NCBI GenBank assembly: GCA_021810525.1
Contig: JAJZIP010000003.1
Location: 1-53,972 of the forward strand
Length of the DNA stretch: 53,972 nucleotides
Direction: 5' to 3'
DNA from: Actinomycetes bacterium
Lineage (GTDB): Bacteria; Actinomycetota; Acidimicrobiia; Acidimicrobiales; Acidimicrobiaceae
The translations under genes were made by a program, and so were the position numbers. The notes under the pieces are model-generated. The model made no database searches, was not told the origin of the DNA, and saw only the letters and a list, made by a program, of their open reading frames with translations. Below, one piece after another: positions 1 through 53,972 of this stretch. Position 1 is the stretch's first letter. Each line of letters opens with the position of its first letter.

Positions 1-81
1 CGAGCCTGTAAAACCGGGGACAAGCAAGACCGCGTTGCCGCTTTCCAGGCCATCGCTGAAATAGGCGTCAGTCTCCGTCAA
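1..81 (-). CDS. Alpha/beta-hydrolase, N-terminal fragment (runs off window)
   Basis: Seen: a reading frame starting at TTG (81-79) stays open to base 1, giving 27 residues. The TTG follows GGAGGTG with 4-5 bases between, so the start is well supported. The fragment ends in LLVPGFTGS, which resembles the first beta strand and oxyanion-hole loop of alpha/beta-hydrolases (carboxylesterase or monoacylglycerol-lipase-like). The catalytic triad lies outside the window, so substrate and exact family cannot be given. A perfect 15-base palindrome lies about 85 bases upstream. The family call rests on one motif and is tentative. Confidence 0.55.
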   Translation of the reverse strand, partial: MTETDAYFSDGLESGNAVLLVPGFTGS

Positions 82-164
82 AAGCACCTCCTCAACTTCA
101 TCGCATCGGCACGATAAACCCATCCCGAGAGAGGAGAGACAGCGCTAAGGGCCAAGCCGTTGCA

Positions 165-179
165 TGTTCTGTCAGAACA
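165..179. promoter_or_regulatory. Perfect 7-1-7 palindrome, candidate operator
   Basis: TGTTCTG-T-CAGAACA is a perfect inverted repeat in the leader region of the hydrolase gene that starts at 81 on the minus strand. Its arrangement (GTTC then GAAC) is the opposite of an actinobacterial LexA box, so LexA is unlikely. It could bind a dimeric repressor such as a TetR-type protein, but no regulator is visible beside it. Confidence 0.4.
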
Positions 180-558
180 CCTAAAAGATAGGATACTCCT
201 GGGAGCATCCGCCGGCATCTATACCCTGATCCCAGTTCTACTCATGCGTTGAACAGACACTTTTGCGTTACACGGTTCGTCCAAAACCTGGGCTTCGAAC
301 AAAAGAACCTCTGGCTACACCCAGACCCAGCACATGCCCTGGCACAGACGCAGAGCTGTTCCTCCACCTGTGTCGCGACTCTAAGACCCACTTGCAAGAG
401 CAGGCCGGCAGCGGCAAGGCGAGAACCACAAACTACAGGGGAAGCTGCGTGAGCGTACCACCAGAACACCCTCAAGGGCATTGGTTGCTCGGGAATCGAA
501 TGGAATCCACTGCCAAGGGCACTAACATCAAAGCGAGAGTCACAGAGAAGGTCTATAC
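180..558. other. Intergenic stretch without a recognisable gene
   Basis: Short overlapping frames exist on both strands but none has a ribosome binding site, a recognisable domain or a consistent codon pattern. The stretch should hold the promoter of the SCP2 gene at 559 and of the leftward hydrolase. No tRNA or riboswitch fold was seen. Confidence 0.4.
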
Positions 559-969
559 ATGGAAAAGTTCGAATTCCTCAGTCCCGAATGGATCGAGAAG
601 GTCAAAGAGATACGCGAGACCCATCGAGACAGTGAAGGGAATCCTGCAGTCACAATCCGGATGAATCAGATTGTGACTGATCTGCCTTTTGGATCGAGTG
701 AACTGAGGACCTTTGTGGACACATCCAGCGGGATATTGGATATGGAGCTGGGCGAGCTTGAAGACGCGGATATTTCGGTCGTGTTAGATTACGCAACTGC
801 AAAGGCAATCTTTGTCGACCTCGACTCCCAAACGGCGATCCAGGCTTTCATGGCTGGCAAGATCAAGGTCACCGGCGATCTTACCAAGCTGATGGCTTTG
901 CAGGGGACCATGGCACCAAACGAAACCGGAGCAAAGATAGCTCAGATGATCAAAGATGTCACTGCCTGA
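559..969 (+). CDS. SCP2 sterol-binding domain protein
   Basis: A 136-residue cytosolic protein that is essentially a single SCP2 (sterol carrier protein 2) domain. The fold has a hydrophobic tunnel for acyl chains, sterols or acyl-CoA. Family-typical features are the alternating beta region (about residues 40-85), the segment AIQAFMAGKIKVTGDL with its conserved G-K-I-x-x-x-G-D pattern (about 98-113), and the C-terminal helix. The start ATG has AGAAGG eight bases upstream. It stands alone between divergent or convergent neighbours; its stop lies six bases from the convergent kinase gene. Ligand and pathway cannot be told from sequence. Confidence 0.85.
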   Translation: MEKFEFLSPEWIEKVKEIRETHRDSEGNPAVTIRMNQIVTDLPFGSSELRTFVDTSSGILDMELGELEDADISVVLDYATAKAIFVDLDSQTAIQAFMAGKIKVTGDLTKLMALQGTMAPNETGAKIAQMIKDVTA

Positions 970-975
970 GTTCAA

Positions 976-2970
976 CTAGCCGGTAACTAGGGCCACCGAA
1001 GATCCGACCTTTACCGTCGAGCCGCCTCTGGGACTGGTCGCTACGACGGTGCTTGAACCGAAATAGGTATAAACGGTACCCACAGTCAGCCCGGCTTGAT
1101 TCAGAGCCGCCTCAGCCTGTTGAAGAGTGTCTCCGATAACGTTCGGAACCACGACCATCTGGGGTCCTTTTGAAACCACAAAGGCAACCGTCGATCCCCG
1201 AGCAACCATAGAGCCAGCAGACTGAGCCTGGGAAATGACATTACCTGCCGGCACAGTGTCGGAAAAAGCCTGAGTTTCAGAGGGAACGAGCTCGAGCGCC
1301 TTGAGCTGGGCCACAGCATTTGCGGATGACTCTCCGACAAGGTTTGGAACCTGTCTCGGGGCAGGTCCCTTGCTCACCGTAAGAGTTATCTTTGTCCCAA
1401 CATTCACAGTTCCTGACGATGGCGAAGCCGAGATTACCTGACCAACAGGTGCGGTCTCGGAATAGCTCTGCTGCACCACAGACACCAGTCCAATAAGCTT
1501 CAGCTTGTTCTGCGCAACGGATTCGGATAGACCCATCACCGAAGGGATTGCGACTGGAGCAGGCCCTTTTGAAACAACGATGCTGACGCTCTTCCCTCGA
1601 GACAACTTCGTTCCGTTCTTCGGCGACTCCGAGCTGACTAGCCCTTTCTTGACCGACGGCGAGTAGGCGTAAGAGATGCCGCCCACCTTGAGATGGGCCG
1701 ATGAAATGACACTCTCCGCATTGGCGAGCGTGTCACCGACGACCAGAGGTACCCTTGTTGCGAACAGCGTTGCATAGACCTTTGATGGAACTCCAGACAG
1801 GGAAAGTGCTGTTATCAGCGCTGCAAGGATCAGGACGGCGATTGCGGTCCAGACTCGTCCTTTTCGGATCGGCGCCAAGCGCGTGCGATGTTGTCGCGGT
1901 GCGATTGGCCGGGCGGCCCTAACCTCCCTACTTTGCATTCCGGAAGCCGTGAGCAGATCTGGCAGAACCGGAGTCACCGGTGCAATATCGGTCTGTGTGA
2001 CTGTCGAACTCTTTTCGCCCACAGGCGCCCGGGGGGCCGAGCCGTTCGTGAACAGGGGACTCTCTCCCACTTCGGTCAGGTCCCCGTTCTCGTCGGTTAC
2101 CATAGGGGAAGGGCCTGTCACCGCAATGGGCATAGGCGGATCCAACACTCTGACAAGCTTCTCGAGCTGGGCAACAAGATCTATCGACGAGATCCGCGCG
2201 TCCGATGAAAGCCGCAGACAGGCTTCAATGATAGGTTTGAGAGATCCAGTATCTGAGGGAACCTCTACATCACCGTGAATGCGCGCCATCAGGACCGACA
2301 CCGTCGTGTCACCCGTGAACGGAAGGTACCCGAGCAGGGCCTCATGGATCACAAGCCCAAGCGAATAAACGTCCGAACCTCGGTCGCTCTCTTTGGCCAG
2401 TGCCTGTTCTGGAGAGGCATAGCGTGCAGTGCCCATCAAGGTTCCCACCGGCTCGGTCCAGGCCGCTTCCGAGAGTGCCCTAGCTAGCCCGAAATCAGCT
2501 ATGCGGATCCGGGCCTCGTCGTCAAAGAGTAGGTTTGCAGGCTTGATGTCGCGATGCACATAACCTCGCCCGTGGGCGTACGAGAGACCCTGTGCCACTT
2601 GAAGCATCAGCGATGTCGCCTGCGATTCGCTCAGGAGCTCTCCGGTGTTGAGGTATTCGCGCAGTGATCCGCCGGCCAGATATTCAAGAACAAGATATGG
2701 TGTGCTCTCAGATTCGCCCCAATCGAAAACCCTCATGATATTAGGGTGATTCAGGCTGGCCGCCGACTTCGCCTCGGACTGGAACCGCTTGAGAAAGAAA
2801 GTATCCCCGGCGAGCGAGGAGTGAAGGAGCTTGATCGCAACTTTACGTCCAAGTGAAAGATCCTGTGCCAAATAGACATCGCCGGAAGCCCCTTGCCCAA
2901 TCGCCGCTACCAGCGTATAACGTCCGTGCAGAATCTTTCCTATATTCTCTTGGAGCCGAGCTGTATACAC
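976..2970 (-). CDS. Ser/Thr protein kinase with four PASTA domains (PknB/StkP type)
   Basis: A membrane-anchored eukaryotic-type kinase. With the GTG start chosen here it has 664 residues: glycine-rich loop IGQGASG (about 24-30), catalytic Lys in VAIK (about 47), HRD loop VHRDIKPAN (about 139), DFG (about 159), activation segment ending in ASPEQ, a long acidic/proline linker, one transmembrane segment (about 374-393), then four extracellular PASTA repeats, each closing with a V-SKGP-like strand. PASTA kinases bind muropeptides or lipid II and control growth and division. The frame is open to 3069, but GTG 2970 has GGAGAGG eight bases upstream and starts just before the kinase fold, so it is preferred. 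The usual partners (PP2C phosphatase, FtsW, PBP) are not adjacent, which is unusual for a main PknB. Confidence 0.9.
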   Translation of the reverse strand: MYTARLQENIGKILHGRYTLVAAIGQGASGDVYLAQDLSLGRKVAIKLLHSSLAGDTFFLKRFQSEAKSAASLNHPNIMRVFDWGESESTPYLVLEYLAGGSLREYLNTGELLSESQATSLMLQVAQGLSYAHGRGYVHRDIKPANLLFDDEARIRIADFGLARALSEAAWTEPVGTLMGTARYASPEQALAKESDRGSDVYSLGLVIHEALLGYLPFTGDTTVSVLMARIHGDVEVPSDTGSLKPIIEACLRLSSDARISSIDLVAQLEKLVRVLDPPMPIAVTGPSPMVTDENGDLTEVGESPLFTNGSAPRAPVGEKSSTVTQTDIAPVTPVLPDLLTASGMQSREVRAARPIAPRQHRTRLAPIRKGRVWTAIAVLILAALITALSLSGVPSKVYATLFATRVPLVVGDTLANAESVISSAHLKVGGISYAYSPSVKKGLVSSESPKNGTKLSRGKSVSIVVSKGPAPVAIPSVMGLSESVAQNKLKLIGLVSVVQQSYSETAPVGQVISASPSSGTVNVGTKITLTVSKGPAPRQVPNLVGESSANAVAQLKALELVPSETQAFSDTVPAGNVISQAQSAGSMVARGSTVAFVVSKGPQMVVVPNVIGDTLQQAEAALNQAGLTVGTVYTYFGSSTVVATSPRGGSTVKVGSSVALVTG

Positions 2971-3117
2971 TAAGAAGCCTCTCCAAACCAAACAGAACAC
3001 GCCAATGGCATCAACCCGCCACACCTGCTTCGGGCTGTTCTTCTCCAACATATCCCAACTCAGCAGCAATAAGCGGGCTATAGCCCATTTGCCCTGGCCG
3101 AGAGAGAGTAGGTGTAC

Positions 3118-5178
<2,061 letters not shown>

Positions 5179-6210
5179 CTAACAAGCTATCGCTGATCCA
5201 ACAACCACTTCATTCCTGTAGAAAGCTAAAGTCTGTCCTGGCGCCACCCTGCGATGCGGCTCTTCGAACTTTACGACACCTTGAAAGAACACGGCTCTTG
5301 AGGCACGACCGTGTGCCGATCCTTGGACCTCGATGACCTCTCCCTCTTCGAGAGGATCATGTGCAAATGTTGCTGATCTGAAAGAAATCGAATCCACCAA
5401 TAAATCTGATTGGCGACCTAGGAGGACTCTTCTTGATGCCACGTCAATCTCCATCGCATAACGGGCAGCGCCGTCTCCGAGAGCGCCCAAACCCTTTCTT
5501 TGTCCAACCGTGACAAGTTCTACCGCATCGACGGAACCGACTTTCCGCCCGGAGCCCTTGTCGTATAGCTCTCCAGGATGAAGCTCAATCCTCGACGACA
5601 GAAAGCCGTCCCTACCGGTACTCGAGTTTATGAAGCAGACCTCCTGAGAGTCAGGCTTATTGGCGGTACGGAGAGACATCTTTCTGGCAATCTTTCTGAC
5701 CTCGTCCTTGGTTATCTCTCCCACCGGCAGCACAATGTACTCCAGCTGCTCGTCAGCGAGCATCGACAAGACATAGGACTGGTCTTTGGCACGGTCCTCT
5801 CCGCGAGCGATCGACGGCCTACCACCGGTCATCAGGACACGGGCGTGATGACCTGTGGCGACAGCATCGAATCCAAGCGTCTGGGCTCGATCAATGAAGG
5901 TGTCAAACTTGAGATGCCTGTTGCACTCTATGCATGGGTTTGGGGTCAACCCCTGCTTGTGAGAGTTCACGTAGAAGTCGACTACCTTCTCGTGGAATTC
6001 CTCGGTGAAATTGAAAACGTGGTGATCGATCCCGATTTGACCCGCAACCCGTCTCGCATCCTCCACGTCTGAAACGGAGCAGCACCCGGAGTCTGAGGCA
6101 CCGCCCCAGAGCTTCATCGTCGCGCCTACGACCTCATGCCCCTGCTCGACCAAAAGAGCCGCTGCAACCGAGGAATCCACGCCTCCAGACATCGCAACCA
6201 AGACTTTCAT
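5179..6210 (-). CDS. mnmA: tRNA-specific 2-thiouridylase MnmA
   Basis: Puts sulfur on C2 of U34 in tRNAs for Lys, Glu and Gln, using ATP and a sulfur relay from a cysteine desulfurase. Length 343 residues, normal for the family. The PP-loop motif SGGVDSS is at residues 8-14; the Mg/tRNA segment GATMKLWGGASDSGCC follows. The two catalytic cysteines are in NPCIEC (Cys93) and SQEVCF (about residue 192). It is first in a two-gene unit with ligA. The cysteine desulfurase that commonly precedes mnmA in actinobacteria is not here. Confidence 0.97.
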   Translation of the reverse strand: MKVLVAMSGGVDSSVAAALLVEQGHEVVGATMKLWGGASDSGCCSVSDVEDARRVAGQIGIDHHVFNFTEEFHEKVVDFYVNSHKQGLTPNPCIECNRHLKFDTFIDRAQTLGFDAVATGHHARVLMTGGRPSIARGEDRAKDQSYVLSMLADEQLEYIVLPVGEITKDEVRKIARKMSLRTANKPDSQEVCFINSSTGRDGFLSSRIELHPGELYDKGSGRKVGSVDAVELVTVGQRKGLGALGDGAARYAMEIDVASRRVLLGRQSDLLVDSISFRSATFAHDPLEEGEVIEVQGSAHGRASRAVFFQGVVKFEEPHRRVAPGQTLAFYRNEVVVGSAIAC

Positions 6211-6247
6211 TCGACTCCCTTGAACTGAACTGAAGTTGCCATACAGC

Positions 6248-7153
6248 CTAATTTGGCTTGTACAGATAATGCGTAGCTCGCTCTTCTATCACCGGAACCA
6301 CCACGCTTGGCAGATCACTCATAATCGCGTCTACGCCAAGTTCAAGGAGCATCTCCATCTCGGCCTTGTCATTTACGGTCCATACATGCACGGCCTTCCC
6401 GGCGGCATGGGCGGCTTCTACAAAGCGTGGCGTCGCTAGCTGGATCTCCCCATGGAACCTGGGTATCTGAAATGCCACATAGGGCGCATGCTTGGCTAGG
6501 TCTATGGCCGCTTGAGCCCCCGACGCAAGGGCAAAGTAGAACTCGCTTATCTCTCCGGGAGCAGCAGCGGTGGAGATCCCCGATTTGCTCTGCCGCAGTC
6601 TCCAGATTGCCGAATCAAGAAACGAGCTGACGATAACCCGCTCTTGGGCCTCGTGGTCCAGTACGAGTCTGACCAGCGCCTCCTCGTAAGGCTCTACTGA
6701 AGGAGCAGTCGATTTGATGTCCAGATTCACAATGCAGTTCGGAAAGGATTCGAGGACCTCGTCAACTCGGGCTAACCTGGTCATCTTCCCTAGGTTCGCC
6801 TCGTCTCTGAAGATGTACTCCTGTCCCGACCCTAAAGACGCAGGACTCGCCTTGATGTAAGGAACGAACCAGTAACCTGCGTTCAGCTCCGAGATTTGGG
6901 GCCATGAGAGTCTGGAGATTCTGCCTGTTCCGTTGGTAGTCGTATCGACCACATCGTCATGGCAGCATATGAGCACACCGTCGGCGGTAGAGTGTACATC
7001 GAGTTCCAGGCCGGATACTCCAACCTGGCATGCATGCTCGAGCGCTCCAATAGTACTGGATGGTGCTTCGAATGATCCACCACGATGCGCGTATGAGATT
7101 ACCCGTCTATCTATCCATCTGCTTTCCACGAAAGCCAAAACTAGCCTATCCAT
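6248..7153 (-). CDS. Glycerophosphodiester phosphodiesterase
   Basis: Predicted to hydrolyse glycerophosphodiesters to glycerol-3-phosphate and an alcohol, using a TIM-barrel with a divalent metal. Signature residues: YAHRGG near residue 21 (catalytic His-Arg), GLELDVHSTADG (metal Glu/Asp) and CHDD (second catalytic His), then the C-terminal barrel strands HVWTVN and GVDAIMSDLP typical of the family. No signal peptide, so probably cytosolic. The ATG at 7153 has no Shine-Dalgarno and sits only 15 bases from the divergent ATG at 7169, so the mRNA may be leaderless or the true start slightly internal (GTG 7129 is possible). Confidence 0.92.
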   Translation of the reverse strand: MDRLVLAFVESRWIDRRVISYAHRGGSFEAPSSTIGALEHACQVGVSGLELDVHSTADGVLICCHDDVVDTTTNGTGRISRLSWPQISELNAGYWFVPYIKASPASLGSGQEYIFRDEANLGKMTRLARVDEVLESFPNCIVNLDIKSTAPSVEPYEEALVRLVLDHEAQERVIVSSFLDSAIWRLRQSKSGISTAAAPGEISEFYFALASGAQAAIDLAKHAPYVAFQIPRFHGEIQLATPRFVEAAHAAGKAVHVWTVNDKAEMEMLLELGVDAIMSDLPSVVVPVIEERATHYLYKPN

Positions 7154-7168
7154 TAGAGTAATTCAGAC

Positions 7169-7765
7169 ATGATTGACCATGTTTTTATCGATCTGATCAA
7201 TGCGATGCATGAAAGCCTTGAATCGGCCATGCTCGAACAGCTGCTAAATCAGGAGCATCTGCTACAGGATCTCTTCCTAGGCGATATGCATTATGAAAAC
7301 TCCTACGCCCTCCCGGGTGAGATCAGGCCTCCCAATCTCAGGGTCGATATCAATCTGGAATGGCCCGTCTGGAGCCAAAGCATATACCGGTCCTGGATGA
7401 TCGGAGAAAGCGAGCCGGAATCGTTGGAGACCGGGATCGAACTCATAGTTCGTGTGGTCAACATGGTTGAGCCAGCTCCGATAGGAGCGGTGCTATCCGC
7501 ACTCGAGGAGAGATCCTCCCCTCTTATCGAATTCCTCTTGGAGCGGTCATCTGTTATAGCCAGCGAAAACCGTCTCGATGAGGGCTCAAAAAATGTGTTT
7601 GAACTTGAGGTGGGCTTCGAAGGAAGCATCCTCATAGAAGAGAGCGTTCTTTCGGCGAAAGAGGAGATGGTGAGCCTAATGGCTCCACTAGGGCCTTGGA
7701 TAGCCTCGATGCTTGTCCGGCTGAGCGACCAGCCAATCAAGTACTTCCCCAATGCCTCAGAGTGA
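7169..7765 (+). CDS. Conserved-looking hypothetical acidic protein
   Basis: I do not recognise this 198-residue protein. It is acidic, cytosolic (no signal peptide or membrane segment), and seems to alternate helices and strands: an N-terminal helix with several Glu/Leu, a strand region NLRVDINLEWPVWSQ, and a C-terminal half with IELIVRVVNMVEPAPIGAVLSALEE. Codon use matches its neighbours and no other frame is better. No ribosome binding site precedes ATG 7169; a TAGAGT box lies nine bases upstream, compatible with a leaderless or near-leaderless transcript. It is divergent from the phosphodiesterase gene and convergent with the PfkB kinase gene. Confidence 0.65.
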   Translation: MIDHVFIDLINAMHESLESAMLEQLLNQEHLLQDLFLGDMHYENSYALPGEIRPPNLRVDINLEWPVWSQSIYRSWMIGESEPESLETGIELIVRVVNMVEPAPIGAVLSALEERSSPLIEFLLERSSVIASENRLDEGSKNVFELEVGFEGSILIEESVLSAKEEMVSLMAPLGPWIASMLVRLSDQPIKYFPNASE

Positions 7766-7776
7766 TTCCAGCAATC

Positions 7777-8781
7777 TCATAAGCCGCCAGCCAACAGGCT
7801 CTGAAGGTCTACGTCGGGTCGCGCCCCGAAATGAGAGACGACCTCTGCTGAACAAACGACCCCATAAAGGCCGCACCCCTCAACATCTTTGTGGTCGAGG
7901 CTTAGGATACCGTGCAGATAGCCGGCTGCAAAGAGATCTCCGGCACCAGTTGTATCGACCACAGGATCCACTTTGCGCGCAGGTACGTAGAAACTGCCTG
8001 AATCTCCATAAGCCACAGCACCAAAGGCGCCAAGTGTCACCGCGCCTTTCAAAGATTTCGCACGTAGGCTCTCCACCGTCCGCTCGACATCATCCATTCC
8101 GGTAAGTAGCCGAGACTCCTCGCGATTGGCAAAAAGAATCGATACTGGGCCATCTATAAGGTCGAGAAACTCGTCACGGTGTCTCAAGACGCAAAAAGGA
8201 TCCGATAGCGAAAGGGCAATCCGGACATCATTGCGAATAGCGACATCTATAGCGGAATGTATCTGCGCCTTGGTCGTCTCCAGATCGTAGAGATAGCCCT
8301 CGATATAAAGGAGTTCGGAATCGGCTATTACTGATTTTGAGTCCTCGTCAAGGCGAAGATGCGATGCCGCCCCCAACCAAGTGGCCATAGTCCGCTCACC
8401 GTCAGGGGTGACCATGACCAGGCAACGGCCGGTCCCGAGATCGTTCTTCTCGTAAGGCCGGATGACCCTCACTCCGACGGCTTCGAGATCGGCGACATAC
8501 TGCTTGCCAAAATCGTCCTGGTCGGTCCTGGCGATCAGGGCAACACTATGTCCAAGAGAAGCCACTCCAACAAGAGTGTTCGCAGCAGATCCCCCGCCCC
8601 TTACCTCAACCTCTCCTAGCACGTCTATAACCGAACCAGCCAAATCCGGACCCACAAGCTGCATCGAACCCTTGCGAATTCCGAGCCGTTCAACATAGCC
8701 CTCCGGGACCTTGCAGAACATATCTACGATCGCACTGCCGAGAGCGACTACCTCGTAAGAGCGCCTCGAGTCATTCCCCAT
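7777..8781 (-). CDS. PfkB-family carbohydrate/nucleoside kinase
   Basis: A 334-residue ribokinase-fold kinase, length typical of the adenosine kinase/ribokinase group. Substrate-binding motif GGGSAANTLVGVASLGH lies near residues 61-77, and the PfkB signature 2 with the catalytic Asp, DTTGAGDLFAAGYLHG, near residues 275-290. The N-terminal segment ALGSAIVDMF is like that of adenosine kinase-type members (VVALG.A.VD). The precise sugar or nucleoside cannot be decided. The stop is 11 bases from the convergent gene at 7169. ATG 8781 has no clear Shine-Dalgarno. Confidence 0.9.
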   Translation of the reverse strand: MGNDSRRSYEVVALGSAIVDMFCKVPEGYVERLGIRKGSMQLVGPDLAGSVIDVLGEVEVRGGGSAANTLVGVASLGHSVALIARTDQDDFGKQYVADLEAVGVRVIRPYEKNDLGTGRCLVMVTPDGERTMATWLGAASHLRLDEDSKSVIADSELLYIEGYLYDLETTKAQIHSAIDVAIRNDVRIALSLSDPFCVLRHRDEFLDLIDGPVSILFANREESRLLTGMDDVERTVESLRAKSLKGAVTLGAFGAVAYGDSGSFYVPARKVDPVVDTTGAGDLFAAGYLHGILSLDHKDVEGCGLYGVVCSAEVVSHFGARPDVDLQSLLAGGL

Positions 8782-8890
8782 TTATACACATCCAGTATCC
8801 GCCAGTCGAACTCCTTGGCCACTGCGGCCTTCGGAAATAGATATTTGGCAGTCGGCGAAATCATGGCTTCCAATTTTGGTCAGGATCAGC

Positions 8891-8903
8891 TACGGTAACC
8901 TCT
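8891..8903 (+). promoter_or_regulatory. Probable -10 box for a leaderless transcript
   Basis: TACGGT (8891-8896) fits the actinobacterial -10 pattern TAnnnT and is followed by exactly seven bases before the GTG start of the aminopeptidase gene. No Shine-Dalgarno is present. This spacing is what leaderless actinobacterial mRNAs show. Confidence 0.45.
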
Positions 8904-11480
8904 GTGGATACTTCAACTAACTTCAGACTGCCAAGAAACATAGTACCTAACAAATACACGATAAGGTTAAGACCCAGCTTTGAAAGCTTCAACTTCACCG
9001 GCTGGGAATCGATACAGCTCGTTGTGAACGAGTCATCGAACTCCATCGTGCTCAACGCTGCCGAGCTTGAGATCAGCTCCGCGAAGGTGGTCCAGAATGG
9101 GGTGAGTCAAGACTGTCGTGTGGCACTTGACGCTGAGTTGGAGCGAGCCACACTGTCTTTCGATTCCATCCTTCAACCCGGGGATGCAATCTTGGAAATC
9201 GACTTTGGGGGTTCCCTCAATGACCGGCTTTCCGGATTTTACAGAAGCAGGTTCATCGGTGAAAAGGGCGAGGAGCTTTTCATAGCAACGACACAATTCG
9301 AGGCCACTGATGCACGGAAAGCGTTCCCCTGCTTCGACGAGCCCGATCTTAAAGCGGTCTTCAGCATAGAGTTGGAGGCTCCACAGGATTTCTTGGCCGT
9401 GTCAAACGCGCCGGAAAGCCAGACCGTGGACCTTGGAGATGGATACAAGAGGGTCACCTTTCAGGACACGATTCCCATGTCGACCTACCTTGTGGCCTTC
9501 ATCGTCGGCCCCATGGAAGCTTCGGAACCATACCTGAGTGGGGAAACCCCAATCAGGATCATCTCCAAGCCAGGCCAGAGCCACCTTCACCAGTATGCTA
9601 AGGAGGTAGCGGCTCACGCGCTCGAGTTTTTCACGGAATGGTTTTCAATACCTTACCCCGGACACAAGCTCGACCTGATAGCAATTCCGGACTTCGCCTT
9701 TGGAGCGATGGAAAATCTCGGTGCAGTGACCTTCAGAGAGACTCTGCTACTCGTCGATCCAGAGAGGTCATCACGTCCGGAACTCGAACGAATCGTTGAT
9801 GTTATAAGTCACGAGATCGCACATATGTGGTTTGGCGATCTCGTGACAATGAAGTGGTGGAACGGCCTCTGGCTGAACGAGGCCTTCGCAACTTTCATGG
9901 AGCTCTTAGCCACCGACGACTTCAGTCCCAGCTGGAACAGGTGGGTCTCTTTCGGCCTTTCCAAGGGTGCTGCATTCGCTACTGACGGCTTGCACAACAC
10001 CAGGCCGATTGAGTTTGCGGTGGTCAAGCCATCCGATGCCGACGGCATGTTCGACGTTCTGACCTACGAAAAGGGGGCCAGCGTGCTTCGCATGCTGGAG
10101 CGATATCTCGGACCAGACACCTTCAGGGCCGGAATCACCCACTACCTCAATTCTCACAAATTCGCCAACGCGGAGACGACGGATCTCTGGACTGCCCTCG
10201 AAGAGGTCAGCAAAGAGCCGATAGCGCAGACGATGGTCGACTGGGTCTTCCAGGGGGGCTACCCGATCATCAATGTTGGATTGAACGGATCGGAGGTGAG
10301 CATAAGCCAGAAACCGTTCTCATATCTCACTGACCTTTCCAAAGCAAACATGGAGAAGGGAGAGTCACAGATCGGAAACTCGTGGAAGGTGCCGATGAGC
10401 GTCAGGATTGGAAGCCGTGTGCACAAGTTTTTGCTCGACTCAGAACCGGCTTCGCTACGCCTGGAGAACGCGAATGATCTCGTAATAGCGAACGCGGGCG
10501 GTTGGGGATTTTTCCGGGTTAGCTATGATGACGAGCTGGCAAGCAGGGTCCTCTCGAGTTTCTCGCAGTTGAGCGACCTCGAAAAGTTCAATCTGGCCAA
10601 TGACACATGGGCTCAGACCCTCTCCCTTCAAAAAGGGGAGGAATCATTTTTCGAGCTGATGAGAGCTATCAAAGATGAGAGGGACCCCAACCTCTGGGAG
10701 CTAGTGATATCTGCCCTCACACTCATGGACCTGATGACGCCTTCAGAAGGACGCGAGTTCCTCGCAGTCAGATGCCGAGAAGCCCTGGCACCGATCCTGG
10801 AAGAGGTCGGCTTTGAAGCGCAAGAGGGAGAAAGGGAGGGCACTTCGAGACTCCGCGCGGCGGTTATTCAAGCCATGGGCACGATCGGACAGGACGGCGA
10901 GACAATTGCGGACTGCAAAGACCTCTTCGTCAAGGAGATGTCGATCGAGTCCAACATCGATCCGGATATCATATCCGCGGTCTTGGCAGTCGTCGCATCG
11001 AACGGAGACGAGGCGGAGTTTGCTTTCATCCTCGACCGGTACCGCCACCCATCGACCCCCCAGGAGGAGAACCGATACCTGATGGCCCTGGCCCGGTTCA
11101 AGCATCCTGAACTGATCAAGAAGGTGCTTTCAATGACTCTTGGCGAGATCCGCAGCCAAAACGGACCGTTCGTGATCGCCAGCCTGCTGAGCGGACGTGA
11201 CTCAGGAGCACTTGCCTGGAACTTCATTGCTGAAAACTGGGAAGCTTTGCTCGCGAGATTCCCGGACAATACGATTCCGCGAATGCTTTCTGGTATCACC
11301 GCTCTCGTCTCAGACGAGTCCCACTACCTCGAGCATGAGATCCGAACCTTCTTCGAGACACACACCATTCCCACCGGCGAGAAAAGCCTAGAGCAGACGC
11401 TCGAGAGATATGCGGTCAACCTCGCGTTCAGAAAGAGGCTGAACCAATCCGAACTCTGGAAACATCACCGGGAGAACTGA
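8904..11480 (+). CDS. pepN: M1-family zinc aminopeptidase (PepN-like)
   Basis: A cytosolic 858-residue metallopeptidase that removes N-terminal residues from peptides. The substrate-anchoring motif GAMENLG (about residue 269) and the zinc site HEIAH followed 18 residues later by NEAFA (about 304-327) are intact. The N-terminal beta-saddle domain and the C-terminal helical ERAP1-like domain (from about residue 530) are both present, so the protein is full length. The start is GTG without a Shine-Dalgarno. Its stop is close to the start of the following methyltransferase gene (seven bases if the TTG at 11488 is used). Confidence 0.95.
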   Translation: MDTSTNFRLPRNIVPNKYTIRLRPSFESFNFTGWESIQLVVNESSNSIVLNAAELEISSAKVVQNGVSQDCRVALDAELERATLSFDSILQPGDAILEIDFGGSLNDRLSGFYRSRFIGEKGEELFIATTQFEATDARKAFPCFDEPDLKAVFSIELEAPQDFLAVSNAPESQTVDLGDGYKRVTFQDTIPMSTYLVAFIVGPMEASEPYLSGETPIRIISKPGQSHLHQYAKEVAAHALEFFTEWFSIPYPGHKLDLIAIPDFAFGAMENLGAVTFRETLLLVDPERSSRPELERIVDVISHEIAHMWFGDLVTMKWWNGLWLNEAFATFMELLATDDFSPSWNRWVSFGLSKGAAFATDGLHNTRPIEFAVVKPSDADGMFDVLTYEKGASVLRMLERYLGPDTFRAGITHYLNSHKFANAETTDLWTALEEVSKEPIAQTMVDWVFQGGYPIINVGLNGSEVSISQKPFSYLTDLSKANMEKGESQIGNSWKVPMSVRIGSRVHKFLLDSEPASLRLENANDLVIANAGGWGFFRVSYDDELASRVLSSFSQLSDLEKFNLANDTWAQTLSLQKGEESFFELMRAIKDERDPNLWELVISALTLMDLMTPSEGREFLAVRCREALAPILEEVGFEAQEGEREGTSRLRAAVIQAMGTIGQDGETIADCKDLFVKEMSIESNIDPDIISAVLAVVASNGDEAEFAFILDRYRHPSTPQEENRYLMALARFKHPELIKKVLSMTLGEIRSQNGPFVIASLLSGRDSGALAWNFIAENWEALLARFPDNTIPRMLSGITALVSDESHYLEHEIRTFFETHTIPTGEKSLEQTLERYAVNLAFRKRLNQSELWKHHREN

Positions 11481-11487
11481 CCCTGAC

Positions 11488-12237
11488 TTGGCGAGTCAAC
11501 AACGAATGGCTCTGCACTCCAAGTCGCCCTCGAATTCAAAGCGGTCTGTTGGATCACCTGGAGATTTCAGAAATATGGTAGATAGGGAACTCCCACATTA
11601 CCTGGCTCTCTCACTCAGCCGGAACAAGGAATTGATAAGAGCCACCAAAGGTTTCATGCCTCCCGACGAAGGAACAGGGTTGGCGCTGTCGCTGCATCAC
11701 TGTGAGCTTCCCAACCTCCTTCCTGCTGTTGAGATTGGATCATATGCCGGGCTTTCCGCAATCTATCTGGGTACGGTGGCCAAGGAGCAGGGCAGGCTGC
11801 TAATCTCCGTCGATCATCACCACGGCTCAGAGGAAAATCAGCTCGGATGGGAGTACCACGATGCAAGCCTCGTAGACCCGGTGTCAGGGAAAATGGACAC
11901 TCTGTACCTATTCCGACGAACCATCGAGCTTGCTGAACTTGGCGATTCTGTTGTCACCGTCGTAGCTGACTCGGAAAGATTTGCAAGCGTCTATCCCGGG
12001 GAGATAGCCTTTCTCTTCATCGACGGAGGCCATGGCATGGATCAGGCCCAAAACGACTTCGAAAGTTGGGTCCCCAAAATAGCACCCCGTGGCTTACTCG
12101 CAATCCATGACGTCTTTCCTGATCCGGCTTTGGGTGGACGCGCCCCGTTCCTTCTCCATCAGAAAGCACTGGCAAACGGATTCAGTGAGACCATGGCTCA
12201 GGGGAGCCTCAGGGTCATGAGAAGAGACCCAGAATAG
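11488..12237 (+). CDS. Class I SAM methyltransferase (CmcI/Methyltransf_24-like)
   Basis: A Rossmann-fold methyltransferase-like protein of up to 249 residues. Motif I is AVEIGSYAGLSAIYLG (about residues 75-90), followed by ISVDHHHGSEEN (motif II) and FLFIDGGHGMDQAQNDFESW with AIHDVF (motifs IV-VI), the pattern of cephalosporin-hydroxylase/macrocin-O-methyltransferase-like enzymes that often use a metal. The substrate is unknown. Start uncertain: TTG 11488, ATG 11506 or ATG 11578, none with a strong ribosome binding site. The gene ends 23 bases inside the convergent toroid gene. It may belong to the nearby glycosyltransferase/methyltransferase locus. Confidence 0.8.
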   Translation: MASQQRMALHSKSPSNSKRSVGSPGDFRNMVDRELPHYLALSLSRNKELIRATKGFMPPDEGTGLALSLHHCELPNLLPAVEIGSYAGLSAIYLGTVAKEQGRLLISVDHHHGSEENQLGWEYHDASLVDPVSGKMDTLYLFRRTIELAELGDSVVTVVADSERFASVYPGEIAFLFIDGGHGMDQAQNDFESWVPKIAPRGLLAIHDVFPDPALGGRAPFLLHQKALANGFSETMAQGSLRVMRRDPE

Positions 12238-13234
12238 TTGCGCCTATGCTGCCCCTGGCTTTTCCTGTAAGAACGTAGCTCGAAATCAAGACTGCTGCCA
12301 CAGAATAGGAGGATTGCTCGAGATGTGGAAACGACACACCTGTCGGGCTGACCACGCCGGTCAGATATCCGCCGTTGGCTCCGCGAAAACGCTCAAGTGT
12401 CAGGTATACCTCCTGTGAGAGCACCTCCTCCCCCTCCAAATGAAGCGCAATCGCCGTTTCAGCAGTCTCGGCCGCAGTGAACCAATCATTCGGTGAAATA
12501 CAGCGGACACCCCAGTCAGGAAGGTAGAACCTGTCGAGAAAACCTCTGGAGAGGCTTTCTGAATCTGCGATCCCTCCCATGCGCGGATAGTAGTGATCCA
12601 TCGCCCACCCCGACGTGTCTGCGTAGGGGCCAGCCAGATTCGCCACTGACTGACTGAGAAGCTCCCTGGAATCGAGATACCGGTCGCCCCCGCCCCTTCC
12701 ATGGCGCGCGCTGAGTTCTGCCGCAATAGCAAGCGAATCACATATGGACGAAGATGCGGCGACGAGGGAGGTCGGATAACCCTCGCCGCATGGATCAACC
12801 GCCCACGGGATCGACCCATCAGCTCTTTGATGATCCACAACGCGGTCCACCGCCGTGAGAACCATCTCTACGTACGGTTCGAGTTCAGCTTTGCTGCTTA
12901 CGATCCTGTCTAAAACCGATACTAGAACTACCGGATAGCTGCAGGTGTTGGTGTCTCTCCGGGGTTCTGCCACCCCCTGTGCCATATAGAAATGGCACCA
13001 GGTGCCATCTGCATTCTGCATGCGCCAGAGCCACCTGAGCCCGGCCAGCGCTTCATCCACCCTTCCCCCGAGAGCAAGTGCGATCATGGCCTCGGTGTGG
13101 TTCCAAGGATCAGCCCGTCCCCCTTCGAACCACGGAATCATTCCGGAACTTTGCTGAAGCGAGGCCAAAAAATCCAGGGAGGACTTGAGATCAACGTCGC
13201 TCATCAGCGAGTCGATGCGGCTGCTAAAGTTCAC
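12215..13234 (-). CDS. Alpha/alpha-toroid protein (prenyltransferase/terpene-cyclase-like fold)
   Basis: 339 residues of repeated helix pairs with W-x-N-A-D-G-T-W, H-x-x-A-D-G-S-I-P-W and R-G-A-N-G-G-Y-L motifs, typical of the squalene-cyclase/prenyltransferase/glucoamylase toroid superfamily. Such proteins are often annotated 'prenyltransferase' in actinobacteria without biochemical proof; a sugar hydrolase or structural role is equally possible. I see neither a DxDD cyclase motif nor a DDxxD motif. The start is GTG 13234 with AAGGA five bases upstream, inside the last codons of the methyltransferase gene (11-base overlap), so translation is coupled. It is the third gene of the block glycosyltransferase, methyltransferase, toroid. 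Confidence 0.75.
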   Translation of the reverse strand: MNFSSRIDSLMSDVDLKSSLDFLASLQQSSGMIPWFEGGRADPWNHTEAMIALALGGRVDEALAGLRWLWRMQNADGTWCHFYMAQGVAEPRRDTNTCSYPVVLVSVLDRIVSSKAELEPYVEMVLTAVDRVVDHQRADGSIPWAVDPCGEGYPTSLVAASSSICDSLAIAAELSARHGRGGGDRYLDSRELLSQSVANLAGPYADTSGWAMDHYYPRMGGIADSESLSRGFLDRFYLPDWGVRCISPNDWFTAAETAETAIALHLEGEEVLSQEVYLTLERFRGANGGYLTGVVSPTGVSFPHLEQSSYSVAAVLISSYVLTGKARGSIGATILGLFS

Positions 13235-13940
13235 TTGCTTCCTTTCTGGCGTAGATTACCAGGCTCTTTCCACCCAATGGATTGAGAAGCCTCTCGAGAA
13301 GTGCAGTTGACTTTGGCTTCCTTGTGATATCCCAAATGAGGAATCGGTGATACATCCGATAGAAGAGTGACTCAATGTTGTCCACTCCCACCAGGCACCG
13401 GATCAGCCAATAAGGCGTGTGAAGGGCGTGGGCATGATGCACTGAAAATACTCCAAACCCCGCCTGTTCAGCCAGGTCGATGACTTGCCTGCGGCGATAG
13501 ATGCGGATATGTCCGCCAGGTGCATTGTGATACTCCGAAGAGATCAGCCAATATATGGACTCAGGAAGGAAACGGGGCACCGTCACACATATCGTGCCGC
13601 CAGGCTTCATTACCCTTGCTATCTCACTCATCGCTGCCGTGTCATCCGCTATGTGCTCGAAGACCTCCGAGGCTATGACTACATCGAACACTCCGTCCGG
13701 AAAGGGAAGCGCCATACCGGATGCCTGAACAGCAAAGCCGATTCCGTTTCCCGGGCTGTCCGAGGCCAGCACCTTGAAGAAATCCGGCGCGTTCTCGAGC
13801 TCATCGAACGAAATGTCTACCGCTGCCACACTTGCGCCCTCAGTCACCGCCCAAAATGCGTGTCTGCCGGCTCCAGCTCCAAAGTCAAGCACAAGCTTTC
13901 CTCGGATCTCGCCGATTTTAGACGCCCTAACCGTGAGCAT
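13224..13940 (-). CDS. Class I SAM methyltransferase
   Basis: 238 residues. Motif I is LVLDFGAGAGRHAFWA (about residues 16-31), then VAAVDISFDEL (motif II), DGVFDVVIASEVFEHI (motif IV) and VMKPGGTICVTVPRF (motif VI), placing it in the Methyltransf_11/UbiE-like group. The N-terminal part before motif I is short but ATG 13940 has GGAAG six bases upstream. The C-terminal region YWLIRCLVGVDNIESLFYR may be membrane-facing. It lies 26 bases after the glycosyltransferase gene and overlaps the toroid gene, so the three are very likely one transcript acting on one glycolipid, polysaccharide or lipid substrate (inference). Confidence 0.88.
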   Translation of the reverse strand: MLTVRASKIGEIRGKLVLDFGAGAGRHAFWAVTEGASVAAVDISFDELENAPDFFKVLASDSPGNGIGFAVQASGMALPFPDGVFDVVIASEVFEHIADDTAAMSEIARVMKPGGTICVTVPRFLPESIYWLISSEYHNAPGGHIRIYRRRQVIDLAEQAGFGVFSVHHAHALHTPYWLIRCLVGVDNIESLFYRMYHRFLIWDITRKPKSTALLERLLNPLGGKSLVIYARKEASEL

Positions 13941-13966
13941 CGGCTACTTCCATTGCTCGAAACACC

Positions 13967-15241
13967 TTATCGCTCACCGCGGGCCGCCAAGAGTTCAAGA
14001 TAGTTCCGCTCGGTCGCCCTAGCTGTCTCGCGCCAGGTGAACCGGCTCATGACTCTCTCAAGCCCGTTTCTTCCGATCTCGTCACGCAGCACGGCGGAAT
14101 CCAGTCCTTCAAGTATCTTTTTCGCAAGATCCAAAGGATCACCGGCACGAGCCATCAACACCGTTTCGCCATCGCTTCCCACAACCTCCGGCAGCGCCCC
14201 GCCGTCCGTTGCCACGACCGGAGCACCGCAAGCCATGGCCTCAACAGCGGGAAGAGAAAATCCCTCGTAGAGCGAGGGAACGACGGCAAGATCTGCTCGA
14301 TTGTAAAGCTGGATCATCTGGTCACGGCCAACGACGCCTGCAAAGTGAACGCAGCTGTTAAGGCCCAGTTCAGCGACCCTCGAGGGAAGCTTCGACTCCC
14401 GATTGGGACGGCCCATTATTATCAAATGGGCCTTGGGCTCCAGGCTTCTCACCTCAGCCATGGCCTCAACGAGCACGTGAAGCCCCTTCAAAGGCACATC
14501 TGCACTGGCCGTGGTGACGATCAGGCCTCGTTCCCTAGTCATGCCTGGAAGCGGCTTGAAAACGGACGTATCTACGCCGATGGGCACAACCTTCGATCCG
14601 TCGAGACTAACGCCCATGTATTTGAAAAGATCTTTTCGGGAAGTCTCTGAGACCGTGAGCACCCTCTCCAAGCGCCTAGCCACCTCAGCCTGCATCTTTA
14701 CGAATCCGTACCAGCGGAATGCGCCGAATTTCGCCTTCAAACCCTTGGCGTGCTCGATCGCCAGCACCCTGTCCACCGTAATCGGATGGTGGATGGATCC
14801 GATCACCGGCCAGCCCTTAGAGGCTAGCCTCGAAATGGACCACGAAAGTGATTGATTGTCATGTATAAGATCAAAGTCTTGGCGGCGCGACTCCAGAGCT
14901 TTCTCAAGCCTCCAACCGAAGCTCCTCGGCTCCGGGAAGCCTCCAGTTGCCATTATGGCGAGCTCGGCGATATCCTCAAGTGAGCGAAACTCACTGAGCT
15001 TTGGAATTCTGAACGGGTCTTCAAAGCGATAAAGATCGAGTGACGGGACTCTATTCAGCTTGACCAACGAAGGAGCCAGATCCGGATATGGCTGTCCAGA
15101 AAATACCTCCACCCAGTGGCCCCGCTTCGTAAGCTCTTCGGATAGGTATTTCGTGTAGACACCCTGACCACCGGAGTACGGATTTCCCCGATAAACACAT
15201 AGGGCGATTCGGAGGGGTTCAATGTCACTCGAATGCTTCAT
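13967..15241 (-). CDS. Family 4 glycosyltransferase (GT-B fold)
   Basis: Retaining glycosyltransferase of 424 residues from ATG 15241. N-terminal donor/acceptor domain: RIALCVYRGNPYSGGQGVYTKYL; C-terminal nucleotide-sugar domain: PIGVDTSVFKP and the EX7E motif in YEGFSLPAVEAMACGAPVVATD. The frame is open further upstream to 15298, but the stop codon of the Nramp-like gene (15246-15248) lies just before ATG 15241, so ATG 15241 fits best and the two genes are separated by only four bases. No membrane segment. Sugar and acceptor unknown. Confidence 0.9.
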   Translation of the reverse strand: MKHSSDIEPLRIALCVYRGNPYSGGQGVYTKYLSEELTKRGHWVEVFSGQPYPDLAPSLVKLNRVPSLDLYRFEDPFRIPKLSEFRSLEDIAELAIMATGGFPEPRSFGWRLEKALESRRQDFDLIHDNQSLSWSISRLASKGWPVIGSIHHPITVDRVLAIEHAKGLKAKFGAFRWYGFVKMQAEVARRLERVLTVSETSRKDLFKYMGVSLDGSKVVPIGVDTSVFKPLPGMTRERGLIVTTASADVPLKGLHVLVEAMAEVRSLEPKAHLIIMGRPNRESKLPSRVAELGLNSCVHFAGVVGRDQMIQLYNRADLAVVPSLYEGFSLPAVEAMACGAPVVATDGGALPEVVGSDGETVLMARAGDPLDLAKKILEGLDSAVLRDEIGRNGLERVMSRFTWRETARATERNYLELLAARGER

Positions 15242-15245
15242 GACG

Positions 15246-16550
15246 CTACAGCCATCCGATGACTGTCTGAATGAGAAGCACCGATGAAAGAGCGGCAATC
15301 CCGACTACGACCACTGAAGCAACCTTCCTAAAAATCCGTCCATTCACCGCATCTCCAAGAATGCTTGCCCTGTTGGACAGAACCACAATAAACGTGAGGA
15401 TAATTGGGGTCAGCAGGCCTTGAAGCACCTGGGTGAATATCAAAAGGGTGATCAAATTGACAGGCACGAGGGAAACAGCCGCCCCCAGCAGGACCTGGGC
15501 AGAAAAAAGCCCTAAGAACAAGGGCGCCTGCCTGAACTTTCGAGAGACCGACCTTTCTACCCCAAGGACCTCAGCTATCGCATACGAAGTGGAAAGAGGC
15601 ACCACAGCCCCGGCCAGCGCTGATGCGCCAAGCAAGCCGATTGCAAAAAGTATCACCGCATCGGAGCCTGCCACGGGGCTGAGTGCCAGAGCAGCCTGCT
15701 TGGCGGACTGCAGTGGTCCGGTTCCACCTATGGCCGCAGCAGTGGCGATGATGATGAAGATCGAGATGATGTTGGCGAATATCGCACCGCCGACAGCATC
15801 GGCACGTTCCAGTGGGAACTCATCGGGCGAGATGCCCCTGTCCACCACACCCGCTGCTGCATAAACCTGCATGTACGGTGAAATAGTAGTTCCTATGAGG
15901 GCAACACCAAGGAATACGAAGCTCTGAGAAGCTATAAAATGCGGAAAGACCGTCTGGGTAGCCACCTTATGCCAGTCGGGGTGCCCGACCACGGCTGCTA
16001 TCGGATAGGCGAAAAACGCAAGCGACATTACCAAAAAGACACGTTCCGCGTAGCGATAGGTGCCAAATAGCACGAGCCCCCAGATGAATATGGCGGACAG
16101 CGGGATAGAAATATACCGGGATACCCCGAACAGCTGGAATGCCGCTCCAATGCCCGCAAACTCGGACACCACTAGACCAACATTCGATGCCGTCAACGCG
16201 ATCATGGCCAGCCCAGCCAACCTGATCGAGAACTCCTCACGGATCAGTGCTGCCAAACCCTTGCCGCTGAACACTCCAAGACGTGCCGACATCTCCTGGA
16301 CAACGACGAGGCCGATAGTCACCATTACCATGAAGAAGAGGGTCCGATAGCCGAACTGCGAGCCAGCTGACGAATAGGTCGCTATGCCGCCCGCGTCGTT
16401 TCCGGCATTAGCAGCTATCAGACCCGGCCCGGCGGCAGCAAGGTAGACCCAGAAGGTTCTCTTCCTCCTCGATGTCGCATTTGCAAGGCGTGAGCCAATG
16501 CTGCTGTGGCTCTCGGCATTCAATTTGCGCTTCGGCCCGGCTGAACTCAC
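15246..16550 (-). CDS. Nramp-fold divalent metal transporter, probably Mg2+-type (NRMT-like)
   Basis: A polytopic inner-membrane protein with about 11 hydrophobic segments and the Nramp (SLC11) fold. Two metal-site motifs differ from transition-metal MntH proteins. TM1 has NAGNDAGGIATYS (DAGG, about residues 52-55) instead of DPGN. TM6 has GTTISPYMQVY (about 220-230), where MntH has a Met and His (M-P-H). Loss of that Met is known in Nramp-related magnesium transporters (NRMT), so Mg2+ uptake is a reasonable inference. GTG 16550 is chosen because GGAGG lies eight bases upstream; an upstream GTG at 16565 has the purine run too close. It is followed after four bases by the glycosyltransferase gene, and preceded by a TnpB relic that separates it from the MgtE-N/CBS gene. 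Confidence 0.85.
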   Translation of the reverse strand: MSSAGPKRKLNAESHSSIGSRLANATSRRKRTFWVYLAAAGPGLIAANAGNDAGGIATYSSAGSQFGYRTLFFMVMVTIGLVVVQEMSARLGVFSGKGLAALIREEFSIRLAGLAMIALTASNVGLVVSEFAGIGAAFQLFGVSRYISIPLSAIFIWGLVLFGTYRYAERVFLVMSLAFFAYPIAAVVGHPDWHKVATQTVFPHFIASQSFVFLGVALIGTTISPYMQVYAAAGVVDRGISPDEFPLERADAVGGAIFANIISIFIIIATAAAIGGTGPLQSAKQAALALSPVAGSDAVILFAIGLLGASALAGAVVPLSTSYAIAEVLGVERSVSRKFRQAPLFLGLFSAQVLLGAAVSLVPVNLITLLIFTQVLQGLLTPIILTFIVVLSNRASILGDAVNGRIFRKVASVVVVGIAALSSVLLIQTVIGWL

Positions 16551-16599
16551 CTCGGCCTCCTCCACTCCCTTAGGGAAGGAGATCCGCTTCTGCTCCAGG

Positions 16600-17200
16600 A
16601 CCTCGTGCCGCAGCCCTTTTCGAGGGGTTGATGCTTCATCTGCCTCCTGCGCTTAGCATGGAAAGGCCTTGCGTGCGCCATCCCTCTGCGTCTTAGAATT
16701 GTGAATCCAGCAGCTGAAACGTTTTTGGGTCCAGATATTGACTCGCAGACTGCACGCGGGGAAACCACTTTCGTTCGAGAGTTCTTTACGGTACCTCTGG
16801 CGAGGGGCTGGGTGAAGCATGCATGCGGGACGTCTAATCGGTCTGGGGTGATTTGGACCGACGCGCGAGCTTGCGTCCATGGCCAAAGGCGCTTCGGTTG
16901 AAACCTGATCCATCCGGCCTTTGGAAGATGAGCCTCGCCGAATTCCGCTTCCAGTTTCCGCACCCAAAGATCATCTATGTTAAGGCCATCGCTTTGTCCG
17001 GCTTTACACCATCTCGGCCGACGAGGAAGCTGTGGCTTTGCCCACCAGCTCCGAAATTGGCGGTCCAGCTCAACAATCAGGCTTCGCCGGACCAAAGAAG
17101 AGCCATGGGCCAGCCAGTCGAAGGCCGTTTCGGCTGCGGTTGGTCCATTGACTTGGTTGAGACGCGTAATCTTTTGGGATTTTTGCATGTCTTGAAGGCT
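16600..17200 (-). pseudogene. tnpB: Decayed TnpB (IS200/IS605 or IS607-type) gene
   Basis: The minus-strand translation contains a clear N-terminal/middle part of a TnpB-family RNA-guided nuclease: FDWLAHGSSLVRRSL, DRQFRSWW, RRPRWCKAGQSDGLNI, VRKLEAEFGEAHLPKAGWIRF. In intact TnpB this is the segment around RPxWRKAG and VPKVGWVRFR before the RuvC domain. The frame loses similarity near ITPDRL; no catalytic Asp/Glu RuvC motifs or zinc finger are found. The N-terminal RNA-binding start is also missing. Boundaries are approximate. No TnpA gene and no clear element ends were found. It sits between the Nramp-like and MgtE-N/CBS genes. Confidence 0.75.
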
Positions 17201-17462
17201 TTTCGTTACTGAAGACCCGTTATGCAAACAAAACCCGAGTCTGAACAGTGGTACACGGCGATCGCCAAAAACTCTGTACCGGGCTGCAATGGTTGGTGGA
17301 TGCTAATGTCGGTCACTCCAACAACTGAGTTTGTCACTTATGACTCCAGAGTCTCGAGCGGCTGCACCGCTGGCGCCAATTTTCCCGGTCCAGAATCAAG
17401 CTATCTCACTCAGATCGCTCAAACCTGGGGACAGCATGGTAAAGCGAATTGCTTGGTGCCTA
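17201..17462. other. Spacer between TnpB relic and MgtE-N/CBS gene
   Basis: No supported gene. A plus-strand frame (17222-17596) lacks a ribosome binding site, matches no family and runs antisense into the MgtE-N/CBS gene. The stretch may be leftover element sequence or the omega-RNA-like end of the lost transposon, but no conserved structure was identified. Confidence 0.35.
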
Positions 17463-18797
17463 TCATGAAAGCAGGCGCGGAAAATGGAACCTTCCACGCT
17501 CCGGTGAAAGTGCATCGATTATGTCATCAGCCAAGATCCTGCCGATTGGCCGATGATCTGCTACCACAACGATTGAAAAGCGCCTTGAACCGATGAGCTT
17601 CTCCGCAACCTCGTCCAAGGGTGCGTCGGGCTCGACAACGGTCGAGTCATGCGTTATCAGCTCCGACACCAGCGTCTCATCTGCGGCGAGTGCAAGATCG
17701 AAAAGTGAGGCCTCTCCCACGAGAAGCCCTTCTTCGTCAACCACAAGCACCCCGTCGATCTCCTCTTTGTGCTCTCTCTGGGAGCCAAGCAGTAATTTGA
17801 CATCCCCGACGGTCTCGTCGGGTAGCGCTTTGACGAACATCGTCGTCATCACTCCACCAGCAGTATCCGCTCGGAATTCAAGAAGATTTCCTATAGTGAG
17901 TGCAGCGTCGGGCTCCATGAGCGCGAGAATCTCATCACGCTCGTCCTCATCGAGGTCCCGTAGCGCCTCGGCAGCTTCATCTGGCTCCATATACGAAACC
18001 AGATCTGCAGCAACCTCCGGCTCCGACTCCCTGAGCAGGGCCTCGCGTTCCTCGCGCTCCATCTCTTCGACGGCATCTGCGGCTGTCTCTAGGTCAAGGG
18101 CTGACAACAGTCCCTGCCTCTCGGTCCTGCCAAGGTCTTCCAGAAGGTCGGCTAGCTGACTTGGGCGCAGCCTCTTGATGGCCTGTTGAGAGCCTCGAAG
18201 CCTTACGGCTCCGGTATGCTCGTCGAATGGGGCTACAGCAGCCCAATCAAGCACCTTTTCGGGAGTTGCGGTAGATCTGAACTTTGAAGGTCCAAGCCGC
18301 CTCAGAAGTGAATGCATGCTCACGTCCACACCCACCAGCCTCAGCCTTCCCAAAGCATGGGCCAAGAACACGTCTGCAGCTCTCAGGACCTGGACACCAT
18401 CGACATCAACCAGCTGATGATCGAGGATCTCTTTGCCCAAGAGCACCTCTCCCGGACGCTGTGAAAAGTCTCTCAGGTCAAGTTTCGCTGAAGAAAGAAC
18501 CACCGATTCGCGAGTGAACGTCTCGACTCTTTCAATGTCTACAAACGTGAGTCTGCGGCCTATCTTGACCAGTATCCCGGTGACAGGCGGGTAGTCCGCG
18601 TCTTGCGACCACCGCACTACGACATCGACGATTCTGCCGATCTCAGACCCGTTCTGATTCATAACCGGTTTGCCGGAAATACCCGCAAAAGAAATTATCG
18701 ACTCCCGTATGCTTTTAATAGTTAAAAGCCTCTGAGATCTCGACTCTCGCAGGCTTCTTATTCTGCGTGGATTCAACAGAGTTGGCTTTCGAGCCAT
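17463..18797 (-). CDS. Soluble PRC-barrel + MgtE-N + CBS protein (no transporter domain)
   Basis: 444 residues, with no hydrophobic membrane span. In order: a PRC-barrel-like region (residues 35-95, PVMNQNGSEIGRIVDVVV), a second beta region to about 185, an MgtE N-terminal superhelical domain (about 200-320: LRPSQLADLLEDLGRTER, repeated EP-x-x-A-A-D-L-V and EPDEAAEALRDLDEDERDEILALM), and a CBS pair (about 320-440) with TAGGVMTTMFVKAL, as in MgtE. In MgtE these cytosolic parts sense Mg2+ and gate the channel; the five-helix pore is absent here. Inferred role: a Mg2+-sensing regulator of the Nramp-like transporter encoded downstream. The start ATG 18797 has GGAGGG seven bases upstream. A leader ORF and hairpin precede it. 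Confidence 0.85.
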   Translation of the reverse strand: MARKPTLLNPRRIRSLRESRSQRLLTIKSIRESIISFAGISGKPVMNQNGSEIGRIVDVVVRWSQDADYPPVTGILVKIGRRLTFVDIERVETFTRESVVLSSAKLDLRDFSQRPGEVLLGKEILDHQLVDVDGVQVLRAADVFLAHALGRLRLVGVDVSMHSLLRRLGPSKFRSTATPEKVLDWAAVAPFDEHTGAVRLRGSQQAIKRLRPSQLADLLEDLGRTERQGLLSALDLETAADAVEEMEREEREALLRESEPEVAADLVSYMEPDEAAEALRDLDEDERDEILALMEPDAALTIGNLLEFRADTAGGVMTTMFVKALPDETVGDVKLLLGSQREHKEEIDGVLVVDEEGLLVGEASLFDLALAADETLVSELITHDSTVVEPDAPLDEVAEKLIGSRRFSIVVVADHRPIGRILADDIIDALSPERGRFHFPRLLS

Positions 18798-18843
18798 TGG
18801 ACTGCCCTCCCTTCCCGTGGAGAGACGTCCTAAGAAATCAACC

Positions 18844-18863
18844 GCTGGATCAAACCTTCCAGC
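18844..18863 (-). promoter_or_regulatory. Hairpin between leader ORF and MgtE-N/CBS gene
   Basis: GCTGGA and TCCAGC form a perfect six-base stem with an eight-base loop in the minus-strand transcript, 14 bases downstream of the leader ORF stop and 47 bases before the gene start. It is followed by a weakly T-rich stretch (ggttgatttctt). It could serve as an attenuator or only be local structure. A perfect 14-base palindrome, CTGATCTAGATCAG, lies at 18867-18880 over the leader stop codon. Confidence 0.35.
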
Positions 18864-18876
18864 CTGCTGATCTAGA

Positions 18877-18963
18877 TCAGAAGACCTCGACCGGTGGTGA
18901 AATCCGGAGGGACGTCATGAACGAATAGATGAACTCGGTACTGTGAGGTTCACTAGGCTTCAT
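18877..18963 (-). CDS. Candidate leader peptide (28 residues) upstream of Mg2+-sensor gene
   Basis: A 28-codon frame starting at ATG 18963 with a near-perfect ribosome binding site AAGGAGGTGA (18979-18970), nine bases from the core to the start. The peptide begins MKPSEPHSTEF and ends SPPVEVF, with four prolines, including an adjacent pair at residues 23-24. Proline-containing leader ORFs are known to control Mg2+ transporter genes in enterobacteria and mycobacteria by coupling ribosome stalling to transcription. Here the leader ORF lies 79 bases before the MgtE-N/CBS start. Function is inferred from position, ribosome binding site strength and composition only. Confidence 0.5.
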   Translation of the reverse strand: MKPSEPHSTEFIYSFMTSLRISPPVEVF

Positions 18964-19104
18964 TGACTTTCACCTCCTTAGCTCAGCCAATATGACGCGG
19001 CAATAGCTACCAAGTTCACAATAGTTGATCGAAAAGGCCACACTACGCGAAATACTGGAGATTACCTCGGTAAATTTAGCAAATTACCCTCGAGTACACT
19101 TGCT

Positions 19105-19815
19105 CTATCCCCGCCTTGACCCGAAGACTATGCCGGCTTCGGCGACGACTGCCTCGGACCCAACCTCGACAAAGCCCGCTTGCTCATAGAGTGCCACCCA
19201 TGCCTGCTGCGAGATAGGCTTCTCTTGCACCCGTGCAAGATAGCGCACGGAGTTCTTGGCAATTCTCCACCAGCCGCCTGGCCCCTTGCGCAACATGATG
19301 GAGATCTTCGATGCTATGATGTCGCGATCCTGCTTTGACCCGCCTCGGCCGAACATCATGTCACCAAAGACCATTCGACCATTTGGCCTGAGCCAACGAA
19401 AAGCCTGCGCGACGATCCAACGCTTTTGATCGTCACTGAGATGATGAAGGGCGTAGTTCGAGACGATCAGATCGAAACTGCCATCGGAAAAATCAAGCTC
19501 TTGAATGGAGGCGACCCGGGCCTGGACATTCCCGATTCGGCCGTCGCTCAACTTCGACTGCAAGAGCTCGATCATTCGTGGCGAGATATCGACTGCCAGC
19601 ACGGACTTCACCTTTTGAGAAAGGGGAAGGGACAGCTGTCCGGAGCCGCACCCTAGATCAAGGACCTCGCTGCTCGGAAGCGCATCAGCCTTGGCAACGA
19701 TTGCCTCGATAACCCTTCCAAGACCTGGGTTCTCTGCGTGATCCCACGTGTCAGCCCTCCTTGTCCAGACTGACCTTTGAACCGCCAATCCAAGCTTTCC
19801 GATAACAGACGACAA
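19105..19815 (-). CDS. Class I SAM methyltransferase
   Basis: 236 residues. Motif I VLDLGCGSGQLSLPL (about 50-64), VLAVDISPRMIELL (motif II), FDLIVSNYALHHLSDDQ (motif IV) and RWLRPNGRMVFGDMMF (motif VI) place it in the UbiE/Methyltransf_25 group. The N-terminal stretch RSVWTRRADTWDHAENPGL is typical of small-molecule or lipid methyltransferases. It is upstream of, and on the same strand as, the leader ORF and MgtE-N/CBS gene, but separated from them by about 140 bases, so it is probably a separate unit. Substrate unknown. Confidence 0.88.
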   Translation of the reverse strand: MSSVIGKLGLAVQRSVWTRRADTWDHAENPGLGRVIEAIVAKADALPSSEVLDLGCGSGQLSLPLSQKVKSVLAVDISPRMIELLQSKLSDGRIGNVQARVASIQELDFSDGSFDLIVSNYALHHLSDDQKRWIVAQAFRWLRPNGRMVFGDMMFGRGGSKQDRDIIASKISIMLRKGPGGWWRIAKNSVRYLARVQEKPISQQAWVALYEQAGFVEVGSEAVVAEAGIVFGSRRG

Positions 19816-20076
19816 GACTAGCTCCCACTTCCATACTCATCGCACCTTGCGACCGTTCACAGCCCAAATCTAAATCTGATATCAAGCGTCATTCAGCCGA
19901 CAGTTGCTCAGAACATCATCTATCAAAGGAAAATCAGCGTCCTCATGATCACAAATTCCAAACATCTTAGGCCAACTTGCATCACATACGATTCGCTAAC
20001 AAAATACTTCGCCAACATCAGAGAAAGATAAGAGAGGCTATGCGGACAGCATCGTCAAGTTGATCCAGTCGACCTC

Positions 20077-20259
20077 TCAGCACCTCGGCGTTTGTAAATG
20101 TGAAAGTTTTACAGCATCCGCTTTCGGCATAGAGCAGCAATGGACTCCTGTGGGGATTGCCAGCGGCCCAGCGACAGTTGTCTTGCCACACCGGCATCGA
20201 GGCCTTATCAGCGTGCCCAGGAGTAGCGGGAGCTCGGCAGGACGTCCAAAAGCACTCAT
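20077..20259 (-). CDS. Possible small cysteine-containing protein (60 residues)
   Basis: ATG 20259 is preceded by AGAGAGGAG with five bases between, one of the better ribosome binding sites in the window, and a perfect 15-base palindrome lies 27 bases further upstream. The peptide has a CRCGK motif near residue 32, a CC pair near residue 47 and a C-terminal Cys. I do not recognise it. It could also be the start of a gene broken by a frameshift. Support is only the start context. Confidence 0.25.
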   Translation of the reverse strand: MSAFGRPAELPLLLGTLIRPRCRCGKTTVAGPLAIPTGVHCCSMPKADAVKLSHLQTPRC

Positions 20260-20285
20260 TCGTACTCCTCTCTGTATCGGAGTTC

Positions 20286-20300
20286 CACTACTGAGTAGTG
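20286..20300. promoter_or_regulatory. Perfect 7-1-7 palindrome, candidate operator
   Basis: CACTACT-G-AGTAGTG is a perfect inverted repeat just upstream of the ribosome binding site of the small frame 20077-20259. It has the size expected for a dimeric repressor site. No regulator gene is next to it. Confidence 0.35.
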
Positions 20301-20640
20301 CGGCACAACGGACCTGACATGGTGGATGGTTTGTCAGACGGACCTCAGCCGATGATCAGGCTCTTCAACAGTGCCACTTCAGAAAAGCCGCACCCATTGC
20401 TGATCCGCGATGGCCATACTTCCCACCGATCCAAAAATACCCTATCATCCTGCACCTATTCGCAAACACTTAGAGCTGCAGTGCAGCTGCGTAGGCCTTG
20501 CGGAATCCAACCAGAAAAGCCTGGTTTTGGACCACTCGAGCCGCTTTATCCACGCAGGTCCGAACCCGAATCAGGCTGCGGGCCCGCCGGAGCTGCCTTC
20601 AATAAAATCCGCCCGAGCTGCTGTCAACAGAGCGAAGATA

Positions 20641-21918
20641 CTAACCAGCTGTGCCCTCGACTGGCTGAATGGCGCTTGAACCTGGCTGAACCTGGGAGAG
20701 CCGGACTGCCCTGCGCCTCAGGGCACTTGCTATGCCATATGCGCCTGCCACAAGCGCGGCGGCACCTCCAATCGCAACCGAATAGCGAGCCCCGAGCTGC
20801 TGGCCTATGTAGCCGACGATTGGGGCTCCGATGGGAGTGGAGCCTTGGTAAGCGACTGTGAAAAGCGAGAGAACCCTCCCCCGCATCGACGGATCCGAAT
20901 TTAGTTGGAGAGTGGAGTTTGCAATTGAGACAAAGACCATCGAGAGTGTTCCCATGGGGATCATGGCCAGCATCGCAGCAGTTGAGTTCGGCATGAAGGA
21001 GACCACAACTATCAAGGCTCCAAAACCAAGAGATGTGTAGGCAAGTCTTCTAATGCTGGTCTGTGGAAAAGTCGCGGAGATGAGCCCCCCAACGACGGCC
21101 CCGATTCCCATGAAAGACATGAACGCTGCATAGGTGCCAGCACCTTTGTGGAAGGTTGCACTGGCCAGCAGAGGAAACGAGACCTGAAACTCAAAGGCGA
21201 GGGTGCCAACCAACAACAGGATCAAGAGTGGGACCTTTAGCCGCGGTGTCCGCCATACATAAGTAAAGCCCTCTCTCAGCTGACCTCTCGCCCTCGTCAC
21301 GCGCTCCGATGAAAAGAGCTCTTCGGGCCTCATGAGCAGCAGCGCGACAATCACGGCGAGAAAAGAGGCCGCATTGACCATGAAAAGGAAGCCGGTCCCC
21401 AATATGTAGATTACGACACCCGCTATGCCGGGACCGATGATACGCGCGGAGTTCATCACCACCGCGTTGAGACTGACGGCGTTGGCAACGCTACCCCTAT
21501 CCACCAGCTCACCCACGAACGACTGCCTTGCCGGGTTGTCAACGGCATTGGTAACACCAATCCAGATCGAGATGGCGTAAAGCATCCACATCGTGATCAT
21601 CCCCGACATGGTGAGGATGCCCAGCAGTAGTGATCCGAGCGCAAGCGAGGTCTGGGTCAACAAGATGAGTCTGCGCTTGTTCACCCTGTCTGCAACCAGA
21701 CCACCCACTGCACCCAATAAAAGAAGAGGCAAAAACTGAGCTGCAGTCACGGCTCCCAACTGCACTCCGGAGCCAGTGAGCTTGAGCACCAACCAGGACA
21801 GGCCTACAGTCTGCATCCAGGTGCCCGAGACAGAAATGAGTTGCCCGGACATATAAAGTCGGTAGTTACGGTTTCTAAGGGAGTAGAAAGTCCCTCGCTT
21901 TGCCTTTTCTTTGCTCAC
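20641..21918 (-). CDS. MFS transporter (EntS/MFS_3-like exporter)
   Basis: A 12-helix major facilitator of 425 residues from GTG 21918. Motif A-like loop GGLVADRVNKRRLIL between helices 2 and 3; DNPARQSFVGELV between helices 4 and 5, typical of the MFS_3 group that includes enterobactin and macrolide exporters; the second-half loop DPSMRGRVLSLFTVAYQGSTPIGAPIVG also fits. The frame extends to 22002, but a strong hairpin (21957-21990) terminating the upstream gene lies inside that extension, so GTG 21918 is preferred although its ribosome binding site is poor. Substrate unknown. Confidence 0.87.
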   Translation of the reverse strand: MSKEKAKRGTFYSLRNRNYRLYMSGQLISVSGTWMQTVGLSWLVLKLTGSGVQLGAVTAAQFLPLLLLGAVGGLVADRVNKRRLILLTQTSLALGSLLLGILTMSGMITMWMLYAISIWIGVTNAVDNPARQSFVGELVDRGSVANAVSLNAVVMNSARIIGPGIAGVVIYILGTGFLFMVNAASFLAVIVALLLMRPEELFSSERVTRARGQLREGFTYVWRTPRLKVPLLILLLVGTLAFEFQVSFPLLASATFHKGAGTYAAFMSFMGIGAVVGGLISATFPQTSIRRLAYTSLGFGALIVVVSFMPNSTAAMLAMIPMGTLSMVFVSIANSTLQLNSDPSMRGRVLSLFTVAYQGSTPIGAPIVGYIGQQLGARYSVAIGGAAALVAGAYGIASALRRRAVRLSQVQPGSSAIQPVEGTAG

Positions 21919-21956
21919 CGACCCCCATTTCGAACCGACTGCTTGCGACAAGTGAA

Positions 21957-21990
21957 AGTGGCTCTCCGGCACCAAACCAGGAGAGCCACT
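21957..21990 (-). terminator. Rho-independent-like terminator
   Basis: Perfect 11-base inverted repeat AGTGGCTCTCC / GGAGAGCCACT with a 12-base loop, 57 bases after the stop of the DHA2 transporter gene on the minus strand. The T tract after it is short (TTTC). It separates the two MFS genes into different transcripts. Confidence 0.6.
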
Positions 21991-22046
21991 CGGACTTGGC
22001 AAAATCAGGCTTTCACCGCTGCTGCTCCGGCAGCCTATGATAGTTG

Positions 22047-23675
<1,629 letters not shown>

Positions 23676-23772
23676 CTATCTTCAGGAGAAATGATTCCCA
23701 CTCAAAACTTTTTTATTTATAAAAGTAATTTTATCTCATCACCCATCAGACCCTTTTCGGGAGTTCACTAAA

Positions 23773-24480
23773 ATGTGCGGCAGGTTCGTTCAAATAGACG
23801 CAACGATCACGCGTTTACAGGCAATTCACGAGTTCCAACTCCGCACCGACAGCTACCCCCCGCATCGACACCGTCTCGAGAGCTACAATGTCGCTCCACA
23901 GCGTATGGTCACAGTCATCAAAGGCGCCAATGGCCGGTTGGAACTCGAGGAGATGCTTTGGGGGATGAAGCCGAAGTGGGCAATAGACACAGCGCGTTAT
24001 CTTATAAACGCCAGATCTGAAGGGATCAGCGAGAAAAAGACCTTCAAGCGGCTTCTGAACCAGAAGATCGTTGTACCCGCAGAAGGGTTTTATGAATGGA
24101 AGAGCAGTGGCGCTCCTGGACCGGACTTGCGGTTCGAAAAAACTCCCTACTACTTTTATCGATCAGACGGCAATCCGGTTCTCATGGCAGGCCTCTTCGA
24201 GCAATCACGAGATAGCGAAACCGGCGAGCAAATCGAAACCTTCGTCATACTCACCACGGCCGCCAACTCCATGATGTCCCCATACCACGACCGGATGCCA
24301 GTTATAGTGGAGCCAGCTCAGCTGCCTGAGTGGCTCTTGAAGGAGACCGACAACTCTCTCCTAGAACGGATCACCGCCACTCCGCCGAACGAAACCCTCA
24401 CCACTTATCGTGTAAGCAATAAAGTCAACTCTTCCAGGACGGACGGGCATGAACTTATAGAGGAGGTTCGCGAAGCGTAG
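23773..24480 (+). CDS. SOS response-associated protein YedK/HMCES (abasic-site DNA-protein crosslinker)
   Basis: A 235-residue SRAP-domain protein. Cys2 directly after the start Met (MCGRF) is the catalytic residue that forms a thiazolidine link with abasic sites in single-stranded DNA. The other active-site elements are visible: SYNVAPQ (Asn), PAEGFYEW (Glu) and SPYHDRMPVI (His). The start must be the ATG at 23773 because Cys2 is exposed by Met removal. GGGAG lies upstream. Length is normal for the family. Confidence 0.95.
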   Translation: MCGRFVQIDATITRLQAIHEFQLRTDSYPPHRHRLESYNVAPQRMVTVIKGANGRLELEEMLWGMKPKWAIDTARYLINARSEGISEKKTFKRLLNQKIVVPAEGFYEWKSSGAPGPDLRFEKTPYYFYRSDGNPVLMAGLFEQSRDSETGEQIETFVILTTAANSMMSPYHDRMPVIVEPAQLPEWLLKETDNSLLERITATPPNETLTTYRVSNKVNSSRTDGHELIEEVREA

Positions 24481-24515
24481 TGTCACAAAATATCGTATTA
24501 TGACTGGGAAAGTTC

Positions 24516-26402
24516 CTACACGTCCGCCAGGCACTTGGTGACGGATGTCGCGATTCCTTCCGCATCCAAGCCAACCGATGAAAGGATATCGTCTGCCTTG
24601 CCTTGGGCAATGTAGGCAGCCGGAACTCCAAGCTCCTTGAATCGAGCAGAGTCCCAACCTTCCAGCTTCTCCATGTTGTAGCGAAGGTGGGAACCGTAGC
24701 CACCCGGCACAAATCCGTCCTCAATTGTAATCACATGGCGATATGAGGCAAGCTCACGCAAAAAAGGCTCCTCAAAAAGGGTGAGGATTCTGGGATCCCA
24801 TACCGAGGCGGAGATCCCTGACTCGGCCAGTATTTCTGCAGCGTGGATAGCTGGAACGACCATTTTGCCCACCGCTACAAGAGCCACCTCAGACCCTGAC
24901 ACCAAACACCTCGGCTTCATCTCCTCAGAGGTTGGGATCCAAAGCCTCTCGGGCCCGGCGGTTTTGGGGAATCTGATCATTGCCGGTCCCGATAATGAGA
25001 GCGCATACTCCAGCATCGGAGCTATGTCTTCAAGGCAGCTTGGAGCCAGCACAGTCATCCCGGGTATCGAAAGAAATTCTATGAGATCCAAGACTCCGTG
25101 GTGCGAGGGCCCGTCATCGCCCGTAATGCCGGCTCGATCAAGAACGAACACGACTGGGAGCCGATGCAGGCCCACGTCAAGATTTACCTGGTCGAACGCA
25201 CGAGCAATGAAAGTGGAATAGATTGCCACGACCGGCCTTAGATTCCCCATGGCCATTCCGGCTGCCGCCGCGACTGCATGGGCTTCGGCGATTCCTACGT
25301 CAAAGAATCTCTCCGGATATCGTTCCTGAAAACCAAGCAGACCTGTTGGCCCGGGCATCGCAGCAGTCACAGCCACAATTTCCGGCCGCTTCTCGGCTAG
25401 GTCCAACAAGGACTCGGCGAACTTGTCGGTATAGGAGCCGTATACCACTTCGGCAAGTAGCTGAGGCTGGACCACCTTCAGGTCGTGTAGCCGCTGGACT
25501 TCGTCATCTTCCGCAGGGCCGTAGCCTCGTCCCTTCTGGGTGAGGACATGCACCACGATCGGCCCGTCCCAATTTTCGGCATTGGCGAATGCATACTCCA
25601 TCGCTGCGATGTCATGACCATCAATAGGACCTGTGTAGCGAACCCCGAGAGACTCAAAGAAAACCCTGGGCTCGATGACCTCTCGAAGGGCTGACGTTAT
25701 CCCAGCGATACCTGAAACTGCAAGCCCGCCCACAGCCGGGAGTTCAGCGATCATCTGCTTGATCCTCGTCCTGGCCTGCATGTAAGAGGGGTTTAGCCTC
25801 AGTCTCGTCAAGCCTGAGGAAAGCTTGGAGACCGTTGGAGCGTAAGATCGTCCGTTGTCATTCCAGATGATCACTACCCGCTTGCCGGCATGACCGATAT
25901 TGTTCAGAGCCTCGTAAGCGAGTCCACCCGTGAGTGCCCCGTCACCGACTACCGCTACGACTGTTCTTGGCGCGTTACCCGCCTCCGAGCCTGCCGTTGG
26001 CTCATAACCAAGCTCCAAAGCGGTTGAGATGCCATAGGCATATGAGAGCGCAGTGGACGCATGGGAGTTCTCGATCCAGTCATGGGGCGACTCTCTCCTT
26101 GAGGGGTAGCCCGACAGACCTCCGGCTTTGCGAAGCTCCGAAAAGCTCTCCATTCTGCCGGTCAAAAGCTTGTGAACGTACGCCTGATGTCCGGTATCGA
26201 AAAGGATGACGTCCCTTGGCGAGCTGAAAACACGGTGAAGAGCAACCGTAATCTCGACGATCCCCAGATTCGATCCAAGATGTCCACCAGTTTCAGTTAC
26301 AGTGTCAACTATGAACTGTCGAATCTCTTTGCATAGCTCGACAAGCTCGCTGCTCACGAGCGAACGCAAGTCCTTTGGGCTCTTGATCTTTTCCAGGATC
26401 AT
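24516..26402 (-). CDS. dxs: 1-deoxy-D-xylulose-5-phosphate synthase
   Basis: First enzyme of the MEP isoprenoid pathway: pyruvate + glyceraldehyde-3-phosphate to DXP, using thiamine diphosphate. 628 residues, full length. TPP/Mg site VVAVVGDGALTGGLAYEALNN to WNDNGRSYAPT (about residues 148-185); N-terminal HLGSNLGIVE and FDTGHQAYVHK; transketolase pyrimidine-domain catalytic Glu region FDVGIAEAHAVAAAAGMA (about 372); C-terminal domain with ITIEDGFVPGGYG. A polyprenyl synthase gene lies about 760 bases upstream on the same strand, so both serve isoprenoid supply. Confidence 0.97.
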   Translation of the reverse strand: MILEKIKSPKDLRSLVSSELVELCKEIRQFIVDTVTETGGHLGSNLGIVEITVALHRVFSSPRDVILFDTGHQAYVHKLLTGRMESFSELRKAGGLSGYPSRRESPHDWIENSHASTALSYAYGISTALELGYEPTAGSEAGNAPRTVVAVVGDGALTGGLAYEALNNIGHAGKRVVIIWNDNGRSYAPTVSKLSSGLTRLRLNPSYMQARTRIKQMIAELPAVGGLAVSGIAGITSALREVIEPRVFFESLGVRYTGPIDGHDIAAMEYAFANAENWDGPIVVHVLTQKGRGYGPAEDDEVQRLHDLKVVQPQLLAEVVYGSYTDKFAESLLDLAEKRPEIVAVTAAMPGPTGLLGFQERYPERFFDVGIAEAHAVAAAAGMAMGNLRPVVAIYSTFIARAFDQVNLDVGLHRLPVVFVLDRAGITGDDGPSHHGVLDLIEFLSIPGMTVLAPSCLEDIAPMLEYALSLSGPAMIRFPKTAGPERLWIPTSEEMKPRCLVSGSEVALVAVGKMVVPAIHAAEILAESGISASVWDPRILTLFEEPFLRELASYRHVITIEDGFVPGGYGSHLRYNMEKLEGWDSARFKELGVPAAYIAQGKADDILSSVGLDAEGIATSVTKCLADV

Positions 26403-27160
26403 CTATGCCGGTTTCCTTTGCCCACGCTCCACCCAGTCCCTGCCCCGTATGCTCCGCAAGCAGCGCAACCTAGGACACGCATCAAAATCCAAATTATCCA
26501 CTATATAAAATAACTCAATTTATGACTCTGTGGTTACCTACGAGAATCGCTAGACCGGCCAAGTAAAGCCAACACGAAACCTCTCAGTGATAAATCAAAT
26601 ACCAGCCTATGTGGTCCAAGATCATTAATGCTCCAACTTATCAATCCGTCGAGACTCGAATGGATGATCCGCCCACCACTTACACGAAACTTGGGCACTA
26701 CAAGGCCGTCAAGGTTAGGTTCTAGCAGAGGGAACATCGAATGACGAGCCCTGCCTCAACCGACTCAAACGCATGTTACATCCGCTCCCGAAAACAGTCT
26801 GAGATCCCGCAACTTCGTATACGACACTTTTCTGAACGGCCGACCAACTTGAGCCCAGAGATTCCAAAGCGTATAAGTGCGGCCCCGCGCCGGCCGAAAG
26901 ATCTTGTAACTCAGGGGTCAACAGATAGCCGACAGCAGCCGCACCAAAAGTCTCCAAAAGTATGAAGCAACCTCGTTCGGAGAAGGGCAAAAGACGCAAG
27001 GCCGCTTGGTACTCGTCTTAGCGTGGCAGCATCTCAACTAGTCTCGACATCTCCTCAGCACCTGCTTCTCGAGCTCGATTTCGCCGATGGCAAACCCGAA
27101 TCAACCGAACCTCAGCGGGGAGTTGGATTCTGCCGTCTCGACGGCGAAGGTAGAAGATTC
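26403..27160. other. 758-base gap between dxs and the prenyl synthase gene, no supported gene
   Basis: Two minus-strand frames (26534-26737 and 26715-26999) have no ribosome binding site and no recognisable domain. The minus-strand sequence around 27010-27110 reads like the C-terminal end of a protein (AREAGAEEMSRLVEMLPR, then stop), which may be a relic of a lost gene. The sequence becomes AT-rich near 26480-26530, probably the dxs promoter. Confidence 0.35.
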
Positions 27161-28264
27161 CTATAGCTCTCTGCTGGTCACGTAATCCGCCAAATCCGAC
27201 AGTTCTGCGATCGCCTTGGTGGTCAGACCTGAAGATGCCATAGCTGTCACGGCCTGAACACGAAGTCGATCGACAAGGCGTTCCACATCCAACTTGGCCC
27301 CGGTCTCGATTAAGATCTCCTGGAACCTAATGATCTCCTCAGAACAAAGATCTTCGGCTCCAAATCTTTTCCTGAAGAAATCACGATCCGAACCATGCAC
27401 TCTCTCCAACGCGATAGCTGCGAGCAATGTTGGCTTGCCTTCCCTAAGATCCTCACCCACAGGCTTCCCTGTGACTGACTGATCTCCAAAGCTGCCCAGC
27501 AGGTCATCTCTAAGTTGAAATGCTTCACCTAAAGGGAGTCCATAGCTGGAAAGGCGCTCACCGAACTCGTCAAACTTGTCCAGCAGTGCAGCGCCTAGAT
27601 GAAGTGGCCTCTCGACTGTATACTTCCCTGACTTGTACAAGCCTATTAGCCGAGCCCGATCAAGGGGAATCCGCAACTGAGCCTTGCTTCGTGCTGTCCC
27701 CACCAGATCAAGATATTGACCTATGTTGACCTCGAGCCTCAACTCAGTGAAGATCTTCTGCGCTTCCGCCCCCGCTCCCGCGAGCATCTTGTCGGCGTAG
27801 ACGAACGCCATGTCACCAAGCAGTATCGCCACCCCTTCGCCGAATCTCCTCGACTCACCTGCCCAAAATACGCCTTCGTGCTTATCCTGAAATCGCTTGT
27901 GCAAAGCGACCAATCCCCGACGGGTTAGCGAAGCGTCCATGATGTCATCATGGATTATCGCAAACGAGTGCAGGAGTTCGAGAGCGGAGCCAGCATTCAA
28001 TATTTCCTCTGACTCGGGATCTCCGCCGGTGCCTACATAAGCCCAGTAAGCGAAGGCTGGACGGAGCCGCTTTCCCCCTGCCAAGACCATCTCTCTAAGA
28101 AAACCGAGCGGTTCGGCCAAATCGGCATCGATTCTGGTCCATCTCACGATCTCATCGCTGAGGAGATCTTCTATCCGGGATTCAACCTTTTCGGCAATAA
28201 TTTCGAGGGAGTCAGGGGCCTTTTGTATCACAGATCTTTCATTCCAGTATTGCGTCGCTCCCAC
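27161..28264 (-). CDS. Polyprenyl diphosphate synthase (FPP/GGPP type)
   Basis: Trans-prenyltransferase of 367 residues that extends allylic diphosphates with isopentenyl diphosphate. First Asp-rich motif HDDIMDASLTRRG (about residues 108-120), second FQLRDDLLGSFGD (about 243-255), substrate Arg/Lys in GGKRLRPAFAYWA. An aromatic Phe at the fifth position before the first DDxxD suggests a short product (FPP or GGPP) rather than a long menaquinone tail; this is inference. Same strand and pathway as dxs. Confidence 0.93.
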   Translation of the reverse strand: MGATQYWNERSVIQKAPDSLEIIAEKVESRIEDLLSDEIVRWTRIDADLAEPLGFLREMVLAGGKRLRPAFAYWAYVGTGGDPESEEILNAGSALELLHSFAIIHDDIMDASLTRRGLVALHKRFQDKHEGVFWAGESRRFGEGVAILLGDMAFVYADKMLAGAGAEAQKIFTELRLEVNIGQYLDLVGTARSKAQLRIPLDRARLIGLYKSGKYTVERPLHLGAALLDKFDEFGERLSSYGLPLGEAFQLRDDLLGSFGDQSVTGKPVGEDLREGKPTLLAAIALERVHGSDRDFFRKRFGAEDLCSEEIIRFQEILIETGAKLDVERLVDRLRVQAVTAMASSGLTTKAIAELSDLADYVTSREL

Positions 28265-28460
28265 GAACCCTCTTCATACAAAAGCATGCGTGTTCACGTC
28301 TAGTCCACTTTCTTTCTACATCCTATTAGCGGGTTCAGCTCCTTTACGGAGAGCAGTGGCAGAGCAAGGGAAAATCATGCAGGTACCAGCCCCGGCCTCC
28401 ACTTGATCAACACCAGCCAATAGAGTGGAATCAGTCGCTCGTCGTGACAAAGGAGTGAAC

Positions 28461-29852
28461 TTGATCTCACAAGAGGTAGTTCAGAAGGTGTTGGCGGCTG
28501 CGGTATCTCGCGGCGGTGAATTTGCAGAAATATTTGCGGAAGATAAGAAGTCCTCTTCGGCAGCGTTTGATGACGGAAAGGTTGAAGAGCTTAGTTCGGG
28601 AATTTCAAGGGGCGCGGGTATCCGTGTCGTCGTTGGCGACACAACAGGTTTTGCCCACACGGCCGACCTGAGCGAAGCAGGACTGATGAGAGCTGCAGAG
28701 GCCGCAAGGAGCGTGGCTCTGTCCGCAGGTTCTGGAACAAAGACGGTTGCGCTGGAACCCGGAACCGAGCACTTGCTGCCCAAAGACATTCTGCTCCCAA
28801 GCCAGGTGGGCAAAAAGGAAAAGATTGAACTCCTGCAACAGATGAATCACGTGGCCCGATCTACGTCCGGTTCGATCAAGCAGGTTTCCGCGGGATACGG
28901 AGACTCCCATAGAAGAATCCTCGTGGCTAACACGGACGGGGTATTTGCCACAGACGAACAGGTGAGAACCCGCATCGCGGTGTCCGTAGTGGCCTTCGGC
29001 GATACTGGGATGCAAACCGGATACGAGACAGCCGCCTTCACGATGGGCTTCGAGATGTTCGAGGATGTTGACATCGAAGAGCTTGCCAGCCTCGCAGCCA
29101 ACCGGGCCGTGCGCAAACTCTCGGCCCGACCGGCTCCATCTGGAACACTTCCCGTCGTACTTCAGGGCGGATCCGGCGGCATCTTGTTCCATGAGGCTTG
29201 CGGGCACGGCTTGGAGGCCGACCACATCATCAAGGACTCATCCGTTTACAAGGGAAAGGTCGGCGAGCTGGTAGCGTCTCCATTGATTACGCTTGTGGAC
29301 GACGGAACTGTCCAGAGGCAGTGGGGAACCGCCAAAATAGATGACGAAGGCAGGCCGTCTCAGAGAAACATCCTCATCAAAGATGGAGTATTGACCGATT
29401 ACATGTGGGATGAGCTAAGAGCGCGAAAATCGAACAGAGCCTCGAGCGGCAATGGGCGGCGGCAAAGCTATCAGCACCTGCCAATGGTTCGTATGACAAA
29501 CACTTACCTCTTGGAGGGAAGCGAAAAACCGGAGACAATCATCGAAAACACGAGGCATGGGGTGTACGTGGCTCGTCTCGGCGGCGGACAGGTCAACACG
29601 GCCACTGGCGACTTCGTTTTTGGCATGACCGAGGCGTACCTGATCGAAGATGGTGAGATCACCGAACCCCTCAGAGATGCCAACCTAATCGGAAACGGCC
29701 CCGAAGTTCTCAAAAACATCGATGCCGTAGCAGATGATTTCTCCATAACTCCAGGTACGTGCGGTAAAGACGGCCAGAGTGTTCCCGTTGGCTGCGGGCA
29801 GGCAACAGTGCGGATCAAAGAAGTGACTATAGGAGGAACCGCAAATGGATGA
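28461..29852 (+). CDS. tldD: TldD metallopeptidase subunit
   Basis: 463 residues. TldD pairs with TldE to form a zinc peptidase that cleaves unfolded peptides, microcins and leader peptides of modified peptides. The zinc motif HEACGHGLEAD (HExxxH, about residue 243) is intact. The N-terminal SRGGEFAEIFAEDKK and central GGSGGILFHEA segments are family-typical. A GTG at 28425 is in frame, but TTG 28461 has AAGGAG five bases upstream and gives the usual N-terminus, so it is chosen. The stop overlaps the start of tldE by eight bases, so translation is coupled. Confidence 0.95.
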   Translation: MISQEVVQKVLAAAVSRGGEFAEIFAEDKKSSSAAFDDGKVEELSSGISRGAGIRVVVGDTTGFAHTADLSEAGLMRAAEAARSVALSAGSGTKTVALEPGTEHLLPKDILLPSQVGKKEKIELLQQMNHVARSTSGSIKQVSAGYGDSHRRILVANTDGVFATDEQVRTRIAVSVVAFGDTGMQTGYETAAFTMGFEMFEDVDIEELASLAANRAVRKLSARPAPSGTLPVVLQGGSGGILFHEACGHGLEADHIIKDSSVYKGKVGELVASPLITLVDDGTVQRQWGTAKIDDEGRPSQRNILIKDGVLTDYMWDELRARKSNRASSGNGRRQSYQHLPMVRMTNTYLLEGSEKPETIIENTRHGVYVARLGGGQVNTATGDFVFGMTEAYLIEDGEITEPLRDANLIGNGPEVLKNIDAVADDFSITPGTCGKDGQSVPVGCGQATVRIKEVTIGGTANG

Positions 29853-31188
29853 CTTGGAGATTATCGCCGAAAAGATAGTCAGTCAGGCAATGCCGGGCGA
29901 GGAGGTCGAAGCCTTCGTCGCTTGGGATGAGGAGACTTCAATCAGGATTTACAACGGCGCAATAGAGAATCTTTCCAAGTCGCAATCGAGCGGGGTTGGA
30001 ATTCGAATAGTCAGCAACCACCGACAGGGATTCGCCTGGGCGGGAACCCTCGACCCCTCCGCTGTCGAGTTCGCAATGGCGGAAGCAAGGGACAATGCCT
30101 CTTTTGCAACTGAAGATGAGTACCTCGGACTGGGCACCCCAGATGACGTAGCTCCAAAAGATCTCGACCTCTGGCGAGACGACCTTTCCTCACACTCAAC
30201 CGACGAAAAGGTCTCGCTGGCCCTGGAACTGGAATCCGCTGTCAAGAACTCCGACAAGCGAATCAAAAGCGTAGAGTCCGCCAACTACGGTGATGTGAGT
30301 TCGACGGCGACCGTTCTTACAAATACCGGCATGAAGGCCAGCTATCGACAGACCTTCAGCTTCATATCCGCCTACGCCATCGCCGTCGAGAATGACGAGA
30401 CTCAGACGGGCGGCGGGTATTCGGTTGGAAGGACCCTTTCCGAGCTGGATCTGGATAAGGCAGCGTCTGACGCTACGAGACGAGCTACCAGGCTGCTTGG
30501 AGCAAGCAAGCCACCTTCTGCAAGGATGACCGTTCTATTCGATCCACAGGTCACGACGACGCTGCTCGCAATCATCTCAGGGACACTCTCGGGAGAGGCG
30601 GTGATCAAAGGAAGGTCCCTATTTGCGGGCCGCTTGAACGAGCAGGTGGCTTCTGCAACGGTCTCGCTCGTAGACGATCCTACCAACCCTTTTGCATTTG
30701 GCGCTTCCGTTTTCGACGCGGAGGGCTACGCATCGCGCAGCAACAGCCTCATTGCCGACGGCGTTCTGCAAGGATTTCTCTACGACACCTATTCGGCGCG
30801 CCGGGCCGGTGTGAGTACGACGGCCTCTGCGGTGCGCGGCGGATTCAGTTCCACTCCTGGAGTCGGAGCTAGAGCCCTGTATCTCACGCCCGGCACCAAA
30901 AGCCAGCCAGAGCTCATCGAATCAATTGAAAACGGCGTACTTGTGCAGAACATAAGCGGCGTTCACTCAGGAGTCAACCCGATCTCCGGTGATTTCTCCG
31001 TTGGAGCAGAAGGACTTCTAATAAAATCAGGAAAGCTTGGCTCGCCGGTCAAGGAGTTCACCATCGCCTCGTCCTTGCAAAGGATGCTTCAGGAGGTGGT
31101 GGCGGTCGGAAACGACGTCGAATGGATCCCATCGGTTGCCGCAGGCGTCAGCCTGGTGGTCGAGGGGATATCGCTAAGTGGGATCTGA
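29845..31188 (+). CDS. tldE: TldE/PmbA, partner of TldD
   Basis: 447 residues. Non-catalytic homologue of TldD: it lacks the HExxxH motif and has the usual TldE features (IENLSKSQSSGVGIRIV near the N-terminus, SGVNPISGDFSVGAEGLLI near the C-terminus). It builds a heterodimer with TldD that encloses the catalytic chamber. Its ATG overlaps the tldD stop and has AGGAGG seven bases upstream. No ribosomally made peptide precursor is visible next to the pair, so general proteolysis is a plausible role here. Confidence 0.93.
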   Translation: MDDLEIIAEKIVSQAMPGEEVEAFVAWDEETSIRIYNGAIENLSKSQSSGVGIRIVSNHRQGFAWAGTLDPSAVEFAMAEARDNASFATEDEYLGLGTPDDVAPKDLDLWRDDLSSHSTDEKVSLALELESAVKNSDKRIKSVESANYGDVSSTATVLTNTGMKASYRQTFSFISAYAIAVENDETQTGGGYSVGRTLSELDLDKAASDATRRATRLLGASKPPSARMTVLFDPQVTTTLLAIISGTLSGEAVIKGRSLFAGRLNEQVASATVSLVDDPTNPFAFGASVFDAEGYASRSNSLIADGVLQGFLYDTYSARRAGVSTTASAVRGGFSSTPGVGARALYLTPGTKSQPELIESIENGVLVQNISGVHSGVNPISGDFSVGAEGLLIKSGKLGSPVKEFTIASSLQRMLQEVVAVGNDVEWIPSVAAGVSLVVEGISLSGI

Positions 31189-31888
31189 GCAAGGTTCGAA
31201 ATCCAGAGTCACTTTGTGGCAGTCTGACAAGCCGGAAATTATCCCGGGCATGGCGGTAGTCGACTGCCACACCCACAGCTATTTCTCTGGCGATTCAAAC
31301 ACCTCAATTGAGCAGTACTGTCAAGAGTTCGAGAAGTCCGAATTGACGCATGCGTTCATAACCGACCACCAAAGTATCTCCGCTTATCCTTTGCTTGCGG
31401 AGGCCTTAGGCCCGCGGATCATCTGCGGGCAGGAGCAACGGGTTGCCGAGGGTGAGATAATTGGGCTCTTTCTGAGCCAGAAGATCCCATCCGGGCTGAA
31501 GCTCGCCGATGCATCCAAAGCCATTAGGGACCAGGGAGGGATTGTATATCTCTGCCACCCTCTCGACGAACACCGCTTCTCAGTGGACTTCGGTGCTCTA
31601 ATGTCAGCTCTCGACAACGGATACCTGGACGCAATCGAACTCTACAATTCAAAATCTCCTGCAGTAAATTCTCATCTCGAAGAACTTGGCAGAGAATTTA
31701 GCGTTCCATTGCTTGGCGGGTCAGATTCCCACGTGGCAAGCGCGATTGGATCATCGGGGGCCATCATGCCTTGGTTTGACTCCCCGTCAAGCTTTTTGGA
31801 GGCTGTACGCAATGCAGTCCCATTCGGCTGCTACTGCGACCCACGTAAGTCCTGGCCTCTCCAGGTAGTCCCACCTACTTCCAGCTAG
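31178..31888 (+). CDS. PHP-domain phosphoesterase-like protein
   Basis: 236 residues (or about 212 if translation starts at ATG 31250). PHP metal-binding motifs: VDCHTHSYFSGDS (HxH motif 1), FITDHQSIS (TDH), ICGQEQR, YLCHPLDEHRF and LLGGSDSHVASAIGS. This is the trinuclear-metal set of PHP hydrolases, which act on phosphate esters such as histidinol phosphate or phosphorylated nucleotides. Small stand-alone members have unknown substrates. GTG 31178 overlaps the end of tldE by 11 bases and follows GAGGGG, suggesting co-transcription. Its stop overlaps the convergent FmdB/Ruc-like stop by four bases. Confidence 0.82.
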   Translation: MGSEQGSKSRVTLWQSDKPEIIPGMAVVDCHTHSYFSGDSNTSIEQYCQEFEKSELTHAFITDHQSISAYPLLAEALGPRIICGQEQRVAEGEIIGLFLSQKIPSGLKLADASKAIRDQGGIVYLCHPLDEHRFSVDFGALMSALDNGYLDAIELYNSKSPAVNSHLEELGREFSVPLLGGSDSHVASAIGSSGAIMPWFDSPSSFLEAVRNAVPFGCYCDPRKSWPLQVVPPTSS

Positions 31889-32082
31889 CTCTCCGAACTT
31901 GCCGCAGGTCGGGAATCGGTCTTATAAAATCCTGAGCCTTTGAACATGATCCCCACTGACCCAAAGACCTTCTTCAAGCTGCCCCCACAAACCTCACAGA
32001 TCGTGAGAGGCTCCTCTGAAAACGACTGAAAGACATCAAACCGTCTCTCGCAGCTCGTACACACATATTCGTAGGTCGGCAC
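31885..32082 (-). CDS. FmdB-family zinc ribbon, Ruc-like redox-regulated chaperone
   Basis: 65 residues with two CxxC pairs (CTSC at residues 8-11, CEVC at 29-32) that form a zinc ribbon, followed by FKGSGFYKTDSR. The pattern matches M. tuberculosis Rv0991c (Ruc), a chaperone activated by oxidation of these cysteines; this homologue has a much shorter Ser/Ala tail. The start is GTG 32082 with GGAGG six bases upstream. A perfect CIRCE operator lies 28 bases upstream, so HrcA repression and heat induction are expected. The galU and moeA genes next to it keep the mycobacterial gene order. Family sure; chaperone function by homology. Confidence 0.85.
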   Translation of the reverse strand: MPTYEYVCTSCERRFDVFQSFSEEPLTICEVCGGSLKKVFGSVGIMFKGSGFYKTDSRPAASSES

Positions 32083-32109
32083 CTACTTCCTCCACGTTCG
32101 TATGCTCTA

Positions 32110-32136
32110 TTAGCACTCAACTATCCTGAGTGCTAA
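32110..32136. promoter_or_regulatory. CIRCE operator (HrcA binding site)
   Basis: TTAGCACTC-N9-GAGTGCTAA, a perfect match to the consensus CIRCE inverted repeat. It lies 28 bases before the GTG of the Ruc-like gene and 191 bases before galU. CIRCE normally precedes groES/groEL or dnaK; no chaperonin gene is in this window, so the leftward zinc-ribbon gene is the target. Confidence 0.95.
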
Positions 32137-32327
32137 TAATACCATGCCTCCAACAATTACTTACTTTTTCCTGGTCAACGTGGTGCGCCAATGAAACCAT
32201 GGCGAATGCGGCAGCGATTGGAATACAATAATTCTCAAACCGCTGCGTGGCGCCCAGAGGATTGCCTGTAATGTTCTCCGGCACGAGAGACAACGATGAG
32301 CTGGTAGAGAGCGAGTAAGGAGTGCAC

Positions 32328-33305
32328 GTGCATCATTTGCCAAGAAAGGCCGTAGTACCAGCTGCAGGACTCGGCACTCGACTCTTGCCAGCGACCAAAG
32401 CTCAGCCCAAAGAGATGCTGCCCCTTGTCGATAGACCTGCAATTCAATACATAATCGAAGAGGCTGTGTCAGCAGGGCTGGACGACATACTTGTGATAAC
32501 CGGCAAATCAAAGTGGTCAATCGAAGATCATTTCGACAAGTCCTTTGAGCTCGAAAAACACCTCGAGTCGAGCGGCAAATTTGAAGAGTTGGAACTGGTC
32601 AAATCGATTTCAGACCTTGCCGAACTGCACTATGTGCGACAGGGCGAACCACTGGGACTCGGTCATGCCGTTTCCATGGCGAAGCAACACATTTCCGGCG
32701 AGCCCTTTGCAGTCCTGCTCGCTGACGACGTGATGGTAACGGGTCATCCACTGCTCACCGACATGCTGAAGCTCCATGAAGAGCAGCAATGCTCAATACT
32801 TGCACTCATGGAAGTTCCGAAACAGGACATCTCCCTCTATGGATGCGTGGCACACGAGCCAATTGACGAAACCGGCTCCGTTCGTGTGACGGGCATCGTA
32901 GAAAAGCCCGACCCCGATCAAGCACCTTCGAATCTTGCTGTGATTGGGCGATATGTGTTCACTCCCGAAATCTTCGACTGCCTTGACCAGACACCACCAG
33001 GGCGGAGCGGGGAGATCCAGTTGACTGATGCGATCTCTCTACTCATGATGGACCAGCCAGTGCTGGGTTACGTTATACGAGGTGGCCGGTTTGACGTTGG
33101 AACAAAGATTGATTATCTCAAGGCAATCGTGGAGCTCGCTCTGGTTAGAGAGGATCTGGGACCTGAGTTCCTATCCCTGTTGAAGGAGATAGTGAGCAGG
33201 TTTGATGACACGCCTCCGGCTCCCAACCGAAAGCGGCGCATAGGCAACGCCCTCAGCGAGATAGTTCACAGATTGGAGCGCAAACCAAGTCCCAAACATG
33301 ACTAA
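32328..33305 (+). CDS. galU: UTP-glucose-1-phosphate uridylyltransferase
   Basis: Makes UDP-glucose from UTP and glucose-1-phosphate for glycans, glycolipids and trehalose. 325 residues from GTG 32328, which has AAGGAG five bases upstream; the in-frame GTG at 32322 is too close to that site. Nucleotide-binding signature VVPAAGLGTRLLPATKAQPKEMLPL at the N-terminus, LLADDVMV with the metal Asp, GVVEKP-like GIVEKPDP, and RGGRFDVGTKIDYLKA near the end. Position between the Ruc-like gene and moeA is conserved in actinobacteria. Confidence 0.96.
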   Translation: MHHLPRKAVVPAAGLGTRLLPATKAQPKEMLPLVDRPAIQYIIEEAVSAGLDDILVITGKSKWSIEDHFDKSFELEKHLESSGKFEELELVKSISDLAELHYVRQGEPLGLGHAVSMAKQHISGEPFAVLLADDVMVTGHPLLTDMLKLHEEQQCSILALMEVPKQDISLYGCVAHEPIDETGSVRVTGIVEKPDPDQAPSNLAVIGRYVFTPEIFDCLDQTPPGRSGEIQLTDAISLLMMDQPVLGYVIRGGRFDVGTKIDYLKAIVELALVREDLGPEFLSLLKEIVSRFDDTPPAPNRKRRIGNALSEIVHRLERKPSPKHD

Positions 33306-33349
33306 ATATCCACGTACGACGGCTAGACAGGGTACTAGGAACCTAAAAC

Positions 33350-34570
33350 ATGATTGAATTACGACAGGCTCAAGAGACTGTGCTCAGCAGCATCAGTTCT
33401 CTGCCGATCACTTTCGTCCCATTGGCTGATTGCGACGGCCTGGTCACAGTGACTGAGATTTCATCCAGTGAATCGATACCTCCATTCGACAACACCGCCG
33501 TGGACGGCTTTGCACTCAACTATGGCTCGGTTGTCGCAGGAACGAAAGAGTTTGAGATTCTCGGTACCATCGCCGCCGGCGACGCAGGCGATATTCCCAT
33601 AACAGCGTCGACAGCTATGCGGATTATGACAGGCGCACCGATTCCACCGGGCGCCGACTGCGTTCTTATGGTGGAGGACTCTGTCGTTACAGAAAAAAAT
33701 GGCAAGAGTTACCTCTCCTTCTCCAAGAAACTATCTCAGTTCGAGAATGTCAGAGAGGCGGGCAGCGATATAAGAGAAGGTCAGATCCTCTTCCCACCTA
33801 ACACCCAACTTTTCGCTGGACATCTCGGAGTCCTTGCCAGTCTGGGCGTCCAGACAGTTAGCGTCTACCCCAGAGCTCGGGTAGGTATACTTTCGACCGG
33901 GAGCGAACTCACAAGCGATCCCGCACCTTTGCTGCGTGGCCAGATCCGAGACTCAAATCGGCCCACTCTATTCAGTCTTGTCAAAGAGATGGGCGCAACG
34001 CCTGTAGATCTCGGCACCATCCCCGATGATCAGGACAGTCTTCGAGAGGGCTTTCTTGAAGCCGCCTCCTCCTGCGACGCGGTACTTTCATCAGGTGGCG
34101 TAAGTGTTGGGGATTTTGACTACACCAAGCAAATCCTTGACGAGCTCTCAGAAGGCACTATGTCATGGATGCAAATTGCGATCAAGCCTGCCAAGCCATT
34201 CGCCTTTGGTCATATCGGCTCAACCCCCGTATTTGGCCTTCCCGGCAACCCCGTGTCCTCCGTAGTCTCATTCGAACTTCTCGCACGACCAGCCATTCGG
34301 AAGATGATGGGGCACGAGCAACTTTTCAGAACGCCGGTATTGGCGATTGCCGAGACCGATCTTCATAGGCGTCCCGACGGAAAAGTACACTTCTTGAGAG
34401 TTACGGCTCATCTCGAACTAGATGGAAGGGTCTACATTGAGCCACAGAGAGAACAGTCGAGCCACCTGCTCTACTCCATGGCCAACTCCAATGCCCTGGC
34501 CGTCGTTCCAGATGGTAATGGTTGCAAGGCAGGCGATCAGGTGGAGACCTTGGTCCTGCGCGAACTTTGA
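33350..34570 (+). CDS. moeA: MoeA molybdopterin molybdotransferase, possible Glp-type gephyrin-like protein
   Basis: 406 residues with all four MoeA domains. Signatures: PPFDNTAVDGFAL (about 45-57), RIMTGAPIPPGADCVLMVED, the MPT-binding GILSTGSEL, SGGVSVGDFDYTK and FGLPGNPVSSVVSFELLARP. MoeA inserts molybdate into adenylylated molybdopterin. In corynebacteria and mycobacteria the moeA copy next to galU (Glp) also binds FtsZ and the membrane receptor GlpR. Here a GlpR/SepX-like gene lies 1.8 kb downstream, but moaA and moaC lie between, so cofactor synthesis and a divisome role are both open. Confidence 0.93.
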   Translation: MIELRQAQETVLSSISSLPITFVPLADCDGLVTVTEISSSESIPPFDNTAVDGFALNYGSVVAGTKEFEILGTIAAGDAGDIPITASTAMRIMTGAPIPPGADCVLMVEDSVVTEKNGKSYLSFSKKLSQFENVREAGSDIREGQILFPPNTQLFAGHLGVLASLGVQTVSVYPRARVGILSTGSELTSDPAPLLRGQIRDSNRPTLFSLVKEMGATPVDLGTIPDDQDSLREGFLEAASSCDAVLSSGGVSVGDFDYTKQILDELSEGTMSWMQIAIKPAKPFAFGHIGSTPVFGLPGNPVSSVVSFELLARPAIRKMMGHEQLFRTPVLAIAETDLHRRPDGKVHFLRVTAHLELDGRVYIEPQREQSSHLLYSMANSNALAVVPDGNGCKAGDQVETLVLREL

Positions 34571-34644
34571 GATTTCTGTGATCACAAGCCCTTGCCTCCG
34601 CATGTTGCTGCAGCGCCTCTGATCTACCAAAGTAGGCTTTAATC

Positions 34645-35661
34645 GTGTCTTCGAAAAGCTTTGCTCCACTCATCGATCCATTTGAGAGACGGGTAAGAGA
34701 CTTACGGATTTCTGTTACCGATAGATGCAATTTCCGCTGCACCTATTGCATGCCAGAAGCCGGCCTAAAATGGCTGGACCGAAAGGATATCCTCTCTTTT
34801 GAAGAGATTGCTAGGCTGGCTCGCATATTCGTCGATAATTTCGACTTCGATGGAATTCGACTGACCGGCGGCGAACCAACGGTGCGCGCGGACCTCCCGG
34901 TGCTCATAGACAGGCTTTCAGGTCTGGTGGTGCCGTCTACCAATAAGCCGGTAGACCTCGCGATGACAACCAACGGATCCGCATTAAGGCTCATCGCAAA
35001 AGATCTGAAGCAAGCAGGGCTGAAGAGGCTGAATATCTCGATTGATTCCCTCGATGCCCAGATATTCGAATCGATGACCCGGCGAAATCATCTCGACAAA
35101 GTACTTGATGGGATAGATGCCGCTCTCGAAGCCGGCTTTCAACCTGTAAAGATCAATATCGTAATGATACGGGGAGTCAACGACCACGAAATCGTGGACT
35201 TCGCTAGGTTTGGACGAACAAAAGGGCTACAGCCTCGCTTCATCGAGTTCATGCCCCTCGACGCTGACGGTGCTTGGAGCATGAATAAAGTAGTTCCTGC
35301 GGACGAGATCGTAGACCGGATCAACGAGGTGTTCCCCCTAGAAGCTGTAGTCCACGGACCCGAACCAGCGCAGCGATTCGTTTACAAAGACGGTGCGGGA
35401 GAGATAGGTATCATTCCCTCTGTGACGAAGCCATTTTGCGGCAACTGCGACAGAGTTCGCCTCACCGCTGAGGGCAAATTCATGACCTGCTTATTTGCCA
35501 TCGACGACTTTGACCTGAGAAATATACTTCGATCAGGTGGAAGCGATCAGGAGATCATGGCACAAGTCCGCGCTGCAGTCGGCACCAAGTGGGCAGGCCA
35601 CAATATCGGCAACGTCAATTTCATCAGGCCGCCCAGATCGATGAGCCAAATTGGCGGATGA
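34645..35661 (+). CDS. moaA: GTP 3',8-cyclase MoaA
   Basis: Radical SAM enzyme for the first step of molybdenum cofactor synthesis. 338 residues. N-terminal [4Fe-4S] motif CNFRCTYCMP (CxxxCxxC, residues 28-35); SAM-binding LTGGEPTVR; C-terminal second cluster CGNCDRVRLTAEGKFMTC; and the C-terminal Gly-Gly tail (IGG) required for activity. The start is GTG 34645. Follows moeA by 74 bases. Confidence 0.96.
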   Translation: MSSKSFAPLIDPFERRVRDLRISVTDRCNFRCTYCMPEAGLKWLDRKDILSFEEIARLARIFVDNFDFDGIRLTGGEPTVRADLPVLIDRLSGLVVPSTNKPVDLAMTTNGSALRLIAKDLKQAGLKRLNISIDSLDAQIFESMTRRNHLDKVLDGIDAALEAGFQPVKINIVMIRGVNDHEIVDFARFGRTKGLQPRFIEFMPLDADGAWSMNKVVPADEIVDRINEVFPLEAVVHGPEPAQRFVYKDGAGEIGIIPSVTKPFCGNCDRVRLTAEGKFMTCLFAIDDFDLRNILRSGGSDQEIMAQVRAAVGTKWAGHNIGNVNFIRPPRSMSQIGG

Positions 35662-35734
35662 CGCCAAAACTTGCATTTCTCAGGAGTACTGAACTAAGAG
35701 ATTCAGCATAGAAGAAAGGCCTTGGATTCAAGCC

Positions 35735-36241
35735 ATGTCAGACCGTAGCCTAACCCATCTAGACCCACTCGGCCGTGCACGGATGGTCGACGTCACTCCC
35801 AAAGAACCTACGCACCGGAGGGCAACCGCGCGATGCAAAGTTTTCATGCTGCCTGAAACGACAGCAAAGGTTGCGAGCAACGCAATGACAAAAGGTGATG
35901 TATTGGGCGCCGCAAGAATTGCCGGAATTCAAGCTGCAAAGCGAACGCCAGAGCTGATCCCCCTCTGCCATCCACTCCTAGTGGGATCGGTGTACATCAA
36001 TTTCACTATTGGTGACGACTATGTTGAGATTGAGAGTCAGGTAGAGACTGTAGATCGTACGGGAGTTGAGATGGAGGCACTCACGGCGTGCTCAGTTGCA
36101 GCCCTCACGGTTTACGATATGTGCAAGTCAGCCGATAGAACAATGGTCGTCGGCGAGTTGGCACTCTGGGAAAAAGTCGGGGGCAAGTCAGGTATTTGGA
36201 AACGACCGGGAGCAGAGACCATGCCCGAGTTGAGCCTTTAG
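35735..36241 (+). CDS. moaC: Cyclic pyranopterin monophosphate synthase MoaC
   Basis: 168 residues, normal for the family. Converts the MoaA product to cyclic pyranopterin monophosphate. Conserved blocks: RMVDVTPKEPTHRRATARC near the N-terminus, AGIQAAKRTPELIPLCHPL in the middle, and TGVEMEALTACSVAALTVYDMCKSADR with the catalytic Lys region. With moeA and moaA it forms a rightward Moco cluster; moaD, moaE and mobA are not in the window. Confidence 0.96.
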   Translation: MSDRSLTHLDPLGRARMVDVTPKEPTHRRATARCKVFMLPETTAKVASNAMTKGDVLGAARIAGIQAAKRTPELIPLCHPLLVGSVYINFTIGDDYVEIESQVETVDRTGVEMEALTACSVAALTVYDMCKSADRTMVVGELALWEKVGGKSGIWKRPGAETMPELSL

Positions 36242-36372
36242 TTTTCCACAAATTCAGCAATCACCCACCACAAATAATCGTATGTAGTAAAAAATAGGCA
36301 AATGTCGAGCACGCGTGACGCCCGCTTGATATATTTGTAATTACACATATGTAGTTAAGGAATTGTTGATAA

Positions 36373-36867
36373 ATGCTCCTGGCGATTGTTGCATCAATGT
36401 GGGCTGCGGTAATCACCATTCCACTAATTGTGAGATGGCGCGATTCACGTCACGTTACATCAGTTGGAACCTTTTCCAGATCGCTTGGGGTTCTTGGCCA
36501 ACAATGTTCCACCTCCATGACCGCCATTCCTGGACGCCAAGCAGTTCGCAAATCCTCATGGACAATACTCACCAAGTTCGGTCGTGTGGAACCAGAAGTT
36601 GTATTGCAGGAGTTCTATGGCCTGGCTACGTCGCAACCGAGCAGAGTAGTTCATTACAAAACAAGGGTCTCTCGCCTCGCCCGCCAACAGATGATGAGAC
36701 GCCGCAAGAATATCCTTTTCAGCCTCTTCGGAAGCACCTTCTTTTTATTCGTGGTCAATCTCGTAATGGGATCTCGAATCGTCGAACTGCTTACTCTTTT
36801 GGCTTTTCTAGCACTGATCTGCTACATCGGGCTCCTGATTCAGTTCAAAAAGGCAGCCTTCAGTTAA
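36373..36867 (+). CDS. SepX/GlpR-like membrane protein (actinobacterial cell division)
   Basis: 164 residues. One N-terminal helix (about 2-20, MWAAVITIPLIVRW), a segment HVTSVGTFSRSLGVLGQ, a basic cytosolic linker with RLARQQMMRRRKN, then two C-terminal helices (about 112-131 and 135-157). This matches the layout of Streptomyces SepX and mycobacterial GlpR (Rv0996): an N-terminal WAA-x4-P helix, an FS-x3-L-x-x-L motif, a cytosolic loop, basic residues and two helices. The loop is much shorter here. GlpR recruits the gephyrin-like Glp/MoeA to the divisome. The start has AAGGA ten bases upstream. The family call is by pattern and synteny. Confidence 0.7.
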   Translation: MLLAIVASMWAAVITIPLIVRWRDSRHVTSVGTFSRSLGVLGQQCSTSMTAIPGRQAVRKSSWTILTKFGRVEPEVVLQEFYGLATSQPSRVVHYKTRVSRLARQQMMRRRKNILFSLFGSTFFLFVVNLVMGSRIVELLTLLAFLALICYIGLLIQFKKAAFS

Positions 36868-36926
36868 TCGTTCGAAAATTTAGGACTCCCATAACCCCCT
36901 CTCCGGGTAAAATCGAACTTTGCCTC

Positions 36927-36999
36927 GGGGGTGTAGCTCAGCTGGTAGAGCGCTACGTTCGCAACGTAGAAGTCGGCGGTTCGAGTCCGCTCACCTCCA
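36927..36999 (+). tRNA. tRNA-Ala (anticodon CGC)
   Basis: A 73-base cloverleaf: acceptor GGGGGTG pairs with CACCTCC, including the G3-U70 wobble pair that marks alanine tRNAs; D arm GCTC...GAGC; anticodon stem CTACG/CGTAG with loop TTCGCAA, giving anticodon CGC; T arm with TTCGAGT. Discriminator A at 36999, CCA end not encoded. A TAAAAT box at 36908-36913 is a likely -10 element. A GC-rich, apparently foreign segment begins about 230 bases downstream. Confidence 0.96.
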
Positions 37000-37221
37000 C
37001 CCTGTGTTTTGAATCTTCGTGCCTTTGGGTGCGAATGTCATGGGCGTTCATGCTGTTTCGTGGCATTTCCACGGGGTTGTCCACAGGGTTTATCGACCTG
37101 ATTATCGACTCCTGATCACCCTGCCCTATGCAGCCCTTTAGACGTCTGTCCATACGAATAATGGTGTAGATTCAAAGATGTCATCTATCCATGGTTGGCT
37201 CTTTTACTCACCTGATTATTT

Positions 37222-37586
37222 CTAGGCTGCATTGCTATCCATCCGGTCAGCTTTGAGCCGCGCCTGCTCGATGCGGGCTGTCGCCCTACACCAGAACCCG
37301 GCCTCCTCTCCCGTGGGCCTCAACCACCAGCGCCCGACCGCCGCGATCACGTTCCCGCCGACAGCCAGCCCAGCGAGCCTGCCGAACACCGCCACATCCC
37401 ATATCCTGGCCATTGTCACAATGCCCACCCGACGACGAAATCGCCTCTGTCGCAGCCATAGTACCAACGCACTATTGCCGTGATCGGCCCAAAAGCGTCC
37501 GTCGCCAGGCCGGAACCGAACAGGACGACCGGAAACCCTGCCCTGTCTGTGAGGTTCGTCGTCGAGGCGGGGTGTTGCGTCGGCAT
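37222..37586 (-). other. Two overlapping small GC-rich frames downstream of the permease, uncertain
   Basis: After the permease stop, ATG 37586 opens a 56-codon frame (to 37416) with no hydrophobic helix, and ATG 37467 opens an 81-codon frame (to 37222) with a possible membrane helix LAGLAVGGNVIAAV. Third-position G/C is high in the second frame, like in the island genes. Neither has a good ribosome binding site or known family. At most one is likely real. Confidence 0.3.
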
Positions 37587-37588
37587 TG

Positions 37589-39247
37589 TCATAAGTTCTG
37601 AAGGTCGCGGTGGTGGAAGAAGAGCCCGCCGATGACGGTGCCAGCTATCCCAAGGCCAGTCAGGACTGCTGCGCTGGACCAGTTCGAACTAACGGCGGGC
37701 GCTGGTGCCATGTGGAAGAAGACAGATGTGTCGAGCAGCCAGTGGCCCATCTTGATGAGTCCGCCTGCCAGCTCGATGAGAAAAGACCAGGCAAGGTAGC
37801 CGTAGACGACAGTGGTCGTCGCTTTGGGCCAGAGACCGTGCGTCAGGGCACCGAGGCCGAACAGCAGGAGCGAGGGTGGGACGACGTTGAGGCCTGCGGT
37901 GATTAGCGAGCCGAAACTGATGTCGGCGTGCTGGGTGGCTGCGCCAGCCCAGGTTCCGATTCCACCGACGACACCCGTGGCGACGAGGACAAAGATCGAG
38001 AGCGCGACCCGGCCGGCGAACCACGAGGTCCTGCGTAGGGGGCGGACGAGCAGCACCTCCAGATGACCATCGGCCTCCTCGCCTCGGATCGCAGTGATCT
38101 GGCTCGCTGCGACCAGAGCGACGATCACGGCGACGATCAGCATCGTGAGTCCCAGGTAGTCTTCGACTGGCGATCCGTGACGGCCGAGCCTGCTGAGCGC
38201 ATGTTCGATCCCGCTTGACCCGCTCTCATCCGTTGTCGCGGACTCGGCCGTCATCCCGACCAGGAGCGCGAACGCAGCCACGGCGAGCAGCCAGCCCGCC
38301 ACACTCGACCGTACGAGTCGAACAGCCAGGCCGGCCGGGCTGCCGAGCAATCGAACGTGCGCAGCGGATGCGTTCGAGCCGGCGAAAATCGCGGCTCCGA
38401 CGTCATGTCGCTGTGCCAGCCAGCACGCCGCCACCGCAGTAGTTATCGTAAGTGCGAGTACTAGCAGCAGCAGCAAGAGCTTGTGGCCGGTGAGCGGGCG
38501 GGATTCCTCGATCCACCCGAGTGGGCTCAGCCAGATCAGCCAATGGACGCTGGTGTTGGTGTCGGCTATCATGCGAATCGCGTACACCACCCCGAACAGC
38601 GCCCCTGCCACGGCGGCGGCACGGCGGCGAGTGTTCGCCAGCTGGCTGGCCAGCGCGCCGACTGCGAGGAACATCGCCGGTCCCGCGACGAGCGTTAGCG
38701 AGAGCGCGAAACACTGCCCGAGCGTCAGCCCGACTGAGCTCAGGTGTCCAGCGATGAGCGTCCCAGCCGTGATGGCAGTGAACATCGCTACCAGACCGAC
38801 GCCGAGGCCGGCTACCGCCTGGATGGCGGCGGCCCGCTGAGTAGTCTGGCCGACAAGGAATAGGTCGAGGCGTCCCGCTTCCTCCTCGCCGCGGAGCAGC
38901 CGGGTCGCGGTAAGTAGGCCCCAGACCGATCCGAGGATGGTGAGGATGCCAATGAACCGCCACTCGGCCCAGCCAGCTACGTTGTTGAGTGCCTTGGCCT
39001 GGCCGAGCAGGGCGTTGAGTCCGAGATTGGTCCCGTAGGCGCGAGCCAGGCCGTCACGCGCCGCCTGGGTCTTGTACTGCGAGGTGTACGCGAAGGTTTG
39101 GGTGACTATGAACACGCCGAACGCAAGGCCCCACAGCGCACCGGAGCGGGATGCCTGTCGCGCCACTACCTTGCCGAGGATGGTGGCGGGATGTGTGCTG
39201 ACCGCCGTGAGGTCTCCTCGTTGCGGGCCGACCAGCATGGTGCTCAC
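37589..39247 (-). CDS. ABC-2 type exporter permease (antibiotic-transport type)
   Basis: 552 residues with about 12 hydrophobic segments in two homologous halves, as in fused ABC-2 permeases of actinomycete polyketide/antibiotic exporters. Each half holds the family-like EE-A-G-R-L-D/EEADGHLEVLL motif in a cytosolic loop (about residues 121-131 and 390-401), which contacts the ATPase. Its start overlaps the ATPase stop by four bases (ATGA-type overlap), so the two are translationally coupled. GC-rich codon use unlike the genes outside the island. Confidence 0.88.
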   Translation of the reverse strand: MSTMLVGPQRGDLTAVSTHPATILGKVVARQASRSGALWGLAFGVFIVTQTFAYTSQYKTQAARDGLARAYGTNLGLNALLGQAKALNNVAGWAEWRFIGILTILGSVWGLLTATRLLRGEEEAGRLDLFLVGQTTQRAAAIQAVAGLGVGLVAMFTAITAGTLIAGHLSSVGLTLGQCFALSLTLVAGPAMFLAVGALASQLANTRRRAAAVAGALFGVVYAIRMIADTNTSVHWLIWLSPLGWIEESRPLTGHKLLLLLLVLALTITTAVAACWLAQRHDVGAAIFAGSNASAAHVRLLGSPAGLAVRLVRSSVAGWLLAVAAFALLVGMTAESATTDESGSSGIEHALSRLGRHGSPVEDYLGLTMLIVAVIVALVAASQITAIRGEEADGHLEVLLVRPLRRTSWFAGRVALSIFVLVATGVVGGIGTWAGAATQHADISFGSLITAGLNVVPPSLLLFGLGALTHGLWPKATTTVVYGYLAWSFLIELAGGLIKMGHWLLDTSVFFHMAPAPAVSSNWSSAAVLTGLGIAGTVIGGLFFHHRDLQNL

Positions 39248-40188
39248 GGAAGATCGCTCTTCCCGGCAGCCACGACTGCTGGCGGCGCATCTTGATCAAG
39301 GACTTGGGACGGTCCGTAGTAGGCCAGGAACAGGTCCTCCAGCGATGCTTCGCGGCTGAGCAGACCCCGCAAGTCCGTGCCGGCAAGCGCCTCGATAAGC
39401 GGAGCGATTGACCCTTGCAGTTGGAGATGGACGTCGCACCCATCCGCGACCGCTCGCACAACGCCGGGAACTCTGCTTAAGTCAGGTGGCACCCCGCCGA
39501 AGGTCGCCTCAACGCTCAGGGCCGAAAGGTGCCGCAGCTGCGCCAGTGTTGCGATCTCGGCGAGCCTCCCGCCGCGCAGGATCGCCACACGATCGCACAG
39601 CACCTCAACCTCGCTGAGAAGGTGCGAGGACAAGAACACGGTCTGGCCGTGCTCGCGGGCTTCGCGCACGCTGAGCCGAAACGCCTGCTCCATAAGCGGG
39701 TCAAGCCCACCCGTCGGCTCGTCGAGCACGAGCAGATCTGGCCTGGACATCAGCGCAGCGATGAGCAGCACCTTCTGCCTATTACCTTTGGAGTAGACAC
39801 TGACCTTCTTGGTCAGGTCGAGATCGAAGCGCGCGACCAATTCCTCGCGGTAGCCGAGGTCGACCCGCCCCTGCACCCGGCCCAACAGGTGTAAGGTTTC
39901 CTCCCCGGTCAGCGAGGGCCACAAGTTCGCCTCAGCCGGGACATAGGTCAGCCGGCGGTGTGCCGCCACAGTCTGACGCTGGCAGTCAAAACCGAAAATC
40001 TCGGCCCTGCCCGCAGTCGGCCGGCTGAGCCCCAGGAGAAGGCGGATCGTGGTCGTCTTGCCCGCCCCGTTGGGCCCCAGATACCCGACCACCTCGCCAG
40101 GGTCAAGCTCCAGATCCAGCTCGCATAGCGCGGTGGACGTGCCGTAGCGTTTCGTAAGGCCCTCGGTGCGGATTGCAGGGACCGCCAT
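39244..40188 (-). CDS. ABC exporter ATP-binding protein
   Basis: 314 residues, one nucleotide-binding domain plus a C-terminal extension typical of drug-exporter ATPases. Walker A GPNGAGKTTT (about 38-47), Q-loop VPAEANLW, signature VYSKGNRQKV in place of LSGGQ, Walker B LLVLDEPTGGLD and switch His in FLSSHLLSEVE. The altered signature is common in this antibiotic-exporter group. Works with the permease encoded downstream; probably expels a toxic compound. Confidence 0.93.
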   Translation of the reverse strand: MAVPAIRTEGLTKRYGTSTALCELDLELDPGEVVGYLGPNGAGKTTTIRLLLGLSRPTAGRAEIFGFDCQRQTVAAHRRLTYVPAEANLWPSLTGEETLHLLGRVQGRVDLGYREELVARFDLDLTKKVSVYSKGNRQKVLLIAALMSRPDLLVLDEPTGGLDPLMEQAFRLSVREAREHGQTVFLSSHLLSEVEVLCDRVAILRGGRLAEIATLAQLRHLSALSVEATFGGVPPDLSRVPGVVRAVADGCDVHLQLQGSIAPLIEALAGTDLRGLLSREASLEDLFLAYYGPSQVLDQDAPPAVVAAGKSDLP

Positions 40189-40273
40189 CAGGTTAGCCCC
40201 GAAACCGAGCGCATCGCCGACAGGCGGCGGAAACGGACGTCTTGTTCATTGAGGCTCCAGAGGAGTCGAAGGT

Positions 40274-41131
40274 TCATAGGTCGTTAGCCCTCAGAGTGCG
40301 CACTGTTTCGTGGACGGTCGCGACCCTATCCTCGTCCCAGGCGACAGCAGGGTCGGGCTCCAACATTCCCCAGGCGATGTTTGCGAAGCTCAGCGCCAGC
40401 AGAGACCAGTCGGCCTCCTCGACGGCCCCGAACGGTTTGGCACGGACTCGCTGGGTCACGATCCCAGGTTCGGACGACGCAGCGAGCACTAGGCCGCGCA
40501 GGCTGGCGTCGAGCAGCGTGGCCAGGGACTCGAAGGTGGCGTCAGTGCTCGGGGACAGCCGGAAGCCGAAGAGGCTAGCGAGCAGTTCCCACGCCGCCGC
40601 CACCCTGGCGATATGAGCCTGCCCGGCCTCAGCCAACGCGGCGCGGACGTGCTCGCGCGCCTCGCCGTCGGCGATACTCAGGAACGCTGCATTCAGGGTG
40701 AGATATGTCCGAAACGTGGCCGACTCGAAGAGCATCTCGAAGTCCAGCAGGGCCAGTTGGCGAATTAACTCGGTGACCAAGCCGCTGCGCAGCTCAGGCG
40801 TCTTCAGCCACTCCTCACGCTCCGCCACCACCTGCCGCAACAGACGAACCTCCTGATCGAAGATCCCCGGCACGGCATTACCCGCCAGCTCGATCACGAC
40901 ATCGCGGAAGAACAGGTCCTTGTACGGCCACCGTCGGTACACCGCGCTACGGGACACACCCGCCTCTCGGATCACCTCCTCCAAGCTGATGTGATCCAAG
41001 CTCACCGTCAGCCCGCCACGACCCAACATGGCGACGGCCGTCTGAAGCATCCGGTCCATCGTCTCGGCCTCCGACAACCGCAGCCGCCTGCGAGCAAGAC
41101 CCGTCGGTGCCTGCATGATGTAGTTAGACAA
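40274..41131 (-). CDS. TetR/AcrR-family transcriptional regulator
   Basis: Up to 298 residues in the open frame (from 41170); TTG 41131 is preferred because GGAGG lies eight bases upstream, giving 285 residues. Helix-turn-helix near residues 45-75: LDHISLEEVIREAGVSRSAVYRRWPYKDLFF. The long C-terminal ligand domain follows. It lies 85 bases upstream of the ABC ATPase gene on the same strand and probably represses the exporter and itself in response to the exported compound. Confidence 0.9.
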   Translation of the reverse strand: MSNYIMQAPTGLARRRLRLSEAETMDRMLQTAVAMLGRGGLTVSLDHISLEEVIREAGVSRSAVYRRWPYKDLFFRDVVIELAGNAVPGIFDQEVRLLRQVVAEREEWLKTPELRSGLVTELIRQLALLDFEMLFESATFRTYLTLNAAFLSIADGEAREHVRAALAEAGQAHIARVAAAWELLASLFGFRLSPSTDATFESLATLLDASLRGLVLAASSEPGIVTQRVRAKPFGAVEEADWSLLALSFANIAWGMLEPDPAVAWDEDRVATVHETVRTLRANDL

Positions 41132-41884
41132 CCCTGTCACCTCCAATATTGATACTTCATGTTTCAACATTACAGATCCAACGATTCGGTGTCAAACGCT
41201 ACCTTGGTGCTTAGCGGGATAGACCGTGCGTACCGAGAACCAATCCACCCAGCTCAGGCGACCATCCGGTACTCATGAATGAGGCCGCCGAGGCAATCAG
41301 TTCTTCGTAGCTTGGCGAACTCGCTGTCTTCGACGATCTCGCTAACCACTTCGCTCACCTTGAATGTGTCGCGGTCCGTCCGAGCTGCCAAGAATTAAAA
41401 GGCCATCAGAACCTCGTCGCGGCAGCTTCCCCAGCGAGATTCCGCCATCCGAGCCGGAACCGGCCGCCCGCTACGCTGGGACCGCGGTTCGTATCCGGTG
41501 GCATCACCTCGACCGTGGACTGGCCCTTGGAACCGTGACCGGCATAGGAGTAAAGCCTGTCATTCCTACCGCGTCGAAGGACAATCCAAGTCGATATAGG
41601 TAACCATCCGTGGCCTTCCTACACAAGTGTGTGTCCACGATTGCCGCACACTTCCCTGGTGGCCGACGCCGCTAGTTTCTTCGCTCTGAACAGGCATAAT
41701 GGCTTCTAAGGTCTCTTCTTTAGCTCTCTGGTCGCCGGCGGGAGACTGCTCACTCAACCAGCCGACGACACAACGCAGGCGTTGGACTCGCTGCAAATCG
41801 GCCAAATTCGCATAGGGCTTGCGGATCGCTACAGCCTCTAGGATCCAATTGCAATTTGCTTTCTTGGGTGGACATAATGGTGTT
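41132..41884. other. Intergenic region, right flank of GC-rich island
   Basis: Holds the TetR gene promoter and, near 41600, the return to average base composition. No frame here has a ribosome binding site or a domain. TATTGATACTTCATGTTTCAACAT at about 41147-41170 has a partial dyad and could be a TetR-type operator over the promoter, but symmetry is imperfect. Confidence 0.35.
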
Positions 41885-42427
41885 ATGGACAGCGACCAAG
41901 GAAGCGTTCTCTCAAAGGTCCTTCTCTCGCTAGGTCTTGTTGTATTGCTTGCGTTGGCCTTCCTAATTCCATACCTTGTCCTACAACATAAGGTCAATGA
42001 TCTCAACAATCAGATATCCAGCCTCAAAAGCCAGATTGGAAAGCTGAGTCCGAGCCCGGCTGGAAAATCGCAGCAATCCAAGAACTACGCCCACACTTCG
42101 ATCAAAGGCGTCCAGATCACGGTCTTCGACCCACTTTCCAACTCAAAGGTATCAAGTGCTGTCGGGGTTATCGGTGAGGTGCCGGGGTCGTGGTCGTTCG
42201 AGGCCAGTTTTCCTATCAAGCTCGAAGACAACAAAGGAAGCGTGATCGCCCAAACTGCCGCACACGTGCTGGGCAATTGGATGACGACCGAACTGGTGCC
42301 ATTTTCAGCCCAGCTGACGTTCAGCTCCCCGCCCAGCGGCAACGGGGTCCTTGTTCTGGAGAAAGACAACCCGTCTGGTCTCAAACAGAACGACGATTCC
42401 GTCGCCATACCCGTGACATTTGGATGA
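41885..42427 (+). CDS. Membrane-anchored Gmad2-like immunoglobulin-fold protein
   Basis: 180 residues from ATG 41885. One N-terminal membrane helix (about 13-33, VLLSLGLVVLLALAFLIPYLV), a short coiled coil (QHKVNDLNNQISSLKSQIGKL, about 35-56), a Ser/Pro linker, then a beta domain (about 73-180) with VQITVFDPLSNSKVSSAVGVIGEVPG...FEASFPIKLED, the pattern of the Gmad2 domain found in spore-germination and secreted actinobacterial proteins. Exposed outside the membrane. Binding partner unknown; sporulation need not be implied. Confidence 0.72.
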   Translation: MDSDQGSVLSKVLLSLGLVVLLALAFLIPYLVLQHKVNDLNNQISSLKSQIGKLSPSPAGKSQQSKNYAHTSIKGVQITVFDPLSNSKVSSAVGVIGEVPGSWSFEASFPIKLEDNKGSVIAQTAAHVLGNWMTTELVPFSAQLTFSSPPSGNGVLVLEKDNPSGLKQNDDSVAIPVTFG

Positions 42428-42655
42428 GAAGGCTGCTTCCCGCCACTACAGTCATGACATACTGAGCATTCACACCACGATCACCGTCGCTCCAACGCAC
42501 GCCGCATTTCACAAGACAGTTGTTTCACCGAAATTGCCTGGATTGGCGCGGCAAAGGCAGCATCCGAACTCTGTTGGCGTCAGACTTAGAAAAGCTCGCT
42601 CACTAGCTCAGTGGCTCGCGCAACTGCGATCCCAGATCCCACCAAAAGGCATCAG

Positions 42656-43168
42656 ATGGCAAAACATAGCGCGGGAATAATCCCATTCCGAATAGCCAAC
42701 GGGGGAATTCTGGAGCTCTTCATCGTTCATCCAGGCGGACCGTACTGGGCCAAAAAGGAGTTCGGCGCTTGGTCGATCGCAAAGGGCGAAGTCAATGAAG
42801 ATCAGGATCCCAAAGAGGTAGCCGAGCGCGAATTTGAGGAGGAAATCGGGGTTGCAGCTCCTAAAGGTCAGAGGATCGATCTGGGGGAGATCAAACAGGC
42901 GGGTGGGAAACGGGTTCGGGCTTGGGCAGTGGAAGCACCATCATTTGAGATTCATGGCATAACAAGCAATAAGTTCGACATGGTATGGCCGCCAAGATCG
43001 GGACAGCGACAGTCTTTTCCTGAGATAGACCGCGCAGAATGGTGCAGTGCGCACGAAGCAAAGCTCAGACTAGTGAAGGCCCAGAGCGAATTCGTGATTC
43101 GACTCATCACACTCTTGGGAGGCAAAGAGCGCATGAAGCGAAACTGCAACAATGACAATCACGAATAG
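42656..43168 (+). CDS. Nudix hydrolase
   Basis: 170 residues from ATG 42656, which has AAAAGG six bases upstream. The Nudix box is GEVNEDQDPKEVAEREFEEEIGV; the catalytic REFEEEIG core is intact, but the seventh position usually Glu is Gln. The protein begins HSAGIIPFR and contains GGPYWAKKEFGAWSIAKGE, as in the subgroup of predicted NTP pyrophosphohydrolases with oxidative damage-repair annotation. Substrate not determined. It faces the relic of a leftward MFS gene whose 3' end nearly meets it. Confidence 0.9.
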   Translation: MAKHSAGIIPFRIANGGILELFIVHPGGPYWAKKEFGAWSIAKGEVNEDQDPKEVAEREFEEEIGVAAPKGQRIDLGEIKQAGGKRVRAWAVEAPSFEIHGITSNKFDMVWPPRSGQRQSFPEIDRAEWCSAHEAKLRLVKAQSEFVIRLITLLGGKERMKRNCNNDNHE

Positions 43169-43194
43169 TCAAGATCATTCCCTGCCTTTGAAAG

Positions 43195-43805
43195 CTGAGA
43201 CTTCTTGACTCATTCTCGGCATCAACTCCCCTCTCGCGGGCTAGGACAAAGCTCACAAGTGCTGCCAGGACCATCAGTGCAGCTCCCATCAGAGAGGCGA
43301 CCGTATAGCTTTCGTCGCCCGGGAAAACATGTCCAGCACTAGTCCCGGCGGCAAGAATCAGACCTCCCAGCGCGCTTCCAAGCGAAAGTCCGAACTGAGA
43401 TAGTGGGGGAAACTGAAATCAGCTATATCGTTGACAGCGCCCGCAGAGGACTGACATGATCACGGGCGACACCCATCATCAACGCTGGCAAGCCAAGTCC
43501 GATACCTTGAACGCCGCGACCGATTCCGAGCCAGGTGGATGAGAAAGGCAGTGCGGTTAGCAGGCTTCCGGACGCAATCACAAAAAGCGTGCCGACAACG
43601 ATGCCTCGACGATGGAGACCTGCGCCGAGGCTGCCCAACATAGGCGTGGCAATCGCACCAGTCAGAAGGGGCATAGTCAGAGTCCACAGGGCGCTTGAGA
43701 CGGAGACGCGGAATGTCGTCGCCGCGCTAGTGATAAGCGGCGCGCCGAGGCTGCCCACAACCACCACCACAATTTCACGAACAAGAGCGATGGTACGAGT
43801 AGCGG
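43195..43805 (-). pseudogene. MFS transporter relic with large internal deletion
   Basis: The minus strand keeps the first part of an MFS protein (GAPLITSAATTFRVSVSSALWTLT..., GLGLPALMMGVARDHV, helices 1-4), reaches a stop near 43423, and then continues with the last two helices (QFGLSLGSALGGLIL, SLMGAALMVLAALVSFVLARERG). Helices 5-10 are gone. The reading frame between is broken, so no functional product is expected. Borders approximate. Confidence 0.75.
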
Positions 43806-44049
43806 AGGATCGGCAATAGCTGACCTGCCATTCATTGCTCCCTGCCGTCCTCAGCGATCGACATTTCTTGAATGCCAAGGCGGACCCAGCACATCTGACC
43901 GGTCGGACGGTCTTCAACCAGAGTCTTTCTCATGCCCAACAGACTGCAGAGGTGCAAGTCCCCAGGTACAAAAGACCCGCCTAGAAACAACTTAGTTCGA
44001 AACATTGGAAGCCTGAATCCCTGTTCAGGAAGAAAAGCCCTTAAAGTCG

Positions 44050-44455
44050 CGTGTGCATCCAGGCAAGAATGCGGTCAAGCTTTTTCAGCTCGCTCTCGCA
44101 ACCCAGTCTCGCTCGGTTCAGACCTCGTCATGCATCGGGTCGAAAGAGACAAGCATGACAACCTCATCTCCTTCAACAATGAAGTCGACTAGAGCCTTGA
44201 AACCAAGTCAGCTCTCATCTTCTATTATGGAGAAGGTGCGTTGCGCCTCGCTCGAAATCGGAAGCCCTGCTCGTTGAACGGACTTGATCTACTCAGGAGC
44301 TGACGCAGTCATCGTGTACCTCAGCCTTCCGCCAGGCCGCAGATTGAGTTCCGTGACCGCCACCTCAAAACCTTCGGGACCCCACCACAATTCAATCCTC
44401 TCTTTGGTCCTCCAAAGCTCCCACAGCCTTTCGATAAAAGTCCTGTACATGCGTC
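44050..44455 (-). pseudogene. AHSA1/SRPBCC-domain protein relic
   Basis: The minus strand translates to FIERLWELWRTKERIELWW, GPEGFEVAVTELNLRPGGRL, LVDFIVEGDEV and LVSFDPMHDEV, which match the AHSA1-like SRPBCC pattern (W-T-x-x-x-x-x-x-WWGPEGF...DLRPGG...SF-P-MHDE), but with at least three in-frame stops. It lies directly downstream of an ArsR relic, the usual partner of such proteins. Confidence 0.75.
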
Positions 44456-44589
44456 AAAGAAGGATCCTGCGCCAATCATGACTAGATGCCCCGGGTGCCA
44501 TCGTTCCGCCTTAGCTCCGCAGTGTCAACTCCGATGACGTACTCCGACCGGTCAATGCAGTCATTCCAGACGTGCACAAAGTTGCCTCC

Positions 44590-44842
44590 GCTGCGGCGAG
44601 ATAATCTTAGGGCTCTTGGCAAAGCGAGTACATTCGCTTTGCCCTCTCTGGACGAACCTCAATGAAACCCGCTTCCCTTAGGATGCGTGGCTTACGCGAG
44701 ACACCGGACTGGCTGATCCCAACGACAATCACGATCTCGGTCACCGGGCGCTCCTTACCTCTCTCAGCGTCTTGAGGATAGTGCGCCGAGTCGGATCTGC
44801 CAGGATCTGAAACAGATTTGCAGCTACAAACGAAAGGTACAT
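44590..44842 (-). pseudogene. ArsR-family regulator relic (frameshifted)
   Basis: From ATG 44842 the minus strand encodes FQILADPTRRTILKTLRE, the classic ArsR N-terminus, then runs to a stop at 44741. In the next frame it continues as RPVTEIVIVVGISQSGVSRKPRILREAGFIEVRPE, the helix-turn-helix. A frameshift near 44755 splits it. With the AHSA1 relic it formed an ArsR-AHSA1 pair, now dead. Confidence 0.78.
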
Positions 44843-44910
44843 GACCAGATATTCACGACAACAGATCTTTTGGTGCAGCAGCTATACATTGGCCGCAAAA
44901 ATCCCATTTC

Positions 44911-44935
44911 ATCATTTTTGATGTATCATTTTTGA
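44911..44935. promoter_or_regulatory. Repeat-containing promoter/operator of the MarR-ABC operon
   Basis: An 11-base direct repeat, ATCATTTTTGA, occurs at 44911-44921 and 44925-44935, with TGAT-gt-ATCA as an inverted core between them. TATCAT (44924-44929) is a good -10 box exactly seven bases before ATG 44937, which has no Shine-Dalgarno, so the mRNA is probably leaderless. A repressor bound to these repeats would cover the -10 box; autoregulation by MarR is likely. Confidence 0.55.
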
Positions 44936-44936
44936 A

Positions 44937-45395
44937 ATGAATTCGCTCGAACTTTTTCTGTTGGGACGCAAACTTGCAAAGCTTGGGGAAGACTCAATAC
45001 CGTCCTCAGGGCTGCAGCACATGCCTACCAGCGTCAAGCTGGTGTTGTTCGACGTCTTCGATCACCCAGAAACGACTATCGGAGAGATCTCCGAAAGGAC
45101 CGGGCTCCTGCAGAGCCAGGTCTCTTCGGCAGTCGCCCGCTTTCGCGAACAGGGTGCATTCGAGACTCGAGCCGATCCAAATGACAGGCGCCGCACCCTC
45201 GTCAACGGTAAACGAGAGGTTGCACGTAGAGGTGCAGTGCTGCATTATGAGCCTGTTGATGCAATCATCGCAGAAGCGACCGGAGCCGACAACGCAGACG
45301 AGCTTGAAAAACTCACCACCTGTCTTGAGAAGCTTGCCACCAGGTTGATACCGAATGCCTTGTCCTGGACCAGATCGAAGGGAGACTCACTTTGA
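44937..45395 (+). CDS. MarR-family transcriptional regulator
   Basis: 152 residues. Winged helix-turn-helix: TTIGEISERTGLLQSQVSSAVARFREQGAFETRADPNDRRRTLV (about residues 42-85), including the D-x-R-R/R wing typical of MarR. Dimerisation helices at both ends. The stop overlaps the ABC ATPase start by four bases, so regulator and exporter are coupled. Probably senses the exported compound. Confidence 0.9.
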   Translation: MNSLELFLLGRKLAKLGEDSIPSSGLQHMPTSVKLVLFDVFDHPETTIGEISERTGLLQSQVSSAVARFREQGAFETRADPNDRRRTLVNGKREVARRGAVLHYEPVDAIIAEATGADNADELEKLTTCLEKLATRLIPNALSWTRSKGDSL

Positions 45396-46180
45396 CCCAA
45401 CCTCGCGAGCAGAACAGTTTGCAGATCCTGGAAATCAAAGACATCTCCGTTGCCTATGGCACGAAGACCGCTGTTGACGGCGTCAGCCTTCAGATCCTCC
45501 GAGGAGAGATCTTCGGGCTTCTAGGTCCAAATGGAGCAGGCAAGACAAGTCTCCTGAGCACAGTCGAGGGCCTTGTGAAACCAATCGCAGGCAAAGTGAT
45601 AGTTGACGGAACGGATATAAGGGATAACCCTGCACTTGTGAAGTCGAAGATGGGAGTGCAGCTTCAGGCAACTAGTTTCCACTCCCAACTCTCGATCAAA
45701 CAGCTGATCAAGCTTTATGCGGGCCTCTACGGAGTCCGGATGGCGCCGAGTGAGATAACTGCGAAACTGGATGAGATTGGCCTTGTCGACGCGGTATCCA
45801 AGCCATTCAAAGAGCTATCAGGAGGACAGCAGCAGCGGCTCTCGCTCCTCATCGCAACGATACACAACCCTAACCTCCTGCTGCTCGACGAGCCCACGAC
45901 AGGTCTCGATCCTCAATCACGACGGCAGCTGTGGGGTCGGATTGAAAGGATCCGCAAGGCCGGGGGAAGCATACTGCTCACCACGCACTCCATGGAGGAG
46001 GCTCAGACCGTCTGCGATCGAGTAGCCATCATCGACCACGGCAAGATCGTCTCCTGCGAGACACCACAGAACTTGATCGAGAAGCACAAGGAGGATGAGA
46101 AAGTGAAAGAGGTCGCTCGTGGAGCAGTGACCTTGGAAGACGTCTTCATCGGACTGACTGGAGGTGAGATTCGTGACTAG
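45392..46180 (+). CDS. ABC exporter ATP-binding protein
   Basis: 262 residues from a TTG that overlaps the marR stop. Walker A GLLGPNGAGKTSLLST (about 43-58), Q-loop VQLQATSF, signature LSGGQQQRLSLL, Walker B LLLLDEPTTGLDPQ, switch His in LLTTHSMEEAQ. CcmA/DrrA-like ATPase of ABC-2 exporters. Co-transcribed with the permease gene, whose start lies inside its end. Confidence 0.94.
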   Translation: MTQPREQNSLQILEIKDISVAYGTKTAVDGVSLQILRGEIFGLLGPNGAGKTSLLSTVEGLVKPIAGKVIVDGTDIRDNPALVKSKMGVQLQATSFHSQLSIKQLIKLYAGLYGVRMAPSEITAKLDEIGLVDAVSKPFKELSGGQQQRLSLLIATIHNPNLLLLDEPTTGLDPQSRRQLWGRIERIRKAGGSILLTTHSMEEAQTVCDRVAIIDHGKIVSCETPQNLIEKHKEDEKVKEVARGAVTLEDVFIGLTGGEIRD

Positions 46181-46952
46181 CACTGGCGAATCTCTCGTTG
46201 AACGCAATCCCAATAGCCGAGTGATGTTTCGCTCGCTCTTTGAAGCCGACCTCATTGCGCTGAAAGGAAATCGGCGATCGCTGATTCTAAGCATCGTCCT
46301 TCCACTTATCATTCTGCTGACGACGAGCACCCATAAAGCTCAGCAAAGTCTGGGCGGCACGCTACTTATCATTGGCCTCGCGATAATATACGGCTTGATG
46401 TCGACATCGATGCTCGGGTATGCCCTCAATGTTGCCAGAGACCGCGACAAGGGCGTCTTTCAACGGCTCAGAGTGACCCCAGCACCGACGTGGATGATAA
46501 TGACGAGTCGGCTTGGAGTACAGGTGATCGCCAACCTGATTATCTCCCTGGTCGTCGTCATCATCGGCGCTTCGATACACCATCTCACGTTGACGCCGGG
46601 GCAATATGCGCTCGTCATTGCGATATCGATCATAGGAGGTGCAGTCTTCCTCAGCATTGGGCAGGCTCTGGTGGGGCTGCTTAGATCTCCAGACACTGTC
46701 AACGCCGCCGGACGAGTTGTCTTCATTTCTCTGGCCCTGTTGGGTATTGTCGGATTGAACGGCGCGCTTGGATCAGCTGTTGAGACCGCTTCGCGCTGGT
46801 CGCCCACCGGCACTATCATGACTCTTTTCTCCGGCGTCTTGAATCTGGCAAGATGGTCGAGCACCGACTCTCTATCACTTCTGGCATGCATGATATATAT
46901 TCTGGTTTTCGCGGGAATTGGAATTCGCTGGTTCAGCTGGGCGGCGGAATAG
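46173..46952 (+). CDS. ABC-2 type exporter permease
   Basis: 259 residues from GTG 46173, preceded by GGAGGT at seven bases; an in-frame GTG at 46164 lies within that site and is less likely. Six hydrophobic segments. The cytosolic loop DRDKGVFQRLRVTPAP between helices 2 and 3 is the ABC-2 signature (K/R-G-x-x-x-R-L-x-x-x-P). Forms the membrane part of the MarR-controlled exporter. Confidence 0.92.
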   Translation: MTSTGESLVERNPNSRVMFRSLFEADLIALKGNRRSLILSIVLPLIILLTTSTHKAQQSLGGTLLIIGLAIIYGLMSTSMLGYALNVARDRDKGVFQRLRVTPAPTWMIMTSRLGVQVIANLIISLVVVIIGASIHHLTLTPGQYALVIAISIIGGAVFLSIGQALVGLLRSPDTVNAAGRVVFISLALLGIVGLNGALGSAVETASRWSPTGTIMTLFSGVLNLARWSSTDSLSLLACMIYILVFAGIGIRWFSWAAE

Positions 46953-47098
46953 TCCCGCGGCTTGCCACCGTGAACGACCCTCTCCCCCAACGGGTCACTT
47001 CCGAGTACCTTTGGTCGACAGATTGCAATTGCATCAAGACTTAACGCGCAAATCGGGATAGTGTTGGGGTAGTCACAAGTAAACCTAGGAGTAACATC

Positions 47099-47965
47099 AT
47101 GACCCCATCCCATATCGGCGTTGTAGGGTCGGGAACCATGGGTGGGGCGATAGCTCACCTCATGGCACTCTCCGGATACGACGTAAGACTATCAGATGTA
47201 AGTCAGCCAGCGCTGGAGCAAGCAGTCAGGCGCATGAGATCATGGATGGAGATGAACGTCAGCAAGGGGAAGATGACCCAAGAAGATGCTGACGGCACTC
47301 TCGATCGAATATCAATTACAACAGAGCTCAATCACCTAGCCGACTGCTCGTTCGTAGTGGAAGCGGTTTTTGAAGATCTTCAGGTCAAAGAACAAATCTT
47401 CTCACAACTCGATCAGATCCTGCCACAAGCCGCGATAATCGCCACGAACACATCGTCGATGTCGATAACCCTTCTTGCTGAGTACACGAAACGCCCTGGC
47501 AAGGTAGTCGGAATGCACTTCTTCAATCCCCCACAGGTGATGAAGCTCGTTGAAGTTGTACGAGGATACAAGACCGACAATGACACCGTCGCAAAGACTA
47601 TGGACTTGGCTCGGAATCTGGGCAAGGAGCCAATTGAGGTGAAAAAGGACACGCCCGGATTCATCGTCAACAGAATCCTCATACCACAACTACTGGAAGC
47701 TGTCCGTCTTGTCGAGGAGGGGGTAGCCACTCCGGAAGATGTCGACAAAGCAATCCGTTTGGGGTTGAACTCCCCCATGGGGCCCTTTGAACTGCAGGAC
47801 TACACGGGAGTGGACATCGGTCTGAACGTGGTCGACCATTTCTACGAAGAATTCAGAAACGACCGCTGGGCGGCACCTCTCTCGCTACGAGCGTTGGTCA
47901 GGGCGGGGCGCCTTGGAAGGAAAACCGGGGCTGGCTGGTACGACTATCCATCCGATTCCAAATAA
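47099..47965 (+). CDS. 3-hydroxyacyl-CoA (3-hydroxybutyryl-CoA) dehydrogenase
   Basis: 288 residues. NAD-binding VVGSGTMGGAIAHLMA at the N-terminus with Asp in RLSDVS (NAD preference); catalytic His in GMHFFNPPQVMKLVEVV (about residue 140); KKDTPGFIVNRI; C-terminal domain GPFELQDYTGVDIGLNV. It matches the single-function FadB2/Hbd/PaaH enzymes: 3-hydroxyacyl-CoA + NAD+ to 3-oxoacyl-CoA. ATG has AGGAG eight bases upstream. A PaaZ/BoxD-like aldehyde dehydrogenase lies 2.2 kb away, so a role in aromatic-acid breakdown is possible. Confidence 0.93.
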   Translation: MTPSHIGVVGSGTMGGAIAHLMALSGYDVRLSDVSQPALEQAVRRMRSWMEMNVSKGKMTQEDADGTLDRISITTELNHLADCSFVVEAVFEDLQVKEQIFSQLDQILPQAAIIATNTSSMSITLLAEYTKRPGKVVGMHFFNPPQVMKLVEVVRGYKTDNDTVAKTMDLARNLGKEPIEVKKDTPGFIVNRILIPQLLEAVRLVEEGVATPEDVDKAIRLGLNSPMGPFELQDYTGVDIGLNVVDHFYEEFRNDRWAAPLSLRALVRAGRLGRKTGAGWYDYPSDSK

Positions 47966-48121
47966 CCTGCCGAAGTCTTCCGACCGTTCTGACAGCAGCT
48001 TCTCCCCAGTCGCCAAGGCTTGGCCCAAGACTTAAGGCAAAGGTTTTGCCGGCCGGTGACCCGCCCGCCTGGAAGGATTAAAGCCCTCGATCTTGTATGG
48101 CCACGATGTTAGAATCGTGCC

Positions 48122-48382
48122 ATGCGAACCTCACCTCTGATAGGAAAGAAAGCGTGGTTCGGGCCACACCGCATCGGCTGGGGGCTCGGCCCCCGTTCGC
48201 CGGAAGGATGGATCTTGACAGCTGTGGCAGTAGCTGCAAGCCTAATCACCGCTTCGCGGTGGCCAAATCGTCCAGCGATTCGGCTCCTCCCGATAACCGC
48301 ATACGTCGTTATCGCCATACTCAAGGGAACCTCTCCAGGTGGACCAAGGGAATGGCGCAAACTAGCTGGCCAGACCAGTTGA
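48122..48382 (+). CDS. Small actinobacterial membrane protein
   Basis: 86 residues with one or two hydrophobic segments (GWILTAVAVAASLITA, LLPITAYVVIAILKG). The opening KKAWFGPHRIGWGLGPRSPEGW resembles short actinobacterial proteins that start with K-x-W-F-G-P-R/H and G-W-G-x-x-P-x-S-x-x-G-W; function unknown. The start region has TTAGAATCG about six bases upstream and no Shine-Dalgarno, so it may be leaderless. Confidence 0.6.
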   Translation: MRTSPLIGKKAWFGPHRIGWGLGPRSPEGWILTAVAVAASLITASRWPNRPAIRLLPITAYVVIAILKGTSPGGPREWRKLAGQTS

Positions 48383-48721
48383 CCTGGTGCGCGATAAGTT
48401 CCGCCATTGGGGTCGGGACTACATGGCGCCCGGAAGGCTCTACCACAAGGGGGCGAGGCCTTGGCACCCAGGTGCGGTTGGATAACGTTCAGGCCTGCCA
48501 GAGCATTCTCTGAGATCGAGGCATCTACTTCGGCTAGGGAGTTGGAAAGCGAAACACTTTGAAGTCGGAACATTTGGAGGGCCTCCCGCAAAGACGTGCG
48601 CAGTGGTACATCACAAGACCCCGCAGAACGTGAACCTCGACCTCAACTGAGAGGACTGCGGCTAAGTGATAATCGGCTGCAAAGATCCAGAAAGCACCGC
48701 ACAGAGCATTCGGAGACGGGC
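48383..48721. other. 339-base gap before the PLDc_N gene
   Basis: No supported gene. A minus-strand frame 48109-48591 lies antisense to the small membrane protein gene and has no domain. The stretch should contain the original promoter of the ABC operon relic. Confidence 0.35.
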
Positions 48722-48985
48722 ATGAACCCAAATGCCGTTGCATTGCTCCCTGTTCTTCTAACCCTCCTCGGCTTCCTTGTGTTCTGCCTGGTTGACCTGA
48801 TCCGGGCAAAGGAGGTACGCTATCTGCCAAATTGCGCGTTGGCACTGATCTACCTGGTTTCCGTGCCTTTGGGAGGCATCGTCTATCTCCTTGCAGGAGG
48901 CGCTCGACCTGCTGGGCCAACACCTGATCATGGACCTTCTGACAGGTATGAGGGGCTCGAAAGCGGCTGTAATATCGAGCCATGA
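48722..48985 (+). CDS. PLDc_N-type membrane protein, C-terminus altered by deletion
   Basis: 87 residues from ATG 48722. Two membrane helices: LLPVLLTLLGFLVFCLVDLIRA and LALIYLVSVPLGGIVYLLAG. The pattern DLIRAKEVRYLPNCALALIY...PLGGIVYLLAG matches the PLDc_N domain of short actinobacterial membrane proteins that precede ABC exporter genes. After YLLAGG, the frame runs on into DNA that in another frame encodes the ABC ATPase relic, so a deletion has replaced its true end. Confidence 0.65.
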   Translation: MNPNAVALLPVLLTLLGFLVFCLVDLIRAKEVRYLPNCALALIYLVSVPLGGIVYLLAGGARPAGPTPDHGPSDRYEGLESGCNIEP

Positions 48986-49356
48986 TCTTACTGAGATAGA
49001 GCAGAGATGTCACACCGTGGGAGTCCTCGACGAGGGCAAACTGATCTAACCGGGGCGCTGTCCGACCTATTATCATCCCACGAACGGCACGCATGGCTCA
49101 TGGAGGTCCGCTCTCAATCGGCAGAGATAGTCACGATGCTCAAGGCGGCAGAGTGGAGGTCGACCGTTTCCGAACTTGTCCTGGAATCATGGAAATCTTC
49201 TACCATGACTCCGAAAGAGCCGATACGGAGCTGCCCAGGGTGTTGACAAACGGTGGAGCCCATCTTGTCTCCCTTGCTCAAGTCAAGCCCAACCTCGAGC
49301 AGATCCTTCTATCTTTGACCGGCGAGCAGTCCGCAAACGAGCCGAGGAGAGACTGA
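48915..49356 (+). pseudogene. ABC transporter ATPase relic (C-terminal part, frameshifted)
   Basis: One frame gives LLGQHLIMDLLTGMRGSKAA then VISSHDLTEIEQRCHTVGVLDEGKLI and a stop: the post-Walker-B region with the switch His (SSHDLTEIE). A second frame continues DLLSSHERHAWLMEVRSQSAE, a third ends LTNGGAHLVSLAQVKPNLEQILLSLTGE, the normal C-terminus. Walker A, signature and Walker B are deleted. Confidence 0.8.
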
Positions 49357-50080
49357 TGGGAAGATGGAAGCTGCAGATCATCAAAATCTGGAAAACTCGA
49401 AGAATCATCGCGCTCATAGCGGTCTTTTTTATCGTCGGACTCCTGGACCCGATTCTTGTCCGCTGTCTCGCGCACTTGGTCGGAAGCAACAACGCCAACA
49501 TCACGGTGACAGTCCCACCGCCGACACCCGAAGCTGCGCTCGCTCAATTTGGCAGGAGCATAACCAGCATAGGAACCCTGGTCACCGTGATGGTTGCAGC
49601 CGGGAGCTTCACGATCGACTCACCGCCCGCGCTGGCCGCCTTTTACCGAAGCCGCGCACGCAAACCAATGGATCTTCTTCTCCCCAGTCTCGTGACCGTC
49701 TATATGGCCACGTGTGTGGCGCTTTTCCTCGGGATCATCGCCGCCTGGTACGAGACCCTGCTCATCGGCCCGGTTCAACCAGGTCGCCTCGCCATTGGCT
49801 TCGGATTTTAGGCGCTCTGGACACTGCCTGCGATCGCCGTTGTCGACCTATGGTCCACTACGCTCCGAATCGTTTTGGCAATAGTGGCCCCGAACAGAGC
49901 CATTCTCCTTGGATCCAGCCTGATTAGCATGGTGCGAGTCCTCGCTCCACGGTCTCCCCCCGCAGTGTCGTCGAGCATCGGAGCCGTCGTGTCAGATGAC
50001 ACCCCGGGGTCACTTGACGGAGGTCGGCATCATCTCTGGAACAGGCGCCCTGCTTCTTCTTGCGACAGCCATAAGTCGGC
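49356..50080 (+). pseudogene. ABC-2 permease relic
   Basis: ATG 49356 starts KIWKTRRIIALIAVFFIVGLLDP, and a second hydrophobic part follows (SITSIGTLVTVMVAAGSF, TVYMATCVALFLGIIAAWYE). A TAG at about 49809 interrupts the frame; the same frame then continues ALWTLPAIAVVDLWSTTLRIVLAIVAPNRA, clearly the rest of the permease, before similarity fades. It belonged to the dead ATPase above. Confidence 0.7.
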
Positions 50081-50213
50081 TCGGAAAACGAGAGCCGTGA
50101 CACTGCCGATGCGAAACAGCTGGACAACCCTGAACCTCCGGAACTACACAAATCTCCAGCCGACGGCTGTCTCAATTCGGCCTACGCAACCATGTAGTTG
50201 CCAGGGCTGAACT

Positions 50214-51758
50214 CTATAGAGACTGTAGAAGGCTTGGGCTTCCCTGGATGGCGGTCCTTTGCATGTAGTGTTTCATAGCCCTCAGACCTCCCAGCTCTTC
50301 TCCACCGCCAGCGCGCCCCGGACCTCCGTGGAGCATTTGCGGCATCACGATTCCATGTCCAGTTGATTCCCCCGCGCTAGAGCTGTCCACCACGAGAATC
50401 CGTCCATGCCATGGCGCCAGTCCGGAAATCAGCACCTTTGCAAGTGCTGTATCGGTGGTCACGATCGAGCCCACGAGACTTCCCTCGCCCAACGACGCCG
50501 CGTCTATCACCTCTCCGAAGGTCTGGTAGGGAAGAAGCGTGCACACAGGCCCAAAAACCTCAACCGAGTGGACCTCTGGGACAAAGACATCGTCAGCCCG
50601 TAAGAGCATCGGCGAGATGAAAGCACCCCGATCACCGTCGGCGCCCAGTGGCTTCACCTTGTTTGGATCCCCGAACGCGACCTGAGATACAGCCAGCAGC
50701 TTCTGCAGGTTGCTTCGAACCTCATCGCGTTGACCGAGACTGGCCAGCGGACCCATCTGAACAGTCAGGTCAGAAGGATTCCCCACGACGATCTCCGCAA
50801 GCCTGGCCGAGACCGCCTCGGCGACATCGTCAATAATCGACACAGGAACGAATGCCCTTCTGATAGCGGTGCATTTCTGGCCTGCCTTTATCACCATTTC
50901 GTCAACCAATTGGTTGACGTAGATCTCGAATTCGTCGTCCTCAGGTATGATGTCGGTACCGAGGATCGAGCAGTTAAGCGAGTCTGCCTCTGCGTTGAAA
51001 GCGACTGAGCGGCCGGTGACGACGTCGTGGCTTCGCAGAGCCTGTGCGGTGCTGGCGGATCCAGTGAACGAGACCGTATCCTGACTTGTGAGGCTCTCGA
51101 TTAATCCGGTCGGACCGGCACACAGAAGAGAGATCGTGCCCTCTGGAAGTAGACCAGAATCTACGATCCTGCGGACGACGGCCTCGGTAAGGTATGCCGT
51201 CTGACTTGCGGGCTTGACTACCGATGGCATTCCCGCCAGAAATGCGGGTGCAAATTTCTCGAGCATGCCCCAGACCGGAAAGTTGAACGCGTTTATTTGA
51301 ACAGCCACACCAAGCTTTGAGCTATAGATGTGCCTGCCACTGAAGGTCCCTCCCTTGCCAAGCGGCTCGATGTCCCCGTCGTAAAGAATTGTCTTTTCGG
51401 GCAGTTCTCGAGCAGCCTTGCTTGCATAGACCGCAACAGTTCCTATACCTCCGTCCACGTCGACCGCAGTGTCGCGCCGCGTAGCGCCCGTACGCAGCGA
51501 GATCTCGACGAATTCGTCGAGGTGGCTGAAAAGATACTTGCCTAAGTCCTTGAGAATCGCAGCCCTCTGAACAAAGGTCAACTTGCGCAGTTCAGGGCCG
51601 CCGATCTTCCTTGCAAACTGCAGCATTGCTGCCACATCCGGACCTGTCTTGGGAATACGTGCAACCTCCTCACCCGTGGACGCATCCATCAGAGGTGAGG
51701 TGTCACCTTGGCTTGTCTGCCACCGGCCCTGGCTGAAACTCTGGAGTACAGGTGTCAT
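50214..51758 (-). CDS. PaaZ/BoxD-like CoA-linked semialdehyde dehydrogenase
   Basis: 514 residues, one aldehyde-dehydrogenase domain. Catalytic Cys in IKAGQKCTAIRRAFVP (about residue 296), general base Glu in FNAEADSLNCSILG (about 258), NAD site NAFNFPVWGMLEKFAPAFLAG and VVKPASQTAYL. Sequence pattern matches the ALDH part of PaaZ and the stand-alone BoxD (3,4-dehydroadipyl-CoA semialdehyde dehydrogenase). The MaoC-type hydratase domain of full PaaZ is absent. Thus phenylacetate or benzoyl-CoA epoxide pathways are candidates; no other gene of either pathway is visible apart from the hydroxyacyl-CoA dehydrogenase. Confidence 0.85.
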   Translation of the reverse strand: MTPVLQSFSQGRWQTSQGDTSPLMDASTGEEVARIPKTGPDVAAMLQFARKIGGPELRKLTFVQRAAILKDLGKYLFSHLDEFVEISLRTGATRRDTAVDVDGGIGTVAVYASKAARELPEKTILYDGDIEPLGKGGTFSGRHIYSSKLGVAVQINAFNFPVWGMLEKFAPAFLAGMPSVVKPASQTAYLTEAVVRRIVDSGLLPEGTISLLCAGPTGLIESLTSQDTVSFTGSASTAQALRSHDVVTGRSVAFNAEADSLNCSILGTDIIPEDDEFEIYVNQLVDEMVIKAGQKCTAIRRAFVPVSIIDDVAEAVSARLAEIVVGNPSDLTVQMGPLASLGQRDEVRSNLQKLLAVSQVAFGDPNKVKPLGADGDRGAFISPMLLRADDVFVPEVHSVEVFGPVCTLLPYQTFGEVIDAASLGEGSLVGSIVTTDTALAKVLISGLAPWHGRILVVDSSSAGESTGHGIVMPQMLHGGPGRAGGGEELGGLRAMKHYMQRTAIQGSPSLLQSL

Positions 51759-52164
51759 TTAACTCTCCACTCGCCTTGAATTAGGTAAATTGAGGCACTT
51801 TTTATGATCCATTACACATCGTCATAACAATGAGATATTTCGACATTGTAGTTGGCTCCACCATCGCTGGGCTGACACTCGGAAGTCAGAAGTAGCCATC
51901 CGCCACAAACTGACCTGCTTGTTCGCCCTCGGCGATGGCCGAGAAAGAAGGGCGTTAAGCTAGTCAAGCCCCTTTTGCACGGTCGATCCAACCATCGACT
52001 AGAGCTTTCCTCCCACGCGTTCCGCTCCGAGTGCACACGAATCTGCAGATCAGCGGTAGCGCGAGGTAGGATGGCGGGTACCGATCACAGGCGAATAACG
52101 CATCTGAAAGATTGGTCCTAGAATGTTGTGAAGTACAAATGATCCTGTCTTCCCTACTAGAAAC
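51759..52164. other. 406-base intergenic region with possible oxidoreductase relic
   Basis: A 21-codon frame at 51831-51896 reads RYFDIVVGSTIAGLTLG, reminiscent of the dinucleotide-binding start of FAD oxidoreductases, then stops; it may be a remnant but is too short to prove. The rest should hold the promoters of the dehydrogenase and phosphoesterase genes. Confidence 0.3.
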
Positions 52165-53169
52165 ATGCTGAAACGACCGCTAACTTATCTCGCAATCTTC
52201 CTTCCAATTCTTCTGCTCTCCGGCTGCGGTGCAACCAATTCCTCATCTCCAACGACGACCTCGACGGTGCGACCCTCAGCGACTACGTCGACGTCGATTC
52301 CCCCTTCAACAACGACCGTCAAGCCCACGACGACTACGACAGCGCCGCCTGAACCGAAGCATCCGCACATCTTTGTAATAGTCATGGAAAACCTGGGCTA
52401 CAGGGCCGCGATGGCAACTCCACAGCTGAGCGGACTCGCGCACTCCTGGGCCTACGCCACGAACTACTACGCTACAACTCACCCATCGCTGCCCAACTAT
52501 CTGTCCCTAATCGGGGGATCAACGTTTGGCATCTCATCTGACTGCGTCTCATGCTTCGTGAACTCCGCAAATCTCCCAACCGAGCTCAGCCAAAAAGGTG
52601 TCTCCTGGACCGCATATATGGAATCGATTCCAAACAGCTGCTACCTGTCGCCCTACGCCCCCAGTGGCCTCTACGCTGGCAAACATGACCCCTTCGTGTA
52701 TTTCGACAACGTCAGGGCATCGACTTCGCTATGCGCGAATATAAAGCCGCTGAGCGAACTCACCCCTCGACTCAGTTCGTCCTCGGCAAGACTAGCAAGC
52801 TTTGTATGGATAACTCCGAACATATGCAATGACGGGCACAACTGCTCCGCCTCCACCGCGGGAAGTTGGCTGCAAAATATGGTCAGCCAGATCACTTCGT
52901 CTCCGGCTTGGAAGGACAACGGGGCTCTCTACGTGACGTGGGACGAGGGCAATGGCGGTGACTATCGCGGGCTGTCGTCCGCTGGCGCGATCACCCCTTC
53001 TGGAGGAGGAGGCCATGTTCTGACCCTTGTCATCGAACCTGGCCTCTCGGGCGGAGCCGTCCTGTCACAGCCAATGGACCACTACTCGCTGCTAAAGACC
53101 ATCGAGAACAATTTTGGAGTATCGCAACTCGGACTCAGCGCAAATCAAAGACTGCCAACGCTTCCCTGA
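52165..53169 (+). CDS. Secreted lipoprotein phosphoesterase (acid phosphatase/phospholipase C superfamily)
   Basis: 334 residues. Signal peptide with lipobox LLLSGC (Cys21 lipidated), then a Thr/Ser/Pro-rich linker (about 23-65) and the catalytic domain. Motifs of the PF04185 phosphoesterase family: HIFVIVMENLGY (metal and nucleophile region; Glu-Asn), YYATTHPSLPNYLSLIGGS, YMESIP, ITPNICNDGHNC, YVTWDEGNGGD and GGHVLTLVI. It would hydrolyse phosphate esters at the cell surface. The linker is a likely site of O-glycosylation and places the enzyme away from the membrane. Confidence 0.85.
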   Translation: MLKRPLTYLAIFLPILLLSGCGATNSSSPTTTSTVRPSATTSTSIPPSTTTVKPTTTTTAPPEPKHPHIFVIVMENLGYRAAMATPQLSGLAHSWAYATNYYATTHPSLPNYLSLIGGSTFGISSDCVSCFVNSANLPTELSQKGVSWTAYMESIPNSCYLSPYAPSGLYAGKHDPFVYFDNVRASTSLCANIKPLSELTPRLSSSSARLASFVWITPNICNDGHNCSASTAGSWLQNMVSQITSSPAWKDNGALYVTWDEGNGGDYRGLSSAGAITPSGGGGHVLTLVIEPGLSGGAVLSQPMDHYSLLKTIENNFGVSQLGLSANQRLPTLP

Positions 53170-53510
53170 AGTGCGTGCTCTTGTCTCATTGCCAGATCCA
53201 CGTCGAAACCTCCGACCAGAGTTCCTTTCACCAAATTCGCAGATCATGAACTTTTGGATGCATCTTCCAGCTCCTGTGAATCCTACGATCCAGCATGGAT
53301 GCCACGGACCAATGGTTGCCGACTGGGCGGAAATGACAGCTTTTCACTCTCAGACACGTCGCCTTGAGAAAGCCCAAAGGGGCCGAAATGCCAGTGAAGA
53401 GACGGCCCGCACTGCAACGGAAAAGGTGTTGAAAGCGTCGAATATGGGCTCAAACTACTTCAATTTTCCCACTAACATTCAGCAGCTCCGAGCTCACATG
53501 GGATTCTGTC
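53170..53510. other. 341-base gap between convergent genes
   Basis: No supported gene. The plus-strand frame 53114-53596 overlaps both neighbours out of frame and has no ribosome binding site. No clear terminator hairpin was identified. Confidence 0.35.
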
Positions 53511-53972
53511 TCAATCTTCGAGAGAGCCATGCGCCTCTTCCGCGAACCACCGCTTTGCATGCTGTGCTGCCCACGATCTGGTTATGTGCCCCGTGAAAAT
53601 CGACTTCAGGGCTTCTCGATGAGTCAGCGCGAAAAAGATGTGGCCGAGGATGACCACGACAATCGCAAAGGCCAAGACGTCGTGGACAAAGGTGGCTCCG
53701 GTTCGCCAATCCAGGGGGAAAAAGTTGAACCAGTGAAGTATGAACCCGGTTCCGAACATCACTACGATTGAAGAACCTATGAAAAGGGCGTTCAACTTCT
53801 GGCCCGGGTTGAACTTGTCCGACTCGACGAGGGGATAACGGCCAATCGAACGCAACCAGTTGAGCTCGCTTTGGGTCCATAGACCGAATCGACTGATATC
53901 AGCTCTGAAGCGTTTGCCCCATGACCCTGACATTGAGATCAGAAGGGGTACCGGAAGCAGGATACCTGTCCA
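53511..53972 (-). CDS. b-type cytochrome subunit (formate dehydrogenase gamma-like), C-terminal part
   Basis: The frame is open to the right edge, so only the last 153 codons are present. Two membrane helices are visible (GQKLNALFIGSSIVVMFGTGFIL, FVHDVLAFAIVVVILGHIFFAL), each near a conserved residue set: FNPGQKLNA, LDWRTGATFVHD (His ligand) and GHIFFAL (His ligand), then HREALKSIFTGHI...WA-x-x-HAKRW. This matches the di-haem cytochrome b subunit of formate dehydrogenases and related molybdoenzyme complexes. If so it depends on the molybdenum cofactor genes at 33-36 kb. Confidence 0.8.
   Translation of the reverse strand, partial: WTGILLPVPLLISMSGSWGKRFRADISRFGLWTQSELNWLRSIGRYPLVESDKFNPGQKLNALFIGSSIVVMFGTGFILHWFNFFPLDWRTGATFVHDVLAFAIVVVILGHIFFALTHREALKSIFTGHITRSWAAQHAKRWFAEEAHGSLED

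Follow-up and report, generated by a model that had tools for sequence, protein, structure and literature searches.

A candidate actinobacterial Mg2+ uptake operon pairing an Nramp-related transporter with a stand-alone MgtE-type sensor behind a conserved leader uORF

The window, a stretch of 53,972 nucleotides of DNA from an Actinomycetes bacterium of the Acidimicrobiaceae whose genome is 91% complete, carries on its minus strand a leader upstream open reading frame (uORF), a stand-alone MgtE-type sensor gene and nrmT, which encodes an Nramp-related divalent cation transporter. A preliminary description of this region had pointed to two same-strand reading frames, a sensor-like gene upstream of an Nramp-like gene, and both are indeed present. 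The sensor gene (17463..18797) encodes 444 amino acids, comprising an N-terminal PRC-like beta region, an MgtE_N domain (residues 210-309; 17871..18170) and a CBS pair (residues about 313-431; 17505..17861). It is separated by an intergenic stretch of 912 bp (16551..17462) from nrmT (15246..16550), which encodes 434 amino acids. The longest open reading frame of nrmT starts at 16565, but the actual start is most likely the GTG at 16550, judging by its match to the conserved start of the nearest relatives. The uORF (18877..18963) has 28 codons, MKPSEPHSTEFIYSFMTSLRISPPVEVF, ends in TGA and contains the conserved core GAA CCT CAC AGT ACC (E-P-H-S-T). It is preceded by the Shine-Dalgarno sequence (SD) GGAGGTG (18971..18977), an element also found upstream of homologous operons. 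Position 18963, the upper limit of the region outlined in the preliminary description, is the ATG of this conserved 28-codon uORF, which went unmentioned there. The same genome harbors a second, distinct MgtE-N and Nramp pair on another contig (C226), and so it carries both kinds distinguished below, type I in the window and type II on C226.

The transporter matches the Pfam Nramp family with 254 bits, and its metal-site sequences are NDAGG (TM1) and GTTISPYM (TM6), compared to NDAGG and GTTIAPWM in EleNRMT and to MDPGN and GATVMPHV in DraNramp. The substitutions noted earlier, DAGG for DPGN and SPY for M-P-H, were thus read as they stand in the sequence. Published NRMTs are defined by the signature DxxG-TxxA/T (PMC8806188); the D-A-G-G of the window conforms to DxxG, and its T-T-I-S keeps the Thr and places a Ser at the Met position, most of its relatives having T-x-x-T in TM6 where the window has T-x-x-S. 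The best match in the PDB was EleNRMT (7QIA, E 2e-97, residues 32-436), the best MntH among the PDB matches being DraNramp (E 2e-18). In a tree of 53 proteins, the transporter fell inside a clade of 19 members, which we term type I (support 100/100), on a branch (97/92) that also holds EleNRMT, a protein of an Alicyclobacillus plasmid, type II and three unpaired proteins. Five MntH references were split from type I, type II and EleNRMT at 100/100, so that the phylogeny, suggested previously as a check on the Nramp protein, gave no grouping with MntH. Four plasmid MntH references contain both the DPGN and the MPH motif, neither of which occurs in the window transporter. Canonical MntH identity is ruled out by the tree, the motifs and the PDB ranking, and by sequence the protein is placed among the Nramp-related Mg2+ transporters (NrmT/NRMT).

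The sensor scored 69 bits against Pfam MgtE_N and contains two CBS stretches, the PRC-barrel remaining under the Pfam cut-off (17.9 vs 21.2 bits). Its predicted structure (mean pLDDT 74.8) has no membrane helices and best matches the cytosolic part of MgtE (2oux, E 2e-19; Mg2+-bound 2yvy, E 1e-17), and the MgtE pore domain, PF01769, was absent both from the sensor (Pfam) and from the whole 91%-complete genome. Pfam and the predicted fold therefore agree with the earlier reading of a cytosolic, pore-less MgtE-N/CBS protein, the PRC-barrel being sub-threshold, and rule out a hidden membrane domain. In an alignment with Thermus thermophilus MgtE, the Mg4 acids D91 and D247 correspond to D273 and D425 of the sensor, the Mg6 acid D95 to E277 and the Mg7 acid E59 to D241; across 12 sensors, Asp is invariant at D273, D425 and D241, and Asp or Glu occupies the position of E277. 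The Mg5 site is changed, with D250 retained as D428 and D226 replaced by Arg in all 12 aligned sensors, and the sensor lacks the plug helix, which in MgtE bears E258 and D259, the Mg2/Mg3 acids. Mutation of sites Mg4, Mg6 and Mg7 in MgtE harms its Mg2+-dependent closure or conformational change (PMC5882242). As far as the alignment tells, the sensor has kept most of the inter-domain sensing region and has lost the region that contacts the MgtE pore, a combination that would be expected if the output surface has been re-purposed.

In a class sample of 119 genomes we found 13 type I Nramp genes including that of the window, each with a sensor directly upstream; the adjacency in relatives, proposed earlier as a check, accordingly held in 12 of 12 homologues. 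The 11 type II Nramp genes of this sample all adjoin a sensor, the pair in one genome (G014) being convergent, and a third kind of Nramp occurs without one. When GTDB genomes were scanned using the type I alignment, 80 named loci emerged, with the sensor directly upstream in all 79 that are testable (the contig of the 80th ends inside the transporter). These 79 span Acidimicrobiia, Acidithrix, Streptomyces, Kitasatospora, Pseudonocardia, Mycolicibacterium and Georgenia, and the same pair is found on an Alicyclobacillus plasmid, annotated as 'CBS domain-containing protein' and 'Nramp family divalent metal transporter'. No relatives were found among viral contigs. The statement that no characterised example of the pairing is known gives way to the literature: Shin et al. 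reported NrmT together with a stand-alone MgtE-N protein in 2014, the C. acetobutylicum operon being among their cases, speculated that the MgtE fragment gives cytoplasmic feedback in trans and also raised a chaperone role for it (PMC4072509). The central idea of trans-regulation is thus already published as a proposal.

The gap between sensor and nrmT is peculiar to the window, measuring 912 bp there vs about 47 bp in the nearest relatives (L104-L109), whose transporters are 88-91% identical to that of the window over the core. The insert of ~0.9 kb accounting for this was seen in the window copy and in none of the relatives, and the C terminus of the sensor, RGRFHFPRLLS, is intact despite it. 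No Pfam matches were found in the insert's reading frames, no inverted repeats, and no copy elsewhere in its own genome or in 19 relatives, results that led us to reject a known mobile element or a hidden gene. Nor was a promoter for nrmT found in the insert, the one weak site of the region lying in the sensor gene against a chance expectation of 1.7. Because of the insert, co-transcription of sensor and nrmT is not assured here, and the two genes may be uncoupled in this genome.

Several observations bear on Mg2+ as the substrate. M-boxes scoring 123-135 bits (threshold 44) precede the sensor in 17 type I operons of Streptomyces and Kitasatospora, and one of 145 bits lies about 120 bp ahead of it in the Alicyclobacillus operon; in the window, neither an M-box nor any other Rfam RNA came near threshold. 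In the study of Shin et al., an upstream M-box marks Mg2+-specific members, and the riboswitch-controlled NrmT of C. acetobutylicum imports Mg2+ (PMC4072509); being a feature of some members, the M-box is not needed for membership. The 91%-complete genome of the window, searched for CorA, the MgtE pore and P-type ATPases, has no CorA and no P-type ATPase above the Mg2+ cut-off; since CorA and the MgtE pore are both missing, some Mg2+ importer is needed. Across the class sample, the MgtE pore occurs in 2 of 23 paired genomes vs 72 of 96 unpaired ones (Fisher P 5e-9, which is overstated because the genomes are related). CorA shows no such contrast (11/23 vs 43/96), and 19 unpaired genomes likewise lack both CorA and the MgtE pore. 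The Mg2+ role first read from the motif stands in part: the motif alone is an unsafe guide, because the A. capsulatum NrmT preferred Mn2+ and because changing the EcoDMT site to NRMT residues gained no Mg2+ transport (PMC8806188), and it is from the clade, the M-boxes of sister operons and the missing CorA and MgtE pore that we infer a role of the operon in Mg2+ uptake.

The leader of the operon proved conserved as well. In a comparison of seven loci from close relatives, the SD, the start and the first ten or so codons were the best conserved part, and the pattern GGAGG(T/C)G, start codon and a core of the type GAACCYCCNAGT was found in 38 of the 80 type I leaders. In each of these 38 loci, start and motif share one frame and are 9 or 12 nt apart, so the uORF is very probably translated. 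Selection by peptide only, [EDQ]P[PHS]S, gave 37 loci, which span several orders and are not independent of one another; in every one of the 37, Ser is encoded by AGT and the first Pro by CCC or CCT, whereas in the neighboring sensor and transporter genes AGT makes up 4.4% of the Ser codons and CCC or CCT 42% of the Pro codons. Ten of the 12 other type I loci of the class sample have the same uORF, all with AGT. Type II operons lack this uORF before the sensor, and one exact match precedes a type II nrmT (L209). Searching 247 class genomes with the exact leader pattern returned nine matches, of which eight precede a sensor and one precedes a type II nrmT, and the reversed control pattern had none; in 396 phylum-wide genomes, a close form gave one match, before a sensor, and its control also gave one. 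No Rfam family was detected at the leader. Among 55 type I loci scanned, an M-box occurs in 17 and the [EDQ]P[PHS]S uORF in 24 others, an exclusion confounded with taxonomy because all M-boxes found in type I loci are in Streptomycetaceae. Those M-box loci contain another conserved uORF, MDSSPGHSRP..., in which AGT occurs three times; in 13 of 14 loci its SD follows the M-box at a distance of 62-70 nt.

Two enterobacterial precedents suggest how such a uORF might act. At low Mg2+, ribosomes drop off at the EPDP motif of E. coli MgtL, which switches on mgtA (PMC11282234), and in the Salmonella leader, CC[C/U] Pro codons depend on m1G37, made by the Mg2+-dependent TrmD (PMC6335274). The same logic could apply here, as the uORF combines prolines with an acidic residue near its start and encodes the first core Pro by CC[C/U], and by this analogy the leader probably helps switch the operon on when Mg2+ is scarce. 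The Streptomycetaceae uORF departs from the MgtL-like form, with SPGHS and CCG/CCC at that position, and the invariant AGT is explained by neither the MgtL drop-off nor the m1G37 model. The uORF leader appears, on bioinformatic grounds, to be an undescribed form of regulation. We advance more tentatively, at a little below even odds, the broader proposal that nrmT operons of Actinomycetota carry an undescribed class of uORF, codon-fixed as [E/D/Q]-P-P-S (CCY for the first Pro, AGT for Ser), which would sense Mg2+ through the behavior of the ribosome at these codons and replace the M-box, the sensor then providing feedback at the protein level.

Taken together, we favor, with a probability of roughly 0.6, an actinobacterial nrmT operon for Mg2+ uptake with MgtE-type feedback in trans and expression tuned by the leader. 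In such an operon, ordered leader uORF, cytosolic sensor and transporter, NrmT, an Nramp fold with a small polar residue in place of the TM6 methionine, would import Mg2+, probably along with some Mn2+, in a largely hydrated state. The MgtE-N/CBS protein would bind Mg2+, in the manner of the cytosolic part of MgtE, between the N and CBS domains, and at high cellular Mg2+ it would dock on the inner face of NrmT and slow it, exerting MgtE-type feedback in trans on an unrelated carrier. Expression would be tuned by the M-box in Streptomycetaceae and, at the present locus, probably by Mg2+-dependent translation of the acidic/proline uORF, as in MgtL.

Alternative explanations were weighed for each part of this model. 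The transporter could be a member of the NrmT clade that imports chiefly Mn2+ (or Fe2+), with a partner that senses Mn2+ or overall divalent status. The NrmT of A. capsulatum, adjoined by an MgtE-like partner, fully rescued a Mn2+ defect but required millimolar Mg2+ to rescue a Mg2+ defect (PMC4072509), EleNRMT carries both Mg2+ and Mn2+ (PMC8806188) and the TM6 Ser is not the canonical residue; we nevertheless regard this as unlikely, given that sister operons of the same clade are under Mg2+-sensing M-boxes in Streptomycetaceae and that a genome with neither CorA nor an MgtE pore needs some importer of Mg2+. We also find it improbable that the sensor does not gate NrmT and has some other function, such as Mg2+ buffering, Mg2+ delivery or an action on a different membrane partner, its adjacency reflecting shared regulation only. 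Such a role would contend with an adjacency that is nearly absolute for the clade (79/79, across orders) and with the retention of the N and CBS residues that drive gating in MgtE, yet it would suit the related pore-less sensors of the class that occur without NrmT and directly precede a DUF1003 membrane protein (5 of 5 checked), as well as the chaperone role raised by Shin et al. In the one published test, co-expression of the A. capsulatum partner had no visible effect, leaving Mg2+ rescue unimproved (PMC4072509). With that transporter Mn2+-like and its partner without effect, Mg2+ specificity and gating at the present locus are properties that we infer.

As for the leader, it may act as an RNA element rather than a Mg2+-sensing peptide, its ACCYCC core pairing with the GGAGGT Shine-Dalgarno and so tuning translation, which we judge possible but at odds clearly short of even. 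ACCTCC and ACCCCC can pair with the SD of the uORF itself, with no or a single mismatch, some leaders do fold in this manner (e.g., L129, L141 and L157), and conservation covers the codons beyond the residues. Folding of 38 leaders, however, revealed no common structure, leading us to reject an SD/anti-SD hairpin as a universal explanation, and the fold of the window leader is unremarkable (z -2.07). The constant frame of the motif relative to the start (38/38, with spacers of 9 or 12 nt) and the position of the AGT codon outside the SD-complementary core further argue against a pure RNA element.

Compared to known systems, the transporter shares the LeuT fold family and the Pfam Nramp match with MntH and canonical Nramps, and differs from them in DAGG vs DPGN and TTISPY vs ATVMPH and in the separate placement of MntH (100/100). 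With the MgtE channel, the sensor has in common its fold and most inter-domain Mg2+-binding acids; unlike MgtE, it has no pore or plug helix, has Arg at D226 and an extra N-terminal PRC-like region, and any action would be exerted in trans, on an Nramp fold. Closest are the published NrmT/NRMT systems (PMC4072509, PMC8806188), which belong to the same clade, display the TM1 DxxG and the loss of the TM6 Met, and include a stand-alone MgtE N-terminal protein adjoining the transporter with a proposed cytoplasmic feedback, whereas the window has Ser in TM6 instead of Ala/Thr, a uORF leader, no M-box and the ~0.9 kb insert. The pair is little studied, and an adjacency of 79/79 makes these loci a good test bed for a carrier trans-regulated by a channel's sensor. 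The transporter-sensor pair has been known since 2014; the apparent novelty lies in the uORF. In M. tuberculosis, a conserved uORF (uORF2/Rv1805A), reportedly confined to mycobacteria, is controlled by an M-box and has a conserved proline at position 7 (PMC12810186). By description only, that system resembles ours in its conserved small uORF, Mg2+-regulated leader and proline near position 7, and the Streptomycetaceae uORF likewise follows an M-box; it differs in its reported restriction to mycobacteria and in lying before pe20/rv1535. MgtL (PMC11282234, PMC6335274) is similarly a short uORF before a Mg2+ transporter with an acidic/proline motif near the N terminus, and the uORF form of the window has the m1G37-dependent CC[C/U] Pro codons; the AGT Ser codon is invariant only here, and the likeness is one of layout and motif. 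If the uORF is Mg2+-responsive, it would give Actinomycetota a second Mg2+ switch, one based on a peptide, as a parallel to the enterobacterial MgtL.

The window's genome carries a second MgtE-N/CBS sensor and Nramp pair (locus L001, G000:C226:1-3411), which belongs to a different clade (type II) from the pair of the window; its transporter is longer (~550 amino acids), displays the metal-site motifs NDAGG and TTVAPWQ, and is encoded ~370 bp from its sensor gene. In the window itself, the two genes of the deeply conserved operon are separated by an insert of ~0.9 kb (16551-17462), found in this genome only.

The EPPS uORF element lies ahead of one type II nrmT gene as well (L209), where it reads MKLEPPSTWRS... 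(G129:C18:62709-62742, minus strand), in a genome from the window's family. As to the M-box, that of L169 was matched only in part by the Streptomyces nrmT leaders of L140, L172 and L179, these partial matches being remnants, deletions or assembly gaps. Two nrmT operons in GTDB records titled 'Bifidobacterium breve' MAGs (L131 and L167) best matched Acidimicrobiia, and these titles are probably wrong.

A third Nramp-like group, devoid of a sensor (L068, L078, L079, L082, L083, L085, L089 and L093), formed a separate supported clade with the metal-site motifs DDPSG and TTxSPYL. In relatives from the class (L192, L195, L200, L201 and L202), shorter MgtE-N/CBS proteins that lack a pore and have no accompanying NrmT directly precede a DUF1003 membrane protein, which suggests that stand-alone MgtE sensors are not confined to a single membrane partner.
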